Source: Terriglobia bacterium
Lineage (GTDB): Bacteria; Acidobacteriota; Terriglobia; Acidiferrales; UBA7541
Length of the DNA: 64,000 nucleotides
Reading direction: 5' to 3'
Assembly: GCA_020073605.1 (NCBI GenBank)
Contig: JAIQEW010000001.1
Coordinates: forward strand, 434,001-498,000
The notes beneath the pieces are model-generated. The model saw only the letters and a program-made list of their open reading frames with translations, was not told the DNA's origin and did not search any database. Positions 1 to 64,000 of this stretch are shown piece by piece (the stretch's first letter is position 1; the number at the start of each line of letters is the position of its first letter). The position numbers and the translations under genes were made by a program.

Positions 1-212
1 AAATCAGTTTCCCGCTGCTCGCGGATACGAAGTTCGACGTGATCGAAGCTTACGGTGCGCGGCGGATGAAGACCTTCTTCGGGAAATCTTTCCTCGGAAT
101 CGTGCGATCGACCTTCTGGATCGGCCCGGACGGTAAGATCAAGAAGGTCTGGGAAAAGGTGACGCCGAAGGGCCACGCCGCGGAAGTGCTCGCCGCGATT
201 CGAGGAAGCTGA
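1..212 (+). CDS. Peroxiredoxin, Bcp/AhpC-TSA type (C-terminal fragment)
   Basis: The gene enters from the left edge; the frame begins at base 3 and stops with TGA at 210-212, leaving about 69 residues. The visible part reads ISFPLLADTKFDVIEAYGAR, then a segment with STFWIGPDGKI, and ends in a helix resembling the tail of Bcp-type thiol peroxidases (HAAEVLAAIR). Bcp proteins reduce hydroperoxides with a peroxidatic Cys near residue 45, which lies outside the window. The spacing from LLAD to the IGPDGKI strand and the length after it match the family. The family assignment is fairly sure. The subfamily and the presence of the resolving Cys cannot be judged. Confidence 0.8.
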   Translation, partial: ISFPLLADTKFDVIEAYGARRMKTFFGKSFLGIVRSTFWIGPDGKIKKVWEKVTPKGHAAEVLAAIRGS

Positions 213-248
213 AGAATTTTCCGCGGACCACGCAGCCCCGTGCCGCGC

Positions 249-446
249 TCACTCGACCGGTTTGCCGCGACGCCCACCGATCAACCACACCGGGGCAACA
301 CCCAAACACATCCCGGAGGCGACGAGCTGCACGATATCGACCGCGCGCAACGCGTGCGCCGCGGGCCTCTCGATCAGTTCGAAAATTCCGACCAAGCCGG
401 CGAGCACGAGGACGAAGGGCAATGCGATTTTGCTGCGTGCCGCCAT
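249..446 (-). CDS. Small two-helix membrane protein, unknown function
   Basis: This 65-residue protein starts at ATG 446 and is preceded by a clear GGAGG Shine-Dalgarno sequence about 6 nt upstream. Two hydrophobic segments, about residues 8-24 and 37-57, are separated by a short polar stretch (ELIERPAAHALRA), and the tail is basic (GGRRGKP), suggesting a hairpin inner-membrane protein. It lies 90 nt downstream of panC on the same strand and could be the last gene of that transcript. I do not recognise the family. The good ribosome site and alternating hydrophobic and polar composition argue that it is real. Confidence 0.55.
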   Translation of the reverse strand: MAARSKIALPFVLVLAGLVGIFELIERPAAHALRAVDIVQLVASGMCLGVAPVWLIGGRRGKPVE

Positions 447-536
447 GGAGTCCTCCGAGGAACGAATCGCTCAGCGCCGCTTGGGGGCGAGAGTATGGCA
501 GCCACGTCGTGGTGTCAACGTCCGGAGGCGGCTTCG

Positions 537-1409
537 CTAGAGCGTCACGGTGAAGGAATCGCCGGCCTGTTCGATGAGGGCATTGTCGATTAAACGTGTA
601 TTGCCGACGCGAGCCGCAAGGAGGACGTAGCAGGCTTTTCGCAGCGCCATGACCGGCTCGAGCGTGTCCGCGTCCACAATCTCCGCGTAGTCGCGCGACA
701 CGGCCGGCTCGGCGTCGAGCACGCGGCGCAAAGATGCAAGCAAGCGCGTGGCGTTGCGCTCGCCGGTGGAGACTTCGCGGCGGACGGCTTCGAGCGAGCG
801 ATAGAGCACGCCAGCCGCGCGACGGTCGCCTTCCTTCAAGTAGGCGTTGCGCGAGGACATCGCGAGGCCGTCCGGCTCGCGCACGATCGGGCAAACAACG
901 ATCGTTGCGTCGAGGTTAAGGTCGGCGGACATCTGCTGAATGATGCGGACCTGCTGCGCGTCCTTGCGGCCGAAAAAGGCGAAGCGAGGCTGGACGATTT
1001 CCAGGAGCTTCAGCACGACCGTGGTGACGCCGCGGAAATGGCCCGGCCGCGAGCGCCCTTCCAGCGTGTCGCCCAGGCCGTCGACCGTGACCGCCGTGCG
1101 GAATCCGGGCGGATAGATTTCGTCGGGCGGCGGCGCGAACACATAGTCCACGCGGAGATTTTCGAGAGCGGCGCGGTCGGCCTCGAACGCCCGGGGATAT
1201 TTCTGAAAATCCTCAGAGGGGCCGAACTGCTTCGGGTTCACGAAAATCGAAACAACCACGGGCGAGCACTGCTTCTGCGCCTCGCGGACGAGCGAGAGAT
1301 GCCCTTCATGGAGCGCGCCCATCGTGGGCACCAGGCCGAGGATGCGATCGCTGCGGCGCGCCTCCTCCGCCACCTGCTTCATCCACGCAACCGTATGAAT
1401 GATTTCCAT
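537..1409 (-). CDS. panC: Pantothenate synthetase
   Basis: PanC joins pantoate and beta-alanine using ATP to make pantothenate, the coenzyme A precursor, in the cytoplasm. From ATG 1409 the product is 290 residues, the usual family length. The nucleotide-binding signature GLVPTMGALHEGHLSLV is close to the N-terminus, followed by VVSIFVNPKQFGP, and the KMSKS-like AMSSRNAYL lies in the second half. The reading frame is open much further upstream, but that extension is antisense to the neighbouring DinB gene and PanC homology begins at MEIIHTVAWM, so I chose 1409. It lies 20 nt downstream of the DinB-like gene, in the same direction as panB. Confidence 0.97.
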   Translation of the reverse strand: MEIIHTVAWMKQVAEEARRSDRILGLVPTMGALHEGHLSLVREAQKQCSPVVVSIFVNPKQFGPSEDFQKYPRAFEADRAALENLRVDYVFAPPPDEIYPPGFRTAVTVDGLGDTLEGRSRPGHFRGVTTVVLKLLEIVQPRFAFFGRKDAQQVRIIQQMSADLNLDATIVVCPIVREPDGLAMSSRNAYLKEGDRRAAGVLYRSLEAVRREVSTGERNATRLLASLRRVLDAEPAVSRDYAEIVDADTLEPVMALRKACYVLLAARVGNTRLIDNALIEQAGDSFTVTL

Positions 1410-1429
1410 GCGCCGGTGGAAGGGGATCT

Positions 1430-1939
1430 CTACGCGGAGGCCTTCGCGGACTGCTCGCGATAAAAGCCGATGAGGTCCGTCGAGACCGGTTTCGCACCCA
1501 ACTGGCGCAGGAGCGTCGCGATCTGGCCCCGGTGGTACGTGCTGTGGTTCGCGAGATGCTGCAGGCAGGGCCAGAGCGCCTGCGAGATCGGCACGCCGGC
1601 GAGCGTCTTGAACTGGATAGTGCGTTGCAAGTCTTCCGGCGTGAGCGACGCGATGAAGTCGGTGAGGTCGCGCTCGACTTCGGCCCAGCGGCGACGGACG
1701 GATTCGATATCGGGAAAATCTCTTGCGGCAGGAAGACCCGCCGGCACGCGTCCGTGCCAACGCTCGAGCCAGATCCATTCCGCGCCCATGATGTGCACGA
1801 GCGTGTCGCGCACGGAGCCGAAGCTCGAGCTGAGGTCGCGCGTGAACTGTTCCGGCGTGAGCGAGGCGCAGGAGTCGAGGGTGCGGTGATTCGCCCAGGA
1901 GTTGTACTCGTAGAGAGTGCGGAAATCTTGGATGTCCAT
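1430..1939 (-). CDS. DinB family protein (putative metal-dependent)
   Basis: This 169-residue protein is a typical DinB/YfiT four-helix bundle. The N-terminal helix has a YNSWANHRTL motif, then DTLVHIMGAEWIWLERW, and a C-terminal LANHSTYHRGQIATLL helix. His49, His132 and His136 match the three-histidine metal site of the family. DinB-like proteins include thiol transferases and damage-inducible proteins of unknown function, so no substrate can be named. It sits between panB and panC on the same strand (20 nt from panC, 55 nt from panB), so it is probably co-transcribed with pantothenate synthesis, although nothing in the family links it to that pathway. Confidence 0.9.
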   Translation of the reverse strand: MDIQDFRTLYEYNSWANHRTLDSCASLTPEQFTRDLSSSFGSVRDTLVHIMGAEWIWLERWHGRVPAGLPAARDFPDIESVRRRWAEVERDLTDFIASLTPEDLQRTIQFKTLAGVPISQALWPCLQHLANHSTYHRGQIATLLRQLGAKPVSTDLIGFYREQSAKASA

Positions 1940-1994
1940 TTGCGGCCTCCCCCCCTTTCCGGATCAGATCCGGGTGAGGGATTCTACCTGTTTT

Positions 1995-2888
1995 TCAGGA
2001 GCGGCGGTGAGCGGCCAGATGCTCGCGCAGCTCGGTGGCCGAGTGGTAGGACTCCGCGTCCGACGGGAAACGCCCGCTGCGCACATCCGCGCAGTATTCG
2101 GATACGGCGCGCGAAATCTCCGCCGAGAGATTCGCATACTGGCGCACGAACTTGGGCTTGTGCTCGGTCGCGAACCCGACGAGGTCGTGGAACACGAGTA
2201 CTTGTCCATCGCAATCCGGGCCGGCGCCGATGCCGATCGTGGGGATGCGGAGTTTTTCGGTGATGCGCGCGGCCAACTCGCGGGGCATCGATTCGAGCAC
2301 GACGGAAAATGCGCCCGCCGCTTCGACGGCGCTCGCGTCCCGTTCTACTTGCCGGGCGGCGTCCGCCGTCTTTCCCTGCACGTGAAACCCGCCGAGAGCG
2401 TTCACGGATTGCGGCGTGAGACCGACGTGGCCCATTACGGGGATTTCAGCTTCGACGAGCCGGTGAATCAATTCGAGGCGCTTTTCGCCGCCTTCGACTT
2501 TCACGGCCTCGGCGCCCCCCTCTTTGACGAGGCGCAGGGCATTGCGGACGGATTCATCGAGCGAGACGTGAAAGCTGCCGTAGGGCATGTCGGCAACGAG
2601 GAGAGCGCGCTTCGTCGCGCGGCGGACGGCCCGCAGGTGGTGCAGCATGTCGTCGAGCGTGACGGCGAGAGTGCTGTCGTAGCCGAGCACGGCCATGCCG
2701 AGCGAATCGCCGACCAGCAGAATGTCCACGCCAGCCTCGTCGAGCAAACGGGCCGTGGGATAGTCGTACGCCGTCAGGCACGTAATTTTCTGCTTGGATT
2801 CAGCAAAGCCAGAAGGAGAAAGAGACTTTCGGGAGAGGATGTCGGGCACGGTAACTTTCCCGTTGTCCGCACGGGGTGCAACGCTCAT
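1995..2888 (-). CDS. panB: 3-methyl-2-oxobutanoate hydroxymethyltransferase
   Basis: PanB adds a hydroxymethyl group from methylenetetrahydrofolate to alpha-ketoisovalerate, giving ketopantoate, the first committed step to pantothenate. The 297-residue product has the (beta/alpha)8 landmarks of the family: ITCLTAYDYPTARLLDEAG, the metal-binding LLVGDSLGMAVLGY, DMPYGSF, VKVEGGE, GHVGLTPQSVNALGG and IGIGAGPDCDGQVLVFHDLVG. An N-terminal extension of about 33 residues precedes the conserved core, so an internal start is possible. It heads a run panB-DinB-panC; a ketopantoate reductase gene is not in the window. Confidence 0.97.
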   Translation of the reverse strand: MSVAPRADNGKVTVPDILSRKSLSPSGFAESKQKITCLTAYDYPTARLLDEAGVDILLVGDSLGMAVLGYDSTLAVTLDDMLHHLRAVRRATKRALLVADMPYGSFHVSLDESVRNALRLVKEGGAEAVKVEGGEKRLELIHRLVEAEIPVMGHVGLTPQSVNALGGFHVQGKTADAARQVERDASAVEAAGAFSVVLESMPRELAARITEKLRIPTIGIGAGPDCDGQVLVFHDLVGFATEHKPKFVRQYANLSAEISRAVSEYCADVRSGRFPSDAESYHSATELREHLAAHRRS

Positions 2889-3030
2889 TTTTGCCTCCGG
2901 TGCCGCTCCCGAGTCCTCGGGATGCAGCCCTCTTACAAGCCGATGCTAGCAGAGAGGGGCCAGATTCCGCAAAGAATTCCGAGGATCAACTTCCCCGGCG
3001 AGACCGCCACGGAAGGCTGGTCAAAGGGCG

Positions 3031-6000
3031 TCAGGCTTGGGCGACTGGTGTGGGCGGCACCTGCGGCGCCGAGGGGGCGTGCGGCTCGACGCCGCGCCAG
3101 CCGACGGGCCTGCCTCGCACAGCTTCTCTCAGCGCGCTGAAGAGCACGACGTACATCATCTGGCGGTAGTAAAAGCGCTGGAGGATGAGCGGCGCGAGGA
3201 GCGTCCAGTCTTCGCTCTTTTCGAGGGCGAAGGCGACGACGCACGTGAAGAGGTCGATCAGCATGAAGAGGGCGAAGAAAATCAGCGACCGCTCCACGTC
3301 CTGCGAAGTCCAGAGCTGAGGCAGCCGCGCGATCTGGAGCTGCGCGAGACCCCACAGGGCCAGCGATAGCAAAAACAGCAGGTCGATGACCGGCGAAACC
3401 AGCGGAAGAATAATCTGGAACAGGAAAATGTTCGGAATGGCGATCCAGCCGAGCGTGCCGTAGCGCGGATTGCCGGCGGTGTCGCGATGCTTCCAGACTG
3501 CCTGCAGCGTGCCGAACGTCCAGCGAAATCGCTGGCGGACGAGGGCGTTGACGGTCTCAGGGACTTCGGTGCGGCCGATGGCGTCTTCGTCGTAGAGAAT
3601 CTTCCAGCCGCTGCGCCTGATCGTGAGCGTCAGGTCGGTGTCCTCGGCCACCGTGTCGCCCGAAAATCCTCCGCTGTTGCGAAGCAGGTCCGTGCGCCAC
3701 GCGCCCACGGCACCGGGAACCACAGGAATGCAATTCAGCAGATCGAAGGCACGCTTTTCGAGGTTCTGGCTCGTAATGTACTCGAGCGCCTGCCAGCGCG
3801 TGATCCAGCGATTGCGGTTCATCACTTTCACGTTGCCGGCGACGGCTCCAACCTTCGGATCGGCAAAATGCCGGACGAGGCGCCGGATCGCTTGGGAGTC
3901 GATGATCGTATCGGCGTCGATCGAGATGATGATCTCGCCGATGGCTTCGCTGAGGCCGTGATTCAACGCGGAGGGCTTGCCGTGATTGCTTTGCAGGAGC
4001 AGCCGCACGCGGCGGTCGCGGCCGAAGTTGGTGCGAACGAGCTCGGCGGTCCGATCGGATGAGCCGTCGTCGATGACGAGGATTTCGAGCTTGGGATAAT
4101 CGGAAGCAAGCGCTGCGCGAACCGTAGCGACGATGACCGACTCCTCGTTGTACGCGGGAATCATCACGGTGACTTCGGGCTTGTAATCGGGATGATCCTG
4201 CGGCGCGGGCCGAAGCTTTTCGACAAGAGCCAGCAATCCGACGATGAGCGCGCGTCCGCCGACCAGCAGAATGCCGGCGACGAAAATGAACGCGATGCCC
4301 GCGCGCAGCCAGCGGAATACGTCGAAGATGAAGGCGTCCACGCGGACCATCAGCCATTCGCGGTAGCTCAGCGAAGGCATCACCTGAGCGCGCTCCTGGC
4401 CGAGCAGATTCGAGACGGAAACGAACTCGTAGCCCTTCGCGCGAAGACCGTCGATGATCTGCGGCAGAGCCGCGACGGTGTGGCTGCGATCGCCGCCGCC
4501 ATCGTGCATCAGGATGATATTGCCCTTGTTCGCCTCGGTATCAGCGAGGACGCGTTGGACGATCGTCTCCACCGGAGCGGGCGGCTTGCCGTTGGGTTCG
4601 CCCCAATCGTGCGGATCGATCCGCGCGCCGATGATGACGTAGCCCATCGCTTGCGGCACGGGAAGCATCTGGATTTCGCTCGCCGTTTCCGGCTGGTGAT
4701 CGATGCCGTAGGGCGGGCGGAAAAGCGTGGTCTTCACGCCGAGGCTGCTCTCGAGGAGCAACTCCGTGAGGTTCATTTCCACCTGAAGCTGCGGCTTTGA
4801 AATCGCCTCGAATTCAGGGTGCGTGAACGTGTGATTGCCGATTTCGTTGCCCAGCGCGTATTCGCGCTTCACGATTTCCGCGTTTTGATTCGCCGACTCG
4901 CCGATCACGAAAAACGCCGCCGGCGCTTTCTTTTGGTTCAGAACATCCAGAATCTTCGGAGTCCATTGGGGATCGGGGCCGTCGTCGAACGTCAAGGCCA
5001 CCTTGTGCGGCGCTGCGCCCATCTGCTGGATGCGCCACGACATCGGATAACTCTGGAAGCTCTCGTCGTCGAAGGAATCCGAATCGGCGTCGTACTCGAA
5101 TGTGCGGCGCCCGTTCTGCGGAGTCGCGGTGATGCGCCAGATGTCGCCGTCACCTTCGAGGACCAGATCGTAGCCGGGCGGAACATCCTCGATTTTGCTG
5201 CGCGTCGCGTCGTCCGCATGCGTGGCATCCCAGATGGACCAGATCGAGGGGTCCTCCGTGCCGAGCCGCCAGAGAGCCGTGCCCCGAACACCGGCGCGTT
5301 CAGCGGCGCGGAGTTCGTTGTAGGCCGTCACACCGTCGAGCATCCAGACGTTGTGCACCTGATTGTGTTCGTCCTCGTAGGAGTAATGGGGGTTCAGCGT
5401 ATCGGAGTCGAAGACAATGTCCGATTCCGATTCCACGGCGGTGATGACGCCCTGCTGGAACGTGACGGCCTGTGCGACCGGGTGCGGCACGCGCTTCGAC
5501 TTCGCGGGCCAGTCGTAGCCGTAGTTGGCGACGCCCATGATCAGCTTCTCCGGCGGCACCAGCTTGATCATGTTCTCGATGTTGCGGACAAACCAGTCCT
5601 GCGGCGCGATCGGACCGGCCGCCGAGGACGGCCAGTGGAAGTCGTAGTTCATGAGAATGATCGCGTCGGCCTGAGAGGCAAAATACTTGTAGTCGTAGCT
5701 CCAGTCCGCCGCGGGAAGCGCAATCATCAGCTTCAGGTTCTTCGCGTGCAGCGCCGTGGCAAGATCGTGGATGAAACGCTGAAAATCCTGCTGGCTGGAT
5801 TGCGGCAGCAACTCGAAATCGACAACGACGCCCGGTTGATGTTCCGCGTCGGCGAACTCCTCGAGCTGCGTAGCCAGATGCTGGCGCGCGGCGGGATTGG
5901 CGAGCATCCGGAGCATTTCCGGCGGGCACCAACCCTTCTGGCCGTCGTAGTTGTTGACCATCGACATAACCGGCAATTCGACGTTCTTGGCCTGGAGGGA

Positions 6001-6432
6001 TTGCAGAAACACGGAAAGCTTCGGATCGGGGTCCGCGTCGAGTTTCCCGTCGAGCGATACGGCGTGCAGCGCTTCCGGGATCAGAAGGTCCAGATCGTGG
6101 TAGTGCAACTGGAGCGAAGCGAGGCTCGTGTAGTCGTCGCTCACGTAAAACGCAGCGCGCACCGGCTCGTAATTTTCCGGCACCTTGCCGAGCGCCGCCA
6201 CCTTCCGCTTGCGGCCGCGCGCGGGCTTTGCCTTCTGCTTCGCGCGAACCGCGTGGGGGCCGACGTGCGTATCGGGCCGCAAGATATCGGGCAAGGCAGG
6301 GTTGCGGCCCACGTTGAGCAGGAAGACGAGGAGAACGACGGTGAACACACCGCCCGTGATTTCGAGGACCAGCCTCGTGCGGCGCCAGCGGCGGCGCTGC
6401 TCGTCGTAGAAAATTGGCTTGCCTTCAGACAT
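3031..6432 (-). CDS. Trimodular GH18-like / NodB deacetylase / GT2 glycosyltransferase membrane protein
   Basis: This 1133-residue protein joins three polysaccharide enzymes. After a transmembrane anchor (about residues 22-42) comes a GH18-like barrel (about 95-400) with the catalytic-type GVVVDFE near residue 204. A NodB deacetylase domain follows (about 475-660) with ALTFDDGPDP, the metal motif NHTFTH near 534 and RPPYG. After another membrane segment (about 700-735) is a processive family 2 glycosyltransferase with PAYNEE near 757, DADTII, EDTDLT and the QxxRW-type RQRFRW near 967, then several C-terminal helices. GH18-like plus deacetylase is the layout of PgaB and the GT2 part resembles PgaC, so a role in making and trimming a poly-N-acetylglucosamine-like polymer is a reasonable inference. 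It stands alone on its strand, divergent from the GT39-like gene. Confidence 0.9.
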   Translation of the reverse strand: MSEGKPIFYDEQRRRWRRTRLVLEITGGVFTVVLLVFLLNVGRNPALPDILRPDTHVGPHAVRAKQKAKPARGRKRKVAALGKVPENYEPVRAAFYVSDDYTSLASLQLHYHDLDLLIPEALHAVSLDGKLDADPDPKLSVFLQSLQAKNVELPVMSMVNNYDGQKGWCPPEMLRMLANPAARQHLATQLEEFADAEHQPGVVVDFELLPQSSQQDFQRFIHDLATALHAKNLKLMIALPAADWSYDYKYFASQADAIILMNYDFHWPSSAAGPIAPQDWFVRNIENMIKLVPPEKLIMGVANYGYDWPAKSKRVPHPVAQAVTFQQGVITAVESESDIVFDSDTLNPHYSYEDEHNQVHNVWMLDGVTAYNELRAAERAGVRGTALWRLGTEDPSIWSIWDATHADDATRSKIEDVPPGYDLVLEGDGDIWRITATPQNGRRTFEYDADSDSFDDESFQSYPMSWRIQQMGAAPHKVALTFDDGPDPQWTPKILDVLNQKKAPAAFFVIGESANQNAEIVKREYALGNEIGNHTFTHPEFEAISKPQLQVEMNLTELLLESSLGVKTTLFRPPYGIDHQPETASEIQMLPVPQAMGYVIIGARIDPHDWGEPNGKPPAPVETIVQRVLADTEANKGNIILMHDGGGDRSHTVAALPQIIDGLRAKGYEFVSVSNLLGQERAQVMPSLSYREWLMVRVDAFIFDVFRWLRAGIAFIFVAGILLVGGRALIVGLLALVEKLRPAPQDHPDYKPEVTVMIPAYNEESVIVATVRAALASDYPKLEILVIDDGSSDRTAELVRTNFGRDRRVRLLLQSNHGKPSALNHGLSEAIGEIIISIDADTIIDSQAIRRLVRHFADPKVGAVAGNVKVMNRNRWITRWQALEYITSQNLEKRAFDLLNCIPVVPGAVGAWRTDLLRNSGGFSGDTVAEDTDLTLTIRRSGWKILYDEDAIGRTEVPETVNALVRQRFRWTFGTLQAVWKHRDTAGNPRYGTLGWIAIPNIFLFQIILPLVSPVIDLLFLLSLALWGLAQLQIARLPQLWTSQDVERSLIFFALFMLIDLFTCVVAFALEKSEDWTLLAPLILQRFYYRQMMYVVLFSALREAVRGRPVGWRGVEPHAPSAPQVPPTPVAQA

Positions 6433-6471
6433 CAGGACATTCCAAGCTAGCCGTCCCTTGGGAAGCTGTCA

Positions 6472-7905
6472 ATGACCGCTAAAACTATGATGCGCGCCAA
6501 CGCAATTCTTGCTGCATCGAGCGGGCTCGCGCTGCGCCTGTTTTTCGTGTTGAGATTTCCTGCGACGGACTCCGGCGACGCGCCATTTTACATCGAGCTG
6601 GCCTGGAATTGGCTCAAGAAGGGCGTCTATGGCGGAGTAGTCAACGGCCAGCTCATTCCGCTGGATACGCGCACGCCGGGCTATCCCGCGTTTCTGGCGG
6701 CCGTCTTCAGCCTGGCGGGGAATTCATCGCGGGCGGTGATGCTGGCGCAGGCGGTGGTGGAGCTGGGCACCTGCTTTCTGATCGCGCTGATCGCGGCGCG
6801 GCTGGCTCCGGAGGCATCACGGCGCCGGGCGGCAATCGCCGGGCTATGGCTCGCGGCGCTCTGCCCGTTCACGGCGAACTACACGGCCGTGGTGCTGACG
6901 GAGACGCTCGTGGCGTTTCTGACGACGCTCGCGATCGTGCTCTTGCTGGAGGCGGAACGCGGCGAGATTTCGGGTGTAACGAGCGCCTCCGCGCTTGCTG
7001 CTCGTGCCATTAGTCCGTGGTTTCTTGCGGGCGTAATAGCCGGATTCGGAGCGCTGGTTCGTCCCGAGACGCCCCTGCTGCTGCTCGCAGTCGGGCTGGT
7101 CTTACTGGCGAGATGGTGGCACCCGGCCGACTGGTTGAAGCTCGTGCGGGCAGGCGCGTTGATGGGAGTCGGGCTGATCCTGCCGCTCGTGCCGTGGGCC
7201 GCGCGGAACTGGCACACGCTGCACGAGGTGCAACTCCTCGCGCCGCGCTATCTCCAGACGCCTGGGGAGTACACCCCGCTCGGATTCGACGCCTGGACGA
7301 GGACGTGGCTCTGGCGGTTCGGCGACGTGTACCTCGCGAATTGGAAAGTCAACTACGAGGAGATACCCATCGACAGTCTTCCTGCGCGGGCGTTTGACTC
7401 TCCGGACGAGCGAGCGCGCGTGGCGAATCTGCTCGAGCCGTACAACGACACGCTGACGCTTTCACAGGAGCAGGACGAAGCGTTTGGCGAAATCGCGCGG
7501 GAGCGCACTTCGCGGCGCCCGCTGCGAACCTACTTGAAAATTCCGGCGCTCCGGTCGCTCGCCATGTGGTTCACGCCGCGCGTGGAGCTGCTGCCTTACA
7601 CCGGGCACCTGTTTCCCCTTCGAGACAAGTGGCAGGAAGATCGCCAGGATTTCCTCGTGACGCTCGGCATGGTTCTCGTGAACGGCGCTTACATCGCTCT
7701 GGCGCTGGCGGGAGCGTGGATGGCGCGACGCCGGCCGGAGCTGGCGATCTTGATCGTCTTCGTGATTGTGCGCACGGCGTTCTTCGCAAGTTTCATTGAA
7801 ACGCCGGAGCCGCGCTACGTGCTGGAATGCTTTCCCGTCGTGCTCGCTCTGGGGGCGCAAGTCTTCCGCAGCGGGCGTCAGCTCTCTTCGACCGGCTCGG
7901 GGTGA
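6472..7905 (+). CDS. GT39/ArnT-like membrane glycosyltransferase
   Basis: The 477-residue polytopic protein has about ten hydrophobic segments and the first-loop signature of the GT-C superfamily: FPATDSGDAPFYIELAWNWL near residue 30, with the acidic residues expected at the polyprenyl-phosphate sugar site. RTPGYPAF and ETLVAF follow in positions typical of PMT/ArnT-like dolichyl- or undecaprenyl-phosphate sugar transferases. The C-terminal third contains a long extracytoplasmic segment and a last helix pair ending in ETPEPRYVLECFPVVLALGA. The acceptor is unknown. Its start lies 39 nt from the divergent trimodular polysaccharide gene, suggesting shared envelope function. Its last 28 nt overlap the end of the convergent cation transporter gene. 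Confidence 0.82.
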   Translation: MTAKTMMRANAILAASSGLALRLFFVLRFPATDSGDAPFYIELAWNWLKKGVYGGVVNGQLIPLDTRTPGYPAFLAAVFSLAGNSSRAVMLAQAVVELGTCFLIALIAARLAPEASRRRAAIAGLWLAALCPFTANYTAVVLTETLVAFLTTLAIVLLLEAERGEISGVTSASALAARAISPWFLAGVIAGFGALVRPETPLLLLAVGLVLLARWWHPADWLKLVRAGALMGVGLILPLVPWAARNWHTLHEVQLLAPRYLQTPGEYTPLGFDAWTRTWLWRFGDVYLANWKVNYEEIPIDSLPARAFDSPDERARVANLLEPYNDTLTLSQEQDEAFGEIARERTSRRPLRTYLKIPALRSLAMWFTPRVELLPYTGHLFPLRDKWQEDRQDFLVTLGMVLVNGAYIALALAGAWMARRRPELAILIVFVIVRTAFFASFIETPEPRYVLECFPVVLALGAQVFRSGRQLSSTGSG

Positions 7906-9290
7906 ATCGTCAGCCGGAAAATCTGAGGGAAGTGCGCTTTGACGCGGAGTTCGAGAGCGGCGGTGATGTCATGAACAGCGGTGATCGGCAAGTTCCCGTC
8001 CATGGCGCAGTGGCAGGAGACGAGAATCTTGTGCTCGACGCTGCGGACCAGGACCTCGTGGCAATCGACCAGTTCCTTGTATTCGGATGGGAGCAAGTTC
8101 AAGAAATCCTCGACCGCGACGGCGAGTTCCTTCATTTCCTCCGCGCCGGGAATCCGCGCGCCGAGAGGCTCGATGTGAATGTTGACAAGCGCCCGAGGGC
8201 TGGTGGCGGCGCGGATATCTTCCTCGAGCTCCGTCGCGCGGAGGTGCGCCTGGCGGAGGCTTGATTCTTCGTCCACCTCGAGATGCAGTTCGACGAAGAG
8301 GCGCCCGTCGAGCTGGTGTGCGGATAGTTCGTGGACCGCGAGGCCGCGGCGCTGGGCGATCGCGCGAATGGTCTCGAAGAGGTGCTCATCGGTGCGCGCG
8401 CGGGGCTCCACGTGGACCACGACATCGGCGGGGACGATTCGGTCGATGTTTCGCTCGACGGCGTCGCTTGCCGCATGCGCCTGCTCAAGGCTCGCCGTGC
8501 GCGGGACGCTGATGGTCACGTCGACGAAATAGCGCTGGCCCGCGCGCCGCACGCGCACGCGTTCGGTCTGGAGCACGCCCTCGGTTTCATCCACGGTCCT
8601 CGCGATCCGCTCGCGCAAACCGAGCGGAGCCACGTCCAGCAGCGCGTCCACTGTGCGCTTTCCCAGGCGCGAGCCGATCCAGATGATGACGCCCGCCACG
8701 CCGAGAGCGGCCACCGGATCAAGCTTCCCGAGCCAGGGCATTCCCAATTTGATCCCCAGCCACGCGCCCGTAATCCCGAGGACGACGACGAACGTGCTCC
8801 AGACGTCGGTGGAAAAATGCAGGGCGTCCGCCTCCAGCGCTTCGCTCGGATACTTTTTCGCCACGCGACTCAGCGCGCGCGACCGGACGAAATCAATTCC
8901 CATCGTGAGCGCGAGAATCACGATGGCCGCAAGGCTGGGATGCATCGGCGCAGTCTGGAAGAGCAGACGCTGAAAAGCCTCCCAGATGATGTAGAGAGCG
9001 GTGAGGAGGAGCAGGCCCGTCTCGACGAACGCCGAGAAACTCTCCACTTTTCCATGGCCATAGAGGTGGTCTGCGTCCGCGGGTTTGTCCGCAACGCGAA
9101 TGGAGAGATACGTGATGACGGCTGCCACGAGGTCGAGGCTCGAATGCAGGGCCTCGGACAAAATGCCAAGGCTGCCAGTGATCACCGCGAGAAACACCTT
9201 CAGCGACACGAGCACCACGGCCGAACCGACGGAACCGAGTGCCGCCAGCCGTTTTTCGCGAGCCGCGTGTTCCAGTGCTCCGGGCGCCAT
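7878..9290 (-). CDS. Cation diffusion facilitator with extended C-terminal domains
   Basis: From ATG 9290 the product is 470 residues; most CDF transporters have about 300. The membrane part has six helices and the two HxxxD zinc-site motifs, HSSLD in helix 2 and HFSTD in helix 5, with the histidine-rich loop DADHLYGHGKVE. These predict proton-coupled efflux of Zn2+ or a related divalent ion. After the usual first cytoplasmic ferredoxin-like domain (from LLDVAPLGLRERI) come two further similar units: one from DEHLFETIRAI to NIHIEPLG, one from EMKELAVAVEDF to RLTIHPEP. The longer open frame upstream would run into the divergent metallophosphoesterase promoter, and homology begins at LEHAAREKRLAALGSV. 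Confidence 0.92.
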   Translation of the reverse strand: MAPGALEHAAREKRLAALGSVGSAVVLVSLKVFLAVITGSLGILSEALHSSLDLVAAVITYLSIRVADKPADADHLYGHGKVESFSAFVETGLLLLTALYIIWEAFQRLLFQTAPMHPSLAAIVILALTMGIDFVRSRALSRVAKKYPSEALEADALHFSTDVWSTFVVVLGITGAWLGIKLGMPWLGKLDPVAALGVAGVIIWIGSRLGKRTVDALLDVAPLGLRERIARTVDETEGVLQTERVRVRRAGQRYFVDVTISVPRTASLEQAHAASDAVERNIDRIVPADVVVHVEPRARTDEHLFETIRAIAQRRGLAVHELSAHQLDGRLFVELHLEVDEESSLRQAHLRATELEEDIRAATSPRALVNIHIEPLGARIPGAEEMKELAVAVEDFLNLLPSEYKELVDCHEVLVRSVEHKILVSCHCAMDGNLPITAVHDITAALELRVKAHFPQIFRLTIHPEPVEES

Positions 9291-9451
9291 TCCGGCGATT
9301 ATACGCTGGCGCCGCAGCAGGCAAAGCGCCGGACGCGAAAACCGAGCCCTGTAAATGCGGCGTCCATTCGTCTTTCGCTGAATCCTCTTTTGTGCCCGTT
9401 GCACGAAACTGTATAGTGATTTTGCGGGATGCGAGGTCCCGATCCGCTGCG

Positions 9452-10306
9452 ATGAGCCCGTTTTCTGACAACACGCCAAGCATGTCGACCACGAGGAATG
9501 CCGCGGCGCAACGCAAGAAGTTGAAGGCGGTGCTGCTGGTGGTGCTGCTCGTGGCGGTGGGCGCCGCTGCGGCGGATGGTTTCCTGATCGAGCCCTACAG
9601 GATCCAGGTGACGCACTATGAAGTGCAAGGAGCGGTGGCCGCGCCCTTAAAGATCGCGCATCTGAGCGACCTGCACACGCATGGCCTGGGCCGGCGGGAG
9701 CTCCGTCTGCTGGACGTCCTTGCCGCCGAGAAGCCCGACATTATCGTCATCACGGGCGATTCGCTCGGGAATCGCCGCGCCGACTACGAGATGTGCAGGG
9801 AAGTTTACGAGCAGCTTCACGCCCCGCTGGGCGTGTGGTTCGTTCGCGGCAATTGGGAAAACGAGAGGCCGTTGCGCCGGGAGCGCGCCTTCTATCAGCA
9901 AGCCGGCGTGCATCTACTTCTGAACGCGAATCAGGAAATACGGCCGGACGTCTGGCTGATCGGTCTGGATGATCCTTACAGCGGAGCCGCCAAGCCCGAT
10001 GCCGCGCTCGCGGGAGTTCCCTCCGACGCGTACAAGATCGCGGCCTTCCATTCGCCGGCGTATTTCGGATTGATGGCCGGCCGCACCGATCTGTGCCTGA
10101 CGGGCCACACGCATGGCGGCCAGGTGCGGCTGCCTTTCTTGAGGCCGGTCTGGCTGCCCAAGGGTTGCGGCCGGTTCATCGAGGGGTGGTACGAGGAACA
10201 GGGTTCTCGGATGTACGTGAGCCGGGGGCTCGGCATGTCGTTGCTGCCGGTGAGGTTTCTCTGCCGCCCGGAAATCACCTTCATTGTGGTGAATCCCAAG
10301 CGTTGA
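9452..10306 (+). CDS. Calcineurin-like metallophosphoesterase, YkuE/YaeI type
   Basis: A membrane-anchored phosphoesterase of about 284 residues. A basic segment (RKKLK) followed by one hydrophobic helix anchors it, and the catalytic domain then faces outward. Metal ligands are visible as HLSDLHTH, ITGDS, FHSP and GHTHGGQ. The normally invariant GNHD/E box reads GNWEN, so the catalytic His is replaced by Trp. YkuE/YaeI relatives act on lipid phosphates such as UDP-diacylglucosamine, but the substrate here is not known. Two starts are possible, ATG 9452 (GAGGT 14 nt upstream) and ATG 9482; homology does not decide. It is divergent from the cation transporter. Confidence 0.88.
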   Translation: MSPFSDNTPSMSTTRNAAAQRKKLKAVLLVVLLVAVGAAAADGFLIEPYRIQVTHYEVQGAVAAPLKIAHLSDLHTHGLGRRELRLLDVLAAEKPDIIVITGDSLGNRRADYEMCREVYEQLHAPLGVWFVRGNWENERPLRRERAFYQQAGVHLLLNANQEIRPDVWLIGLDDPYSGAAKPDAALAGVPSDAYKIAAFHSPAYFGLMAGRTDLCLTGHTHGGQVRLPFLRPVWLPKGCGRFIEGWYEEQGSRMYVSRGLGMSLLPVRFLCRPEITFIVVNPKR

Positions 10307-10323
10307 GCAGGGCAGAAGCCAGG

Positions 10324-12129
10324 CTACTTCAGTGGCGGGGCTTGAACGAGCGGGAGGCGGCGGGGTTCGCCGTGGAAGCCGCGCACTTCCACGTCGTCGA
10401 GAACGAGCGAGGGAGCAATGACCGTGCTCGGGATTCCGCCCTGGACCGAGCCAAACGCGCCAAGGGCGGTGCCCGCCAGACCTTCGGCGGGATTCTGCAT
10501 ATAGGTGTAAACCACCGAGTCGTCGCCGATCGCGAGAATATTGCGCATGGATCGCAGCGTAAGCCCTTCGAGCACCCCTCCCCGCGCGGGCTCTTCGCGG
10601 CCGTCGTCCACGTACACGCGGTAAACGAACAGCGGCTTGCGGGCGCCGCTGGCGATGTCTCCCCCCAGCTCACCGATGAAGTCTGAAAAATCTTCCTGGC
10701 GAACCGAGGAAAGCGCCGGGTCATCCATGCGCTTCACCTCGAGGCACCATTCGTGGCCGTCGGCGCGACACGCGTCCAGAAACTTTTTCCGCAAATCGGC
10801 CGGCTTGAGCGCGTCCGTGGACTGGAAGAACAGGTTGGTGCTCAGAGGGTGCGGATCGGAGAGCAGGGCCGAGCGCGCGTGGCCATTCGAATACGAAAAA
10901 TCCGGACCCGGGCGGCGCGACATCAGAAGGTCCTTGAGGATTCCGTTTTCGACGATCGAGACTCGCCCGGCTTTCACGCCTTCATCGTCCAGGTCATAAC
11001 CGCCAAGCAGCGGCTGGCCTTGATACTCCTGAAGCGTTGGATCGTCCGTGACGGAGACGCTCGCCGGGAGCACGCGCGTCCCGACGCGGCCCGTCCATTC
11101 GCTGCGCCCCCCGAAACGCTCGATGAACGCGTCAAAATCCTGCGTCATCGAAAGCGGCGGGCGGGCGCCAGAAAGCGAAGGCTCGAGCACCTGCGCGAGG
11201 GTTGAGGCGGCGGCCGGAGCCTCGAAGAGCACCGGACCCGTGTAATCGGGCACAAGCGGGCTGGCGCGGAGCGCCATCAGGTCGTCGCCGGCTTTCGTAA
11301 GAGCCTTCGCGACGGCAGCGGCGTCCGGTAGGCCGGCAGGCAGCGGCGCATAGGTCGCGTAGAAATTGTGGAGCTCCATGCCGTCGTCAGCTTCCGTATC
11401 GAGGGCTGCTTCCACGCCCGCCAGGTGGCGCGTTTGGCGGATCGTGGTGCCCTCGCTCGTCATCCGGTACGACGTGGCGTACACCAGGTAGTAATTGACG
11501 CGCGTTCCGTAGAGCTGCGGAAAATTCTTGAGGGCGGCGGAGGCGGTGCGCGCTTCCTCATCCCAGTTGCGCGACGTCCAATCGGGGTCGATCCGCGGAT
11601 CCACTTTAACGAGCGGCTGGGCCTGCGAGAAATCGTCGATTTCGGGAGGCTTCGTCAGGCTGCGGAGAAAGGCCTGCTTGAGCGACATCTGCGTGACGGC
11701 GGCCTTGTAGGCCTGATCGGTGGCGAGCCACAGGTCCTGCCGGAGCGAATTGTAGTCGCGGTCGATTCCCACTTCGCCGGTGGAGCCGAGGAAACCCTGG
11801 AACCCGTCCTCGCTGATGAAATTCGAGCTGTCGAGGTGGTAGTCGCCCACGCGGACATTGACACTCATGAAGCGCGTGCGCGAAACAGAACTCGAGACAA
11901 GCGAGCCGAACGACGCCGTCACGCTTCGAAGATCGAGGTCGAGCAGCCGGTATTCGATGTAGAACGGTTTGCCGACTCCCGTGAGCGAGAGGCGCGTGCG
12001 AGCGCGCTCCATCTCATCGTGCATCGCGCGGAGAGTTTGATCGGTGTCGCCAGGGGGCACCGGCGCCTGCGCGGCAGCCACAGGGACCGTGAACGCAGCC
12101 AGAAGCGCAAGGGTGGCAAATGTCTTCAA
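10324..12129 (-). CDS. Secreted TldD/TldE-like protein lacking the metal motif
   Basis: This 601-residue protein has a signal peptide (LALLAAFTVPVAAAQA) and the TldD/PmbA fold, ending in the conserved metallopeptidase-inhibitor-maturation-type C-terminus. The position that holds HExxxH in TldD reads AQVLEP, so both His and the Glu are gone, as in the non-catalytic TldE/PmbA subunit. The start is TTG at 12127-12129: its first base pairs with the stop of the upstream paralogue in a 4-base TTGA overlap, so translation is coupled. I infer that it is the structural partner of the intact paralogue. Unlike cytoplasmic TldD/E, both carry secretion signals. No substrate can be assigned. Confidence 0.88.
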   Translation of the reverse strand: MKTFATLALLAAFTVPVAAAQAPVPPGDTDQTLRAMHDEMERARTRLSLTGVGKPFYIEYRLLDLDLRSVTASFGSLVSSSVSRTRFMSVNVRVGDYHLDSSNFISEDGFQGFLGSTGEVGIDRDYNSLRQDLWLATDQAYKAAVTQMSLKQAFLRSLTKPPEIDDFSQAQPLVKVDPRIDPDWTSRNWDEEARTASAALKNFPQLYGTRVNYYLVYATSYRMTSEGTTIRQTRHLAGVEAALDTEADDGMELHNFYATYAPLPAGLPDAAAVAKALTKAGDDLMALRASPLVPDYTGPVLFEAPAAASTLAQVLEPSLSGARPPLSMTQDFDAFIERFGGRSEWTGRVGTRVLPASVSVTDDPTLQEYQGQPLLGGYDLDDEGVKAGRVSIVENGILKDLLMSRRPGPDFSYSNGHARSALLSDPHPLSTNLFFQSTDALKPADLRKKFLDACRADGHEWCLEVKRMDDPALSSVRQEDFSDFIGELGGDIASGARKPLFVYRVYVDDGREEPARGGVLEGLTLRSMRNILAIGDDSVVYTYMQNPAEGLAGTALGAFGSVQGGIPSTVIAPSLVLDDVEVRGFHGEPRRLPLVQAPPLK

Positions 12130-13859
12130 GGCTGTTGTCCCTTCACTTCCGGATCGTGCGCCGGCGGCGGCAGGATCGGTGGACGGTCGGTGGAGGTCTC
12201 TTTCTTCGCGAATTCCATTTCCGAGATCAGAATCGCGGGCGCAACCGCCGAGACGGGCACGGAACCGGATTCCGCGCCGCAGTAGCCGTTGAAGATTTCC
12301 TGCTTGTCTCCCGTCGCCACGATCTTCGTCAGCGACACAAGGGGCGTGCCGACGATGTTCACGCCGCGAACGATCTGGTCCGGGCGGCCATCGGCGAAGA
12401 CCTTGTACACGACGAGCGGAGTCACCTGAAACGCCTGCGGCTGGCCGCGGCCCGTGAACGTGAAGCCGCCTTCGATGTCGTCGATCATCAAGCCGTAGGG
12501 GAGATTCTGCTGCTTGAGGAGGCCGATCATCTTTTGTCGGAGCTGATCGTTCGTCATGGTCTGGGAACTCGAGACAATCAGATTGCCCTGCCGCGCGACG
12601 GGAACGTAGCCCAGCTGACGGCGTCCGTGGCCGTTGGAGTGGGGAATATTCACCAGCGGCGAGCGCGACATGAGGAACGTTTTCAACACGCCGTGATCCA
12701 CCAGCGGGACGTTCACGGAGGGCACGCCTTCGTCATCGAACGGATAGTATCCGAGCAGCATCTGGCCGCCGAAACTCGCCTCGGTGGGATCGTCCTTGAT
12801 GGAGATGAAATCCGGGAGGATGCGTTCGCCGACCTTGCTCGTGAACGTCTGGCCCTCGCTGATATCTTTCTGGCGGAAGCCCTCGGCGCGATGGCCGAAA
12901 ACCTCGTGAAAGAAGACGGCGGCGGCGCGCCCGGTGAGCAGGGCCGGCCCGGCATAGGGTTCGACGAGCGGCGCTTTATCGAGCGCTTCCGCCTCCTGAA
13001 TCAGCTTCTGAACGCTCTCGAGCACGGTCTTGTCGTCCGGCGCGTCCTTTGGATCAAGCCAGTCGAAGTTGGTGTATCGATCGATGTCCATTCCGTCCGG
13101 CGCCTTGGTCTGGACGAAAAGCTCGAGGCGGTAGTGCACCTGACCGAACGCGAGCTTGGTGCCTTCCGTATTGACCTGATACTGATTCATCGCCAGCGCG
13201 GTGAACGTGGCGATCGAATTCAGCACCGTGGGGGACTTGCTGAACGCGGCCGTATATCTCCGCACGCGTTCCTCCCAGGGCTTCCGGTCCACGTGGATTT
13301 CAACGCGCGGCCCCATTGAAACGTGCGGTTCCTCGCGCGAGAAATCCGGCGCGGCACCTTCGGCCGTCTGCACCTGCACCTGCTGGCTGGTCTTGACCTT
13401 GATCAGGGCCCCGGAGGCCGCGCGATACTGGCGATCGGTCTCGCGCCAGATTTCGCGGCGGAGGACGGGAATGTCGTCGTCGATCGCCACGGACGTGCCG
13501 GGACTGGTCCAGCTCGGGGGGCGATCGCCAAGTTTGTGCGTGTCGTCGAGCTGATAGGTTCCCACACGCGACTGCACCTCGAGCCAGCGCGCGCGGTTAT
13601 CGGCGCTGGAGAGAAGCGCGCCGTTCGAACCGGAAACCTCGGAATATTGCCTGTCGGAGACCGTGTAGCTGATGAAATAGGCCGCCGGATCGGCCGTGGA
13701 AAGAGCCGCCATCGAGCGGTCTAGCTCAGCCTGCATCGCCGCCAGCACGGGCGGCGCCGGGGCCGGAGCGGGACCGTTAGCGGCGAAGCAGGCCCACGTC
13801 CCACCGAGCAGGGCCGCGCCAGCCAAGAGTGCTCTAAATTTCGTTTCGAGTTTCATCAT
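12126..13859 (-). CDS. Secreted TldD-like metallopeptidase (intact HExxxH)
   Basis: This 577-residue protein starts with MM at 13859/13856 and has a signal peptide ending around GTWACFAANG. The TldD-type catalytic motif HEVFGH is at residues 318-323, preceded by RAAAVFF, so the zinc site is intact. Further family landmarks are PFDDEGVPS, LMSRSPLVNIPHSNGHGRR and GGFTFTGRGQPQAFQVTPLVVYKVF. The next gene downstream is a paralogue without the motif, overlapping by four bases. Together they look like an exported version of the TldD/TldE heterodimer, which degrades unfolded or leader peptides in the cytoplasm. The exported location is inferred from the two signal peptides. Confidence 0.92.
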   Translation of the reverse strand: MMKLETKFRALLAGAALLGGTWACFAANGPAPAPAPPVLAAMQAELDRSMAALSTADPAAYFISYTVSDRQYSEVSGSNGALLSSADNRARWLEVQSRVGTYQLDDTHKLGDRPPSWTSPGTSVAIDDDIPVLRREIWRETDRQYRAASGALIKVKTSQQVQVQTAEGAAPDFSREEPHVSMGPRVEIHVDRKPWEERVRRYTAAFSKSPTVLNSIATFTALAMNQYQVNTEGTKLAFGQVHYRLELFVQTKAPDGMDIDRYTNFDWLDPKDAPDDKTVLESVQKLIQEAEALDKAPLVEPYAGPALLTGRAAAVFFHEVFGHRAEGFRQKDISEGQTFTSKVGERILPDFISIKDDPTEASFGGQMLLGYYPFDDEGVPSVNVPLVDHGVLKTFLMSRSPLVNIPHSNGHGRRQLGYVPVARQGNLIVSSSQTMTNDQLRQKMIGLLKQQNLPYGLMIDDIEGGFTFTGRGQPQAFQVTPLVVYKVFADGRPDQIVRGVNIVGTPLVSLTKIVATGDKQEIFNGYCGAESGSVPVSAVAPAILISEMEFAKKETSTDRPPILPPPAHDPEVKGQQP

Positions 13860-13956
13860 TGCGCAAGGTTCAACAGTTTAAGATAGGATGCAGTCGAATC
13901 CTAATAAAAAGCCGGAGCCGTGTTTCCGCTCCGGTGAAACGCCGGAGGAGGTTTAG

Positions 13957-14991
13957 ATGCGGGCGCTGGTCGTTCGGCGGTATGGGCCGCCCGAAGTTTT
14001 GGAGTTGCAACAGGTGGCCGACGCGCAGGCCAAGGCGGGCGAGGTGCTCATTCGCGTGAAGGCCGTCGGCGTCAACTTCGCGGACCTGCTCCAACGGATG
14101 GGAATTTACCCCGGGGTGCCCAAGCCGCCTTTCATCCCCGGCCTGGAGATCGCGGGCGTCGTCGAAAGGACGGTTGAAGGCGCGAGACCCGGCGAGGGGG
14201 AGCCTCTCAAGCCGGGGGACGCTGTGATGGCCCTTACGCAGTTCAATGCCTACGCGGAGTGGGCCGCCGTGCCGGCCGCGCAGGTCTATCGGCTGCCGGC
14301 AGGCATGACATTCGCGGACGGCGCCGCGATTCCCGTGAACTATCTGACGGCGTATCACTCGATGTTCACGATGGGCAACTTGCGGCCGGGCGACCGGATC
14401 CTGATCCACGGCGCGGCCGGAGGCGTGGGCATCGCCGCGGTGCAGCTCGCGCGGGCGAAGGGCCTGGTAATCTTCGGGACGGCGGGGCCCGCGAAGCAAG
14501 AATACCTGCGCAAGATCGGCGTCGACCATGCGATTGATTACGAAAAGAGTGATTTTGTGCAGATCGTCCGCAAGTTCGCGCCGGAAGGCATTGAGATGGT
14601 GATGGACCCGATTGGCGGGAAATCCTTTGGCCGCAGCTACAAGTGTCTTGGACCGGCCGGCCGGCTTGTCGTATATGGTTTCTCGGCTGCCTCCGGCCCG
14701 GATGGGAAACGAAGCTGGCTGCGCGGCCTCACCGCGCTGCTGCAAACACCGCGGTTTCATCCGCTCAAACTCATGGGCCAAAGCGTATCGGTGATCGGCG
14801 TGAATCTCGGGAAGATTCAATCGCGCAGCGGGCTCCTGCGTATGGAGCTTGACGAGCTGTTTCAACTCTACAGCGCGGGGAAGATCAAGCCCGTGATCGG
14901 GAAGACCTTTCCGCTCGAGCAGGGCGCCGCGGCGCACCAGTACATCCATGAACGGAAGAACATCGGCAAAGTGCTGCTGTCGGTGAGGTAA
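13957..14991 (+). CDS. NADPH:quinone reductase / zinc-free medium-chain oxidoreductase
   Basis: A 344-residue MDR-family oxidoreductase of the quinone reductase/VAT-1-like branch. It starts MRALVVRRYGPPEVLEL, a typical quinone oxidoreductase opening. It has the substrate-side VGVNFADLLQRMGIYP and the dinucleotide-binding ILIHGAAGGVGIAAVQLA near residue 150, followed by DPIGGKSF. The structural zinc cysteines of alcohol dehydrogenases are absent, as expected for this branch. A strong GGAGGAGG ribosome site lies 7-14 nt before ATG 13957. It stands alone between two convergent groups of secreted peptidase genes. Its physiological substrate is unknown. Confidence 0.92.
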   Translation: MRALVVRRYGPPEVLELQQVADAQAKAGEVLIRVKAVGVNFADLLQRMGIYPGVPKPPFIPGLEIAGVVERTVEGARPGEGEPLKPGDAVMALTQFNAYAEWAAVPAAQVYRLPAGMTFADGAAIPVNYLTAYHSMFTMGNLRPGDRILIHGAAGGVGIAAVQLARAKGLVIFGTAGPAKQEYLRKIGVDHAIDYEKSDFVQIVRKFAPEGIEMVMDPIGGKSFGRSYKCLGPAGRLVVYGFSAASGPDGKRSWLRGLTALLQTPRFHPLKLMGQSVSVIGVNLGKIQSRSGLLRMELDELFQLYSAGKIKPVIGKTFPLEQGAAAHQYIHERKNIGKVLLSVR

Positions 14992-15002
14992 CCCCGAACG
15001 CG

Positions 15003-17216
15003 TTACTTGGAGGGCGGAGACGCGGGCTTCGCGAAAAGCGCGTCATCCACTTTCGGATTCAATTCGAGCTGCCCGATCGCGGACTCGAGATACTTTACGC
15101 CGTTGCGATAGACGGCCGTTGAGAACGCAAACTGGCGGCCCTCGACGGCGCGGTAGTCGCTCCATCGCTGTTCTTCGTCGGAGCCTCCCTGCGGCCCCGC
15201 CGATTGATAGCGCGCCGCAGCAAGCAGATGGGTGGCGGGATCGAAGTAGAGCTTGATGGCGCCCCACGGCGCCTGAATCGCCACTCCGGACAATTTCTTG
15301 CCGTCGATTTCTTCTTCACCGATTGCCTGGCCCGCGAGCTTTCCCGCCAGCACCTGCTGGTAGAGGCCCCAGCCTCCGCCGAACAGCGCAATGGCTCTTT
15401 GGAATTCTCCCATCACAGGCGTGGCGTCGCGCGTCTGGTCTCCCATCTGCAACCACGCCGACTTCCCATCGCAGATTTGGAGGACGGTCATGCCGCCCGC
15501 GGTAAGATCGCCGCGCGCCCGGTTGGGATAGGAGACGAGCCACTTGATTGTTCGCGGCATCGTGGGCGCCTCGCCGCCGGGTCCGATCAACTTTCCATTC
15601 TCCGTCATCTGAAGCGCAGTGACCGACGTGAGGGCGTCTCCGCCGGCGGCCTTCGCGGCAGCCAGCAGAATTTCCCCGCCACGCGCGAGCGATTCCGGCG
15701 TCGCCGCCTGTTTGGACTGCCGGATGTCGGGGGCGAGCACATCCACCTGGTCAAACGGGATTTCTTCATACTTCGCGTCCGGAAACGCCTTCTTCAACGC
15801 ATCGCGAAACGTGGCCACGTTTCCGGCAAGAACAACCTCGAGATCTTTCGCGCTCAAATAGCGCTGTGCCATGTCCCGCACCTGTGCAGGCGTGACGCTC
15901 CGAATTCTTTCGGGATAGGTGCTGTTGTAGTCCGCGGGCAAATCGTATGCCGCCGCCGTCAAGACGCGGTCCGCCACTTGCTCGGCGGTCTCCGATTGAA
16001 TGGGATAGACCCCGGCGAGATAGTCGCGCGCGAAATCGAGCTCCTGCTGCGTCACTGCGCCGGTGGACATCTGAGTGATCAGGTCCACGACGAGTTTCGT
16101 TGCTTCGACGGTGGCTTCGGTGCGCGTGTAGGTGGAGACGGCAAAGGACCCGGCGTAACGGTGCGGGCTGAACGAAGAGCGCGCGTCGTAGGTCAATCCT
16201 TTCTTCACGCGCACTTCGATATTGAGGCGGCTGTTGTAGCCGCCGCCGAAGATGCGGTTTGTGACGACGGTCGGGATGTAATCCGGGTCGCCGCGGCGGA
16301 TGCCCAGTTTCCCCGCGCGGATCTGTGTTTGGACTGCGTCGGGTTTGTCGATCAGCCAGATATGAACCCCGGTGAAAGCCTCCGGTGAGGGAGGAACGTC
16401 GGCCGCGACGTCGATCTTCGGCCACGCGCCGAAGTACTTTTCGGCTGCGGCAAAGGCATCCTCGGGCGTGATATCGCCGGCAAAGGCGAGGAGCGACTGA
16501 TTGGGCGCGTAATTCGCATGATGGAATTTCGCGAGCGCTCCTGAGTCGAGTTTCTTCACGGTTTCCGGCGTGCCTTCTTCCGGCCAGCCGTAGGGCGAGC
16601 TGCCATACACCGCGCGGCCGAAGACGACCGAAGCGAGATAGGCGGGATCGGAATACTGCACGGTGAGATTGGAAAGAAGCTGCTGACGCTGGCGGCCAAG
16701 CTCCTCGGCTTGAAAGGCCGGGTGGAGCACGACGTCGGACATCAAGTCCAGCCCCGTCGACAAATCCTTCTTCACGACGTTGAGAGTGACGCCGGTGGAA
16801 TCCTTGCCCGCCGAGGCTTCAAGAGAGCCGCCGATAAAGTCGATGGCTTCGGCGATGTCTCGCGCGGAGCGTTTTGCAGTGCCCTGCGTCAGCAGGTTTG
16901 CCGTCATTTCCGCAACGCCCGGCATTTCCTTGGGATCCTTCACGCTGCCCGCCGATAGGATCACCAGGCGCGCCGCAACCGCCGGCTCGCTGCGATCGGT
17001 GATGACGAAAACGCGCAGACCGTTCGGCAGCGTCCGCGTGGCTGCCGACGGAAAATGAAACGCCTTTGGCGCGCCGGCCGTCGGCATCTGCGGCAGGAGC
17101 TTGACGCCGGGGGGAACAACCCCCGTGCCGTTCTTCTGGTCCTGTGCGGGCGCTGTCAGCGCGAACGCGAATACAGCGGCAAGCAGAATCGATCTTTTGA
17201 ACGCGCGCTTCATCAA
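15003..17216 (-). CDS. Secreted M16-like protein without the zinc motif
   Basis: This 737-residue protein has a signal peptide (KRSILLAAVFAFALTAPAQ) and two M16 peptidase-like domains, followed by a C-terminal domain of about 220 residues from roughly SKQAATPESLARGG onward that resembles outer-membrane lipoprotein-sorting-type beta folds. Where active M16 proteins have HxxEH, this one reads EMTAN (GVAEMTANLLTQGTAKR), so it cannot bind zinc in the usual way. The substrate-cradle segments RIFGGGYNSRLNIEVRVKKGLTYDARSSF are kept. It follows the intact M16 gene by 33 nt on the same strand. By analogy with mitochondrial processing peptidase and PqqF/G-type pairs, it is likely the non-catalytic subunit. 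Confidence 0.9.
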   Translation of the reverse strand: MMKRAFKRSILLAAVFAFALTAPAQDQKNGTGVVPPGVKLLPQMPTAGAPKAFHFPSAATRTLPNGLRVFVITDRSEPAVAARLVILSAGSVKDPKEMPGVAEMTANLLTQGTAKRSARDIAEAIDFIGGSLEASAGKDSTGVTLNVVKKDLSTGLDLMSDVVLHPAFQAEELGRQRQQLLSNLTVQYSDPAYLASVVFGRAVYGSSPYGWPEEGTPETVKKLDSGALAKFHHANYAPNQSLLAFAGDITPEDAFAAAEKYFGAWPKIDVAADVPPSPEAFTGVHIWLIDKPDAVQTQIRAGKLGIRRGDPDYIPTVVTNRIFGGGYNSRLNIEVRVKKGLTYDARSSFSPHRYAGSFAVSTYTRTEATVEATKLVVDLITQMSTGAVTQQELDFARDYLAGVYPIQSETAEQVADRVLTAAAYDLPADYNSTYPERIRSVTPAQVRDMAQRYLSAKDLEVVLAGNVATFRDALKKAFPDAKYEEIPFDQVDVLAPDIRQSKQAATPESLARGGEILLAAAKAAGGDALTSVTALQMTENGKLIGPGGEAPTMPRTIKWLVSYPNRARGDLTAGGMTVLQICDGKSAWLQMGDQTRDATPVMGEFQRAIALFGGGWGLYQQVLAGKLAGQAIGEEEIDGKKLSGVAIQAPWGAIKLYFDPATHLLAAARYQSAGPQGGSDEEQRWSDYRAVEGRQFAFSTAVYRNGVKYLESAIGQLELNPKVDDALFAKPASPPSK

Positions 17217-17249
17217 TGCTCCTGAGATGGCGTTTACCTTTGGCCCACG

Positions 17250-18650
17250 CTATTGAGCGGGCGCGGCCGGCTTGACGATCAAGACCGTGGCGCGCTGCGG
17301 GACGAAATACTGCTTCGCAACTCGCTCGATCTCCGCCGGCGTCACTTTCAGATATCGATCGAGCTCGGTGTTGGCCAGGTCCGGATTCTTTCCGATCACC
17401 GCGGCGGCGGCCAGCGCCACGGCTTTTTCTTCATCGGTGTCCCGGCCGAGAATGAATCCGGCAATTTCCTGGTTCTTTGCCTTCTGCAATTCCTTCGCGG
17501 CCACCGGCTTGTCCTTCAACCCATCGAGCACGGCCACGAGCGCCTTTTCGCCGTCCTCGGGCGTGTGTCCCGGATTCATGATGGCGTACGCCCAGAAGAG
17601 ATTGGGATCCTCGGTGAAATTGCCGAACCCGGCCGATTGCACGGCGATCTGATCCTTGTACACCAGCGACTGGTAGAGGCGGCTGCTCTCGCCCCCGGCC
17701 AGGATATTCGAGGCGAGGTCGAGGGGATAGGCGTCTGCCGCGTATCGCGAGGGCACCTTGTAGCCGATCACCACCGCCGGAAGCGGCGTGTTGGAATAGG
17801 ACTTCGCGACGTTGCGTTCTTTGGTTTGTGGAGGCTCGGGGGTCGCACGGCGTGGAATGGGCTTTGCCGATGCCGGGATGCCGTCGAAGTATTTTCGAGT
17901 CCAGGCGAGCGCCTGTTCCGAGCTGAAATCACCGACGATCACGAGCGTGGCGTTATTCGGCTTGTAGTACGTGTTGAAGAAATCGCGCACGTCCTGCAGC
18001 GTCGCCTTGTTCAGATCCTCGATGCTTCCAATCGGCGTGTGATGGTAGCCGTGCACGGTGAAAGCCGCGGCGCGAAGGTCTTCCTCGATGGCGCCGTACG
18101 GCTGATTGTCAACGCGGACGCGCCGCTCCTCCTCCACCACTTGCCGCTCGGATTTGAAGTTCGCATCGTCAACGTTGAGGCTGCCCATGCGGTCCGCCTC
18201 GAGCCACAGGACGCGCTCGAGATAGTTGCTCGGAAACGTCTCGAAGAAATTAGTGGTGTCGTCGGTTGTTTCGGCGTTGTCGTAGCCGCCGACCGCTTCG
18301 ATGATGCGCGAGTGTTCGTCCACCCCGACGTGCGCCGAGCCCTTGAACATCAGGTGCTCGAACAGATGCGCAAATCCCGTGTGTCCGGGCTGCTCGTCCT
18401 TCCCGCCGACGTGATACCAGACCTGGAGGTTGATCACCGGGACTTCGTGGTTCTCGAGCAGGATGACCCGCAGGCCATTTGAGAGCGCATGGGTCGTGAA
18501 AGCGAGTTTCGGCGGGCGAACTTCAGCAGCCGCGGATTCGGACGATGATTCCTGCGCTCGAAGAGACACGGAAAACGCTGCGGCAAAAAACACCGCCAGG
18601 CTGATCCGAAACAATTTCCGCATGCTCGCTCTCGCTGTCACTTTTGTCAT
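17250..18650 (-). CDS. Secreted M16 zinc peptidase (intact HxxEH)
   Basis: From ATG 18650 this is 466 residues; ATG 18623 is an alternative that begins directly at the signal peptide (MRKLFRISLAVFFAAAFSVS). The inverted zinc motif HLFEH lies near residues 94-98 in GHTGFAHLFEHLMFKGS, and the second ligand Glu is in KSERQVVEEERR, so the peptidase should be active in the periplasm or on the surface. RLYQSLVYKDQIAVQSAGF and related segments form the second, inactive half of a single-chain M16B unit. GGGG about 6 nt before 18650 supports that start. The next gene is a larger M16 paralogue without the zinc motif. Confidence 0.92.
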   Translation of the reverse strand: MTKVTARASMRKLFRISLAVFFAAAFSVSLRAQESSSESAAAEVRPPKLAFTTHALSNGLRVILLENHEVPVINLQVWYHVGGKDEQPGHTGFAHLFEHLMFKGSAHVGVDEHSRIIEAVGGYDNAETTDDTTNFFETFPSNYLERVLWLEADRMGSLNVDDANFKSERQVVEEERRVRVDNQPYGAIEEDLRAAAFTVHGYHHTPIGSIEDLNKATLQDVRDFFNTYYKPNNATLVIVGDFSSEQALAWTRKYFDGIPASAKPIPRRATPEPPQTKERNVAKSYSNTPLPAVVIGYKVPSRYAADAYPLDLASNILAGGESSRLYQSLVYKDQIAVQSAGFGNFTEDPNLFWAYAIMNPGHTPEDGEKALVAVLDGLKDKPVAAKELQKAKNQEIAGFILGRDTDEEKAVALAAAAVIGKNPDLANTELDRYLKVTPAEIERVAKQYFVPQRATVLIVKPAAPAQ

Positions 18651-18979
18651 CAATCGCCCCGCTCGACCGGTGTGAACTGCTTCTGCAACCTCGGGTCCCG
18701 AGTTGCGCGCTCCAGTATCACGACCGCGCGGGCCGGTGTCAAATTGGCACAACGGCGAATGGCTGATACCGCGCCCGAAGCAGGCATTTCGGCCCCTGCA
18801 GTTGGACGCATTCTGCGCCCAAAAGGTAGCATTCCGCGATGGATGCCGGGAAAGCCAGTAGCGCCCGAGCGTGTTTCCCGATTCGCACGTGCGCCTCATC
18901 CAAAGTTGCGGGCTGCGAGACCAGTATGGTGCTATGGAAGTCAGCGGCAATCGTGGATTCACCGTGCGGTGAGGTGCTC
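18651..18979. other. Intergenic region without recognised features
   Basis: These 329 bases separate the M16 gene from the pilin-like gene, which diverge. They must hold both promoters, but I see no convincing -35/-10 pair, no terminator hairpin and no ORF with a ribosome site. A codon stretch in the M16 frame continues to 18962 but shows no protein-family features. Confidence 0.4.
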
Positions 18980-19366
18980 ATGCGAAGTGTCGGAAATCTT
19001 CTTGGACTACTCGTCGTCGCGTTAATCGCCATGCTGACTTACAAGTTCTACTTTTCGCAATCGCAGTCGGCCGGCACGGGGACGCCCACCCAGACCATCG
19101 ACGTCGTCGGCGTGAAGAACGACTTGCTCGCAATCGCTCAGGCGGAGCGCGCCTACCAGGCCGAACACGGTTCCTACGCTTCGCTCAGCGAACTCGTTTC
19201 GAGCGGAGCGATGGCGATGAGGAAGACGGACCGCGATGGTTACACCTACGAGGTCGAGATGTCCGCCGATGGATTTCGCGTGATCGCCCGCTGCCCCGCC
19301 ACCACCACTCCGGGGTGTACCAGCTACGCCGTCGATCAGAGCATGGAAGTCCGACCGGCGCCCTAA
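18980..19366 (+). CDS. Pilin-like single-pass membrane protein
   Basis: A 128-residue protein starting at ATG 18980 with a GTGAGGTG ribosome site just before it. An N-terminal hydrophobic helix (about residues 7-22) leads into a small soluble domain that resembles the globular part of type IV/type II pseudopilins: KNDLLAIAQAERAYQAEHGSYASLSEL, then a strand region with two cysteines (CPATTTPGC). The AERAYQAEHGSYA pattern is common in pilin-like proteins of soil bacteria. A prepilin peptidase site (G followed by F and T/I-rich helix with E5) is not present, so it is more likely a signal-anchored pilin-like protein than a true pilus subunit. Confidence 0.75.
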   Translation: MRSVGNLLGLLVVALIAMLTYKFYFSQSQSAGTGTPTQTIDVVGVKNDLLAIAQAERAYQAEHGSYASLSELVSSGAMAMRKTDRDGYTYEVEMSADGFRVIARCPATTTPGCTSYAVDQSMEVRPAP

Positions 19367-19413
19367 TTGCGCGAGCCGGGCGCCGCGCGGCACTGTGCTA
19401 GAATGAGCGCGCC

Positions 19414-20199
19414 GTGCAGCCACTCCTCCAGCACCTTCTCGACCTTCAGAACGTGGATGTGCGCTTGAACGATGTCCGCGCCCGGCTTGCGAAGTTTCCG
19501 AAGAAACTTGCGGAAGTGGACGCGCGGGTGGCGGCCGCCAAGGCGGACGTCGAAGCGAGCAAGGCCGCGCAGCTCGCCACGATCAAGGATCGGAAACGGT
19601 ACGAGCTCGACGTCGAACAGTGGAAGGAAAAGGTCCGCAAATACAGGGATCAGACTTCCCAGATAAAGACGAACGAGGCCTACCGGGCCCTCCAGCACGA
19701 AGTGCAGATGGCCGAAGAAGAGATTGCCAAGGCGGAAGACCGTCTGCTCGAGCAGATGGTGGCGAGCGAGGAATACGACCGGCGAATCAAAGCCTCCGAG
19801 CGAGCCCTGAAGGAAGTGGAAGAAGCCACGCGGGGAGAACGATCCAAGATCGAAACCGAGCGTACGGCGGCCGAAAAAGACCTGGCTGATTTGAACTCCG
19901 AGCGCGAACGGGCCGTGGCGGGAATCCCGGAAAACTTGCTCGACCACTACGATCGAATCGTGAAGAAGCACAACGGCATCGCGCTTGCCGAGGTCCGCGA
20001 TGAAAAATGCGGTGCGTGCGGGATGATTATCCGGCCGCACGTCTTTCAGGAAATGCGCCGCGCGGGGAGCGAAGAGTTGTTTCACTGCGAGACCTGCACG
20101 CGCATCCTCTACTACATCGAGCCGTCGGTTTCCGCCGCGCCGGCAAGGGCGTCCGCTTCGCCGACCTCTGCGTCGGCCTCCACCTCGCGCGAGAGCTGA
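19414..20199 (+). CDS. Coiled-coil protein with C-terminal C4 zinc ribbon
   Basis: This 261-residue protein starts with GTG 19414. Residues about 1-180 form a long antiparallel coiled coil rich in K, E and A, including the family signature YRDQTSQIKTNEAYRALQHE. Near residues 199-232 is a zinc ribbon, CGACGMIIRP then CETCTRILYY, followed by a low-complexity Ala/Ser tail. It matches the widespread C4-type zinc-ribbon (DUF164/CdsZ-like) family, often next to RNase H or Nif3-like genes. The biochemical role is unresolved; nucleic acid or ribosome association is a family-level suggestion. The RNase HI gene follows 11 nt downstream and is likely co-transcribed. Confidence 0.9.
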   Translation: MQPLLQHLLDLQNVDVRLNDVRARLAKFPKKLAEVDARVAAAKADVEASKAAQLATIKDRKRYELDVEQWKEKVRKYRDQTSQIKTNEAYRALQHEVQMAEEEIAKAEDRLLEQMVASEEYDRRIKASERALKEVEEATRGERSKIETERTAAEKDLADLNSERERAVAGIPENLLDHYDRIVKKHNGIALAEVRDEKCGACGMIIRPHVFQEMRRAGSEELFHCETCTRILYYIEPSVSAAPARASASPTSASASTSRES

Positions 20200-20210
20200 G
20201 GCCACGGCGC

Positions 20211-20861
20211 ATGCGAACATCGAAAACCCTTCCGCCGGGCAGCGCGCGTCTCTTTTCCGATTCGCTCCCGTCCGCGCCGCCTCCCGGAGTGCACATCGCG
20301 AACATTGACGGCGCCTCGCGCGGCAATCCCGGTCCCGCTTCCTACGCCGTGGTGATACGCGACGCTTCCGGCAGAGTGGTGCTCGAGCTCGCGAAGAAGC
20401 TCGGCCGCGAAACGAACAACGTCGCCGAATACTACGCGCTGCTCGCCGCGCTCGATTACGCCGCAAATCACGGCATCGCCGCGCTGCGCATCCGCAGCGA
20501 CTCCGAACTCCTCGTTCGCCAGATGCAGGGGCGCTACAAAGTGAAGAGCCCGGACCTGAAGCCGCTTCACGAGCGCGCTTCCAAGCTCGCGCGGCAGCTG
20601 GGATACTTTGCGATCGAGCACGTCCGGCGGGAGCAGAATCGCGACGCCGACGCCCTCGCCAACGTGGCCCTCGACGGGGGGCAGGTTTCTACCGCAGAGG
20701 TGGGCAGCCTGGGTCCAGAGCCGGATAGGAAGCCCCGCGAGATGCGCGCCCGGCGGGTTCGCGCGAGATTCGCCAAGGGAGTTCTCGTTCCCTCCGAGCC
20801 TCTCGATCTTCCCGAAGACAGCGAAGTACTACTCGACCTTCGTATCTCGCCGCAGGAGTAG
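20211..20861 (+). CDS. RNase HI-family protein with AF2212-like C-terminal tail
   Basis: The 216-residue product has an RNase HI domain at about residues 26-157 with the DEDD catalytic set visible: D33 (NIDGASRGNPGP), E73 (NNVAEYYAL), D97 (RIRSDSE) and D146/D148 (QNRDADALAN). It should cut RNA in RNA-DNA hybrids. After a linker, residues 179-212 (RVRARFAKGVLVPSEPLDLP and onward) match the short beta-strand pattern of AF2212/DUF104-type antitoxins. No toxin gene is adjacent. The upstream zinc-ribbon gene ends 11 nt before the ATG. The start is placed at 20211 because the catalytic domain begins at residue 27. Confidence 0.9.
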   Translation: MRTSKTLPPGSARLFSDSLPSAPPPGVHIANIDGASRGNPGPASYAVVIRDASGRVVLELAKKLGRETNNVAEYYALLAALDYAANHGIAALRIRSDSELLVRQMQGRYKVKSPDLKPLHERASKLARQLGYFAIEHVRREQNRDADALANVALDGGQVSTAEVGSLGPEPDRKPREMRARRVRARFAKGVLVPSEPLDLPEDSEVLLDLRISPQE

Positions 20862-20966
20862 GGCTTAGGCTCCCGGCCTCCCCGGTTATTCGCAACTTCA
20901 GCTAAACATTGGTACTAAGGCACTATTGCTGGTACCCGGGGAACCGCCTAGCCTTCAGGTACCGCC

Positions 20967-23000
20967 ATGAATGGAACAATCGCACCGCTGCCGGTTCCGC
21001 TCGGAGAGGCAATTTCCGCAGTTGCCCTGCTGGCGATTCTTGTGGGAATGTCCTTATCCGTGAAACGGCAGGTCGGCTCACAGCGAGTCCTGCTGTGGGC
21101 ATACGCCTGGACGCTGACCTCCCTGCACTTCGTGTTAAGAGTCCTGCAGGCTCACGCGGGCGGGCTATTGAACTTCACGGTCGCGGCCGACTATTCAGCG
21201 ATCGAGCTTTCGGGAATCGTATTCATCGCGTCGTCCCTGTTTCGGGAGGAAGATCACCGGAAGCGCCATCTGGTGATCGCGCTGCTGGGCGTGCCCCTGG
21301 TGGTTCACTTGTTCGCGACCTATTGTGTTGATGGGGCCTTTTGGGTGCGAGCGGCTGCATTCGCGTTGGCTTTCTTCGGGGCCGCCGCGCTTTGCTATTT
21401 CGCATCTCCGCGGCGGACATTCACTCAGATCGCATGCGCTTCTTCGCTTGGCGCAATCGGCACCTGGGGCGCTTGGCACAACCTTCACGGAGACTCGACT
21501 GCGAGCATCGGTATCGTCATCACACTGGCCTACCTGATGTGCGGCGTGTTTTTCTGGAGACTTTACCGGCGGCGCTCCCTTGGGGTGATCACCGTGACGG
21601 GCGGATTCGTCGCTTGGGCAGCGCTCTTCCCGCTTACCGCATTCCTGTTCTTTCATAAGTCCGGACACACCATCGTTCAGGATTTCTGGAACATGCCGAG
21701 ACTGTTTGTCGCGATGGGGATGATCCTGACGCTTTTTGAAGACAAGTCCAGAATTGTCGAGCAAGCGAAAACCCAGGCCCTGGCCGAAAACCTGCTTTTG
21801 CAGCGCCTCTCGCAAATCACTTCGCGCCTGCTCACCGGCGTCGAGCCCACCGCCCTGTGCGGCGAAGTGGCCGCGGCGATTACGGAGGCCAGCGGCTTCC
21901 GCCGCGCGGCCGTGTTTCTGATCGGCGAGAGCCGCAAATTGTATCTCGCCGGCATGAACGGATTCACGCCGCAGGAAGCCCATGAACTGGAGGAGCACTG
22001 GGGCCGTTACGCGCTCGAGCTATTGAAACAGTTCTGCGAACGGGCTTCGAAGGGTGAGAACAATTCCCTCCATCTTTCGGACGAGGAAGACCAGATCCTG
22101 ATCCCGCTCATTTCAAGGCGGGACTCGCAGATAGGCTGTCTCTACCTCTCGGGCTCGAAGGTCCCGGGAGGCGTGGCCCCGTCCGAGGTGGCGAAGCTGG
22201 AAGGTTTCGCATCCGAGCTGGCCGTCATGATCGAAAACATTCGATTGCACCAGTACCTTCAGCGGTCGGAAAAGCTGGCGGCGCTCGGGCAGCTCGTCGC
22301 CGGCGTCGCGCACGAACTGAACAACCCGCTAACGGGCATCATCGGCTATGCGGATCTGCTTGGTGGAGAGGTGAAGGAAGAAAGAGCCGCGAAGCACATC
22401 GAAAAACTGGCCAATGAGGCGCGCCGCATGCACCGCATCGTCGATGGCCTGCTCCGGTTCGGCCGCCATGGGGACTCGGCCGCGCGCTCGACGAACCTCG
22501 AGGTTGCGCTGCGCGACGTGATCCAGCTCCGCGAGTACCACCTGCGCGCGCAGGGGATTCGCGTGGACGTGCAGGTCGAGCCCATGCTGCTGCCTGTCGG
22601 AATTGCCGAAGACGCGCTGAAGCAGGTCCTGCTGAACATCTTGAACAACGCGATCGACGCGGTCGATGAAAGCGCCCAGCGCGAGATTCGCATCCGGGCA
22701 TCGAGCCGCTTCGGCCGCATCGCGATCCAATTCGACGATTCGGGTCCCGGGTTCACCGACGTGCATCGCGCGCTCGAGCCGTTCTACACGACAAAGCCCG
22801 TCGGAAAGGGCACAGGCCTCGGGCTCAGCATCTGCTACGGAATCTTGCGGGAATACGGTGGGGAAATCACCCTCGCAAATATCCAGCCCTATGGCGCGAG
22901 CGTGCTCATCGAACTCCCCGTCGCTGTTCCGCAACCGGATGCCGTTCCCTCGCCCGAATCGGGCCAGGACGTCCTCTCGAAGTTCGTCCCCGGTTTGTAA
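20967..23000 (+). CDS. Membrane sensor histidine kinase with GAF domain
   Basis: A 677-residue kinase. About eight hydrophobic segments fill residues 10-260, then a GAF-like domain (about 290-425), a HisKA domain with the phospho-acceptor in GVAHELNNPLTGIIGYADLL, and an HATPase domain with NNAIDAVD (N box), DDSGPGF (G1) and GTGLGLSICYGILREYGG (G2). The kinase half resembles NtrB-type proteins. No response regulator gene is in the window, so it is an orphan kinase. The N-terminal membrane unit probably senses an envelope or membrane signal; its ligand is unknown. The ATG at 20967 has no strong ribosome site but begins just before the first helix. Confidence 0.93.
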   Translation: MNGTIAPLPVPLGEAISAVALLAILVGMSLSVKRQVGSQRVLLWAYAWTLTSLHFVLRVLQAHAGGLLNFTVAADYSAIELSGIVFIASSLFREEDHRKRHLVIALLGVPLVVHLFATYCVDGAFWVRAAAFALAFFGAAALCYFASPRRTFTQIACASSLGAIGTWGAWHNLHGDSTASIGIVITLAYLMCGVFFWRLYRRRSLGVITVTGGFVAWAALFPLTAFLFFHKSGHTIVQDFWNMPRLFVAMGMILTLFEDKSRIVEQAKTQALAENLLLQRLSQITSRLLTGVEPTALCGEVAAAITEASGFRRAAVFLIGESRKLYLAGMNGFTPQEAHELEEHWGRYALELLKQFCERASKGENNSLHLSDEEDQILIPLISRRDSQIGCLYLSGSKVPGGVAPSEVAKLEGFASELAVMIENIRLHQYLQRSEKLAALGQLVAGVAHELNNPLTGIIGYADLLGGEVKEERAAKHIEKLANEARRMHRIVDGLLRFGRHGDSAARSTNLEVALRDVIQLREYHLRAQGIRVDVQVEPMLLPVGIAEDALKQVLLNILNNAIDAVDESAQREIRIRASSRFGRIAIQFDDSGPGFTDVHRALEPFYTTKPVGKGTGLGLSICYGILREYGGEITLANIQPYGASVLIELPVAVPQPDAVPSPESGQDVLSKFVPGL

Positions 23001-23051
23001 GCGGCGTCTCCTTCGGTTCTCCAGCGAGCGTACCTGCCGCACCCGCAGAAG

Positions 23052-24086
23052 CTACTTCAGGACATACGAGCGGTAGAGCGTATCGCGCTGGGCGGGAATG
23101 TAACCTGCGTTGGTGATGATGCGGCGCAGCTCCTCTTCGTTGGTGCGATTGCGGACGCCGGCGGCGTAAACGACGTTCTCTTCGATCAAAATGCTGCCCA
23201 CGTCGTCGGCGCCGAACTGCAAGCCGACCTGGCATATCTTGATCCCCGGCGTGAGCCAGCTCGACTGGATGTGGTCGATATTGTCGAGATAGAGCCGGCT
23301 GATGGCGAGCGTCTTCAGGTAGTCGAACGCGGTCGTCTCCGGAGTCTTCTTGCCGAGCGGGGTGTTTTCCGGCGCGAAAATCCACGGGATGAAGGCGGTG
23401 AACCCGCCGTTGTCTTCCTGAATGCGGCGCAGCCGCTCCAGGTGATTCACGCGATGGCGGTACTCTTCCCCGCAGCCGAACATCATCGTCGCCGTGGTGC
23501 GCATGCCGAGCTTGTGCGCCTCGCGATGGACCGCTTCCCATTCCTCGGACTTGCACTTCAGGCGCGCGATGCGATGGCGGACTTCATCATCGAGGATTTC
23601 GGCGCCGCCGCCGGGGATCGAGACGAGCCCTGCGTCGCGCAGTCGGATGATCGTATCGCGAATCGAAAGGTTCGAGACTTCGGCGATGCACAGAATCTCC
23701 GGTGCGGAAAAGCAGTGCAGGTGAACCTGCGGGAAGCGCTCGTGGATCGAGCGCAGCATGTTTTCGTAAAACTCGATCTTTAGGTCCGGATGCAGCCCGC
23801 CCTGTAGCAGGACGCCCGTTCCGCCGAGTTCGATCATTTCTTCGATTTTCTGGTGGATCGTTTCGAGCGGCAAAATGTAGCCGTCTTTGGCGCCCAAAGG
23901 CCGGTAAAAGGCGCAAAACGAGCAGTATTCGGTGCAGAAATTGGTGTAGTTGATGTTGCGGTCGATCTGATAGGTCGCGACGCGCGGGTCGGTCTTGGCG
24001 CGGCGCACTTCGTTGGCCGCCATGCCGATGCCGATCAGGTCGTCGGAGTTGAAGAGATCAAGGGCTTCTTTTGGTGTGAGGCTCAT
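23052..24086 (-). CDS. mqnC: Cyclic dehypoxanthinyl futalosine synthase (radical SAM)
   Basis: MqnC cyclises dehypoxanthine futalosine in the futalosine route to menaquinone. The 344-residue product has the radical SAM cluster motif at Cys51, Cys55 and Cys58 (NFCTEYCSFCAFYRP) and family segments LLQGGLHPDL, SIPGGGAEIL and TTATMMFGCGEEYRHRVNHL. The FCAFYR variant and the preceding NYTN favour MqnC over its relative MqnE. Its start overlaps the stop of mqnA by four bases (24083-24086), so the two are translationally coupled. MqnB, MqnD and MqnE are not in the window. Confidence 0.93.
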   Translation of the reverse strand: MSLTPKEALDLFNSDDLIGIGMAANEVRRAKTDPRVATYQIDRNINYTNFCTEYCSFCAFYRPLGAKDGYILPLETIHQKIEEMIELGGTGVLLQGGLHPDLKIEFYENMLRSIHERFPQVHLHCFSAPEILCIAEVSNLSIRDTIIRLRDAGLVSIPGGGAEILDDEVRHRIARLKCKSEEWEAVHREAHKLGMRTTATMMFGCGEEYRHRVNHLERLRRIQEDNGGFTAFIPWIFAPENTPLGKKTPETTAFDYLKTLAISRLYLDNIDHIQSSWLTPGIKICQVGLQFGADDVGSILIEENVVYAAGVRNRTNEEELRRIITNAGYIPAQRDTLYRSYVLK

Positions 24087-25012
24087 GAGTGCGCCTCCTG
24101 GCCCGCGCGATTCGGGGAGCCCGAGCGGGCGCCTGTGTCCGCGAATTCAATCGGCCGCGCGCGCGGTATCAGCCCGGCAGCGGCCGCTTTCTCGAAGTAG
24201 AGCCGCAAGCCCGCCAGATTGTCTTCGTCCAAATCGAAGTGGATGTTCTCGGTCAGGTATCGCTCGAGCGCCCGCGGGGGCAGATCGAGCTTGATCGAGG
24301 CGGCTTCGGAGATTTCGCGCACGTGCTCGAGTCCGTATTGCTTCGACGCCTGGAAATCGGCGACCACTTCAGGGGTAACCGCGTCGCGTTTGGCGGCCCA
24401 ATTCGCGAGCACGGCCGGCCGCCCCGTCAATTCGCGCCACTGGTAGACCACGTCGTACACAAACAGCGTCTCGAAGCCGGGCACCGGCATGTCTTCGGGA
24501 TCGCCCTGGCAGCAGTCGCCGCCGCCGGGAGTCTTCCCCGAAAGGGCTTCCATCTTGAGCGAAATGCGCAGCGCGGGATCGCCGATCACGAGCGCGGCGT
24601 CCGCTTGCCTGAGCATATCGGAAGGCTCGGGCGCGGCGTCCACAAATTCGGGGCGGATCCCCCAGCGCTCGGCGGCGAGCAACCGTACAAGCCCGGCCGT
24701 GCTGCGGGAGCTGGTATCGAGCGCGATCCGCTTGGCCATTTCGATCGGCTTTTTCGCCACGACCAGCAGGCTGCGAACCTCGCGCTTTGAGGCGATGGCC
24801 ATCCCGGGCAGGGCGACGACGCCTTCCATGCGCTGGTATTCGATGCTGGGGATGATGGCGACGTCGGCTTCGCCGCGGCGCAGCGCTTCAGCGCACTGGG
24901 AAGGCACCGTGAAGGACAGGTCATACTTCCCCACAAGCGGACCATCGGTGAAGCCCCAGACGAGCGGCGCAGTGTTGAGGTATTCGACGATTGAGATGCG
25001 AAGTTTCTTCAA
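24083..25012 (-). CDS. mqnA: Chorismate dehydratase
   Basis: MqnA converts chorismate to 3-enolpyruvyl-benzoate, the entry step of the futalosine menaquinone pathway. The 309-residue product opens with LRISIVEYLNTAPLVWGF, the family N-terminus, and has ADVAIIPSIEYQRM, ALDTSSRSTAGLVRLL and ALVIGDPAL, all periplasmic-binding-protein-like segments of this family. No ATG fits; the start is TTG 25012 with AAGAGG about 6-11 nt upstream, immediately before KKLRIS. An inserted Gly/Cys-rich loop (GGGDCCQGDPEDM) lies mid-protein. Its last bases overlap mqnC. Confidence 0.92.
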   Translation of the reverse strand: MKKLRISIVEYLNTAPLVWGFTDGPLVGKYDLSFTVPSQCAEALRRGEADVAIIPSIEYQRMEGVVALPGMAIASKREVRSLLVVAKKPIEMAKRIALDTSSRSTAGLVRLLAAERWGIRPEFVDAAPEPSDMLRQADAALVIGDPALRISLKMEALSGKTPGGGDCCQGDPEDMPVPGFETLFVYDVVYQWRELTGRPAVLANWAAKRDAVTPEVVADFQASKQYGLEHVREISEAASIKLDLPPRALERYLTENIHFDLDEDNLAGLRLYFEKAAAAGLIPRARPIEFADTGARSGSPNRAGQEAHS

Positions 25013-25216
25013 GGCTGCCTCTTGGATTCCCCGGGGACCAACAATATAACACATTCGTCCCGCTGGTTCTGGACGCGGACAACCGCCGCGTTTGGCCGGA
25101 AGCGGGCCGAACACTCGCTGCGGCAATTGCTGATGGAAATGCGTAATCATACATTGCCGCTGAACTTGACAGTCGCTCGCAGTGCTGCGTAGGCTCAGCC
25201 GCGAGTTTCCCTCTCA

Positions 25217-26344
25217 ATGCACTCCGACGACTATGTAGGCTGGCTGGCGCTGGCGTTGACGCCCGGCCTCGGTGCGCGCACCGCCGGGAAGCTGCTCCGC
25301 GAATTCGGGAGCCCCGACGCAATCTTCAGCGCGTCGCTCACGGCGCTCGAAGGCCAGAGGCTGCCCGCTGCGGTCGCGCAAGCCCTGCATTCACGCCAGG
25401 CGCTCAGCGATGCGGCGAAGGAATTGGCCAAGGTTCAGGCGGTGGGCTGCCGGTTGCTCACCTGGGACGAACCGGAGTATCCAGCGCGCCTGCGCGAGAT
25501 TTACGACCCGCCACCCCTGCTCTATGTTAAAGGAAACATTGAGCTTCTGAATCGGCATACGATATCAATCGTCGGCGCGCGACGCCCGACGCCCTACGGG
25601 AATCAAATGGCTGAACGGCTGGCGAAGGATCTGGCCGACCGCGGGCTTGTGGTCACCAGCGGCCTGGCACGCGGAATCGACGCGAGCGCTCACAAAGGAG
25701 CCCTCGCGTCGGCGGCCGGCGCGACCATCGGCGTGCTCGGCTGCGGGATTGACGTGATTTATCCCAAGGAGAACAAGAAGATCTTCGAGCAGATCGAGCA
25801 GCGTGGCGCCATTATCAGCGAGTTTCCCCTGGGAAGCTTTCCCGCGCCCCAGAATTTCCCGATCCGCAACCGGATTCTCGCCGGGATGGCTCTGGGAGTG
25901 GTGGTCGTCGAGGGGCAGCAGTACTCCGGCTCCCTGATCACGGCACGCCTGGCCATGGAATTCGGCCGCGAGGTGTTCGGCGTGCCGGGCAACGCCACGC
26001 AACCATCGAGCTTTGGGCCGAATCTGCTCATCAAGCAGGGAGCGAAGCTGGCGACGAGCTGGGAAGACGTCGTGGAGGAGCTGCCGACGCCCGTGCGCGC
26101 GGAGCTGATGCCAGTCGAATCTGTTTCACATGAGGAGCGCAGCGCGTTGGTGGAGGAAAGCCTGGCGCCGACGGAGAAGCCGCTCTACGGGCTTTTGAGC
26201 GTCGATGAGGCGTGTCACGTGGACGAATTGGTCGAGCGATCGGGGCTAAGTTCGTCCGAGGTGCTGGCCGCCCTATTTGACTTGGAGCTCAAAGGCGTGG
26301 TACGCCAGTTACCTGGCAAGCAATTCTTGAAAGTCCTGTTGTAA
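25217..26344 (+). CDS. dprA: DNA processing protein DprA
   Basis: DprA protects incoming single-stranded DNA and loads RecA during natural transformation. The 375-residue protein has an N-terminal helical region (SAM-like, LALTPGLGARTAGKLLREFG) and the Rossmann core with ISIVGARRPTPYG, TSGLARGIDASAHKGAL, GVLGCGIDVIYPKENK and FPIRNRILAGMALGVVVVEG. A C-terminal winged-helix DML1-like domain spans about residues 310-375 (SVDEACHVDELVERSGLSSS). topA lies 108 nt downstream on the same strand, an arrangement seen in many bacteria. The gene appears complete. Confidence 0.96.
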   Translation: MHSDDYVGWLALALTPGLGARTAGKLLREFGSPDAIFSASLTALEGQRLPAAVAQALHSRQALSDAAKELAKVQAVGCRLLTWDEPEYPARLREIYDPPPLLYVKGNIELLNRHTISIVGARRPTPYGNQMAERLAKDLADRGLVVTSGLARGIDASAHKGALASAAGATIGVLGCGIDVIYPKENKKIFEQIEQRGAIISEFPLGSFPAPQNFPIRNRILAGMALGVVVVEGQQYSGSLITARLAMEFGREVFGVPGNATQPSSFGPNLLIKQGAKLATSWEDVVEELPTPVRAELMPVESVSHEERSALVEESLAPTEKPLYGLLSVDEACHVDELVERSGLSSSEVLAALFDLELKGVVRQLPGKQFLKVLL

Positions 26345-26452
26345 TTATCCGCTGGACAGCAGGTTAGGATGGTAGCGCCCGCGGGATCATGTGGAGCAGT
26401 TCGCGGGGACGGCTTTTCACACGGTATCGTTTCACAGGGAACATAAAGAGGA

Positions 26453-29152
26453 ATGGCAAAATCACTCGTAATCGTTGAGTCTCCGGCCAAGGCCAAGACG
26501 ATCAATAAGTATCTCGGCCGGAACTACACAGTGAAGGCTTCTTACGGCCACGTGATGGACCTGCCGAAGAAGACCATCGGTATTCTTCTGCCCGGCGAAG
26601 GGAACGGCAAGAAGAAGCGCAAGCGCAAGACCAAAGCCAAAGCCTCGGAGAAGAAGGCACCAAAGCCTATCGCGGTTACCTCGGAGAATATCTTCGAGCC
26701 GACCTACGAAGTGATTCCGAGCAAGTTGAAAGTCATCAGCGATCTCCAGAAAGCCGCGCACACCGCGGAAGCCATCTACTTGGCCGGCGACCCGGACCGC
26801 GAAGGGGAAGCGATTTGCGCGCACCTTGCTGAAATCCTGGGCAAGCCGAAGAAGTACACGAAGGTGGTTGCCGAGGCGGCTGCGGAGGCGGTTGAAGCGA
26901 ACGGAAACGGGGAGAAATCGGGAGCCAGCGCCAAGCCGGCGAAAAAGCAGGTGAGTGAGGTTCGGTCCACTCCTCCCAAGATTTATCGCGTGATGTTCAA
27001 CGAGATCACGCAGAAGGCAATCAAGGCGGCCTTCGAGAATCCCACGCAAGTGAACGAAAACCTGGTCGATGCGCAGCAGGCCCGCCGCGTGCTCGACCGC
27101 CTCGTGGGGTACAAGATTTCCCCGATTTTGTGGGACAAGGTCCGCCGCGGCCTTTCCGCCGGGCGCGTTCAGACGGTCGCCCTGCGGGTAATCGTTGACC
27201 GCGAGCGCGAGATTCGCGCCTTCGTGCCCAGGGAATACTGGACGATTCACGCCCTGCTGGGAGCAGGCGAGCCGCCCTCTTTCGAGGCCAAGCTCACGAA
27301 GTACAAGGGCCAGGACCTCGAGATTCCGGACGAAGCCGAATCCCAGCGCATCCTCGCCGAGCTCGAGCGCGCGATCTTCCAGGTCGCCAATGTCACGCAG
27401 AAGGAAAAGCGCCGCTACGCGCCGCCGCCCTTCACCACGTCGAAGCTCCAGCAAGCCGGCTACAACCGAATGCGCTACACCGCCAAGCGCACGATGATGC
27501 TTGCCCAGCGGCTGTATGAAGGCGTCGATCTGGGAGACGAGGGTTCGGTCGCGCTGATCACCTACATGCGCACCGATTCGGTGAAGGTCTCAAACGACGC
27601 GATCGCCCAGGTGCGGGAGCATATCGGCTCAAGCTACGGGGGCGGCTACCTGCCGGAAAAGCCGAACTTCTACAAGTCGAAAAAGGACGCGCAGGAAGCG
27701 CACGAAGCCATTCGCCCCACGGATGTCTCCCGCACTCCGGAGAGTGTCCGGCGATACCTGGAAGACGACATGTTCAAGCTCTACCAGATGATCTGGCAGC
27801 GCTTCGTCGCGTCGCAGATGGTGCCCGCGGTCTTCGACCAGACCACGATCGACGTTTCCGCCGACGATTACACGTTCCGCGCGAGCGGATCGGTGGTCAA
27901 GTTCGACGGCTACCTCACCGTCTACCAGATCGTGAAGGAAGAAGAGGAAAAGGAAGACGAGGGCGATACCGAAGGCCGCACGCTGCCGCGCGTGAGCGAA
28001 GGCGAGCAGTTGCGCCTCGAAACCATCCGGCCCGAGCAGCACTTCACGGAGCCGCCTCCGCGCTATACGGAAGCGACGCTTGTGAAGGAGCTCGAGGAAA
28101 AGGGGATCGGCCGGCCGTCCACATACGCCGCGATCATTTCGACGATCGTGGAGCGCGAATACGTCAATAAAGATCAGGGCCGCTTTACGCCCACGTTGCT
28201 CGGCGAAAAAGTGAGCGACCTGCTCGTCAAGGCGTTCGAGGATATTTTCGACGTCGGTTTCACCGCGCGCATGGAAGACGAACTCGACGAAATCGAGGAA
28301 GGAAAACTTGGCTGGCGCACGGCCGTGAAGGAATTCTGGGACCGCTTCGCGGTCGATCTCGAAAAAGCCGCCGACGCGATGGATTCCTACAAGGCGGGCA
28401 TCCCGACCGGCCAGAAGTGCGAGAAGTGCGGCCAGGGCGAATTGCTCGAGCGGATCAGCCGCCACGGATTTTTCCTCGGCTGCTCCCGCTACCCGGAGTG
28501 CGATTTTATTCGCGATCTGGCGGAACACGGCAGCGATGCACCCGAAGGCGAAGGCGCCACAATCTATTGCGACAACTGCGGCAAGGAGATGGCCATCAAG
28601 CGGGGCCGCTTCGGGACGTTTCTCGCGTGCACGGGCTATCCGAATTGCAAGACCACGCGACGTCTCGCGGCTGGCACGAAGAAGGCGCTCCAGCCCGACG
28701 TGCCGCTCGATGAGAAATGCCCGACGTGCGGCGCACAGCTTTTGCGGCGCCATGGCCGCTTCGGCGAATTCATCGGCTGCGAGAAATACCCGAAGTGCAA
28801 GTACACGCGTCCGATCACGCTTGGCATCAAGTGTCCGAAATGCAATGAGGGGGAATTCGTGCGCCGCGGATCGGCCAAGGGGCGAGGCCGCGCGCGCATC
28901 TTCTACGGCTGCTCGCGCTACCCGGATTGCGACTTCACCACTCCATTCGAGCCGATCGCCGAGCCGTGCCCGAAATGCGGCGCGGCGTTCATCGTCGAGA
29001 AGCGCACAAAGCACGGCAACGTGCGCGCGTGCCTGAACGAGAAATGCGATTGGGAAGTGGCAGCGCCGGAACCAGCCCCGTTCGTGCACCCGCAAGAATT
29101 GCCCGCACCGGAGGCGCAACCCGTCGGCGCAGGCGAACCCGCGAAATCATAA
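26453..29152 (+). CDS. topA: DNA topoisomerase I with five C-terminal zinc ribbons
   Basis: Type IA topoisomerase that relaxes negative supercoils. The 899-residue protein has the Toprim domain from KSLVIVESPAKAKTI with YLAGDPDREGEAICAHL, and the catalytic tyrosine in ALITYMRTDSVKVS. The C-terminus carries five cysteine pairs of topoisomerase zinc-ribbon type, beginning CEKCGQGE, CDNCGKEM, CPTCGAQL, CPKCNEGE and CPKCGAAF; E. coli has fewer intact ones. A lysine-rich insertion (about residues 50-75, KKKRKRKTKAKASEKKAPK) and an Ala/Glu-rich one (about 140-165) interrupt the Toprim domain. AGAGG lies 3-8 nt before the ATG. Confidence 0.97.
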   Translation: MAKSLVIVESPAKAKTINKYLGRNYTVKASYGHVMDLPKKTIGILLPGEGNGKKKRKRKTKAKASEKKAPKPIAVTSENIFEPTYEVIPSKLKVISDLQKAAHTAEAIYLAGDPDREGEAICAHLAEILGKPKKYTKVVAEAAAEAVEANGNGEKSGASAKPAKKQVSEVRSTPPKIYRVMFNEITQKAIKAAFENPTQVNENLVDAQQARRVLDRLVGYKISPILWDKVRRGLSAGRVQTVALRVIVDREREIRAFVPREYWTIHALLGAGEPPSFEAKLTKYKGQDLEIPDEAESQRILAELERAIFQVANVTQKEKRRYAPPPFTTSKLQQAGYNRMRYTAKRTMMLAQRLYEGVDLGDEGSVALITYMRTDSVKVSNDAIAQVREHIGSSYGGGYLPEKPNFYKSKKDAQEAHEAIRPTDVSRTPESVRRYLEDDMFKLYQMIWQRFVASQMVPAVFDQTTIDVSADDYTFRASGSVVKFDGYLTVYQIVKEEEEKEDEGDTEGRTLPRVSEGEQLRLETIRPEQHFTEPPPRYTEATLVKELEEKGIGRPSTYAAIISTIVEREYVNKDQGRFTPTLLGEKVSDLLVKAFEDIFDVGFTARMEDELDEIEEGKLGWRTAVKEFWDRFAVDLEKAADAMDSYKAGIPTGQKCEKCGQGELLERISRHGFFLGCSRYPECDFIRDLAEHGSDAPEGEGATIYCDNCGKEMAIKRGRFGTFLACTGYPNCKTTRRLAAGTKKALQPDVPLDEKCPTCGAQLLRRHGRFGEFIGCEKYPKCKYTRPITLGIKCPKCNEGEFVRRGSAKGRGRARIFYGCSRYPDCDFTTPFEPIAEPCPKCGAAFIVEKRTKHGNVRACLNEKCDWEVAAPEPAPFVHPQELPAPEAQPVGAGEPAKS

Positions 29153-29164
29153 CCCGCGCTATTT

Positions 29165-29201
29165 GAGACGCCGCCACTGGATGAGCCGGTGGCAGCGTCT
29201 C
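29165..29201. terminator. Hairpin between convergent topA and PQQ dehydrogenase genes
   Basis: GAGACGC is repeated as GCGTCTC with an inner CGCCAC/GGTGGC-like pairing and an 8-base loop. It sits 13 bases after the topA stop and 6 bases after the end of the convergent dehydrogenase gene, so it could end transcription from both sides. A strong T-run is not present on either strand. Confidence 0.5.
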
Positions 29202-29206
29202 TGCGT

Positions 29207-31087
29207 TTACTGTTGGTTCTGATTTGTAGGTGCTTGCGGAGCAGTACCAGCCGGCGGGGGAGGCGGTGGGGCCGCCGCAGCCGATGCCGGAATCGGTTCC
29301 GTCCCATCAAGCACGAACGTGTAAACTCGCCCCTTGTTGCGTCCCGCGAGAACGGAAACGTACTGCTTCCCGTCGAGCATGTAAGTGACCGGGTTCGCGA
29401 ATCCCTGAAGCAATTTCACGCTCCAGAGCTTCTCGCCTTTGTCCGCGCTGAACGCTTCGAAGTCTCCCGCGTTGGAAGCGGCGAAGACCAGATTCCCGGC
29501 CGTCGTCATCGTGCCACCGCCGCCGGTTGCCGCAGCGCGCCAGCGTTCCGTCTCGGTGACAGGATCCCAGCCGAACAGGAAATTCCCCGCCGGCGGAGTT
29601 GGCGGAGGAGGCGGTGGACGTGGCGCGCCGTTGGCACCGGCTGCGACCGGGCCCGTGCCTCTGCCTGAGGCATCCCTGAAAATGATTCCCCAGTTGTACG
29701 CGCCAAGCTCGGGCTTGAATTCGGGCGCCTGAATGTAGGAGAAGCTGGTGGCGGCTCCGGGCGTGATGTACACGAGTCCGGTTTGCGGATTGAACGACAT
29801 GCCCTGCCAGACGTGCCCGCCTCCCGGACCCGGCCAGATGATCACCGGCGTCGTGCCAAAATGCGCTTCGGGATTGATGATGGGGCGGCCGGTCTTGGGA
29901 TCGAGGCCTTTGGCCCAGGTGATTTTCTGCAGCGGCGCGCCGGAGATGAATTTCCCGGTCTTGCGATCGAGGACGTAGAAGTAGCCGTTCTTGGGGGCTT
30001 GCATGATGACTTTGCGCACTTTGCCATCAATCCTCAAATCGGCGAGGACCAGGTCCGAAATGGAATCGTAGTCCCACTCATCACCGGGAGTCGTCTGGAA
30101 ATACCAGACGAATTTGCCCGTGTCCGGCTTCACGGCGATGATCGAGCAAATATACAAATTGTCCTTGCCCATCGCGCTGCGGTACTTCTGGACCCACGGG
30201 CCGGCTTGTCCCGTTCCGAAGTAGAGCAGGTCGAGCTGGGGATCGTAAGAGATCGAATTCCAGGGATTGCCGCCGCCGCCCAGTTTCCACCAATCGCCGT
30301 CGCCCGACCAGGTTTTCGCGGCAACCTCCATGGCTTTGTTCTCGAACGGCTTCGATGGATCGCCCGGCACGGTGTAGAAGCGCCAGATCAATTTGCCAGT
30401 TTCCGGGTCGTACGCGGAAATGTAACCGCGAACCGCAAACTCTCCGCCGCCATTGCCGATGATCACCTTGCCTTTGACGATCAGAGGAGCGCCGGTAATG
30501 CTGTAGTCTGCGTTCTTGTCCGCGGTCTGAACCTCCCATGCGACTTTGCCGGTCTTCGCATCGAGCGCGACAAGCCTTGCGTCCAACGTGCCCACATACA
30601 CTTTGCCGCCATAGACCGCGACGCCGCGATTTCCTGGGCCGCAGCAAAGGCTGGGTCCCGTGCGGACCTTGTTGGGGTCTCCGGCGGATCCCGGCGGAAA
30701 ATTCTGGTGGCCGACTTGCGGATCCCAGCGCCACAGTTCTTTCCCGGTGCGGGCGTCAACTGCGAACACGACGCCCCAGGTCACCGTCCCGTAGAGCGTT
30801 CCATTGGAGACGATCGGAGACGCCTCCAGCGTTCCTGGAAGAGAGCCGGTGTCGTAATACCAGGCCAGCCCCAGACGCTTCACATTCGATGCATCGATCT
30901 GCTTGAGTGGGCTGTAGCGCTTCTGCGCGTAGTCTCCGGCGTTCATGAGCCACTCATCGCCGGTCTTGCCGCCGTTCAGCAGACTCTTGTCATCGACGCG
31001 ATAGGCTTCCTGCGCCGCGGTCGCCCAGGTTGCAAGGGCCACCGCGGCCGCAAGCAGACACCACTTGTTTCCGTTGCGTGTTTTCAT
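29207..31087 (-). CDS. PQQ-dependent alcohol dehydrogenase-like protein 1
   Basis: From ATG 31087 the product has 626 residues, starting with a signal peptide (KWCLLAAAVALATWATAA). Eight-bladed propeller W-motifs such as AVDARTGKELWRW and ALDAKTGKVAWE are visible. The vicinal cysteine pair (GPSLCCGPGNRG) of quinoprotein alcohol dehydrogenases is present. The catalytic Asp lies in DEWDYDS, followed two residues later by another Asp, the feature associated with lanthanide-dependent enzymes. There is no CxxCH heme motif, so electrons must pass to a separate cytochrome. The C-terminus is Pro/Ala/Gln-rich. It lies 63 nt downstream of a close paralogue on the same strand. The alcohol substrate is unknown. 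Confidence 0.92.
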   Translation of the reverse strand: MKTRNGNKWCLLAAAVALATWATAAQEAYRVDDKSLLNGGKTGDEWLMNAGDYAQKRYSPLKQIDASNVKRLGLAWYYDTGSLPGTLEASPIVSNGTLYGTVTWGVVFAVDARTGKELWRWDPQVGHQNFPPGSAGDPNKVRTGPSLCCGPGNRGVAVYGGKVYVGTLDARLVALDAKTGKVAWEVQTADKNADYSITGAPLIVKGKVIIGNGGGEFAVRGYISAYDPETGKLIWRFYTVPGDPSKPFENKAMEVAAKTWSGDGDWWKLGGGGNPWNSISYDPQLDLLYFGTGQAGPWVQKYRSAMGKDNLYICSIIAVKPDTGKFVWYFQTTPGDEWDYDSISDLVLADLRIDGKVRKVIMQAPKNGYFYVLDRKTGKFISGAPLQKITWAKGLDPKTGRPIINPEAHFGTTPVIIWPGPGGGHVWQGMSFNPQTGLVYITPGAATSFSYIQAPEFKPELGAYNWGIIFRDASGRGTGPVAAGANGAPRPPPPPPTPPAGNFLFGWDPVTETERWRAAATGGGGTMTTAGNLVFAASNAGDFEAFSADKGEKLWSVKLLQGFANPVTYMLDGKQYVSVLAGRNKGRVYTFVLDGTEPIPASAAAAPPPPPPAGTAPQAPTNQNQQ

Positions 31088-31150
31088 TCTTGCGATTGCT
31101 CCCTCAAAGGATCCCGCCCCGGACACTCGATCCGGCCGCCCGCATTGGCC

Positions 31151-33019
31151 TTATTGCTGATTTTGCATTGTGGGCGCTTGCGGAGCAGGCGCTGGAGCCG
31201 GCGCCGCAGCCGGAGGAGGCGGCGGTCCAAAACCAAAATCCGAGACCCCCGTTGGTTTTGGCGGAATTGGAACGTTGCCATCCAGCGCGAATGTGTAGAT
31301 TCTTGCTTTGCCGCCGCGGCCGGAGAGAACGGAAACGTACTGTTTTCCGTCCAGCATATAGGTTGACGGATTCGCGAAGCCGGCCATCAGTTTCGCTGAC
31401 CAGAGCTTCTCGCCTTTGTCAGCGCTCAACGCGACGAGGTCTCCATCGTTGGACGCGGCGAAGACCAGATTACCGGCCGTCGTCATCGTGCCTCCGCCAT
31501 TGGTCAGGTCGGCTCGCCACGCCTCTTTTCCGGTGACGGGATCCAAGGCCGTCAGGAACCCGTGATTCACCAGCGGAGGCGGAGCGGGCTGGCCCGGACC
31601 CGGAGGAGTCGGCGCTCTGAGCACGATTCCCCAGTTGTACACGCCCAACTCGGGCTTGAATTCCTTTGTAGCGATGTACGTGAACGTGCTGTCGAGCGCC
31701 GGAAGGTAAACAAGCCCCGTATTCGGGTTGTAGGACATCGCTTGCCAGGCGTGACCGCCTGCCGGACCGGGCGCGACTACCACCTCCTTGCTCTCGTAGC
31801 GCATACCCGGGGCTTCGTGGGGACGCCCAGTTTTCGGATCAAGTCCCGTGGACCAGGTAACCTTTACATACGGCACACCCGAGATGAATTTCCCGGTCTT
31901 GCGGTCCAGAACGTAGAAGTATCCGTTCTTCGGGGCTTGCATGATGACTTTGCGCACCTTGCCGTCGATCTTCAAATCGGCAAGGGTCATTCCTTGCGTG
32001 GCATCGTAGTCCCACTCATCGGCCGGCGTGGACTGAAAATGCCACACGTACTGACCGGTGTCGGCATTCAGGGCGACGATCGAGCAGAGATACAAATTGT
32101 CCTTGGTCATCGGATCGCGAAAACCCTGAACCCACGGACCGCCCTGGCCAACCCCGATGTAAACCATATTGAGCTCGGGATCGTAAGTGATTCCGTCCCA
32201 GACGTTTCCGCCGCCGCCGAGCTTCCACCATTCTCCCGCCCAGGTCTTCGCGGCGGCTTCCATGGCCTTGTTCTCGAAGGGCTTCGAAGGATCGCCCGGC
32301 ACGGTGTAGAAGCGCCAGATTTGTTTGCCCGTCTCGGCGTCGTAAGCCGTCACGAACCCGCGGACGCCGTATTCGCCTCCAGCATTGCCGATAATGACTT
32401 TGCCTCTGGCAATGCGGGGAGCGCCCGTGATGCTGTAGTCCGCATTCTTGTCGATGGTCTGGACTTCCCATACGATCTTGCCCGTTTCCTGATCGAGCGC
32501 GACGAGCCGGGAATCGAGCACACCGACATACACTTTTCCTTTGTAGAGCGCGACGCCACGGTTTGCGGGGCCGCAGCAGACGCTGGGACCGGTGCGAACC
32601 TTGTCAGGTTTTCCCACCGATCCGGGCGGAAAGTTCATGTGGGGGATTTTCGGATCCCAGCGCCACTTCTCTTTTCCAGTGCGCGCATCGAGCGCGACGA
32701 CGACGCTCCACGGCAGCGTGGCGTACATCACGCCATTGGAGACGAGGGGAGTCGTCTCGACCGTTCCGCGGTCCGATCCAGTATCGTAATACCAGGCAAG
32801 CCCCAGCTTGCTCACATTGGACGCGTCGATCTGTTTCAGCGGACTAAAGCGCTGCTCCGTATAATCGCGACCACTCGTCAGCCACTCTTCGGCATTCTTA
32901 GAAGCATTCTTCAATGCCGCATCGTCGACGACTCGTGCCTGCTGAGCCGTGGCGGCCGAAACCGAAAATACTGCCATCACCGCAACAAAGCACATCTTTA
33001 TTCCATCGGATATACGCAT
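31151..33019 (-). CDS. PQQ-dependent alcohol dehydrogenase-like protein 2
   Basis: A 622-residue paralogue of the downstream dehydrogenase, with signal peptide (KMCFVAVMAVFSVSAATAQQ), W-motifs (ALDARTGKEKWRW, ALDQETGKIVWE), vicinal cysteines GPSVCCGPANRG and catalytic DEWDYDA with Asp at the plus-two position. I chose ATG 33019 rather than 33028 because the GAGAGGA ribosome site lies about 9 nt before 33019 but directly touches 33028. No heme motif is present. Much of the length matches the neighbour (for example VRKVIMQAPKNGYFYVLDRK in both), so the two arose by tandem duplication. It is divergent from the cytochrome c gene. Confidence 0.92.
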   Translation of the reverse strand: MRISDGIKMCFVAVMAVFSVSAATAQQARVVDDAALKNASKNAEEWLTSGRDYTEQRFSPLKQIDASNVSKLGLAWYYDTGSDRGTVETTPLVSNGVMYATLPWSVVVALDARTGKEKWRWDPKIPHMNFPPGSVGKPDKVRTGPSVCCGPANRGVALYKGKVYVGVLDSRLVALDQETGKIVWEVQTIDKNADYSITGAPRIARGKVIIGNAGGEYGVRGFVTAYDAETGKQIWRFYTVPGDPSKPFENKAMEAAAKTWAGEWWKLGGGGNVWDGITYDPELNMVYIGVGQGGPWVQGFRDPMTKDNLYLCSIVALNADTGQYVWHFQSTPADEWDYDATQGMTLADLKIDGKVRKVIMQAPKNGYFYVLDRKTGKFISGVPYVKVTWSTGLDPKTGRPHEAPGMRYESKEVVVAPGPAGGHAWQAMSYNPNTGLVYLPALDSTFTYIATKEFKPELGVYNWGIVLRAPTPPGPGQPAPPPLVNHGFLTALDPVTGKEAWRADLTNGGGTMTTAGNLVFAASNDGDLVALSADKGEKLWSAKLMAGFANPSTYMLDGKQYVSVLSGRGGKARIYTFALDGNVPIPPKPTGVSDFGFGPPPPPAAAPAPAPAPQAPTMQNQQ

Positions 33020-33287
33020 CGGGAACATTCCTCTCGCTAGAAACGTGTGTATTGATCTCGGGCTTCCAGATACGACCTAGCGCCACCCAATCCTTGGCAC
33101 CCCTGCCGTGCAGAGACTACACAACCTTGCGCGTCACGTCCAGACTTTCGACGCGATGCGTCCTTTCGTTCGGCGCACATCCAACATACGCAAAACTCGG
33201 TCGCTTTGTTTCGTAGCGTTAGACTGCGCGTATCTCGGATAGTATGCTGTGCGCCGGCCAGGGGCACCGCAACCTTCCGGAGGCATC

Positions 33288-34118
33288 ATGACTGCGATTC
33301 GACGAGCGTGGCTTGCGACACCGATCGTCGCCTTGTTGGCGCTGGCGGGCACTCCGCTGCGCGCGCGCCCAAGTCCAAAGCAGGACTCGCCGATTGCCAA
33401 TCCGACACCCGCCGATCTCGAGCGAGGCAAGCAGACATTCGAGACAACCTGCTCGACCTGTCACGGCCTGGATGGAGGCGGCGCGATGGGCCCGAATATC
33501 CAGGGGATTCCATTCAGGTTGGGTGCCGACGCCGTGACGAATGTCATCAAGAACGGAATGAGCGGCGGGATGCCTCCCTTTTCGGCGCAATTGGACTCCA
33601 CGCAAATCCAGCAGATCGTCGGCTACCTTCTTACACTCAGCCACAAGGACACCGGCACCGTGACCGGCGATGCGGCGAAGGGCAAGGGCGTCTACGACTC
33701 AAGCGGCTGCGCCGGCTGCCACATTGTTTCAGGCCTGGGCAGCGGCATCGGTCCTGAACTTACGAAGGTAGGCCATCTGCGCGGACCCGGCTACCTGCGC
33801 AACGCGGTGTTGTATCCGGGCACGGATTTGCCGCAAGCGCGGGTTTTCTTGGAATCCGGAGGACTGCTTGATTACTTGTTCATCCACGCCGTTACCAACG
33901 ACGGCCACGCGTTCGACGGCACGCGCGTGGTGGAAGACTCCTTCCGGATCGTGATCAAGGACGCCCGCGGCGAGTTCCACTCCTTCCGTAAGGCCGATCT
34001 GCGCGAATTAAAGAAGGAACCGGGAAAGAGCACGATGCCGAGCATGAAAGGCAAACTCTCGGACGCGCAAGTAAATGATCTGGTCGCGTACCTTGCGGGC
34101 TTAAAAGGAGACCAATGA
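33288..34118 (+). CDS. Secreted diheme cytochrome c
   Basis: The 276-residue protein starts at ATG 33288 with CCGGAGG just upstream and has a signal peptide (WLATPIVALLALAGTPLRA). Two heme c motifs are present: CSTCH at residues 55-59, with MPPF near 95 as the likely Met-ligand region, and CAGCH at 141-145. The second half after CAGCH (GPELTKVGHLRGPGYLRNAVLYP, then AHAFDGTRVVEDSF-like and LSDAQVNDLVAYLAGLK) resembles heme-binding domains of oxidase-associated cytochromes. Its stop overlaps the start of the third PQQ dehydrogenase by four bases, so it is the likely electron acceptor for that enzyme and perhaps for the two divergent ones. Confidence 0.92.
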   Translation: MTAIRRAWLATPIVALLALAGTPLRARPSPKQDSPIANPTPADLERGKQTFETTCSTCHGLDGGGAMGPNIQGIPFRLGADAVTNVIKNGMSGGMPPFSAQLDSTQIQQIVGYLLTLSHKDTGTVTGDAAKGKGVYDSSGCAGCHIVSGLGSGIGPELTKVGHLRGPGYLRNAVLYPGTDLPQARVFLESGGLLDYLFIHAVTNDGHAFDGTRVVEDSFRIVIKDARGEFHSFRKADLRELKKEPGKSTMPSMKGKLSDAQVNDLVAYLAGLKGDQ

Positions 34119-35734
34119 GAACCATCAAGTACGCGCTGCTTTTGTTTGGTCTTCTTGTCTGGAATCCGGCGCGATCGCTCGCACAGAATGTGCCCTACGA
34201 GCGCATTTTGCACTCGCAAAGCGAGCCCCAGAGCTGGCTGACGTACGGCGGGAGCTACTCCTCGCAGCAGTATTCGCTGCTCAATCAGATCAACCGCCAG
34301 AACATCTCGAGTTTGAAGGTGGCGTGGATATACCAGCCGAGCCGGCCCGTCGCGAATCTGGAGGCATCGCCGATCGTTGTGGATGGAGTGATGTACCTCA
34401 CCGAACCGCCCAGCACCGTGACGGCCCTGGATCTTCGCACCGGACTTCGGCTGTGGAGCTGGTCGCCGAATCTTCCGGAGCACGTTGTATCAATCGGCCT
34501 GTATGCAACGAGCCGCGGCGTGGCGATTCTAGACAATACGGTCTACATCGGCACGGCCGATTCGCACCTGGTCGCGCTCGATGCGAAGAATGGCGCCGTC
34601 CGCTGGAACGTGCACGTGGCCGACAACGCCATGGGCTACGCCCTGACGGGACCGCCGCTCGCGCTAAAGGACAAGGTCATTATCGGCAGTGCCGGGAGCG
34701 AAGCCGCTGTCCGCGGATTTCTCGATGCCTACGACGCGAAGACCGGCAAACGGCTCTGGCGCTTTTGGACCACTCCCAGGCCGGGTGAACCGGGCGCGGA
34801 AACCTGGGGCGTCGGCGCCGCCGAAAGCGCCGGGGCTACCACATGGAACAATGGCTCCTACGACCCCGAACTGAATTTGGTGTACTGGGGCACGGGGAAT
34901 CCAGCTCCGGATTTCAACGACGACGACCGGCCGGGCGACAACCTCTATACCTGCTCGCTGCTGGCGCTCGATGCCGACACGGGAAAACTGAAATGGTATT
35001 TTCAGTTCTCGCCGCACGAAGACCACGACTGGGATTCGGACGAACCTCCCGTCCTGTTTAACGCCCCGATCGACGGCAAGCCGCGAAAGCTGGTCGGCTT
35101 CGCCAACCGCAACGGCTTCTACTACGTGATCGATCGCGTCACAGGGAAATTCATAACGGGCGTTCCGTTCGTGAAGCAGACATGGGCCAAAGGGCTCGAT
35201 GCCAATGGGCGCCCGATACCCGCGCCCAACCAGGAGCCGACCCTCGGGGCGGGAACCCTCGTCTACCCGAGCATAACGGGAGGCGTTGACTGGACGAGCC
35301 CCTCGTATAGTCCGCAGACGGGACTCTTCTATGTGAGCGCCCATGAAACGGGCGCGTACTTCATCAAGGGAACGGGCAAGATCGAGCCGGGGCCTCCGAA
35401 GGGAATCGTGGGTGGCGGAGGAATCCGGGCGCTCGTCGGCGAGCAATCGTATGGCGCAATTCGCGCTCTCGACGCGACGACGGGAAAATTGCGATGGCAG
35501 TTCAAGCTGCTGGCTCCGGCGTGGGTCCCCGTGCTTTCAACCGCCGGCGGTCTGGTATTCAGCGGCAGCGAGGAAGGAAACTTCTTTGCTCTCGACGCGT
35601 ATACCGGCAAACCCCTGTGGCAGTTTTTCATGGGCCACGCCGCCCGGTCCAACCCCATCAGCTATGAATTGGACGGCAAGCAGTACATTTTCATCACGGC
35701 CGGCAACACATACCTAGCGTTCACCCTACCGTAG
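34115..35734 (+). CDS. PQQ-dependent dehydrogenase 3, coupled to cytochrome c
   Basis: A 539-residue periplasmic quinoprotein with signal peptide (KYALLLFGLLVWNPARSLAQ). W-motifs include ALDLRTGLRLWSW, ALDAKNGAVRWN and ALDADTGKLKWYF. The catalytic region reads DHDWDSDEPP, again with Asp two residues after the catalytic Asp. Unlike its two neighbours it lacks the vicinal Cys-Cys (GLYATSRG at that position) and is about 90 residues shorter, so it belongs to a different branch. The ATG overlaps the stop of the cytochrome c gene (ATGA), indicating coupled expression. It converges on the first selenoprotein gene, 67 nt away. Confidence 0.9.
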   Translation: MRTIKYALLLFGLLVWNPARSLAQNVPYERILHSQSEPQSWLTYGGSYSSQQYSLLNQINRQNISSLKVAWIYQPSRPVANLEASPIVVDGVMYLTEPPSTVTALDLRTGLRLWSWSPNLPEHVVSIGLYATSRGVAILDNTVYIGTADSHLVALDAKNGAVRWNVHVADNAMGYALTGPPLALKDKVIIGSAGSEAAVRGFLDAYDAKTGKRLWRFWTTPRPGEPGAETWGVGAAESAGATTWNNGSYDPELNLVYWGTGNPAPDFNDDDRPGDNLYTCSLLALDADTGKLKWYFQFSPHEDHDWDSDEPPVLFNAPIDGKPRKLVGFANRNGFYYVIDRVTGKFITGVPFVKQTWAKGLDANGRPIPAPNQEPTLGAGTLVYPSITGGVDWTSPSYSPQTGLFYVSAHETGAYFIKGTGKIEPGPPKGIVGGGGIRALVGEQSYGAIRALDATTGKLRWQFKLLAPAWVPVLSTAGGLVFSGSEEGNFFALDAYTGKPLWQFFMGHAARSNPISYELDGKQYIFITAGNTYLAFTLP

Positions 35735-35801
35735 GGCGAGATTCAATTAGGTTCGCCCGGTGGAAGAACCAAGAGGGCTGCACGCCGCGCGACCCTGTCT
35801 T

Positions 35802-37568
35802 CTACATCCACTTGTCGATCGAGACGCTGACTCCGTAGCTTAAGCACCCGCACTGGAAGAACGCGTTCGTCTGCCCGCCTACAACCACGACATTGATGTC
35901 GTCCAGGTGAGGCCAGCGCGGGATCATCGCGTCATCGGGCATCTTGTACCACGTCGCATAAGGCTCAAGGCCCTTGAGCGATCGCGGGTAGTCAAACCCG
36001 TATGCAAAGTCCCGACCCTTGTAATCCTTCACGGACTGAGTCGTGTTCTTGTAGAGCCAGTCGATGAGCTTCTCCTTTGTGTCGTAGCCGCGCTCATGCA
36101 GGCTCTGCGCGATCAGCGGATCGGCAACCACCAGCCCGCCGAAGAATCCAGTGAATACGCTGAAGAGGTCGCTGAACTGCTCCTCGTATTTTGGCGTGTC
36201 CGTGCTGGTTCCTCTGGCGCCCTGGCCCGGCACGATACCCAGCCCGCGAAACAGGCTGACCACGTTCTCCCCTGCCTTGAATCCCTTTTGCACGTGGAAA
36301 GGAGCCCAGGGGCTCGCGGCTTCATTTTCCGCGATGATTAGATTGTTGTAGTTGAGGTTGTTTCCCTGCGATCCCATATACGTGTCGCCGGGGATGCCGC
36401 CATTGGCGAGGTTCTTCGAAAGCAGCGTCCACGCGCGCCCGATCGTGGCGTTGGGGTGCGCGAACGGTCCCAGGGCGCCGATGCCGTAGTTCATGTCCAG
36501 CTTGTCGCGGATCGGCCCGTTGATCACCGCCGCGTATGCGAACGAGTTCGTGGAGCTCATTAGCGACGGCGTGCCGGACGATGCGATGGCTAGAATTGTG
36601 GGGAAGTATTCGGGCTTGCATCCGGCCATCACCGCGTTGATGGCCACCTGCTTTACGTTGTATTCCCACGGCGGGTACGCACCCCCGGCCATTTTCCCGA
36701 CCAGTTCATCCGGCTTGTGGCTCGTGCCCGCAAGCATCTCCGTGACCAGTTCCTCGGTCGGGACCACGATCGGCAGGAAATCAGTCATTCCATTGTCGGT
36801 GTAAAACTGCTGGAGGTTGCGTGCGGTGTCCGGCCCATATTTCTCCGGCCCGACCGACACGCGGACCATCCCTGTCTTCTTCTCGTCGTCCGTGAGCGGC
36901 AGGGTCAGCGCATCGACGATTTCCTTCATCATCGGCTTGCCGCTGACGGGATCGTTTCCTTCAACGTACGCGCGGAGCTGCTCGGGAGTCTTTGATGCCA
37001 CGGGATGAGGGGTGAAGGTGATGCGCTCGTGCGGCATGCCCCGCTTCGCCACGTTCAGGATCGCCAGATCCTTGAACGCCTTGGTGACAAGGGGAGTGGT
37101 CGGAACGCCCAGCTTTTCAACGCTTATGCAGTGACCGACGGTCGCTGGAGTGCAGGTGCTTCAATGGCCGATGGCCATGATCGCCGCATGGCCCTTTTCC
37201 TTGATCTCTTTCCACAGCGCGGGATCATCCTCCGCGTACGGCCCCGCCTTTCGCTTGAAGACGACGGTAACGCTGGGCATATTTCGATTGAACCAGAGCT
37301 GGATCTGGTTCAGAAGAAATCCTCCGCCCTCGAATCCAGTGTCCACGAGATACACCGTTTTCCCGTCCAGGCTGCCGAGCCGCGGCGCCATGGGAATCAG
37401 TTGGATGGGCGGCGGTGTTCCCTTTGGATTGAGCCCCTCGATTCTCGGCTCCGCAGCGGACGCTTTCGCGGGCTTGGAACTGATCTTCTTCTGCTGAGCC
37501 TCAGCAGTGGCGCCGGCCAGAAGAGCGGGCGAGAGACCCAGGAGTGAGAGCATCTTTCTTCTGTTCAT
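35802..37568 (-). CDS. UGSC-family selenoprotein, copy A (in-frame TGA read as Sec136)
   Basis: Read through the TGA at 37161-37163, this is one 588-residue protein. ATG 37568 begins a Tat-type signal, MNRRKMLSLLGLSPALLAG, with AEAQ as possible cleavage site. A Rossmann-like UGSC domain (GKTVYLVDTGF; AAIMAIGH) is interrupted by TGA and continues without a break: STCTPATVGHC, then GVPTTPLVTKAFKDL. Sec136 and Cys139 form a UxxC redox pair at the family's [Sec/Cys]GSC position. The second half (from about residue 250) is the domain usually found with UGSC proteins, with INAVMAGCKPEYFP, NGPIRDKLDMNYGIGALGPF and AENEAASPWAPFHVQKGF. Function of the family is unknown. A conserved hairpin follows the TGA. 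Selenocysteine machinery genes are not in the window. Confidence 0.87.
37129..37147 (-). promoter_or_regulatory. Candidate bacterial SECIS hairpin, copy A
   Basis: In the mRNA, CAGCGACCGTCGGTCACTG folds as CAG/CUG, one C-A mismatch, GACC/GGUC, loop GUC. The loop starts 21 nt after the UGA and its first base is G, which fits the bacterial SECIS rules (loop 16-37 nt away, G in the first two loop bases). The same 19 bases occur in all three copies. Confidence 0.75.
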
Positions 37569-37627
37569 GGGAGCACCTTTCGCAGCAATGGATTCGCGGG
37601 GATCCTTCCTCACCCGGAACGGTCTCA

Positions 37628-37657
37628 CTTATAGCCCCGCGGGGGATGAGATTGCAA
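37628..37657 (-). promoter_or_regulatory. Candidate sigma-70-type promoter, selenoprotein copy A
   Basis: On the minus strand TTGCAA is followed after 18 bases by TATAAG, about 60 bases before the ATG at 37568. Copy C has the same two hexamers with the same spacing in a region otherwise only partly alike. Confidence 0.55.
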
Positions 37658-37736
37658 CTCGATCGGCTTGGGATGTTCCGTCACCACGCGGCGCCTCAGA
37701 GCACTGGTCGCGATCCACGGGGGCCGGAAAAACGAA

Positions 37737-37760
37737 GCCCGGAGGCCTGAGCCTCCGGGC
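37737..37760 (-). terminator. Rho-independent terminator of selenoprotein copy B
   Basis: A perfect 10-bp stem GCCCGGAGGC/GCCTCCGGGC with a 4-base loop, followed on the minus strand by TTCGTTTTT. It lies 43 bases past the stop of copy B, so copies A and B are separate transcripts. Confidence 0.85.
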
Positions 37761-37802
37761 TTTGGAATGCTTGGCTAGCGCCTGCTACCGCCGGCGATGC
37801 GC

Positions 37803-39545
37803 CTACGTCCACTTGTCGATCGAGACGCTGAGTTGGTACCTCATGTTCGCGATCTGGTGGTACGGGTTCGTCTGGCCGCCGACGACGACGAAGTTGAACA
37901 TGTCGGCGCGGGCGAAGCGCGGGATCATCGTGCCGTCCGGAATCTGCTGCCCGCGCGGAGGGCCGCTGAACAGCATGGTCTTGATGTCGTTGATGTTGAC
38001 CAGCGTGTTCTTCTGGAGCCAGTCGGCGAGATCTTCCTTGGTCTTGTAGCCGAGATCGCCGAGGCCGTTGGCGACCAGCGGATCCACGAGAACGAGCGCG
38101 CCGTACATATTCGCGAACGGCGTGGTGTTCCAACTGATCGCTTCGTGGAAGTGCGGCACCGGCTTCATGCCCAATCCCTTGCCGCCCTGGCCCTGCGAGA
38201 TGCCGAATCCCATGAAGAAGCTGACCACGCTTTCCTCTTTCTTGAAGCCTCTCTGCACGTGGAAAGGAGTCCAAGGGCTGTCCTTCTCGTTCTCCGGGAT
38301 GATGAGGTTGCTGAAGTTGACGACGTTCCCTTGCGAGCCCATGTACGTTTGTCCGCAAACTCCGCCATCGCAGAAGTTCCTGGACATGATCGTCCACGCG
38401 CGGCCGATCGAGGAGTTGGCCTGGTTGAAGGGTCCCATCGCGCCGATGCCGTAGTTCATGTTGAGCTTGTCGCGAACCGGCCCGTTGATCACTGCGGCGG
38501 AGACGAGGGAGTTCGTCGAGCTAAAGAGCGCCGATATTCCCGTCGAGGCGATTGCCAGAAGCGTGGGGAAATAGTCCGGCGTCGCTCCGGCCATCACGGC
38601 GTTGATCGCCGCATGCTTCACGGTGTACGACCACTCCGGAAAAGCGCCCTTGGCAGGAGACATCTTGCCGAGCACTTCATCGGGAGAGTGGCTGGTGCCC
38701 TTGAGCATCGCGTCCACTTTTTCTTGCGTGGGAATGATGATCGGCAGGTAATCCGTCATTCCGTTATCGAGAAAATACTGCTGCAGGTTGTCCGCCGTAT
38801 CGACGTACGTGGGCGGGCCGACGGAAGGTGTCGTCGTTCCCGATTTGCTTTCGTCGGCGGTCAGCGGACTTGTGAGCGCGTCAACAACTTCCTTCATCAG
38901 GGGCTTGCCGCTGACGGGGTCTTTGCCCTCGAGATACTCATACATTTGCGCTTCCGACTTGCCCCACACGGGATGTGGAGTGAAGCAGATGCGTTCGAGC
39001 GGCATGCCTCGCTTGGCTGCGTTTGATTTCGCCAGATCCTTGAACGCAATCGTGACCAGGGGAGCGGTCGGAATGCCCATTTTTTCGATTTCCATGCAGT
39101 GACCGACGGTCGCTGGGGTGCAGGTGCTTCAATGCCCAATCGCCATGATAACGGCGTTGCCTTTGTCTTTGATCTCCGCGCGGAGTTTGGGATCGTCGTC
39201 GCCGTATCCGCCGGCCTTGAGCCGGTAAACGGTGGTCACGCTGGGCATGTTCTTCTTGAACCAGACCGAAATCTGATTCAGGAAGAGATCGGCGCTCGGG
39301 AAGCCGTCCGAGACGAGGTACACGGTCTTGTTTTCCAGCGTGCTGAGGCGAGGCGCCATGGGGATCAGCGTGATCGGGGGCGGGATGCCTCGCGGGTTGA
39401 GCGCTTCGAGCTTCGCGGGTCCCGCGGCGGCCTTGGCGGCTTTTGCAGTCTTCGCCTTGGCCTGCTGCGCCTCGGCGGTTGCGCCAGCCAAAAGCGCCGG
39501 ACTCGCGCCGAGCAGCGATAGAATCTTTCGCCTGTTGATCTTCAT
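37803..39545 (-). CDS. UGSC-family selenoprotein, copy B (in-frame TGA read as Sec139)
   Basis: The second tandem copy, 580 residues from ATG 39545 when the TGA at 39129-39131 is read as selenocysteine. It has the Tat-type start MKINRRKILSLLGASPALLAG, an Ala/Lys-rich spacer, and the UGSC core KTVYLVSDGF, AVIMAIGH, Sec139, STCTPATVGHC, GIPTAPLVTIAFKDL. The C-terminal domain shows INAVMAGATPDYFPTLLAIAST and NGPVRDKLNMNYGIGAMGPF. It is the most divergent of the three (for example SKSEAQMYEY region and VCGQTYMGSQGN), yet the bases around the TGA are nearly identical to the others. The segments before and after the TGA are in the same frame, and no ribosome site precedes the first ATG after it. 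Confidence 0.87.
39097..39115 (-). promoter_or_regulatory. Candidate bacterial SECIS hairpin, copy B
   Basis: Identical to the hairpin of copy A (CAGCGACCGTCGGTCACTG), at the same distance from the UGA. One base just before the stem differs (ACC instead of ACT codon), outside the paired region, which suggests that the stem itself is constrained. Confidence 0.75.
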
Positions 39546-39673
39546 GAGTTTCCCTGGCTCCTTTTCGTCATTCCCGGAGATCGGATCTCTCAACGACCGG
39601 AATCATACACGAATTTCACGCGGCGACGGCTGACCTCGCCCGGGCGCACGCTCAGAAGCTAACAGCGCCTTCG

Positions 39674-39745
39674 CTACGCCCGCTTGTCAATTGAGACGCT
39701 CAGCCTATACGTCAGGTTTCCGAGTTGAGAGAACGCGTTCGCCTT
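39674..39745 (-). pseudogene. Remnant of a fourth UGSC selenoprotein gene (C-terminus only)
   Basis: On the minus strand, codons ending in TAG at 39674-39676 read NAFSQLGNLTYRLSVSIDKR plus A. This aligns with the ends of copies A-C (for example NAYPQAGNLSYGVSISIDKW in copy C). Before NAF the match fades within a few codons, and the copy C stop is only about 35 bases further on. It is therefore a truncated leftover of another tandem copy. Confidence 0.75.
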
Positions 39746-39780
39746 CCTCTGCCAATTCCTCAGCCGGAAAGAAACCTCGC

Positions 39781-41544
39781 TCACATCCACTTATCAATCG
39801 AGATGCTTACTCCATAACTTAGATTCCCGGCCTGCGGATATGCATTCGTTTGCCCGCCGGTCACCACGATGTTGAAACTCTCCGGCCTCGGGAAGTGCGG
39901 GATCACCGCATCGTCCGGCAGCTTGTACCACGTCGCAAACGGTTCTCTTCCCTGAAGCGCCTGCGGGTACTCGAACAGATAGGAATAGTTCCTGCTTTTG
40001 TAGTCTTTCACCGTCTGCGTCGTGTTCTTGTAGAGCCAGGCGATCAGCTTTTCCTTCGTGTCGTAGCCCTGCTCCTTCAGACGCACGGCCACCAGCGGAT
40101 CGGCAATGATCAGCGCACCGAAAAATCCGGTAAAAGTGCTGAAGAGATCGCTCAGCTGATAGTCGAACTGCACGTTTTCGTTGGCGCTGCTTCCCCGGGC
40201 CACTTGCCCTGGAACAACGCCGAGTCCGCGGAACAGGCTGACCACATTCTCTTCCTTCTTAAAGCCTCGCTGGACGTGGAAGGGCGGCCATGGGCTGGCC
40301 TCTTCGTTCTCCGCGATCACAACGTTGTTGTAGTTGAGATTGTTACCGAGAGAGCCCAGATACGTGTCGCCGGGAATTCCGCCGTTCCCCAGATTCTTCG
40401 AAAGCAGCGTCCACGCGCGCCCGATCGTCGCGTTCGCCTGTGCGAACGGGCCCAGCGCGCCGATTCCATAGTTGAACTCGAGCTTGTCGCGGATGGGCCC
40501 GTTGATGATCATGGCGAACGCGAAGGAATTCGTGGAGCTAAAGAGCGAAGCGACTCCGCTGGAGGCGATCGCCAGGACGATCGGGAAGTATTCCGGCCTG
40601 CATCCCGCCATTACGGCGCTCGCAGCCACTTGCCGGACCGTGTAGCTCCACGCCGGATAGGCGCCCGCCGCCATTTTGCCGACGACCTCGTCGGGTTTGT
40701 GGCTAGTGCCCTTGAGCATCGCCTCGACTTTTTCCTGCGTGGGCAGAATGATCGGGAGGAAATCGGTGTAACCGTTGTTCAGATAGAATTCCTGCAGGTT
40801 GTCCGCGGTGTCCGTAAACGTTGGCGGGCCGACGGAAACGTTGACCGTCCCCGATTTCTTCTCGTCGTCACTCAGCGGCACCGTCAGCGCGTCGGTGACT
40901 TCCTTCATCAGCGGTTTTCCGCTGACGGGATCCGGTCCATCAACGTACACGCGCAGCTCTTCGGGAGTCTTGCCCCACACCGGATGCGGCGTGAAGCAGA
41001 TGCGCTCGTGGGGCATTCCCCGTTTCGCGGCGTTCAAAATCGCGAGATCCTTGAACGCCTTCGTGATCATCGGGGCACTTGGGATGCCCATCTTTTCAGT
41101 TGTTATGCAGTGACCGACGGTCGCTGGAGTGCAGGTGCTTCAATGCCCGACGGCCATGATGACCGCGTTGCCCTTTTCCTTGATTTCCTTCCAGAGCTTC
41201 GGGTCATCTTCCGCGTAGGGGCCGGCTTTTCTCCTGAACACGACCGTGACGCTCGGCATGTTTCTGCCGAACCAGGCCTCGACCTGGTGCAGAAGCATAT
41301 CCGAGCCGTGGAATCCTGTGTCGACGAGATAGACGGTCTTGCCTTCGAGGGTGTCGAGGCGCGGCGCCATCGGTATGAGCTGTATCGGCGGTGGCGTGCC
41401 TTTGGGGTTGACGGCGGTAATCTTTCCCTGGCCGGCGTCCGGGGTAGCTGCTTTGTTGCCTGGCTTTTGTTGAGCAGTGGCGCGAGAGTCGGCCAGAAGC
41501 GCCGGGGACATCCCGAGCAAAGACAGTAACTTCCGCCTGTTCAT
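39781..41544 (-). CDS. UGSC-family selenoprotein, copy C (in-frame TGA read as Sec135)
   Basis: The third tandem copy, 587 residues from ATG 41544 with GGAAGGA about 8 nt upstream. The TGA at 41140-41142 is read as Sec135. The Tat-type signal is MNRRKLLSLLGMSPALLADS. The UGSC core is GKTVYLVDTGFHGSDMLL, AVIMAVGH, Sec, STCTPATVGHC, GIPSAPMITKAFKDL. The C-terminal domain has VMAGCRPEYFPIVLAIASSG, NGPIRDKLEFNYGIGALGPF and AENEEASPWPPFHVQRGF. It is closer to copy A than to copy B. A cysteine absent from copy A occurs in RICFTPHPVWG (also in B). It is divergent from the NTF2-like gene. Confidence 0.88.
41108..41126 (-). promoter_or_regulatory. Candidate bacterial SECIS hairpin, copy C
   Basis: Same 19 bases, same fold and same 21-nt distance from UGA to loop as in copies A and B, although sequence immediately beyond the stem (ATAACAACT here, ATGGAAATC in copy B) is not conserved. 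Confidence 0.75.
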
Positions 41545-41621
41545 GGGCCCGTCCTTCCAGGTTGGCTCATACAATGGCTTCGACGGCACATCCCACGCCG
41601 CGGTTACATCATGCCGCCTCG

Positions 41622-41651
41622 CTTATAGCCTCCCCGCCAAAGGAATTGCAA
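41622..41651 (-). promoter_or_regulatory. Candidate sigma-70-type promoter, selenoprotein copy C
   Basis: TTGCAA, an 18-base spacer and TATAAG on the minus strand, about 78 bases before ATG 41544. Hexamers and spacing equal those of copy A. For copy B I found only a weak TATGAT-like -10. Confidence 0.55.
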
Positions 41652-41804
41652 GTATTTTGCATTGGCAGTGATTCCTGATGCGTTGCGCCGATCCCGAATC
41701 ACCGAGTCGAAGCACCAGCATTGACGCACGGCTTGGAGGGCGCTATCGTGGCGGCCCGTCAGGCAGTCAAGCACTCAAAGTCGACAGCCGCAGGAGAGTG
41801 GCTG

Positions 41805-42845
41805 ATGAAGAAGATCTTCCTTTCGATCGCGATAGCCCTGCTGTTCGCCTTGGCAATTCTCGATACAAAGATCGCCGCTGCGCAACCGGCTCCGCAACAA
41901 AGCCCGGCACCCGCCTGGAACGCGGCGGCCGTCAAGGAGTGCGACCGGGCGTGTCTGGTTGGGATCATGGACGGCTACATGAACGCCATCTTCAAGCATG
42001 ATCCCAAGGCTGTACCCCCGCTGGCGCTGGACGTCCGGATGACTGAAAACACCGGGCAAATGGACGTCGGCGAGGGACTGTTGTGGCGGTCGAGAGTCGA
42101 GCCGACCAGCTTCAAGATCTACGTCGCCGATCCGGTCGCTGGCCAGGTTGTCGAGCAGGCGCGATTGAAAATCCAGGGTCAGGACGCGCTGGTGGCGGTG
42201 CGCTTGAAAATCGACCGCGGCAAAATTCTGGAGATCGAGCAGCTCTGGGCTCGAAACATCGATCAGACCGCGATCCCGCTGCTGACGACGCCCCGTGAGA
42301 CGCTGGTGAACGACGTTCCCGCTTCGCAGAGGACCTCGCGAGAAGTTTTGCTTCGCGCGGCCAACTCGTATTTCGACGCGTTGGAGGGCGACGACGGCAG
42401 CATCGCGGCGTTTGCCGACGATTGCGTGCGGCATGAGAACGGCTATCAGACGGTGAACAATCCGCCGCCGGGAGGGCGGATGATGCCCGCCCCGATGCTT
42501 CCGAATCCGGACACGGAGCAGGGCAAGGCGCAACTCAAATTCAGCATGATGACGTGCAAACAGCAGATCGATAGCAAGACCTTCGCCTATATGAAGCACA
42601 TCCGTCCGCGGAGGGCGCTGATTATCGACGAACAGAAGGGATTGGTGGCGACGTTCCCGTTGTTCGTCCACGACGGGACCAAGCGCGGCGCTCCGCCGGA
42701 CGCGCCTCCGGGCATGCTGCAGAATCTGGTGACCATGGAAACCTTCGGAATCCGCGGCGGGCTGATCCACGAAGTGGAGGCATTCCCGTTCGTCACGATT
42801 CCTTACGGGCTGGGGAACGGCTGGTCGCCGGGTTCGGGCCGCTGA
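41805..42845 (+). CDS. Secreted NTF2-like (SnoaL-type) protein, unknown function
   Basis: The 346-residue protein starts at ATG 41805 after GGAGAG, with a signal peptide (KKIFLSIAIALLFALAIL, cleavage near AAAQP). The mature part looks like two cystatin/NTF2-like units: one from KECDRACLVGIMDGYMNAIFKH to about residue 155, one from EVLLRAANSYFDALEGDDGS to the end, including FADDCVRHENGYQT and RRALIIDEQKGLVATFPLFV. Such tandem units occur in fungal and bacterial secreted proteins near oxidative pathways (DUF8021-like). Enzymatic activity cannot be assigned. It diverges from selenoprotein copy C, so a link to that array is possible but unproven. Confidence 0.75.
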   Translation: MKKIFLSIAIALLFALAILDTKIAAAQPAPQQSPAPAWNAAAVKECDRACLVGIMDGYMNAIFKHDPKAVPPLALDVRMTENTGQMDVGEGLLWRSRVEPTSFKIYVADPVAGQVVEQARLKIQGQDALVAVRLKIDRGKILEIEQLWARNIDQTAIPLLTTPRETLVNDVPASQRTSREVLLRAANSYFDALEGDDGSIAAFADDCVRHENGYQTVNNPPPGGRMMPAPMLPNPDTEQGKAQLKFSMMTCKQQIDSKTFAYMKHIRPRRALIIDEQKGLVATFPLFVHDGTKRGAPPDAPPGMLQNLVTMETFGIRGGLIHEVEAFPFVTIPYGLGNGWSPGSGR

Positions 42846-42890
42846 TCTAATTCGAATCGAAGCCGAAGCGACCGGGAAGACAGGCTAGAG

Positions 42891-44192
42891 CTATCGCTCG
42901 GTGAATTCCTCGCTGTGGGTGACGAACTCGGGGTAGGCGCCCGCGCCGAGTTCATAGAGGTCCATGCCCTGGCGTTCGCCCTCGGCGGCGACGCGCTGCG
43001 AGTAAACGCGGTCGAGGAGCCAGTTCAAGCCGTAGGTCAGCGGCAAAACAAAACCGATCAGCGTTGCGATTCCCACCAGCTGCGCGAGCCACTGGCCCGG
43101 ATGACCGCTCGCGGATATCTCCGCGAACAATCCCACAGACAGCACACCCCATAGCCCGCCCATCGCGTGCGCTGATATCGAGCCCCCCGGATCGTCCACC
43201 GACATTTGCACCTCGAACCATCCGACGGAAAACGTGACCAGCACTCCCGCTGCGAGCCCGATTGCCGCCGCTGCCGCTGGGTTCACAAACGCGCAGCCGG
43301 CGCTGCTGGCCGCGAGCCCGCCGATCCAGCCATTGGCCGTAAGCGAAGCGTCCGGCTTGCCGTAGCGCGTGTGCGTGATCGCCGCCGCCGTCAGTCCGGC
43401 CACCGCCGCGGTCAACGTGGTGTTGATGGCGACCAGGACAACGCGTCCCGGCGGTGCGCCGTTAAACAAAATGGCACCCGCAGAATTCAAGCCCAGCCAT
43501 CCCACCCACGCCAAAAGGCAGCCGAACAACACGAAGACGCCGTTGTGGCCGGGTATCGCGCTCGGCATTCCGTCGTGGGTGTATTTCCCGCGGCGAGCGC
43601 CGAGAATCCATGCGATCGAAAGCGCAGTAAGGCCGCCCACTGCTTGTATCGTGCTGGCGCCTCCCGTGTCCACGAAGCCCTGCCCCAGCCCGTAATTCGT
43701 CCCGAGTTGCGCGAGCCATCCGCCGCCCCACACCCAGTGTGCGAAGAGCGGATACGTCCATCCGGCGAGCACGGCCGTCGAAGCGCAGCACGCTCCCAGG
43801 CGCCAGCGATCGGCTCCGCTGCCGAGCGGTATCATCGCCGCCAATCCCACGCTGAACATTCCGAGCAACGCGGCGAGCGATGCGGGAGAGCCTTCGAAAA
43901 CTTGATGACGCAAGAAAAGCGGCCCGGCTGCGATCCAATCCCAGCTCTTGCCGGAGAAGCTCACGCTGTGCGACGGCCCGCCGACGAAACCCTGCCAGGC
44001 GAAGCCGCACACGAAATACACCGTGGCCGCAATCGCAACGACGCACAACGAGGACATCATCAGATGCGCCGCGCTGCGCGAGCGCCCAAGTCCCGCATTG
44101 ATCAAGGCAAGCCCGGCGCCGGCGCATGGGACGAGGAATATCAGAACCACGCAGAGTGCCGCAGCGGTGTCGGTGAGAGCGGGGGCGGGCAT
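42891..44192 (-). CDS. Ammonium transporter family protein with variant pore
   Basis: The 433-residue protein has about eleven transmembrane helices and Amt/Mep/Rh signatures. FVDTGGASTIQAVGGLTAL carries the conserved Asp175, and DDPGGSISAHAMGGLWGV the second pore histidine, His342. The first pore histidine (His168 of E. coli AmtB) is replaced by Gln183. Transport, altered selectivity, or sensing are all possible. The true start is ATG 44192, which shares one base with the stop of a small membrane protein gene (TGATG), so translation is coupled. No glnK gene is adjacent. Confidence 0.92.
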   Translation of the reverse strand: MPAPALTDTAAALCVVLIFLVPCAGAGLALINAGLGRSRSAAHLMMSSLCVVAIAATVYFVCGFAWQGFVGGPSHSVSFSGKSWDWIAAGPLFLRHQVFEGSPASLAALLGMFSVGLAAMIPLGSGADRWRLGACCASTAVLAGWTYPLFAHWVWGGGWLAQLGTNYGLGQGFVDTGGASTIQAVGGLTALSIAWILGARRGKYTHDGMPSAIPGHNGVFVLFGCLLAWVGWLGLNSAGAILFNGAPPGRVVLVAINTTLTAAVAGLTAAAITHTRYGKPDASLTANGWIGGLAASSAGCAFVNPAAAAAIGLAAGVLVTFSVGWFEVQMSVDDPGGSISAHAMGGLWGVLSVGLFAEISASGHPGQWLAQLVGIATLIGFVLPLTYGLNWLLDRVYSQRVAAEGERQGMDLYELGAGAYPEFVTHSEEFTER

Positions 44193-44371
44193 CACTCGCG
44201 CTCACCTCGCTGCGCGGGATGCGCACGAATCACGAGCACGAGGCCGAGGATTTCCACGCCGATACCGGCCAGCACGAAGGCGGCGCGCGGCGCCTCCACA
44301 ACCAGCAACGCGACCGCCGTTATCACGATCGCCCAGCCGGCCAGGAGTAGAAGAAAGCCCAGAATCTTCAT
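44192..44371 (-). CDS. Small two-helix membrane protein upstream of the ammonium transporter
   Basis: A 59-residue protein starting MKILGFLLLLAGWAIVITAV at ATG 44371, with two hydrophobic helices separated by EAPR and a charged tail (RAHPAQRGERE). Its TGA overlaps the ATG of the ammonium transporter gene (TGATG). The tight coupling, hydrophobic pattern and AGGTC-like ribosome site (CGAGGTC) support a real gene. The family is not recognised; an accessory role for the transporter is only a guess from position. Confidence 0.65.
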   Translation of the reverse strand: MKILGFLLLLAGWAIVITAVALLVVEAPRAAFVLAGIGVEILGLVLVIRAHPAQRGERE

Positions 44372-44628
44372 GCAGCAAGACCTCGAGCGTTGCGGTGCGA
44401 ATCCACTGCGGCAATCATTTCCACGGCTAAAATATCACTGTTGTGCTCGACGGGGAGACAACAAAGAACTGCATGAGGCGACCGCCGCTCACGCGGCCGC
44501 TAGCGTAGCACTTGCGCGGAAACCCATCCACACGATTCTTGCCGCGTTGTCTGCGGCGGTCCGAAAACAAAAATGGCGGAAAGCGGATTGGTTCTCCGCT
44601 CCCCGCCGAGTGTTCCTTTGATTGCTGG

Positions 44629-45666
44629 CTACTGCGATGAGGCCGTGGATCGCGGCATCACGGTGACGGTCACGGGTTGATCGAGCTGGAAGTCCAGCTT
44701 CGTTTCCGATGGAATCCTCACCTGCTGGCCGTGCGTGGCGCCTTGATAAACGCCGCCTCCTGCCGCTCCGACTCCTGCGCCAATCGCAGCGCCCTTTCCG
44801 CCCCCGGCCAGCGCGCCGATGATCGCCCCGAGCGCCGCGCCGCCGCCGACTTTCTCGGCGGTGTTCTTACCGCGCGAGCCGCCCGACATTGAATAGGTGC
44901 TGCTCACGAGCGGATACGATTGCCCGCGGAATTCCATTTTCACCAGCTCGAGGTGGAGTTCGCTTTTCCCGGCGAATTTCCCGGCCGAGCTCGCGGCCAC
45001 CAGCCGGACATACACGTCCGCCCCTTTCGGTACGACGACTTCATTGTCCACGACGATCGGGGCTTCGAGAGAAGCGTGGAAAATTTCGCCGGCGTGGTTC
45101 ACCGAGGAATCCACGCTGTCGATCATGCGAATCGTCACGGTCGAGTTGGCCGGGATCTGCACTTGCTTGGGTTGCGGCGGCGCCGGCGGCGGAGGAGCAG
45201 GAGCCGCGACTGGCTGCACCGCGGGTGCTGCCGGAGGCGGTGGCGCGGGTTCCTCTACGGGCGTGTTTGCTGTCGTGAGCGCCCTTTCCGGAGCGGTTTC
45301 ATGTTTCTTCATGCGGGCCTTGTGCGACGGGGCTGGCGCGCGCGCCGGAGCTTGAGCCGGGGCCGGCGCAGGCTCGGGCTGCGCCGCGGATTCGACCGTC
45401 ATCTGATCGTTCACTTTCGTGACGCCCGGCGTCTGCGTGGCAATTTTGTACGCATCGAGCCGCGCCGCATCGCTGGGGACGGACCCGGCCAGCGTGACTT
45501 GGCCGTTGTCGGAAGTTACTTGCAGGCTCGCGTTCTTGAGCTGCTGATCGGAAAACATCTGTGACTTGATGTTGGTGACAAGCGCTGCGTCATCCGGCTT
45601 GGAGCTGCAGCCGGCCGCGAGCGCGATGGCAAGCACCGCGATCGAGAGGATCGATCTCTCTCGCAT
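44629..45666 (-). CDS. BON-domain lipoprotein with glycine zipper
   Basis: The 345-residue protein has a lipobox (AVLAIALAAGC, Cys20), so it is a lipoprotein. A BON domain follows at about residues 27-92 (ASLQVTSDNGQVTLAGSVPS, GVTKVNDQMTVES). The middle is a long Pro/Ala-rich linker. The C-terminal half begins NSTVTIRMIDSVDSSVNHAG, as in acidobacterial envelope proteins, and includes a glycine-zipper stretch (GGGAALGAIIGALAGGGKG) able to insert in membranes. A role in envelope stability or osmotic shock resistance follows from the BON family; the C-terminal domain is of unknown role. Nothing is seen in the 257 bases upstream of the next gene boundary. Confidence 0.88.
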   Translation of the reverse strand: MRERSILSIAVLAIALAAGCSSKPDDAALVTNIKSQMFSDQQLKNASLQVTSDNGQVTLAGSVPSDAARLDAYKIATQTPGVTKVNDQMTVESAAQPEPAPAPAQAPARAPAPSHKARMKKHETAPERALTTANTPVEEPAPPPPAAPAVQPVAAPAPPPPAPPQPKQVQIPANSTVTIRMIDSVDSSVNHAGEIFHASLEAPIVVDNEVVVPKGADVYVRLVAASSAGKFAGKSELHLELVKMEFRGQSYPLVSSTYSMSGGSRGKNTAEKVGGGAALGAIIGALAGGGKGAAIGAGVGAAGGGVYQGATHGQQVRIPSETKLDFQLDQPVTVTVMPRSTASSQ

Positions 45667-45955
45667 TTTGCTTTCTCCTTTGAGTTCTCGCCGGCTCTGG
45701 CCGCTCCGCGATGGGCGGTATTTCCAGGGCCACGCCGTTCAGTCTACTACGATGCCGGGGCGCGCCTAAGGGGTGTCCGCACGCCCTGCGCAACCAGCAC
45801 TCGATTTATCGGCCAGTGGCTGCGCGGTGGAAGAGTTGCCAGCCGATTAGGTTTGCAGGAAGAAAGCACCGGCGCCACTTTCTCGCCTCGCTGGGAGCGA
45901 GGGATTGGCGTCCGTGTTTCTAGTGCTTCGGGGAATGGCGCTGGATGACTTCGTG

Positions 45956-46672
45956 CTACTCCATCCGCACCGCAAGAACCTTCGTATCCTCTGTGCGGAT
46001 TTCAATCGCCATCGGCGGCCGGATACCCGTCCCCTGCACGATAACCCCGCGAACGAGTGCATCATTCCCGGAGCCGCCGCCGTAGCGCAGTAGATCGTAC
46101 ACCGAGCGGTTGCAAGGATTGATGACCATCGGATGGTCGGCGCGGAAACGGTACTCCGTTTGCAGCCTCTGAAGATCGGTCACGTATTCGAGTTCGCAGG
46201 TGCCGAAAGGTTCACGCAGCGAGAAGCCCCAGTATTCCCCGCGCGGGAGCCGCACCACCAGTGCGGGAACGGCTTCGGAGGTCACCGGGTCGCGAAACAG
46301 GAATCTTTTCGAGGACCAGGTTTTCGCCAGCTCTTCCGTTGTGGCCACGGGTCCGGGCCCGACCGGCAAGCTCCGGTTAGGCTTGGGCGCTTCCGCGACC
46401 ACTGTAGCAGCAGCTACGGTCGCGCCGGCGTCCGGCTCCTTCGGTTTCGAGGACGAGCTTCGGCTCCAATACAGCAGTCCCGCGACGATGACGACCGCCG
46501 CCACGCCCGCCAAAGCTATCCATATGCGAGGCGTTGCAGATTCCTTCTCTGGCGTGCCGGGAAACTCAGGCGGCGGTGGCGGCTCGGGCTTGGCTTTTTC
46601 CTTGTTCGACAACACCCCGGGAATGCTGGGCGCCTGCGGCTTGAAAGGGTCGGGTTTTTTTTCGTCCGGCAT
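45956..46672 (-). CDS. Membrane-anchored hypothetical protein
   Basis: A 238-residue protein. The N-terminal 50 residues are Pro- and Lys/Glu-rich (PDEKKPDPFKPQAPSIPG), then one transmembrane helix (about 50-69, IWIALAGVAAVVIVAGLLYW), then a soluble domain that should be periplasmic. The domain has SSKRFLFRDPVTSEAVPALVVRLP and ends EIRTEDTKVLAVRME; two cysteines (CELEYVTD and NPCNRSVYDLL) could pair. I do not recognise the family. Similar anchored proteins are common in Acidobacteria. It stands alone; 289 bases to the BON gene hold no visible gene. Confidence 0.65.
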   Translation of the reverse strand: MPDEKKPDPFKPQAPSIPGVLSNKEKAKPEPPPPPEFPGTPEKESATPRIWIALAGVAAVVIVAGLLYWSRSSSSKPKEPDAGATVAAATVVAEAPKPNRSLPVGPGPVATTEELAKTWSSKRFLFRDPVTSEAVPALVVRLPRGEYWGFSLREPFGTCELEYVTDLQRLQTEYRFRADHPMVINPCNRSVYDLLRYGGGSGNDALVRGVIVQGTGIRPPMAIEIRTEDTKVLAVRME

Positions 46673-46839
46673 GCTGGGTTGCCTGAAAATGCACCTTCAG
46701 ATTGAATGGGCTTCTGAGGAAATGCAAGGTCGCGGGCCCTCGAGGGTATTGACGCTTTCGCAAGAGCGATGGAAGGCCGGGCGGAGACTCGCCGCTCATC
46801 CATATGGCGCCGGCCCGCCGCGATTTGAGATGCCCGAAA

Positions 46840-47178
46840 CTACGCGCGCCGCTCCAGGCGTATCGAATGGTGCGCCACGTATTCGTGGAGGTTTGCGAGG
46901 ATCAGCAGCAACTCAAGCATTCGGTCCCGCTGCTCGGGATTGGGTTCGCCCGCGCCTTCTTCGAGGTTCTTGACGATGGCGAGCGCGTCCGCCAGCAGCC
47001 ATTCGAGGTCCCCCGGGCTCATCGAGCGTCCCTCGCGTGCGCGATCGAAGGTTTGGTCCGTGCGAAGAAACGCTTCGTCGAGAAAATGATCGAGGCAGAG
47101 TTGTTCGGTTGCCAGAGCGGCCGGGATCGAACTCGCACACCGAGCCCTTCGGCAGCTTCCTGGGACAGGTGCGTTCAT
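46840..47178 (-). CDS. Small helical hypothetical protein
   Basis: From ATG 47178 the product has 112 residues, predicted all-helical. The C-terminal 60 residues are the convincing part: MSPGDLEWLLADALAIVKNL, then PEQRDRMLELLLILANLHEY and VAHHSIRLERR. Codon-position GC looks coding and no overlapping gene competes. The N-terminus (residues 1-40, Arg/Cys/Ala-rich) is uncertain, and a later start is possible. No family is recognised. Confidence 0.45.
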   Translation of the reverse strand: MNAPVPGSCRRARCASSIPAALATEQLCLDHFLDEAFLRTDQTFDRAREGRSMSPGDLEWLLADALAIVKNLEEGAGEPNPEQRDRMLELLLILANLHEYVAHHSIRLERRA

Positions 47179-47468
47179 GGCTAACCCCAATTCCTCGAGC
47201 TGAATACTCCCGAGGCGTATGGCGGGAGAGACTAACACAATTCTTTTGCAGGCGCGGAAGTATCGGAAAACCTCGTTGAGCGAAAGGCAACCGCGCGAGG
47301 AGCCGTGCGATTCCTACTGCTTGATGTCGGTGGACCAGCCTGCTTCGGGCGGATGCATCTGGCCGCCGCCGAACGGCTCAATTGGTATCCGAACAATTCG
47401 AACGATTTGGTTACAATGTCAGGGGACGCGACCGGCGGCGAAGCGCGGCGCGCAGGGAACCACTGGCT

Positions 47469-49610
47469 ATGACAGTGAACAATTGCATGACGGGAGTCTT
47501 GTTGGCCGCTTGCCTGACGCTCGCGGCGTGCGGCGGGGGCGGAGGCGGCGGGCAGGGCGGGCAGCCTTCGTTCGTGCTCTCGCAATCGAGCGTCTCGTTC
47601 GGCTCGTCGGAAGGGTCCGGCCTCAATCCGGCGCCCGTCAACGTGAATGTAACAGGTTCCGGCGGTGCTCTGGCGTTCACCGCGACGAGCGACTCGCCGT
47701 GGCTCACTGCCACTCCCGGCAGCGGAAGCGCGCCGCAAACGATTCAAATCTCCGCCACGCTCGGCAGCCTGACCTCCAGCACCTACACCGGGCACGTCAC
47801 CATCGCGGCCACCGGCGGGCAGGCTACTCCCGCAACAATCACCGTCACGTTTGTAGTGGCCCTTGCCCCGTTGAATGCGCCGGCGTGGTCGCAATGGGGC
47901 GCAAACCCGCAACACTCCGGAATGGTCAGCACCGGGGGCCAGAGCGTGGCCCACCTGCTTGCAGATATCGTGTACGACCCGTTTGTGAAGAAGGAGCAAG
48001 CCGAAAACGTCCGAGAGCTCACGGTTCATTACCAGGTACCGCTCACTGACGGCAACGACGTGTACATGATGACCAAAACGGGGACGTACAACTCGTGCTC
48101 CCCGAGCGGAGCTTGGTCCGGCGGAGCGTCCTGCGGGCCGAACACGTGGTCAACCGAACAATGGAACGAAGCACGACTCACATGGATGAACGGCCAGATC
48201 ATCCAGGTCTGGAGCTTTCCAAGCGATTGGAAACCGGAGCCCAATGGCTCCGGGTTGATCGGATGGGAGCCTGTGTTTCACGCCGTGGACGCGAACGGTT
48301 TCATTTACGTGCCGGGCGCGGGCGGCACGGTTTGGAAGGTGAACAAAGCGAACGGAGTGGCGGCGGCAGCAGCCATCAACCCTTTTGCCGGGATGAGCGT
48401 CAATGCCGCGAATACGTACGTCGCGGGCCCTCTCTCCGCCGATTCCTCTGGCAACATCTATTACAACGCGATCGAGCTTGATCCCACCGGGGGCGATCCC
48501 TGGAAGAATGACGTCAAGGGCGCGTGGCTCGTCAAGATCACCTCCGGCGACGTGGCGAGCACCATTTCATTCGCCGCACTCGTTCCCGGCGCGCCTCTCG
48601 GCACCGCTACGACATGCCCGGGGACATTTTCCGGAACGGTCCCCTGGCCGCCGGCGAACGTCATCGGCACCACGAATACGCCGCCCACCGTCCCCTGCGG
48701 CTCACAGCGACCCGGCTTGAATATCGCTCCGGCAATCGCGGCCGACGGAACGATCTACACCGCGAGCCGTGCTCACTTCGACGACATGCAAGCATACGTG
48801 ATCGCCGTGAAGTCGGATTTGTCAGGCGCGAAATGGGCCGCCTCACTTCAGCACTTGCTGAACGATGGCTGCGGGACGATCGTGCCGATTGGTCCCACGA
48901 ACAGCACGCCCAACGCCTGCCGGGTTGGCGCGACGCCAGGCGTCGATCCCACGACGAATGCACTCGGATCCGGCGTAATTCTCGATCAGGCTTCGTCGTC
49001 ACCCACGGCCCTGCCGGATGGCTCGGTGATCTTCGGCGCGATGACGAACTACAATGGCTCTCGCGGTCACCTCTTCAAGTTCGACGTGAATGGAAGTTTC
49101 AGCGGGGCATACGACTTCGGATGGGATTCGACGGCGGCGGTGTACTCCCACGGCGGGACGTATTCGATCGTCATCAAGGACAATAACTATCCCGTGGGAC
49201 TGTATTGCAGTGGTGGAGGTTCGATTTGCCAGGCGCTGCCGGAAGGGCCGTACTACATCACCCAGCTCGGCCCGAATCTGAATATCGAGTGGCAGTTTCA
49301 GAATACGAACACGCAAAGCTGTACGCGCAATTCGAACGGCTCGGTCACCTGCACAGCGAATACGAATCCGAACGGGTTTGAGTGGTGCATCAACATGCCG
49401 GCCGTGGACGCGAACGGATTGGTGTACGCGACAAGCGAGGACGGCAACGTTTACGTCCTGCCGCAAGGGCACAGCGGCATCTTCACCACGCCCGCAGCAA
49501 ACCTCTTCCTGAATCTGGCGCTAGGGGCCGCGTACACGCCGCTATCGATCGGGGCGGATGGGAAGATCTATACGCAGAACGACGGGCACCTGTTCGTCGT
49601 GGGCAATTGA
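47469..49610 (+). CDS. BACON-domain lipoprotein with PQQ-like repeats
   Basis: The 713-residue protein is a predicted lipoprotein (VLLAACLTLAAC, then a run of Gly). A BACON/Ig-like domain follows at about residues 35-125 (SSVSFGSSEG, SPWLTATPGSG, GHVTIAATGGQ). The remaining 580 residues form a propeller with PQQ-like or pyrrolo-quinoline repeats: WSQWGANPQHSG, HAVDANGFIYVPG, PAVDANGLVYATSEDGNVYV and IGADGKIYTQNDGHLFVV. Many cysteines in disulfide-like pairs point to an exterior location. Probably a surface binding protein; BACON domains often bind carbohydrate or mucin. The start is set at the lipoprotein signal. Confidence 0.85.
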   Translation: MTVNNCMTGVLLAACLTLAACGGGGGGGQGGQPSFVLSQSSVSFGSSEGSGLNPAPVNVNVTGSGGALAFTATSDSPWLTATPGSGSAPQTIQISATLGSLTSSTYTGHVTIAATGGQATPATITVTFVVALAPLNAPAWSQWGANPQHSGMVSTGGQSVAHLLADIVYDPFVKKEQAENVRELTVHYQVPLTDGNDVYMMTKTGTYNSCSPSGAWSGGASCGPNTWSTEQWNEARLTWMNGQIIQVWSFPSDWKPEPNGSGLIGWEPVFHAVDANGFIYVPGAGGTVWKVNKANGVAAAAAINPFAGMSVNAANTYVAGPLSADSSGNIYYNAIELDPTGGDPWKNDVKGAWLVKITSGDVASTISFAALVPGAPLGTATTCPGTFSGTVPWPPANVIGTTNTPPTVPCGSQRPGLNIAPAIAADGTIYTASRAHFDDMQAYVIAVKSDLSGAKWAASLQHLLNDGCGTIVPIGPTNSTPNACRVGATPGVDPTTNALGSGVILDQASSSPTALPDGSVIFGAMTNYNGSRGHLFKFDVNGSFSGAYDFGWDSTAAVYSHGGTYSIVIKDNNYPVGLYCSGGGSICQALPEGPYYITQLGPNLNIEWQFQNTNTQSCTRNSNGSVTCTANTNPNGFEWCINMPAVDANGLVYATSEDGNVYVLPQGHSGIFTTPAANLFLNLALGAAYTPLSIGADGKIYTQNDGHLFVVGN

Positions 49611-49634
49611 GTGCTTGGCGAATGTGAGAAGTGA

Positions 49635-49656
49635 GGCCGGCGGTTTCCCGCCGGCC
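49635..49656. terminator. GC-rich hairpin between convergent genes
   Basis: A 9-bp stem GGCCGGCGG/CCGCCGGCC with a 4-base loop, midway between the ends of the BACON lipoprotein gene and the first barrel gene. It belongs to a set of similar hairpins at 50501, 52814 and 53675. Confidence 0.6.
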
Positions 49657-49677
49657 CGAAAAAGCAGAGACACTCAA

Positions 49678-50271
49678 CTACCAGCGGAACACGACGCCAG
49701 CGGAAATGCGAGCGTTGTTCTGCGTTTCAGAGGCAAAACGCGTCATCAGGTACTCGGCCTGGACCAGCCGAATGCCGATGTGGCTCGTGGCGTTGTAATC
49801 GAGGCCGCCGCCAAGGGCCATGGCGAAAGCGTTTTCCGAAACCGAAAGCGCGCCGTCAGTGAGTTGCTGCGGCCGCACGCGTGTCCCGATGATCAAAATC
49901 GGACCAAGCGGGAGTTCGCCCGATGCATGCGCTCCGCCGAAGAGACCCTGAACGAACGGTGTCCATTTACCGCTCCGGTACGCGAACTTGGGACCGAACA
50001 GGTACGTGTAGACGTTGCCGCCAACGGGCAATCCGCCGATGTTTGAGACGTGGTAGCCCCCAAAGTCGGCTACGAGGCCGATCGACGGCGTAGGATTGTA
50101 AGAGAACGAAGCGCTACCGCCGTTCATGTTGATCCCCGGTATGCCATGGCCCAGGTTGGCGCGGACATACGAGTATCCGGCGAAAACCTCGGCCTTCGGA
50201 TTCTCGTCCTGAGCCGACGCGGCTGCCGAAAAGATCAAAAGGATCCCCAACAATAATGCCCACCTCTTCAT
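49678..50271 (-). CDS. Outer-membrane beta-barrel protein, paralogue 1
   Basis: From ATG 50271, preceded by AAGGAGAA, the product has 197 residues: signal peptide MKRWALLLGILLIFSAAASA and an eight-strand barrel of OmpA/OprF-like porin type. Family marks are KAEVFAGYSYVRAN at the first strand, VADFGGYH, VYTYLFGPKFAYR, VQGLFGGAHASG, AMALGGGLDYN and the final strand ARISAGVVFRW ending in aromatic Trp, as expected for BAM insertion. Two more paralogues follow at 52858 and 53721. A CRP-type palindrome lies 66 bases upstream. A role as adhesin, porin or structural barrel cannot be separated. Confidence 0.9.
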   Translation of the reverse strand: MKRWALLLGILLIFSAAASAQDENPKAEVFAGYSYVRANLGHGIPGINMNGGSASFSYNPTPSIGLVADFGGYHVSNIGGLPVGGNVYTYLFGPKFAYRSGKWTPFVQGLFGGAHASGELPLGPILIIGTRVRPQQLTDGALSVSENAFAMALGGGLDYNATSHIGIRLVQAEYLMTRFASETQNNARISAGVVFRW

Positions 50272-50336
50272 GGAATTCTCCTTCCTTACACCCATTACAT
50301 GCCAAAACAACCTTGCATGCGGGTGGGCACCGTCGA

Positions 50337-50352
50337 TGTGATGTGGATCACA
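50337..50352 (-). promoter_or_regulatory. CRP/FNR-family operator upstream of barrel gene 1
   Basis: TGTGATGTGGATCACA is a perfect match to the CRP consensus TGTGA-N6-TCACA, 66 bases upstream of ATG 50271. Barrel gene 2 has a near-identical site at the same distance. Confidence 0.6.
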
Positions 50353-50500
50353 CGGCGATGTGATCTGGGGCGCAGCGTGGCCCAGCGGCCTCCGGCCACA
50401 CACATCGGGCAGATGGGAACCTCGTCTCGCGGCGGCTATCTTCAAAAGCTTCTTGGTTTTCGCACGCAATAAGCCTTCGCGCGCGGAGCGGAAAGAGAAA

Positions 50501-50523
50501 GGGCCGGCAACATTCGCCGGCCC
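50501..50523 (-). terminator. Terminator of the kelch-repeat gene
   Basis: Stem GGGCCGGC/GCCGGCCC (8 bp, 7-base loop), followed on the minus strand by TTTCTCTTTCC, 60 bases after the stop of the kelch gene. Confidence 0.75.
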
Positions 50524-50582
50524 GAGGAGGGTGCAGGCAACTGCTCCGAGTCTCCCCTACTTAGCGGTCTTCCATTGCCGGA

Positions 50583-52709
50583 TCATTGGACTGGATAAAA
50601 CATGAACGTACCATACACATTGTCCTTCCACACCTGTATGTCGGTCGGACCGGTGTAGTTGTCGCTTGTCGCCGGCCCGGTGATGGAGAGTCCAGCCGTC
50701 TGGCCGACCATCTGTGTGGTGAGTTCGCTCCATTTGTTTGCCCAAGTCGTCTTAGTCGAGCTCTTCAACTCCACGCCGATCTGGATGCCAAAGTTCCCCG
50801 TGAATTTCCTATCTACACTGAACTCCACATCATACGTGTCCTGGGCCCCTTGACCGCTCGTGGTAGTCATCTGGTACGAGCTGGAGAATGTTTCAGTGAT
50901 AGGCTGCCCTCCGGACGGGGGCGGCTCGTAAGTGAACGTCTCGCCAACCTGTAAGTCAAAGCGGTGGTCAGGGCTGGTTGTAAGGCCCGGCGGTATGGTA
51001 TACGACGGATCCGCGAAAGGATCCCTGGCCAGGATCGCCGCATAGTCTGCGGTAGTGAGCCCGCTGACCCCAGATGTATCCCAAGTGCGAGCTAGAATCG
51101 AGGCTACGTTGGTCGGAATCGTCGAAGGATTTTTCAGCCACGTGACGTACAGAGGGATGATGTCCATCTCTGCGGCGGGATCATCCAAATTGTAACTGTA
51201 CCCAGTCCACTCGATCTTGGTGGGTGAGGTAATCATTAGATTCACCTTGGGATTGAGCCAGACCCATACGAGATCGAAGTCGTGATCGATTCCGACGGCC
51301 GAGCTCGCAGGACCGGGGACAATGTCGGTCAGCGTGCTCGTCTTGTTCAAAGAAATTGAGGAGGAAGTGTCTGATTCTTGCGTGAAAGAGTGGGAGGCCG
51401 TCGTCGTGGTGGTCCCGCTACCGACTCCGAAGATACCCCCTGTCGTCGTTGAAGCGCTTACGCTCGTTGAGTTGATAAATGTCTGCGCAAGCGAGGTGCT
51501 GGTGCCCATCATCGTCGTCGATCCGTAGGTGGCTGTGCTCCTTTGACCGGGGGGCGCATATGTGACCGCGAGGATGACGTATTTGAGATCTAGGCTTCCG
51601 CTGGGGAAGGAAAATACTTCCGCACTGGATAGAGCGGAAGAACTAGTGTTTTCACCTCCAGCAACCAGAACCGATCCATCGTTCAGCAGCGTCGCCGTGT
51701 GCCACCTACGTGTCACGCTCATGCTCCCCGTTAGTGTAAAAGTGCCGGATGCAGCATCATAGAGTTCCGCGCTGGAAAGATACGAAGACCCGTTCCACCC
51801 TCCGGCGAGCAAAACGATCCCGTTCATCGATATCGCTCTCTGGAGTTCGCGCGCAGCATTCATGCTTCCCGTAGCGCTGAAGGAATGGGCCAAGGGGTCA
51901 TATAGCTCCGCACTCGAGTATTGGCTCGTGGAACCTGAGTTTCTTCCACCAGCGATCAGGACCTTTCCGCCCTGCAACAGCGTCGCGCTATGGAAGGCGC
52001 GTGCGGCAGTCATATTTCCCACCGTAATAAAGGTATTCGTGGAGGGGTTATACAGCTCCGCCTGAGAAATGACACTTGAACCAAGGAAACCGGCCTGTCC
52101 TCCCGCAATCAGAACCGTTCCATCTCCTAAGAGTGTCGCCGTGTGATTAGCGCGCTGATTGTGCATGTTCGGAGTCGCGGTGAACGTACCGGTCGAGGGA
52201 TCGTACAGTTCCGCGCTGGAAGCTAGTGCAATGCCTCCTGTATAGCCTCCTGTGAGCAAGACCTTCCCGCTATTCAAGAGAGTTGCTATATGAAGACTGC
52301 GCGCACTGCGCATTCTGCCCGTCGCAGTGAATGTTCCAGTCGCGGGGTTGTACAGTTCCGCGGTCGAGAGATAGGCACTGCCGCTGTAACCACCTGCAAT
52401 CAAAACCATGCCATTGTTCAGGAGGATCGCCGTGTGACCCGCGCGCGCAACGCTCATGCTCCCAGTCGTAGTGAAAGCTTCGGTCGTTGGGTCGTATAGC
52501 TCTGCGCTTGAGAAATTAGCGCTACTCGTGCCTCCTCCCGCAATCAAAACCATGCCATTGTTCAGGAGGGTCGCCGTGTGACCCGCGCGCCCGATGTTTA
52601 GGCTTCCGGTTGGGGCGAAAGTCTGAGCTCGGGTTGCACTCGGCAAGAAAGTGCGACAAATGAGAAACACTGCCAACAGCACCAGGGTCCGAGTTGCAAT
52701 CATGCGCAT
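50583..52709 (-). CDS. Secreted kelch-repeat protein with unknown C-terminal domain
   Basis: A 708-residue protein with signal peptide (TLVLLAVFLICRTFLPSATRA). Residues about 30-370 hold seven kelch repeats of the galactose-oxidase-like type, each near RAGHTATLLNNGMVLIAGG and then SSAELYDPTTEAF, so one complete seven-blade propeller. The C-terminal 335 residues are Ser/Thr-rich with segments DHDFDLVWVWLNPKVN, TWLKNPSTIPTNV, DPFADPSYTIPPG and PPPSGGQPITETF; I do not recognise this domain. Lower GC and different codon choice from neighbours suggest recent acquisition. It has its own promoter (TTGACA, TATAAG) and terminator. GAGGAG precedes ATG 52709. Confidence 0.88.
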   Translation of the reverse strand: MRMIATRTLVLLAVFLICRTFLPSATRAQTFAPTGSLNIGRAGHTATLLNNGMVLIAGGGTSSANFSSAELYDPTTEAFTTTGSMSVARAGHTAILLNNGMVLIAGGYSGSAYLSTAELYNPATGTFTATGRMRSARSLHIATLLNSGKVLLTGGYTGGIALASSAELYDPSTGTFTATPNMHNQRANHTATLLGDGTVLIAGGQAGFLGSSVISQAELYNPSTNTFITVGNMTAARAFHSATLLQGGKVLIAGGRNSGSTSQYSSAELYDPLAHSFSATGSMNAARELQRAISMNGIVLLAGGWNGSSYLSSAELYDAASGTFTLTGSMSVTRRWHTATLLNDGSVLVAGGENTSSSALSSAEVFSFPSGSLDLKYVILAVTYAPPGQRSTATYGSTTMMGTSTSLAQTFINSTSVSASTTTGGIFGVGSGTTTTTASHSFTQESDTSSSISLNKTSTLTDIVPGPASSAVGIDHDFDLVWVWLNPKVNLMITSPTKIEWTGYSYNLDDPAAEMDIIPLYVTWLKNPSTIPTNVASILARTWDTSGVSGLTTADYAAILARDPFADPSYTIPPGLTTSPDHRFDLQVGETFTYEPPPSGGQPITETFSSSYQMTTTSGQGAQDTYDVEFSVDRKFTGNFGIQIGVELKSSTKTTWANKWSELTTQMVGQTAGLSITGPATSDNYTGPTDIQVWKDNVYGTFMFYPVQ

Positions 52710-52745
52710 GGGGGCTCCTCAGTTAGTAAACTCAACCGCACCGTG

Positions 52746-52773
52746 CTTATAGCATAATCAGTTATACTGTCAA
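52746..52773 (-). promoter_or_regulatory. Promoter of the kelch-repeat gene
   Basis: TTGACA, a 16-base AT-rich spacer and TATAAG on the minus strand, 37 bases before ATG 52709. It is the closest match to the sigma-70 consensus that I found in the window. Confidence 0.7.
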
Positions 52774-52813
52774 TACAATTTCCTATGATTTATTGGTAAC
52801 ACAGAAAGAAGAA

Positions 52814-52835
52814 GGCCGGCGGGAAACCGCCAGCC
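52814..52835 (-). terminator. Terminator of barrel gene 2
   Basis: Stem of 9 bp (GGCTGGCGG/CCGCCGGCC on the minus strand, one G-U pair), followed by TTCTTCTTTCTG. It lies 23 bases after the stop of barrel gene 2. Confidence 0.75.
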
Positions 52836-52857
52836 CGAGGAGGGTACAGGCAGTAGA

Positions 52858-53460
52858 TCAGAATCGAAATACGACGCCCACGGAGACCCGGATGTTGTTC
52901 TGCGTATCCGAGCTGTTCACGACTCCGAACCGCGTCATGAAGTACTCAGCTTGAACGAGGCGAATCGCGATCAGGTTGGTGGCATTCACATCGATCCCGC
53001 CGCCGACCGCCATCGCGAAAGCGTTTTCGGAGCCGGAAACGATGAAGCCGGGCGATCCCTGAGGCCGCACGCGTCCAGCTCTCACCCCGCTCATCACCGC
53101 AGCGCTGCCCGAGACATGCGCGCCACCGAACAGTGTCTGCACGAACGGCGTCCATCGCCCTCTCCGAAAAGCGATCTTTGGGCCAAACAAGTAGGAATAG
53201 ATGTTGCCGTCAACGCTGACCCCGCCGATGTCTCCCGTGTGATAGCCGCCGAAATCGCCCACGATCCCGAGCCAGCTATTCGGGTCATACGAGAACGAGG
53301 CGCTGCCTCCATGCATGTTGAATTCCGGAATCCCAAAGCCGGCGTTGCCCCGAATGTACGAATAGCCGGCGAAGACCTCTGCTTTCGGAATCTCTTCTTG
53401 AGCTCGCGCAGACACGGAAAACAGCAGAACAAACCCGCAGAGTAATGCCCACCTTTTCAT
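52858..53460 (-). CDS. Outer-membrane beta-barrel protein, paralogue 2
   Basis: A 200-residue paralogue from ATG 53460: signal peptide MKRWALLCGFVLLFSVSARA, then the same barrel marks: KAEVFAGYSYIRGN, VGDFGGYHTGD, YSYLFGPKIAFRRG, VQTLFGGAHVSG, AMAVGGGIDVN and the last strand IRVSVGVVFRF. One loop is longer than in the others (SGVRAGRVRPQGSPGF). A near-CRP site sits 68 bases upstream, as in paralogue 1, and a hairpin terminator follows, so it is a single-gene unit. Function as for paralogue 1. Confidence 0.9.
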   Translation of the reverse strand: MKRWALLCGFVLLFSVSARAQEEIPKAEVFAGYSYIRGNAGFGIPEFNMHGGSASFSYDPNSWLGIVGDFGGYHTGDIGGVSVDGNIYSYLFGPKIAFRRGRWTPFVQTLFGGAHVSGSAAVMSGVRAGRVRPQGSPGFIVSGSENAFAMAVGGGIDVNATNLIAIRLVQAEYFMTRFGVVNSSDTQNNIRVSVGVVFRF

Positions 53461-53527
53461 CAGATCCTCCGTTTCCAGGTTGAGTTGCAAAGCGCCTGCA
53501 ACTTCGTACAACTGCCCGCGCTGCCGA

Positions 53528-53543
53528 TGCGACGCTAATCACA
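53528..53543 (-). promoter_or_regulatory. CRP/FNR-family operator upstream of barrel gene 2
   Basis: On the minus strand TGTGATTAGCGTCGCA fits TGTGA-N6-TCACA with one mismatch, 68 bases upstream of ATG 53460, the same position as in paralogue 1. Confidence 0.5.
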
Positions 53544-53674
53544 TCGTCAGCTTCCCACCTGGGAAAAGAGGATGACCTTGAGAAAGGCTACTCTTTGCAT
53601 TTGGCACATTGCAAGCTGGATTTCGGGCTTGTTGGCGAGGGTGAGGCGAAAGTTTAATCTGTGCCAAAATGAAA

Positions 53675-53700
53675 CGGGCCGGCAGTTGCCCGCCGGCCCG
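53675..53700 (-). terminator. Terminator of barrel gene 3
   Basis: A 9-bp stem CGGGCCGGC/GCCGGCCCG with an 8-base loop, followed on the minus strand by TTTCATTTT, 21 bases after the stop of barrel gene 3. Confidence 0.8.
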
Positions 53701-53720
53701 AAAGAAACGGAGTTACTCGA

Positions 53721-54239
53721 TTACCAGCGGAACACAACGCCTGCGGAGATGCGCGTACCGTTCTCCGTGGTGCTCGCGAAGCGGGTCATGAAGTACTCGG
53801 CCTGAACCAGACGCACACCGATATGCGGCGTGGCGTTCCAATCGAGGCCGCCGCCCAGCGTCATGGCGAAGGAGTTTGCGGAACCGGAAACGTCCCCGCT
53901 CCCGGCCGTTGCGTGTGCTCCACCAAATAGCGTCTGGACGAAAGGTGTCACAGAGTTACGCCGGAAAGCGACCTTGGGTCCGAACAGATACGTATAGACA
54001 TTGGCGTTCCCGAAATCGACGCCGCCATGGTATCCGCCGAAGTCTGCTACCAATCCGAGCCAATTATTCGGGTTGTACGAAACAGAGGCGCTACCACCGT
54101 TGAAATTCACACCAAACCCCTGTGCACTCAGCCGGGCGAACGAATACCCGCCGAATACCTCAACTTTTGGAGTCTCTTGGGCCGACGCGATTCCAGCGAA
54201 CAGCAACATGGCCCCACACAACAATGCCCACCTTTTCAT
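53721..54239 (-). CDS. Outer-membrane beta-barrel protein, paralogue 3
   Basis: The shortest paralogue, 172 residues from ATG 54239 with AGGAGAA upstream: signal peptide MKRWALLCGAMLLFAGIASA, KVEVFGGYSFARLS, VADFGGYHGG, VYTYLFGPKVAFRRN, VQTLFGGAHATAG, AMTLGGGLDWN and end strand TRISAGVVFRW. The loop after GGAHA is shorter than in paralogues 1 and 2. No CRP-type site of the same form is present upstream; a TCAC-N6-GTGA palindrome sits 72-85 bases before the start instead. The 268 bases to the secA stop hold no other visible gene. Confidence 0.9.
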   Translation of the reverse strand: MKRWALLCGAMLLFAGIASAQETPKVEVFGGYSFARLSAQGFGVNFNGGSASVSYNPNNWLGLVADFGGYHGGVDFGNANVYTYLFGPKVAFRRNSVTPFVQTLFGGAHATAGSGDVSGSANSFAMTLGGGLDWNATPHIGVRLVQAEYFMTRFASTTENGTRISAGVVFRW

Positions 54240-54507
54240 TTAATTCTCCTGTCGTTTGATTTCTCGTGCCTAAGTTCGCGCGTCCTGGCTCGAGAGGGTT
54301 AAGCTATGAGTCACACTTGAGTGATGCAGTCAGCAAACAATGGTTACGTCCATCATTTGTAGCATCCGGCCCGTCCCCCCACAAGTGGATGTTGCGGGCG
54401 CTGTGCCGCTTACGCCAATGCTGTAAGTTATTGATTATAGGTTGTTAAGTGGACGAGGGGCCCGGTTTTGGCTCTACAGTTAGACGCACGGCATGGGGCA
54501 GGGCCAT

Positions 54508-57420
<2,913 letters not shown>

Positions 57421-57626
57421 GTTTTCTCATTGTCGATTGTAGCCGCTCGCGCATCTTCGTGCAAAGCATCGATCGGGCGGCCGACCGGCGTCTCTTATCG
57501 TGGCACGGGCCGCGCGCACCACCGCCTGGGACCTGCAACTCTTGGCCCTTAACTCTCAACTTCACTCACATATAGAATGCTCCGGACAGACCCGATCCCA
57601 TACACATCTGCCCGACGAGGTGACCA

Positions 57627-58460
57627 ATGGCGTGCGACCCCGAAGTGCTCAAACAAGTTCCGCTATTTTCCCTGCTGGATGAAGACGAGACGGCCGTGCT
57701 GGCTGGACAAGTCGAGCTCAAGAAATTTGCTCCGCGCCAGCGCATCTACAAGATCGGCGACCCCGGCGGACAGGCGTACGTCATGGTCTCCGGCGCGGTT
57801 CAGGTCACCACGGTGGATGAGGACCACCAGGAGGTGCTGGTCGATGAGCCCGCTCATGGAGAGTTCTTCGGCTTCGCCTCCATGCTCGAGCAAACTCCCC
57901 ATCAAACCAGCGCCGTTGCCCGGGAAGAGACGGTCTGTATCGAAGTGGACCGGCACGACATATCTGTCCTCTTGGAACGCAAGCCGCATGCAGGAATGGA
58001 TATGCTCGCCATTCTGGGCCGTCAATTTCATGCGTCCCAACAGCTCGTGCGCGTTCGCGCCAATCGCAATCCCAACGAGATGATTGAGGAGGAAGCGACG
58101 CTCGGCGAGACCATCGCCGACCACGTGGCTCGCTTTGGCGGATCGTGGGCCTTCATTCTCACGTTCTTGTTTGTGCTGGTCATCTACGCGGGCATCAACA
58201 TCTTCTTGCGAGGCATGGCCTGGGATCCGTATCCGTTCATCCTGCTGAATCTGTTCCTTTCGATGCTCGCCGCGATTCAAGCGCCGGTCATCATGATGAG
58301 CCAGAACCGCCAGGACACAAAAGATCGTCTCCGCGGCGAACTCGATTACGACGTCAACCGCCGCGCGGAATCCGAAATTCAGGGCCTGGCGCGCAAGCTG
58401 AATTTGTTGGGCGACAAGATGGGTGACGTGGAAGACTTGCTTCGGGAAAAACTCCGGTGA
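57627..58460 (+). CDS. Cyclic nucleotide-binding domain fused to DUF1003 membrane protein
   Basis: A 277-residue protein, GAGGTG before ATG 57627. Residues about 8-125 form a cNMP-binding domain (LFSLLDEDETAVLAGQ, YVMVSGAVQVTT, GEFFGFASML), though the phosphate-cassette arginine pattern is not clear. Residues about 155-277 are DUF1003: two transmembrane helices with the family signature DPYPFILLNLFLSMLAAIQA and IMMSQNRQDTKDR, then a coiled-coil tail. DUF1003 function is unknown; this fusion suggests regulation of a membrane process by a cyclic nucleotide or by a redox-type CRP ligand. It diverges from secA. Confidence 0.87.
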   Translation: MACDPEVLKQVPLFSLLDEDETAVLAGQVELKKFAPRQRIYKIGDPGGQAYVMVSGAVQVTTVDEDHQEVLVDEPAHGEFFGFASMLEQTPHQTSAVAREETVCIEVDRHDISVLLERKPHAGMDMLAILGRQFHASQQLVRVRANRNPNEMIEEEATLGETIADHVARFGGSWAFILTFLFVLVIYAGINIFLRGMAWDPYPFILLNLFLSMLAAIQAPVIMMSQNRQDTKDRLRGELDYDVNRRAESEIQGLARKLNLLGDKMGDVEDLLREKLR

Positions 58461-58547
58461 GTTCAATCCGGAAAACCGGCGCACTCCTTGTGGATTGTTG
58501 ACCCTCTACACGGCTTATCGGGCAGCCATTCGGGCTCGCCCTTTCGG

Positions 58548-60158
58548 TCAGCGTGGAGCGGCGGTAGCCTGTGGCGCAGAGGGAAGGCGAACAAGGCGAA
58601 CTTCGGTGACCGACGGCAGCGCGCGGATATGCTGCACGATCGATGCGTCGATTTTTCCGTCGAGTCCTACCAGGGCGAGAGCTTCGCCTCCGCTGCCCGG
58701 TGCGCGCCGGCCAAGAGCAAACGTCGCGATATTTACGCCGAGGCTGCCGAGCTCCGTCCCAATCCGGCCGATCACGCCGGGAACGTCGATATTCCGCGAG
58801 AGCAGCAGCGTGCCTTCGAGCGGCGCCTCGAGGTACATGCCATCGAGCGAAACGATTCGCGGCGCGCCATCCTGCCCAACGGTTCCTTCCAGCGCGAATT
58901 CGCGCCCTTCGTCGTCGATCGCGACTTCGATCGTATTAGGGAAACCGCGCTCGCGCCGCCGCGTCGTTTCCTCCACCACGATGCCCCGACTCGCGGCCTC
59001 CTCCGGCGCGTTGACGAGATTCACGTTCTCGTCGATCACGGCCTTCAAGGCTCCGACGAGTACGGCGCTGCGAATCATATGCGAACCCAGCTCGGCGGGT
59101 TCGCCCGCATACAGGATGCGAATTTTGTGGAAGCTCCGCGAGGGCGCCGCCTGCGCCACGAACGATCCCAGGCGCTCGCCCAGCTCCAGATAGGGCCTCA
59201 GCCGGCGATACTGGTCCGGAGAAAGCGCGGGCATGTTGACCGCGTTTCGAATCACTCCGTCGGCAAGGTAGTCGCGCACTTGGAGTGCGATTGCCGTCCC
59301 GACTTCCTCCTGCGCTTCGGCCGTCGAGCCCGCGATGTGCGGCGTGGCGATCAGATTCGGTAGCCCGATCAGCGGAGAATTCTTCGGGGGCTCCTGCGCG
59401 AACGTATCGACGGCCGCTCCCGCAAGGTGCCCGGACTTCAGCGCTTCGGCGAGCGCAGCTTCGTCAATCAGCTCGCCGCGGGCGCAGTTCACCAGGCGCG
59501 CGCCCTTTTTCATCTTCGCGATGGCCGCCGCATCGATCATTTTTTCGGTGGAGCCGCTCAGCGACGTGTGCAGCGAGACCACATCCGACTGCGCCAGCAC
59601 GTCGTCGAGCGATACCAGTTCGACTTCCACTTCGCGCGCGGCCTTGGGCGTGACGAACGGATCGTAGGCGAGCACTTTCATCTCGAGCCCGCGCGCGCGC
59701 CGCGCGACTTCGGTTCCCACTCGTCCGAGGCCGACCAGGCCCAGCGTCTTCCCGCGCATTTCTGTTCCGGAGAACAGGGATTTCTCCCAGCGTCCCGCCT
59801 GTATCGAGGCATTGGCCTGCGGCACCGCTCGCGCGAGCCCCAGCATCAGCGCGATCGTATGCTCCGCCACGCTGACGGCGTTTCCGCCCGGCGTGTTCAT
59901 CACCAGGACGCCGCGGCGCGTGGCCGCCTCCACATCCACGTTGTCCACGCCCACGCCGGCCCGTCCGATCACGCGGAGCCGCCCGGCTTTCTCGAGCAGC
60001 GCTGCCGTCACCTTCGTCGCGCTGCGCACCACCAGCGCATCCGCATTCGCGAGCTCGCTCGGCACCGCCGCTGCCGCCGGCGTGAGGACTTCCCATCCCG
60101 CTTCGCGAAGCAGGTCGATGCCGCGTTCGCTGATCTTGTCTGCAACGATAATTTTCAT
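58548..60158 (-). CDS. serA: D-3-phosphoglycerate dehydrogenase (long form with ACT domain)
   Basis: SerA oxidises 3-phosphoglycerate, the first step of serine synthesis. From ATG 60158 it has 536 residues: NAD-binding GLVGLGRVGTEVARRA, substrate/catalytic region with RGELIDEAAL and the His in TPHIAGSTAEAQEEVG, then the intervening ASB domain and a C-terminal ACT domain (LLSRNIDVPGVIGRIGTELG), which gives serine feedback control in related enzymes. The longer frame upstream (MLPIPLSP) has no homology. It diverges from the YqeY-like gene. serB and serC are not in the window. Confidence 0.96.
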   Translation of the reverse strand: MKIIVADKISERGIDLLREAGWEVLTPAAAAVPSELANADALVVRSATKVTAALLEKAGRLRVIGRAGVGVDNVDVEAATRRGVLVMNTPGGNAVSVAEHTIALMLGLARAVPQANASIQAGRWEKSLFSGTEMRGKTLGLVGLGRVGTEVARRARGLEMKVLAYDPFVTPKAAREVEVELVSLDDVLAQSDVVSLHTSLSGSTEKMIDAAAIAKMKKGARLVNCARGELIDEAALAEALKSGHLAGAAVDTFAQEPPKNSPLIGLPNLIATPHIAGSTAEAQEEVGTAIALQVRDYLADGVIRNAVNMPALSPDQYRRLRPYLELGERLGSFVAQAAPSRSFHKIRILYAGEPAELGSHMIRSAVLVGALKAVIDENVNLVNAPEEAASRGIVVEETTRRRERGFPNTIEVAIDDEGREFALEGTVGQDGAPRIVSLDGMYLEAPLEGTLLLSRNIDVPGVIGRIGTELGSLGVNIATFALGRRAPGSGGEALALVGLDGKIDASIVQHIRALPSVTEVRLVRLPSAPQATAAPR

Positions 60159-60253
60159 GGGACTCAAGGGTATCGGGAGCATGGGCTTGTGTCAATTCCG
60201 CGCGCGAGCCGCGAAGCGTGTGTTATCCTTTTTTTGCCGAGAGAGGTTCACGA

Positions 60254-60709
60254 ATGAGCTATACCGAACGCATCCAGAGTGACTTGACCGTGGCGATGAA
60301 GGAGAAGGACGAGCTGCGGCTGAGCGTGCTCCGCATGGTCAAAAGCGCACTCAAGAACAAGGAAGTAGATAAAATGCGTCCCCTCGACGACATGGAGTCG
60401 CTCCAGGTGCTCCAGACGCTCGTCAAGCAGCGGCGCGAATCCGTGGATCAATTCACGCGCGGCGGCCGGAAGGATCTGGCGGATAAGGAAACGAAGGAAA
60501 TCGCCATCATCGAGGAGTATCTGCCCGCGGCTCCCAGCGACGAAGAGATTCACCACGCCGTCGAAGCCGCCATCGCCGAAGCGGGGGCCGACTCGCTGAA
60601 GCAGATGGGTGCCGTCATCAAGGCTGCCCGGGCGCGGCTCGAGGGGAAAGCCGTCGACGGGAAGGTCTTGAGCGACCGCGTCCGCGAGCGCCTCGGCGGA
60701 AAATCCTGA
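60254..60709 (+). CDS. GatB/YqeY domain protein
   Basis: A 151-residue YqeY-family protein starting at ATG 60254 with GAGAGG 8-13 nt upstream. It shows the family N-terminus MSYTERIQSDLTVAMKEKD, LSVLRMVKSALKNKEVDK, then TLVKQRRESVDQFTRGGRKDL and EIAIIEEYLPAAPSDEE, with the C-terminal GAVIKAARARLEGKAVDGK. The domain is shared with the tail of the amidotransferase GatB and binds tRNA-like structures. The role in this organism is not known. It is divergent from serA. Confidence 0.94.
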   Translation: MSYTERIQSDLTVAMKEKDELRLSVLRMVKSALKNKEVDKMRPLDDMESLQVLQTLVKQRRESVDQFTRGGRKDLADKETKEIAIIEEYLPAAPSDEEIHHAVEAAIAEAGADSLKQMGAVIKAARARLEGKAVDGKVLSDRVRERLGGKS

Positions 60710-60758
60710 CTTTCTGCCCGGCGATCTGAACCGCTTCGAACAATCAGCCCAAAATTGA

Positions 60759-62786
60759 TTAGGGTGTCGCGCGGCGAAGGACCGCGCTCGCGGTTTGGTC
60801 CGCCGCCACTTGTTTCAAGAACTCCCGAACCTGCGGCAGCTTCTCGGTGGGGACCATGACGTCCTTGATCTCAAACGTCCGCTTGTAGTGCATGACTCCG
60901 TCCGCGACTTTGATCTCGCTGCGATACGTGGCGTAGTCGCATTCGGCCTGCACGGGTGGCGGCAGCCCGTCCACCACGTAGCCCGGGGGCAGCGTGATGT
61001 CGAACACATCGTCTTGCCGCGTCGCTTCCTCGAACTGAATCGGATACTTCCGCGGTTTCTGCTCGGTAAACAAACGCAACATTCCCGTGCCCTTGTCGCC
61101 GACGACGCGCGGTCGGACAAAAAGCAGGTCGCCGGCGGCGTTCGCATATCCCGCCGAAACGAACTTGTAATTCAGCGAGAGGCTCTGGTCGTATTTTTCC
61201 AAGTTCCCGAGCGAGGCACCCGTAAGCGTGAAGTTGTTCAGGGAGCCTCCCAGGAAATTCTCGAAAATCTGGGCGCGCTTCGCGGGCTGCGCCGTGAGAA
61301 AGTCTTCGCGTTCTTCCGCCGCAGGACCTCCCCATTCGAGTTCTTGAACGTCACCTGAAAGGTCGCCTGAAGGGCTCAATTTGAATTGGGCGATACGAAG
61401 CAGCCGATTCGTCGACGGCGGCAAAAGGGGCAGCGACAGCAACTCGCCTCCGTCCGGCGTCACCACCAGGCCGAAGTTATGCTGGAGGTACCACGGCAAA
61501 TGTCCCAGCGGCGCATACTCGTTCGTCGGATCGAAGAAGAGAAGCTTTCCCAGATTCGGATCGTTCACAACAGCATAGAGCGAACTTGTGTCAACGCCTT
61601 CCGGAACGCGGATCGCTAGGATCGCGTGGTCGAATCGCATCGAGGGATATTCGGGACGCACGACCCCGCGGTCAGTATCGATTAGCACGTAGTAAGACTC
61701 GATCCCGATCTCATGGAGCATCGTGCTCAGGAGAGTCGCCTTATCCTTGCAGTCACCGTATTGATGGCTGAAAATGTCGTCCGCTGGATGAGGTTGGTAG
61801 CCGCCGACGCCGATGCTGATTTCGACGTAACGGATTTGTCGTTGCAGGTAGTCCGTCAACGCGCGTATCTTCGCAACGGGATCGGAAATTCCGGCCGTCA
61901 AGTCGGAAACCTTCTGCTTGATCTGCGGAGAGACAATTCGGCTCGACTGCGTCAGGCCGTTGTACCAAAGCCCGAGGTCTTTCCACGACCCGGTCGTCCT
62001 TGCGCGCATGGCTGCATCGCGTGGAAAATACTTGAGGCCCACCCATCCCGCCACCGCGTGCCAAGGGGGCATCTCGGCCTCGATATCAACGGCGGGAACG
62101 TCGGAAACCTCCCACACATATTGATTCGTTCCTGAGTTTTGGGACTTTTGCTCCGTGTAGTTGAACCATTGGGCGGCGAATTCCCAGCCCGCCGGGAGCT
62201 GCAAGACCAGGCGTCCGTGCCGGAGGGGGATTCTGTCCTGAAAAGACCAATCGTCCTCAAAAATAAAGGGACGCTGCCTTTGCACGTATTCGTAGCCGAC
62301 GACGCTGCCCGGATTGGCCTCTGCAAACCTCTGGATCTTTTCCTTGTCGTCGGTGAAAACCTCAAACGTGCTAGTGCTTCTTTCCACCGAATCCTTGTCT
62401 TTCAGCGCGAACTCATGTCCATCTGCCGTAATCGTCCACGCGTTGAAAGACATTACCTTCGTTTCATTGTCGAATGGCACGCTTACGTACCCATATTGAT
62501 CCTTGGCTTCGGGGCGCAACAATCGGTACGCAACGCGATGCCGCGTATTGATCTCGCCGTTATCCTGTACGGTTGTCTGCAATTCATCGATCAGGATGAC
62601 GGCAACCGTCTCCGGCGGATAGTCGGGGAGCTTTTCCCTGGCGGCGGCGCGCAGCCAATCGGGCGCGGAATCGGCCGCAACTCGCGGCGTGATCCACAAG
62701 AGAGCCATTGCCGCAATCGACGCGAGCAATATCGGTCGGCTAGTTGTTCTTAGCCGATCGATCAGCCTGGAACATGACTTGAGCAT
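60759..62786 (-). CDS. DUF3857/transglutaminase-domain protein with intact triad
   Basis: From ATG 62786 the product has 675 residues, with a signal sequence or anchor (ILLASIAAMALLWITPRVAA), a DUF3857 domain (about 40-260) and a transglutaminase-like domain with the Cys of QYGDCKDKATLLSTML near residue 342, the His of RFDHAILAI and the Asp of FDPTNEYAPLG. All three catalytic residues are present. The C-terminal part is beta-rich DUF2569-like (ITLPPGYVVDGLPPPV). Its start overlaps the end of the upstream paralogue by 47 bases. Reaction and substrate are unknown, probably periplasmic protein or peptide bonds. Confidence 0.87.
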   Translation of the reverse strand: MLKSCSRLIDRLRTTSRPILLASIAAMALLWITPRVAADSAPDWLRAAAREKLPDYPPETVAVILIDELQTTVQDNGEINTRHRVAYRLLRPEAKDQYGYVSVPFDNETKVMSFNAWTITADGHEFALKDKDSVERSTSTFEVFTDDKEKIQRFAEANPGSVVGYEYVQRQRPFIFEDDWSFQDRIPLRHGRLVLQLPAGWEFAAQWFNYTEQKSQNSGTNQYVWEVSDVPAVDIEAEMPPWHAVAGWVGLKYFPRDAAMRARTTGSWKDLGLWYNGLTQSSRIVSPQIKQKVSDLTAGISDPVAKIRALTDYLQRQIRYVEISIGVGGYQPHPADDIFSHQYGDCKDKATLLSTMLHEIGIESYYVLIDTDRGVVRPEYPSMRFDHAILAIRVPEGVDTSSLYAVVNDPNLGKLLFFDPTNEYAPLGHLPWYLQHNFGLVVTPDGGELLSLPLLPPSTNRLLRIAQFKLSPSGDLSGDVQELEWGGPAAEEREDFLTAQPAKRAQIFENFLGGSLNNFTLTGASLGNLEKYDQSLSLNYKFVSAGYANAAGDLLFVRPRVVGDKGTGMLRLFTEQKPRKYPIQFEEATRQDDVFDITLPPGYVVDGLPPPVQAECDYATYRSEIKVADGVMHYKRTFEIKDVMVPTEKLPQVREFLKQVAADQTASAVLRRATP

Positions 62787-64000
62787 TGTCGTTCGTCTTC
62801 GCGATGCTGAAGAAACTGCGCAACGCGGGGTAGGACTCCTTAGGGTAGCGAATTCCATTGATCACCAGATGGCGCGTGACCTTGAGGCCATCCGGCTGTG
62901 GCGCCGCCGAAATCTCATATGAGACCGGGCCCGGACTGACCTTTTGCGGGTCGGGAACGGCTTGGGCTTTATACCCTGCAGGCATATGGATCACCAAGTC
63001 GTCAACCTTCTCGTAGGCGTAGGAGAAATCCACTTCGTTCACGCGTTTCTGGGACTGGAAATACCCGAGTTCGCTCGTCTGGAAGAAATCAAGCGGCATC
63101 AGCATCCGCTGAGCGGCTGTACTCGCAAACGAGGGGATTTTCAGCGTACCTTCCACATGGATGGGCTTCTCCATATCTTCCCAGTTTGCGATGCCCGTGA
63201 CTTCAACGGTCGCGCCTCCGGGCAGCCAGCCCTTGATCTCGTCTCCCAGAGCTTTCTTTCGTCCTGCCTCGTCGTCGTTGCGGTTGTCGTATCGCCGGGT
63301 CGCGGCTTCCTGGCCCGAGAAGTCGACCTGGATCTTGCCGGACGTGTCCATGTTTGAATCCACGGTCACGTCCACGTGGCGCACGATGGTTGCATTGGTG
63401 CTCGGCGACGGCGCCGTCAAGATCATCTCGCTGCCGTCCTTGCTCACGCGCACCCCATTTGCCGAGACCTCATACCAGGGAAGAACTCCAAAAGGGTAGT
63501 AATGCGCGGCTGGGTCCAAATAGTATTCCTTCGAATCCGCGCGAACCCATACCAGCTCTGCGCCCAGATCGCGCGCTGCTTCGCGCTGGGGAAAGAAATA
63601 CATTCCGCTCCGCGGAGCGACCCGAAGATCGGCGGCTTCGAATCCCGCTGCCCGCGCAAGACCGAGAAACAGCAAATTGATGTCAAAGCTGGTGCCGTAT
63701 CCGTGCTTGAGCACGTCTTCCACGTTGTTGTTAGGCTTGATCTGCTCCTGTTTTGCTTCCTTCTCCGTCTTGTCATCCTCGATATCGAGGTTGCGAATCT
63801 TTGCGGCCCGCGCATAGAGCTTCCGCAGTTTCGTTTCCGGCGGATCGCCGGCGGTCACATCCTGGGATACCTCCGCCGCCAGCGCGTTCTTCTTGTCCAC
63901 GAAGTGGTCGACGTAGCTGCTCCACTTTTTGCCAATCCGCTTCCAGTACTGATCGGGAGTTTCGGTTTCGGGCTCGTCACTGTTCTTATAGTAGAAATCC
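62740..64000 (-). CDS. DUF3857/transglutaminase paralogue lacking catalytic Cys (partial)
   Basis: The gene runs off the right edge; the visible 419 residues begin in an open frame (DFYYKNSDEPETETPDQYW) with no start in the window. The transglutaminase-like segment reads LKHGYGTSFDINLLFLGLAR, where the active partner has GDC, so Cys is replaced by Ser. The expected His region (AELVWVRADSKEYYLDP) also lacks His, while the Asp is kept. The C-terminal beta domain (IHMPAGYKAQAVPDPQKV, YEISAAPQPDGL) matches the downstream paralogue. It is therefore a likely inactive member of an active/inactive pair. Confidence 0.85.
   Translation of the reverse strand, partial: DFYYKNSDEPETETPDQYWKRIGKKWSSYVDHFVDKKNALAAEVSQDVTAGDPPETKLRKLYARAAKIRNLDIEDDKTEKEAKQEQIKPNNNVEDVLKHGYGTSFDINLLFLGLARAAGFEAADLRVAPRSGMYFFPQREAARDLGAELVWVRADSKEYYLDPAAHYYPFGVLPWYEVSANGVRVSKDGSEMILTAPSPSTNATIVRHVDVTVDSNMDTSGKIQVDFSGQEAATRRYDNRNDDEAGRKKALGDEIKGWLPGGATVEVTGIANWEDMEKPIHVEGTLKIPSFASTAAQRMLMPLDFFQTSELGYFQSQKRVNEVDFSYAYEKVDDLVIHMPAGYKAQAVPDPQKVSPGPVSYEISAAPQPDGLKVTRHLVINGIRYPKESYPALRSFFSIAKTNDNAQVMFQADRSAKNN

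Follow-up and report, generated by a model that had tools for sequence, protein, structure and literature searches.

Tandem UGSC-fused probable selenoproteins in an acidobacterium: probably exported enzymes related to the selenium subunit of glycine and proline reductases

Three neighbouring genes in the genome of a Terriglobia bacterium (Acidobacteriota) carry a TGA inside the reading frame, which raises the questions of whether this codon ends translation or encodes selenocysteine (Sec) and what the resulting proteins would do. The genes lie on the reverse strand of the window, the whole stretch of 64,000 nucleotides that was analysed (contig JAIQEW010000001.1, positions 434,001 to 498,000), and their features are collected in Table 1. 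An earlier note had placed a TGA at the same codon of all three; we confirmed this, with one in-frame TGA per gene, and also found Sec-Ser-Thr-Cys with STCTPATVGHC after the TGA in three of three genes, which have the motif GH-U-STC-TPATVGHC in common. The read-through length of 588 residues claimed for the array holds for gene 1 only. Gene 1 shares 61% identity with gene 2 and 73% with gene 3. Mechanical ORF calling cut each array gene in two, so UGSC-fused enzymes are easily missed. The neighbouring family at 41805-42845 matched nothing in Pfam at 1e-5 or in NCBIfam at 1e-10.

Table 1. Features of the array and its surroundings (positions within the window)
Feature	Position	Strand	Basis
Gene 1, UGSC-fused putative selenoprotein, 588 aa	35802..37568	-	Read-through ORF; PF24696 86.4 bits
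Gene 2, UGSC-fused putative selenoprotein, 580 aa	37803..39545	-	Read-through ORF; PF24696 83.9 bits
Gene 3, UGSC-fused putative selenoprotein, 587 aa; own stop TGA at 39781-39783	39781..41544	-	Read-through ORF; PF24696 95 bits
Putative Sec codon UGA, gene 1, residue 136	37161..37163	-	Sequence
Putative Sec codon UGA, gene 2	39129..39131	-	Sequence
Putative Sec codon UGA, gene 3, residue 135	41140..41142	-	Sequence
SECIS-like hairpin, gene 1; apical loop GUC, 7 pairs and a 1x1 mismatch	37129..37147	-	Folding and synonymous-codon test
SECIS-like hairpin, gene 2	39097..39115	-	Folding and synonymous-codon test
SECIS-like hairpin, gene 3	41108..41126	-	Folding and synonymous-codon test
UGSC domain, gene 1, residues 48-203	36960..37427	-	Pfam search
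UGSC domain, gene 2, residues 50-202	38940..39398	-	Pfam search
UGSC domain, gene 3, residues 46-199	40948..41409	-	Pfam search
Unnamed partner domain, gene 1 (boundary approximate)	35805..36923	-	Alignment to gene 3
Unnamed partner domain, gene 2 (boundary approximate)	37806..38909	-	Alignment to gene 3
Unnamed partner domain, gene 3, residues 215-587 (boundary chosen by us)	39784..40902	-	Separate gene in some other organisms
Signal-peptide-like N-terminus, gene 3 (MNRRKLLSLLG...); genes 1 and 2 of the same kind	41470..41544	-	Sequence and crude scan
PQQ-dehydrogenase-like beta-propeller, convergent with gene 1 (context, not proven part)	34115..35734	+	PF01011 306.5 bits; TIGR03075 523.2 bits, cut-off 480.05
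Cytochrome c (context)	33249..34118	+	PF13442 90.6 bits

A search for selA, selB, selC and selD had been proposed as a check, and all the components were found in the genome: SelA (561.7 bits against a cut-off of 267.9), SelB (369.5 against 242.25, encoded on the window's own contig), SelD (369.7 against 125) and tRNA-Sec (67.5 against 47; called tRNA-SeC with anticodon tca by ARAGORN). Formate dehydrogenase-N alpha of the same genome, which served as a positive control, scored 1351.8 bits against 814.2 when read through one in-frame TGA, and its Sec site reads ARV-U-HGPTV. A changed genetic code was ruled out because gene 3 ends with TGA and the genome has the full Sec system; given this stop, UGA would have two meanings inside one gene.

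At the Sec column, an unselected set of 170 rows with some duplicate contigs (144 reaching the column, 26 not) had TGA in 121, TGC in 13, TGT in 3, AAC in 2 and CTG, TTA, GCC, TCA and ATG in 1 each. A further count, partly covering the same genes, gave TGA 47, TGC 2, TCG 2, TCC 2 and ACG 1, with 2 not covered. The Cys homologues that had been predicted at the TGA therefore exist, aligned exactly, as TGC or TGT in 16 of the 144 rows. Cys forms GHCSTC and GHCAGC occur within the source genus, and exchange between Sec and Cys, in either direction, is repeated within the family. Non-Cys residues, named beforehand as grounds for refutation, were nevertheless present in a few distant paralogues (Asn, Leu, Ala, Ser, Met or Thr), so not every member depends on selenium or sulfur at this position. 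Both the neighbour and the codon counts include apparent duplicate contigs from two collections (L091/L146, L057/L171 and L040/L054, for example), and locus numbers are thus not fully independent.

The source genome has TGA at the site in ten of ten copies (nine in the 170-row count; the tenth is L163), which supports the earlier argument that a frameshift or error would not strike three copies alike. This is hard to reconcile with a real stop, whether in split or decayed genes or between two separately made proteins, as is the TGA or Cys usage counted above. UGA does terminate gene 3, and a truncated product cannot be excluded from sequence. However, the base-composition signal carries on in frame past the TGA, and where the family is split, the break falls beyond the whole UGSC domain and not at the TGA, contrary to the genuine stop between two proteins that would have refuted a Sec codon. 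Nor is there a clear start signal after the TGA: the first in-frame starts are GTG at +111 (gene 1), ATG at +36 (gene 2) and ATG at +51 (gene 3), and the claim that no ribosome site precedes the first ATG is roughly right, with upstream bases judged by eye only. On the TGA/Cys site pattern, the in-frame composition and the split-gene boundary, termination at the TGA, gene decay, a sequencing error and a two-protein arrangement were all rejected, and a real stop seems scarcely conceivable. Translation of the in-frame UGA as Sec is inferred with near certainty from these comparisons, without expression or selenium data.

The synonymous-codon test of the hairpin just 3' of the UGA was limited to 58 rows in which PAT or PAV follows the site, 44 with Sec (41 distinct) and 14 with Cys (13 distinct). 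The 41 distinct Sec rows formed 84.7% of the seven pairs, compared with 61.4% (sd 2.1) in the synonymous-codon null, and none of 1000 null sets was as high; the 13 distinct Cys rows formed 44.0% compared with 44.5%. The hairpin is kept by synonymous choice, beyond the protein's need, in the Sec genes and not in the Cys genes. Three of the rows under test also served to define it, and the rows share ancestry. In the full set of 112 distinct Sec rows, only 59.8% of the window hairpin's pairs were formed (45.7% in 15 Cys rows), and the hairpins of other subfamilies perhaps fold otherwise. Single-sequence folding was not unusual (z 0.02, -0.60 and -0.20) and uninformative. The SECIS criterion, a hairpin just 3' of the UGA with G or GU in the apical loop, is satisfied by statistics across related rows of a single sequence type, not by the folding energy of individual sequences.

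Membership of the UGSC family, as proposed in the earlier note, was borne out by PF24696, whose cut-off of 25 bits all three proteins exceed (Table 1), and by the family motif U-x-x-C, present as U-S-T-C in three of three. The 125-bit cut-off of the NCBIfam equivalog NF041046 was not reached by genes 1-3 (70.8, 74.3 and 79.7 bits); the stand-alone relatives L147, L152 and L153 exceed both cut-offs. Each array protein fuses the UGSC selenium domain to an unnamed partner domain of ~370 aa that matched no Pfam or NCBIfam family. Of thirteen UGSC-only reading frames, eight genes were counted as stand-alone; the others were set aside because L023 and L147 are one gene, L042 and L044 run into the end of their locus, and L089 and L141 look like broken frames (the L089 halves lie ~30 bases apart). 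A separate partner gene lies near six of these eight on the same strand, 56-92 bases from UGSC to partner between the matched stretches in five and ~950 in L164. This looks like a two-component enzyme, and the two domains very probably form one enzyme.

Alignment A3, with 100 chosen rows, conserves the partner-domain polar residues D261, R376 and E412 in all rows and the second Cys of U-x-x-C in 95. This resolving Cys is not universal: L117, L122 and L128 have Ala in its place beside a TGA, and the Cys copy L058 has Tyr there. The selection behind A3 accounts for part of the invariance of its Sec column, since it excludes five fetched rows (L064, L076 and three of L092) in which that site is Asn, Ser, Ala or Met. 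Also dropped were L081, L122, duplicates and near-duplicates, and A7 omits L184, which is close to L183. Enzyme-like conserved polar residues, repeated Sec/Cys replacement and only one Sec per ~590 aa make non-catalytic binding or storage of selenium or a metal very unlikely, even with many, probably exported copies that hold Se and Cys close together.

A thioredoxin-like fold was reportedly suggested for UGSC in 2008. The predicted model has an alternating strand-helix order, with Sec between strand and helix. With the full model, Foldseek gave four PDB matches at E<=0.001, whose TM-scores were 0.13-0.19; no solved structure was a convincing relative, for or against the thioredoxin-like fold, and lower-ranked small Rossmann-type targets reached up to 0.54 of their own length. 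The partner domain had no PDB match at E<=0.001 (best E 0.016, fumarate hydratase, TM 0.27-0.32), and searching the PDB by sequence gave no match at E<=1.

When 22 UGSC sequences were compared with 12 GrdB/PrdB-like sequences using hhalign, the profiles aligned over 71 columns (probability 92.5, E 4.7e-7), Sec over Sec and Cys over Cys, and a control with the partner domain against the same GrdB/PrdB profile gave a probability of 0.1. PF07355 (GRDB) was absent for the window proteins at E up to 1, and single-protein NCBIfam matches to GrdB/PrdB models were chance-like (best E 0.0036, near stray matches at 0.013 and 0.019). Judged by profile alignment, UGSC and the Sec domain of component B of glycine/proline reductase are homologous. 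Without a family match for the partner domain, a pyruvoyl-type partner was not recognised, which does not speak to the pyruvoyl group itself. The glycine and proline reductase systems are recharged by thioredoxin-type thiols, which would fit the TrxB-like neighbours: such an ORF occurs in 16 of 100 UGSC neighbourhoods, within 250 bases in 12 of the 16 and with CASC or CATC in every one, and the mostly proteobacterial UGSC relatives often adjoin a thioredoxin-reductase-like gene. Neighbourhood clustering found no TrxB-like gene near the source-genus copies, whose electron donor is therefore unknown.

The proteins are most likely selenium-dependent substrate reductases, exported here, with an unknown substrate. 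By analogy, we lean slightly towards an enzyme that works like the homologous B component: the selenolate, between strand and helix, would attack a substrate bound by the partner domain, the Cys three positions further along would resolve the adduct, and the Se-S bond would be re-reduced by the neighbouring thioredoxin-reductase-like flavoprotein where present or, in exported forms, by an unidentified donor. U-x-x-C is a usual redox motif, which together with the TrxB-like neighbours would also suit a general thiol-disulfide oxidoreductase or a peroxide-removing envelope enzyme. We consider this unlikely, though far from negligible, because the conserved ~370-aa partner with D261, R376 and E412, the many paralogues and the catabolic-looking genes found beside UGSC loci (one representative per cluster) suggest specific substrates, and the profile match to GrdB/PrdB and the modelled strand-helix order with its Sec position also count against it.

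The genome has 26 PQQ propeller genes, merged by hand from 50 match rows, and eight lie within 5 kb of a UGSC site compared with 0.78 expected; five distances were tried, with 3, 3, 4, 8 and 8 genes within 0.5, 1, 2, 5 and 7 kb. Only four of eight UGSC sites have a PQQ gene within 5 kb, and half have none within 7 kb. An operon of the array with the PQQ/cytochrome genes is unsupported in the window because the nearest PQQ gene is convergent; only nearness holds. The exported copies might instead catalyse an oxidation and hand the electrons to the quinoprotein/cytochrome system next to them, given the cytochrome c and the PQQ propellers that flank the array, the enrichment of PQQ genes around UGSC sites and the lack of a recognised reductant gene nearby. 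This is quite improbable in view of the convergent gene, the sites without any PQQ gene and the reductive role of the known homologues, GrdB and PrdB. For a substrate reductase, nearby PQQ dehydrogenases could oxidise an alcohol to a carbonyl compound for reductive cleavage by the selenoenzyme, and the many paralogues could be substrate variants; this is speculative, with only a small chance of being right.

The earlier note had called the proteins Tat-exported. Tat substrates have a motif of the S/T-R-R-x-F-L-K type, and the array N-termini read N-R-R-K-[MIL]-L-S followed by a hydrophobic stretch, which is plausible for Tat, but no TAT model matched at E up to 1. Neighbourhood ORFs and signal-peptide classes came from home-made rules, by which 38 of 54 rows assigned to the source genus have RR and a hydrophobic stretch; this group includes loci assigned by likeness (L052-L060, L085, L091 and L114). 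We infer that the array copies are probably exported, by Tat or Sec.

Ten UGSC-fused genes were found in the source genome, three of them side by side in the window. The family is present in 9 of 15 sampled genomes of the source genus, and a second acidobacterial genus also has an expanded family. The array had seemed new as an exported three-copy set; it belongs to the set of ten paralogues, and loci with at least two copies occur elsewhere too. Selenoprotein-rich bacteria were more than three quarters anaerobes in one survey (PMC5029168). The source organism, a soil-type acidobacterium, combines PQQ synthesis and PQQ-type dehydrogenases with ten selenoprotein genes from one family, and these PQQ functions suggest a respiring aerobe, with no direct test. 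Taken together, we conclude with good confidence that three paralogous selenoenzymes, including the reductase reading, are the best explanation of the locus. A wider proposal is possible but doubtful: UGSC proteins may be the selenium subunit of a widespread class of two-component reductases that has gone unrecognised, with the partner as a substrate domain of unseen fold. In Acidobacteriota this class would have radiated to ten to twenty Se-dependent enzymes per genome, often exported, which would act together with PQQ dehydrogenases in an envelope pathway that first oxidises and then cleaves organic compounds from soil.

UGSC was among the commonest selenoprotein families in a 2008 ocean survey, the accessible portion of which gives it no function (PMC2398784). 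The partner domain, the GrdB/PrdB tie, the TrxB-like neighbours and the paralogue sets are concrete routes to its substrate, and a long-known, functionally obscure selenoprotein family gains a partner and testable chemistry. Formate dehydrogenase-N of the same genome is also a selenoprotein with an RR signal-like start and adjoins the UGSC gene L134, but its protein family is unrelated. The B components of glycine, sarcosine, betaine and D-proline reductases (GrdB, PrdB; PF07355) have in common with the array proteins the Sec domain, U-x-x-C and an E..GIP segment after Sec, whereas the window proteins have no PF07355 match and the partner domain is unlike the GrdB/PrdB profile. A UGSC/Unknown_1 fusion from the Global Ocean Sampling survey (PMC2398784) joins UGSC to an unnamed conserved domain in metagenomes; identity of Unknown_1 with the partner domain is not established, and the available part of that report does not describe export, gene neighbours, split genes or paralogue sets. 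The closest known system is the UGSC family itself (PF24696/NF041046), which has the same domain with Sec or Cys at the same place in U-x-x-C; the array proteins differ in being fused to a partner, in their signal-like N-terminus, in having U-S-T-C rather than U-G-S-C, in scoring below the NF041046 cut-off and in being multiplied to ten genes.

The three tandem UGSC-fused genes lie on the minus strand, and their in-frame TGA codons and motif (U-STC-TPATVGHC) are as the earlier note had described them. Their assignment to the UGSC family also held against the Pfam profile PF24696, while the NCBIfam equivalog model for UGSC gave 70.8–79.7 bits, below its cut-off of 125. The assembly (3.66 Mb, 93.6% complete; window on contig 21) encodes all of the selenocysteine machinery whose absence would have refuted the selenocysteine reading of the TGA: tRNA-Sec (anticodon tca by ARAGORN), SelA and SelD on other contigs, and SelB on the window's contig. 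As an independent positive control, the formate dehydrogenase-N alpha subunit of this genome carries one in-frame TGA (ARV-U-HGPTV) and scored 1351.8 bits against a cut-off of 814.2.

Features of the window (TGA translated as an amino acid in product lengths)
Feature	Position	Strand	In-frame TGA	Product (aa)	PF24696 residues	Basis
PQQ-like propeller	34115-35734					
Gene 1, UGSC-fused	35802-37568	-	37161	588	48-203	sequence
Gene 2, UGSC-fused	37803-39545	-	39129	580	50-202	sequence
Gene 3, UGSC-fused	39781-41544	-	41140	587	46-199	sequence
Exported-looking protein, DRACL motif	41805-42845	+				sequence

Cys homologues, another expectation of the earlier note, were found in the same genus exactly at the TGA site (GHCSTC in locus L034, GHCAGC in L042), and one tandem trio (L171) has TGC, TGC and TGA there. 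A FastTree phylogeny of 129 rows required at least nine changes among Sec, Cys and other residues at the site, with Cys rows of the window's genus at three places amid Sec rows (L034; L057_179 with L058; L042). Separately, UGSC-fused paralogues of L164, L167, L064, L076 and L092 have Ser, Thr, Asn, Leu, Ala or Met in place of Sec, in L092 beside a pyruvate-formate-lyase-like glycyl radical gene; L117, L122 and L128 keep the TGA, but Ala replaces the Cys three residues on.

An Rfam scan of the window brought no family to its gathering score. The minimum-energy fold 3' of the UGA contains CAG.GACC-GUC-GGUC.CUG in all three genes; the folding energy by itself was not unusual. Across 41 distinct Sec rows with PAT or PAV at this place in the protein, the seven hairpin pairs were 84.7% formed, with all seven present in 21, against a null of 61.4% (sd 2.1; highest of 1000 draws, 68.6) in which the protein was held fixed and codons were drawn by gene usage. 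The 13 distinct Cys rows gave 44.0% against a null of 44.5%, none having all seven pairs. Over the wider sets the values were 59.8% (all 112 distinct Sec rows) and 45.7% (all 15 Cys rows). We regard the statistic as strong evidence for constraint on this putative hairpin and not as a formal probability, because the rows share ancestry and three of them served to define the structure. Taken together, all the sequence evidence indicates that the three genes encode real selenoproteins.

A search with full-length alignment found ten copies in the window's own genome, each with one TGA, and the TGA was confirmed at the site for nine and then for the tenth as well. The UGSC model matched 9 of 61 genomes of the taxonomic family, all in the window's genus (9/15 there, 0/46 elsewhere); eight of the nine hold 9–14 copies each, and of 91 match rows in all, 87 have one TGA. 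SelA exceeded its cut-off in 52 of the 61 genomes, so Sec use as such extends across the family. In the phylum sample, 28 of 247 genomes matched. A second acidobacterial genus, g53, contributed eight genomes in which 10–13 copies each were scored, 13 being the most that the scoring allowed; one TGA was present in 20/36 rows of its genome G167 and in 16/19 of G302, confirmed at the site itself only in a subset of loci. The best named relative among the matches listed, from Acidobacteria bacterium palsa_295 (L052), is 90% identical to gene 3; its next gene shares 76% identity with gene 2, and beyond that come two PQQ-type genes and a third copy. Among species-representative genomes, relatives are encoded in at least 586 stretches, under many phylum names, and 79 loci were retained from these. 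The paralogue expansion is striking. A further UGSC array with in-frame TGA, interspersed with peptide-type solute-binding proteins, occurs on Chloroflexi contig JACPQD010000021 (L126, L129). UGSC genes also occur in MAGs deposited under the names Klebsiella pneumoniae and Bordetella parapertussis (L084, L123); the nearest kin of these genes are environmental, and the names may be misassigned.

The approximately 370 residues after the UGSC domain reached no Pfam family in any of 17 members, which gave only three stray non-UGSC Pfam matches, one member each (E 0.017–0.084). A separate gene for this partner domain lies on the same strand near six of eight stand-alone UGSC genes (L147, L116, L126, L152, L153, L164); no partner gene was found within 1.5 kb around the other two (L151, L154). 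Five separately encoded partner proteins had no Pfam or NCBIfam match at E<=0.01, and the three UGSC neighbours of partner genes that were tested all exceeded the Pfam and NCBIfam cut-offs. AlphaFold2 modelled both the fused protein, with Sec replaced by Cys (pLDDT 92.9, pTM 0.90), and the stand-alone L153 partner (89.6, 0.90) with confidence, and Foldseek found no convincing relative of either in the PDB. In the fused model, the site is predicted to lie between strand 127–133 and helix 138–151 of an alternating strand-helix domain. As judged from sequence, this looks like a two-component arrangement, with a partner subunit that has no name in Pfam or NCBIfam.

Ranked by how many of the 17 members matched them, the NCBIfam models next after UGSC were glycine reductase B (6), sarcosine GrdF (5) and PrdB (4), followed with two members each by betaine GrdH, the general model for GrdB/PrdB and one unrelated dehydrogenase. 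The best Grd/Prd-type single-protein match had an E of 0.0036, and stray single matches went down to 0.013. Since each match taken alone is weak, GrdB/PrdB-like proteins (component B of glycine/proline reductase) of Acidobacteriota were collected for profile comparison. A TGA stood at the matching place in 12 of the 13 read, L188 being without Sec, and L182 has one extra residue ahead of the Cys. Comparison of 22 UGSC with 12 GrdB/PrdB-like proteins gave a probability of 92.5 (E 4.7e-7) and aligned Sec on Sec and Cys on Cys; the partner domain, as a control, gave 0.1 against the GrdB/PrdB-like profile. The inferred tie of UGSC to glycine/proline reductase is distant but clear. Glycine and proline reductases use Sec to attack their substrates, and thiols recharge them. 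Several Acidobacteriota (L175-L189) also have short PrdB-like genes whose TGA falls in a PV-U-P-x-C-like motif; these look like further small selenoproteins.

A thioredoxin-reductase-like (TrxB-like) flavoprotein is encoded on the same strand in 16 of 100 UGSC neighbourhoods, mostly under proteobacterial titles and within 250 bases in 12. All 16 contain CASC or CATC, and the two that were compared with TIGR01292 reached 265.9 and 256.6 bits, short of its cut-off of 343.45. By a crude rule for N-termini, 13 of the 16 UGSC proteins at these loci have no signal-like N-terminus and three a hydrophobic stretch only. The 54 window-genus rows divide into RR plus hydrophobic stretch (38), hydrophobic stretch alone (9) and neither (7); RR plus hydrophobic stretch was found in 2 of 77 rows outside that genus.

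PQQ-propeller ORFs (28) occur in 17 of the 100 neighbourhoods, all at loci that we assigned to the window's genus. Of the 26 PQQ-propeller genes in the window's own genome, 8 are no more than 5 kb from a UGSC site, where uniform placement would give 0.78, and 4 of 8 UGSC sites have a PQQ gene within that distance. The nearest PQQ gene in the window is convergent with the UGSC genes, which rules out a shared transcript. The window's PQQ-like propeller also matches TIGR04528, 'acido-empty-quinoprotein group A' (553.1 bits; cut-off 650 not met), although PqqC is present in the genome (330.1 bits; cut-off 240). The formate dehydrogenase-N alpha gene with in-frame TGA that served as positive control (L134 12001-15258, contig 7 of this genome) sits beside both a UGSC gene and a gene of the PQQ type. 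The exported-looking DRACL protein had no Pfam match at 1e-5 and no NCBIfam match at 1e-10, and its relatives occur close to other UGSC genes at eight more of 110 loci (L148, L131, L140, L163, L144, L133, L068 and, weakly, L103). Other recurrent neighbour clusters elsewhere, with representatives matching Pyr_redox_2, SDR, TctC, amidohydrolase, SBP_bac_5, TPP enzyme, MmgE/PrpD, PFL-like, PEP-utiliser and Meth_synt_2, look mostly catabolic.

In the portions of the literature available, UGSC is listed among selenoprotein families found by bioinformatics (PMC13188914, PMC9312934) and is a major family in marine metagenomes, where a UGSC/Unknown_1 fusion was noted (PMC2398784). The largest bacterial selenoprotein sets named there have 39 and 46 genes (PMC5029168, PMC12013277), and the one Acidobacteriota genome found in the latter has three selenoprotein genes. 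The accessible portions of the open-licence literature yielded no description of acidobacterial UGSC expansions, the partner subunit or the GrdB/PrdB link; as only such literature was covered, these are not shown to be unpublished. The genes are a new variant of the already known UGSC family, to which they add a partner subunit, a tie to glycine/proline reductase and a paralogue expansion.
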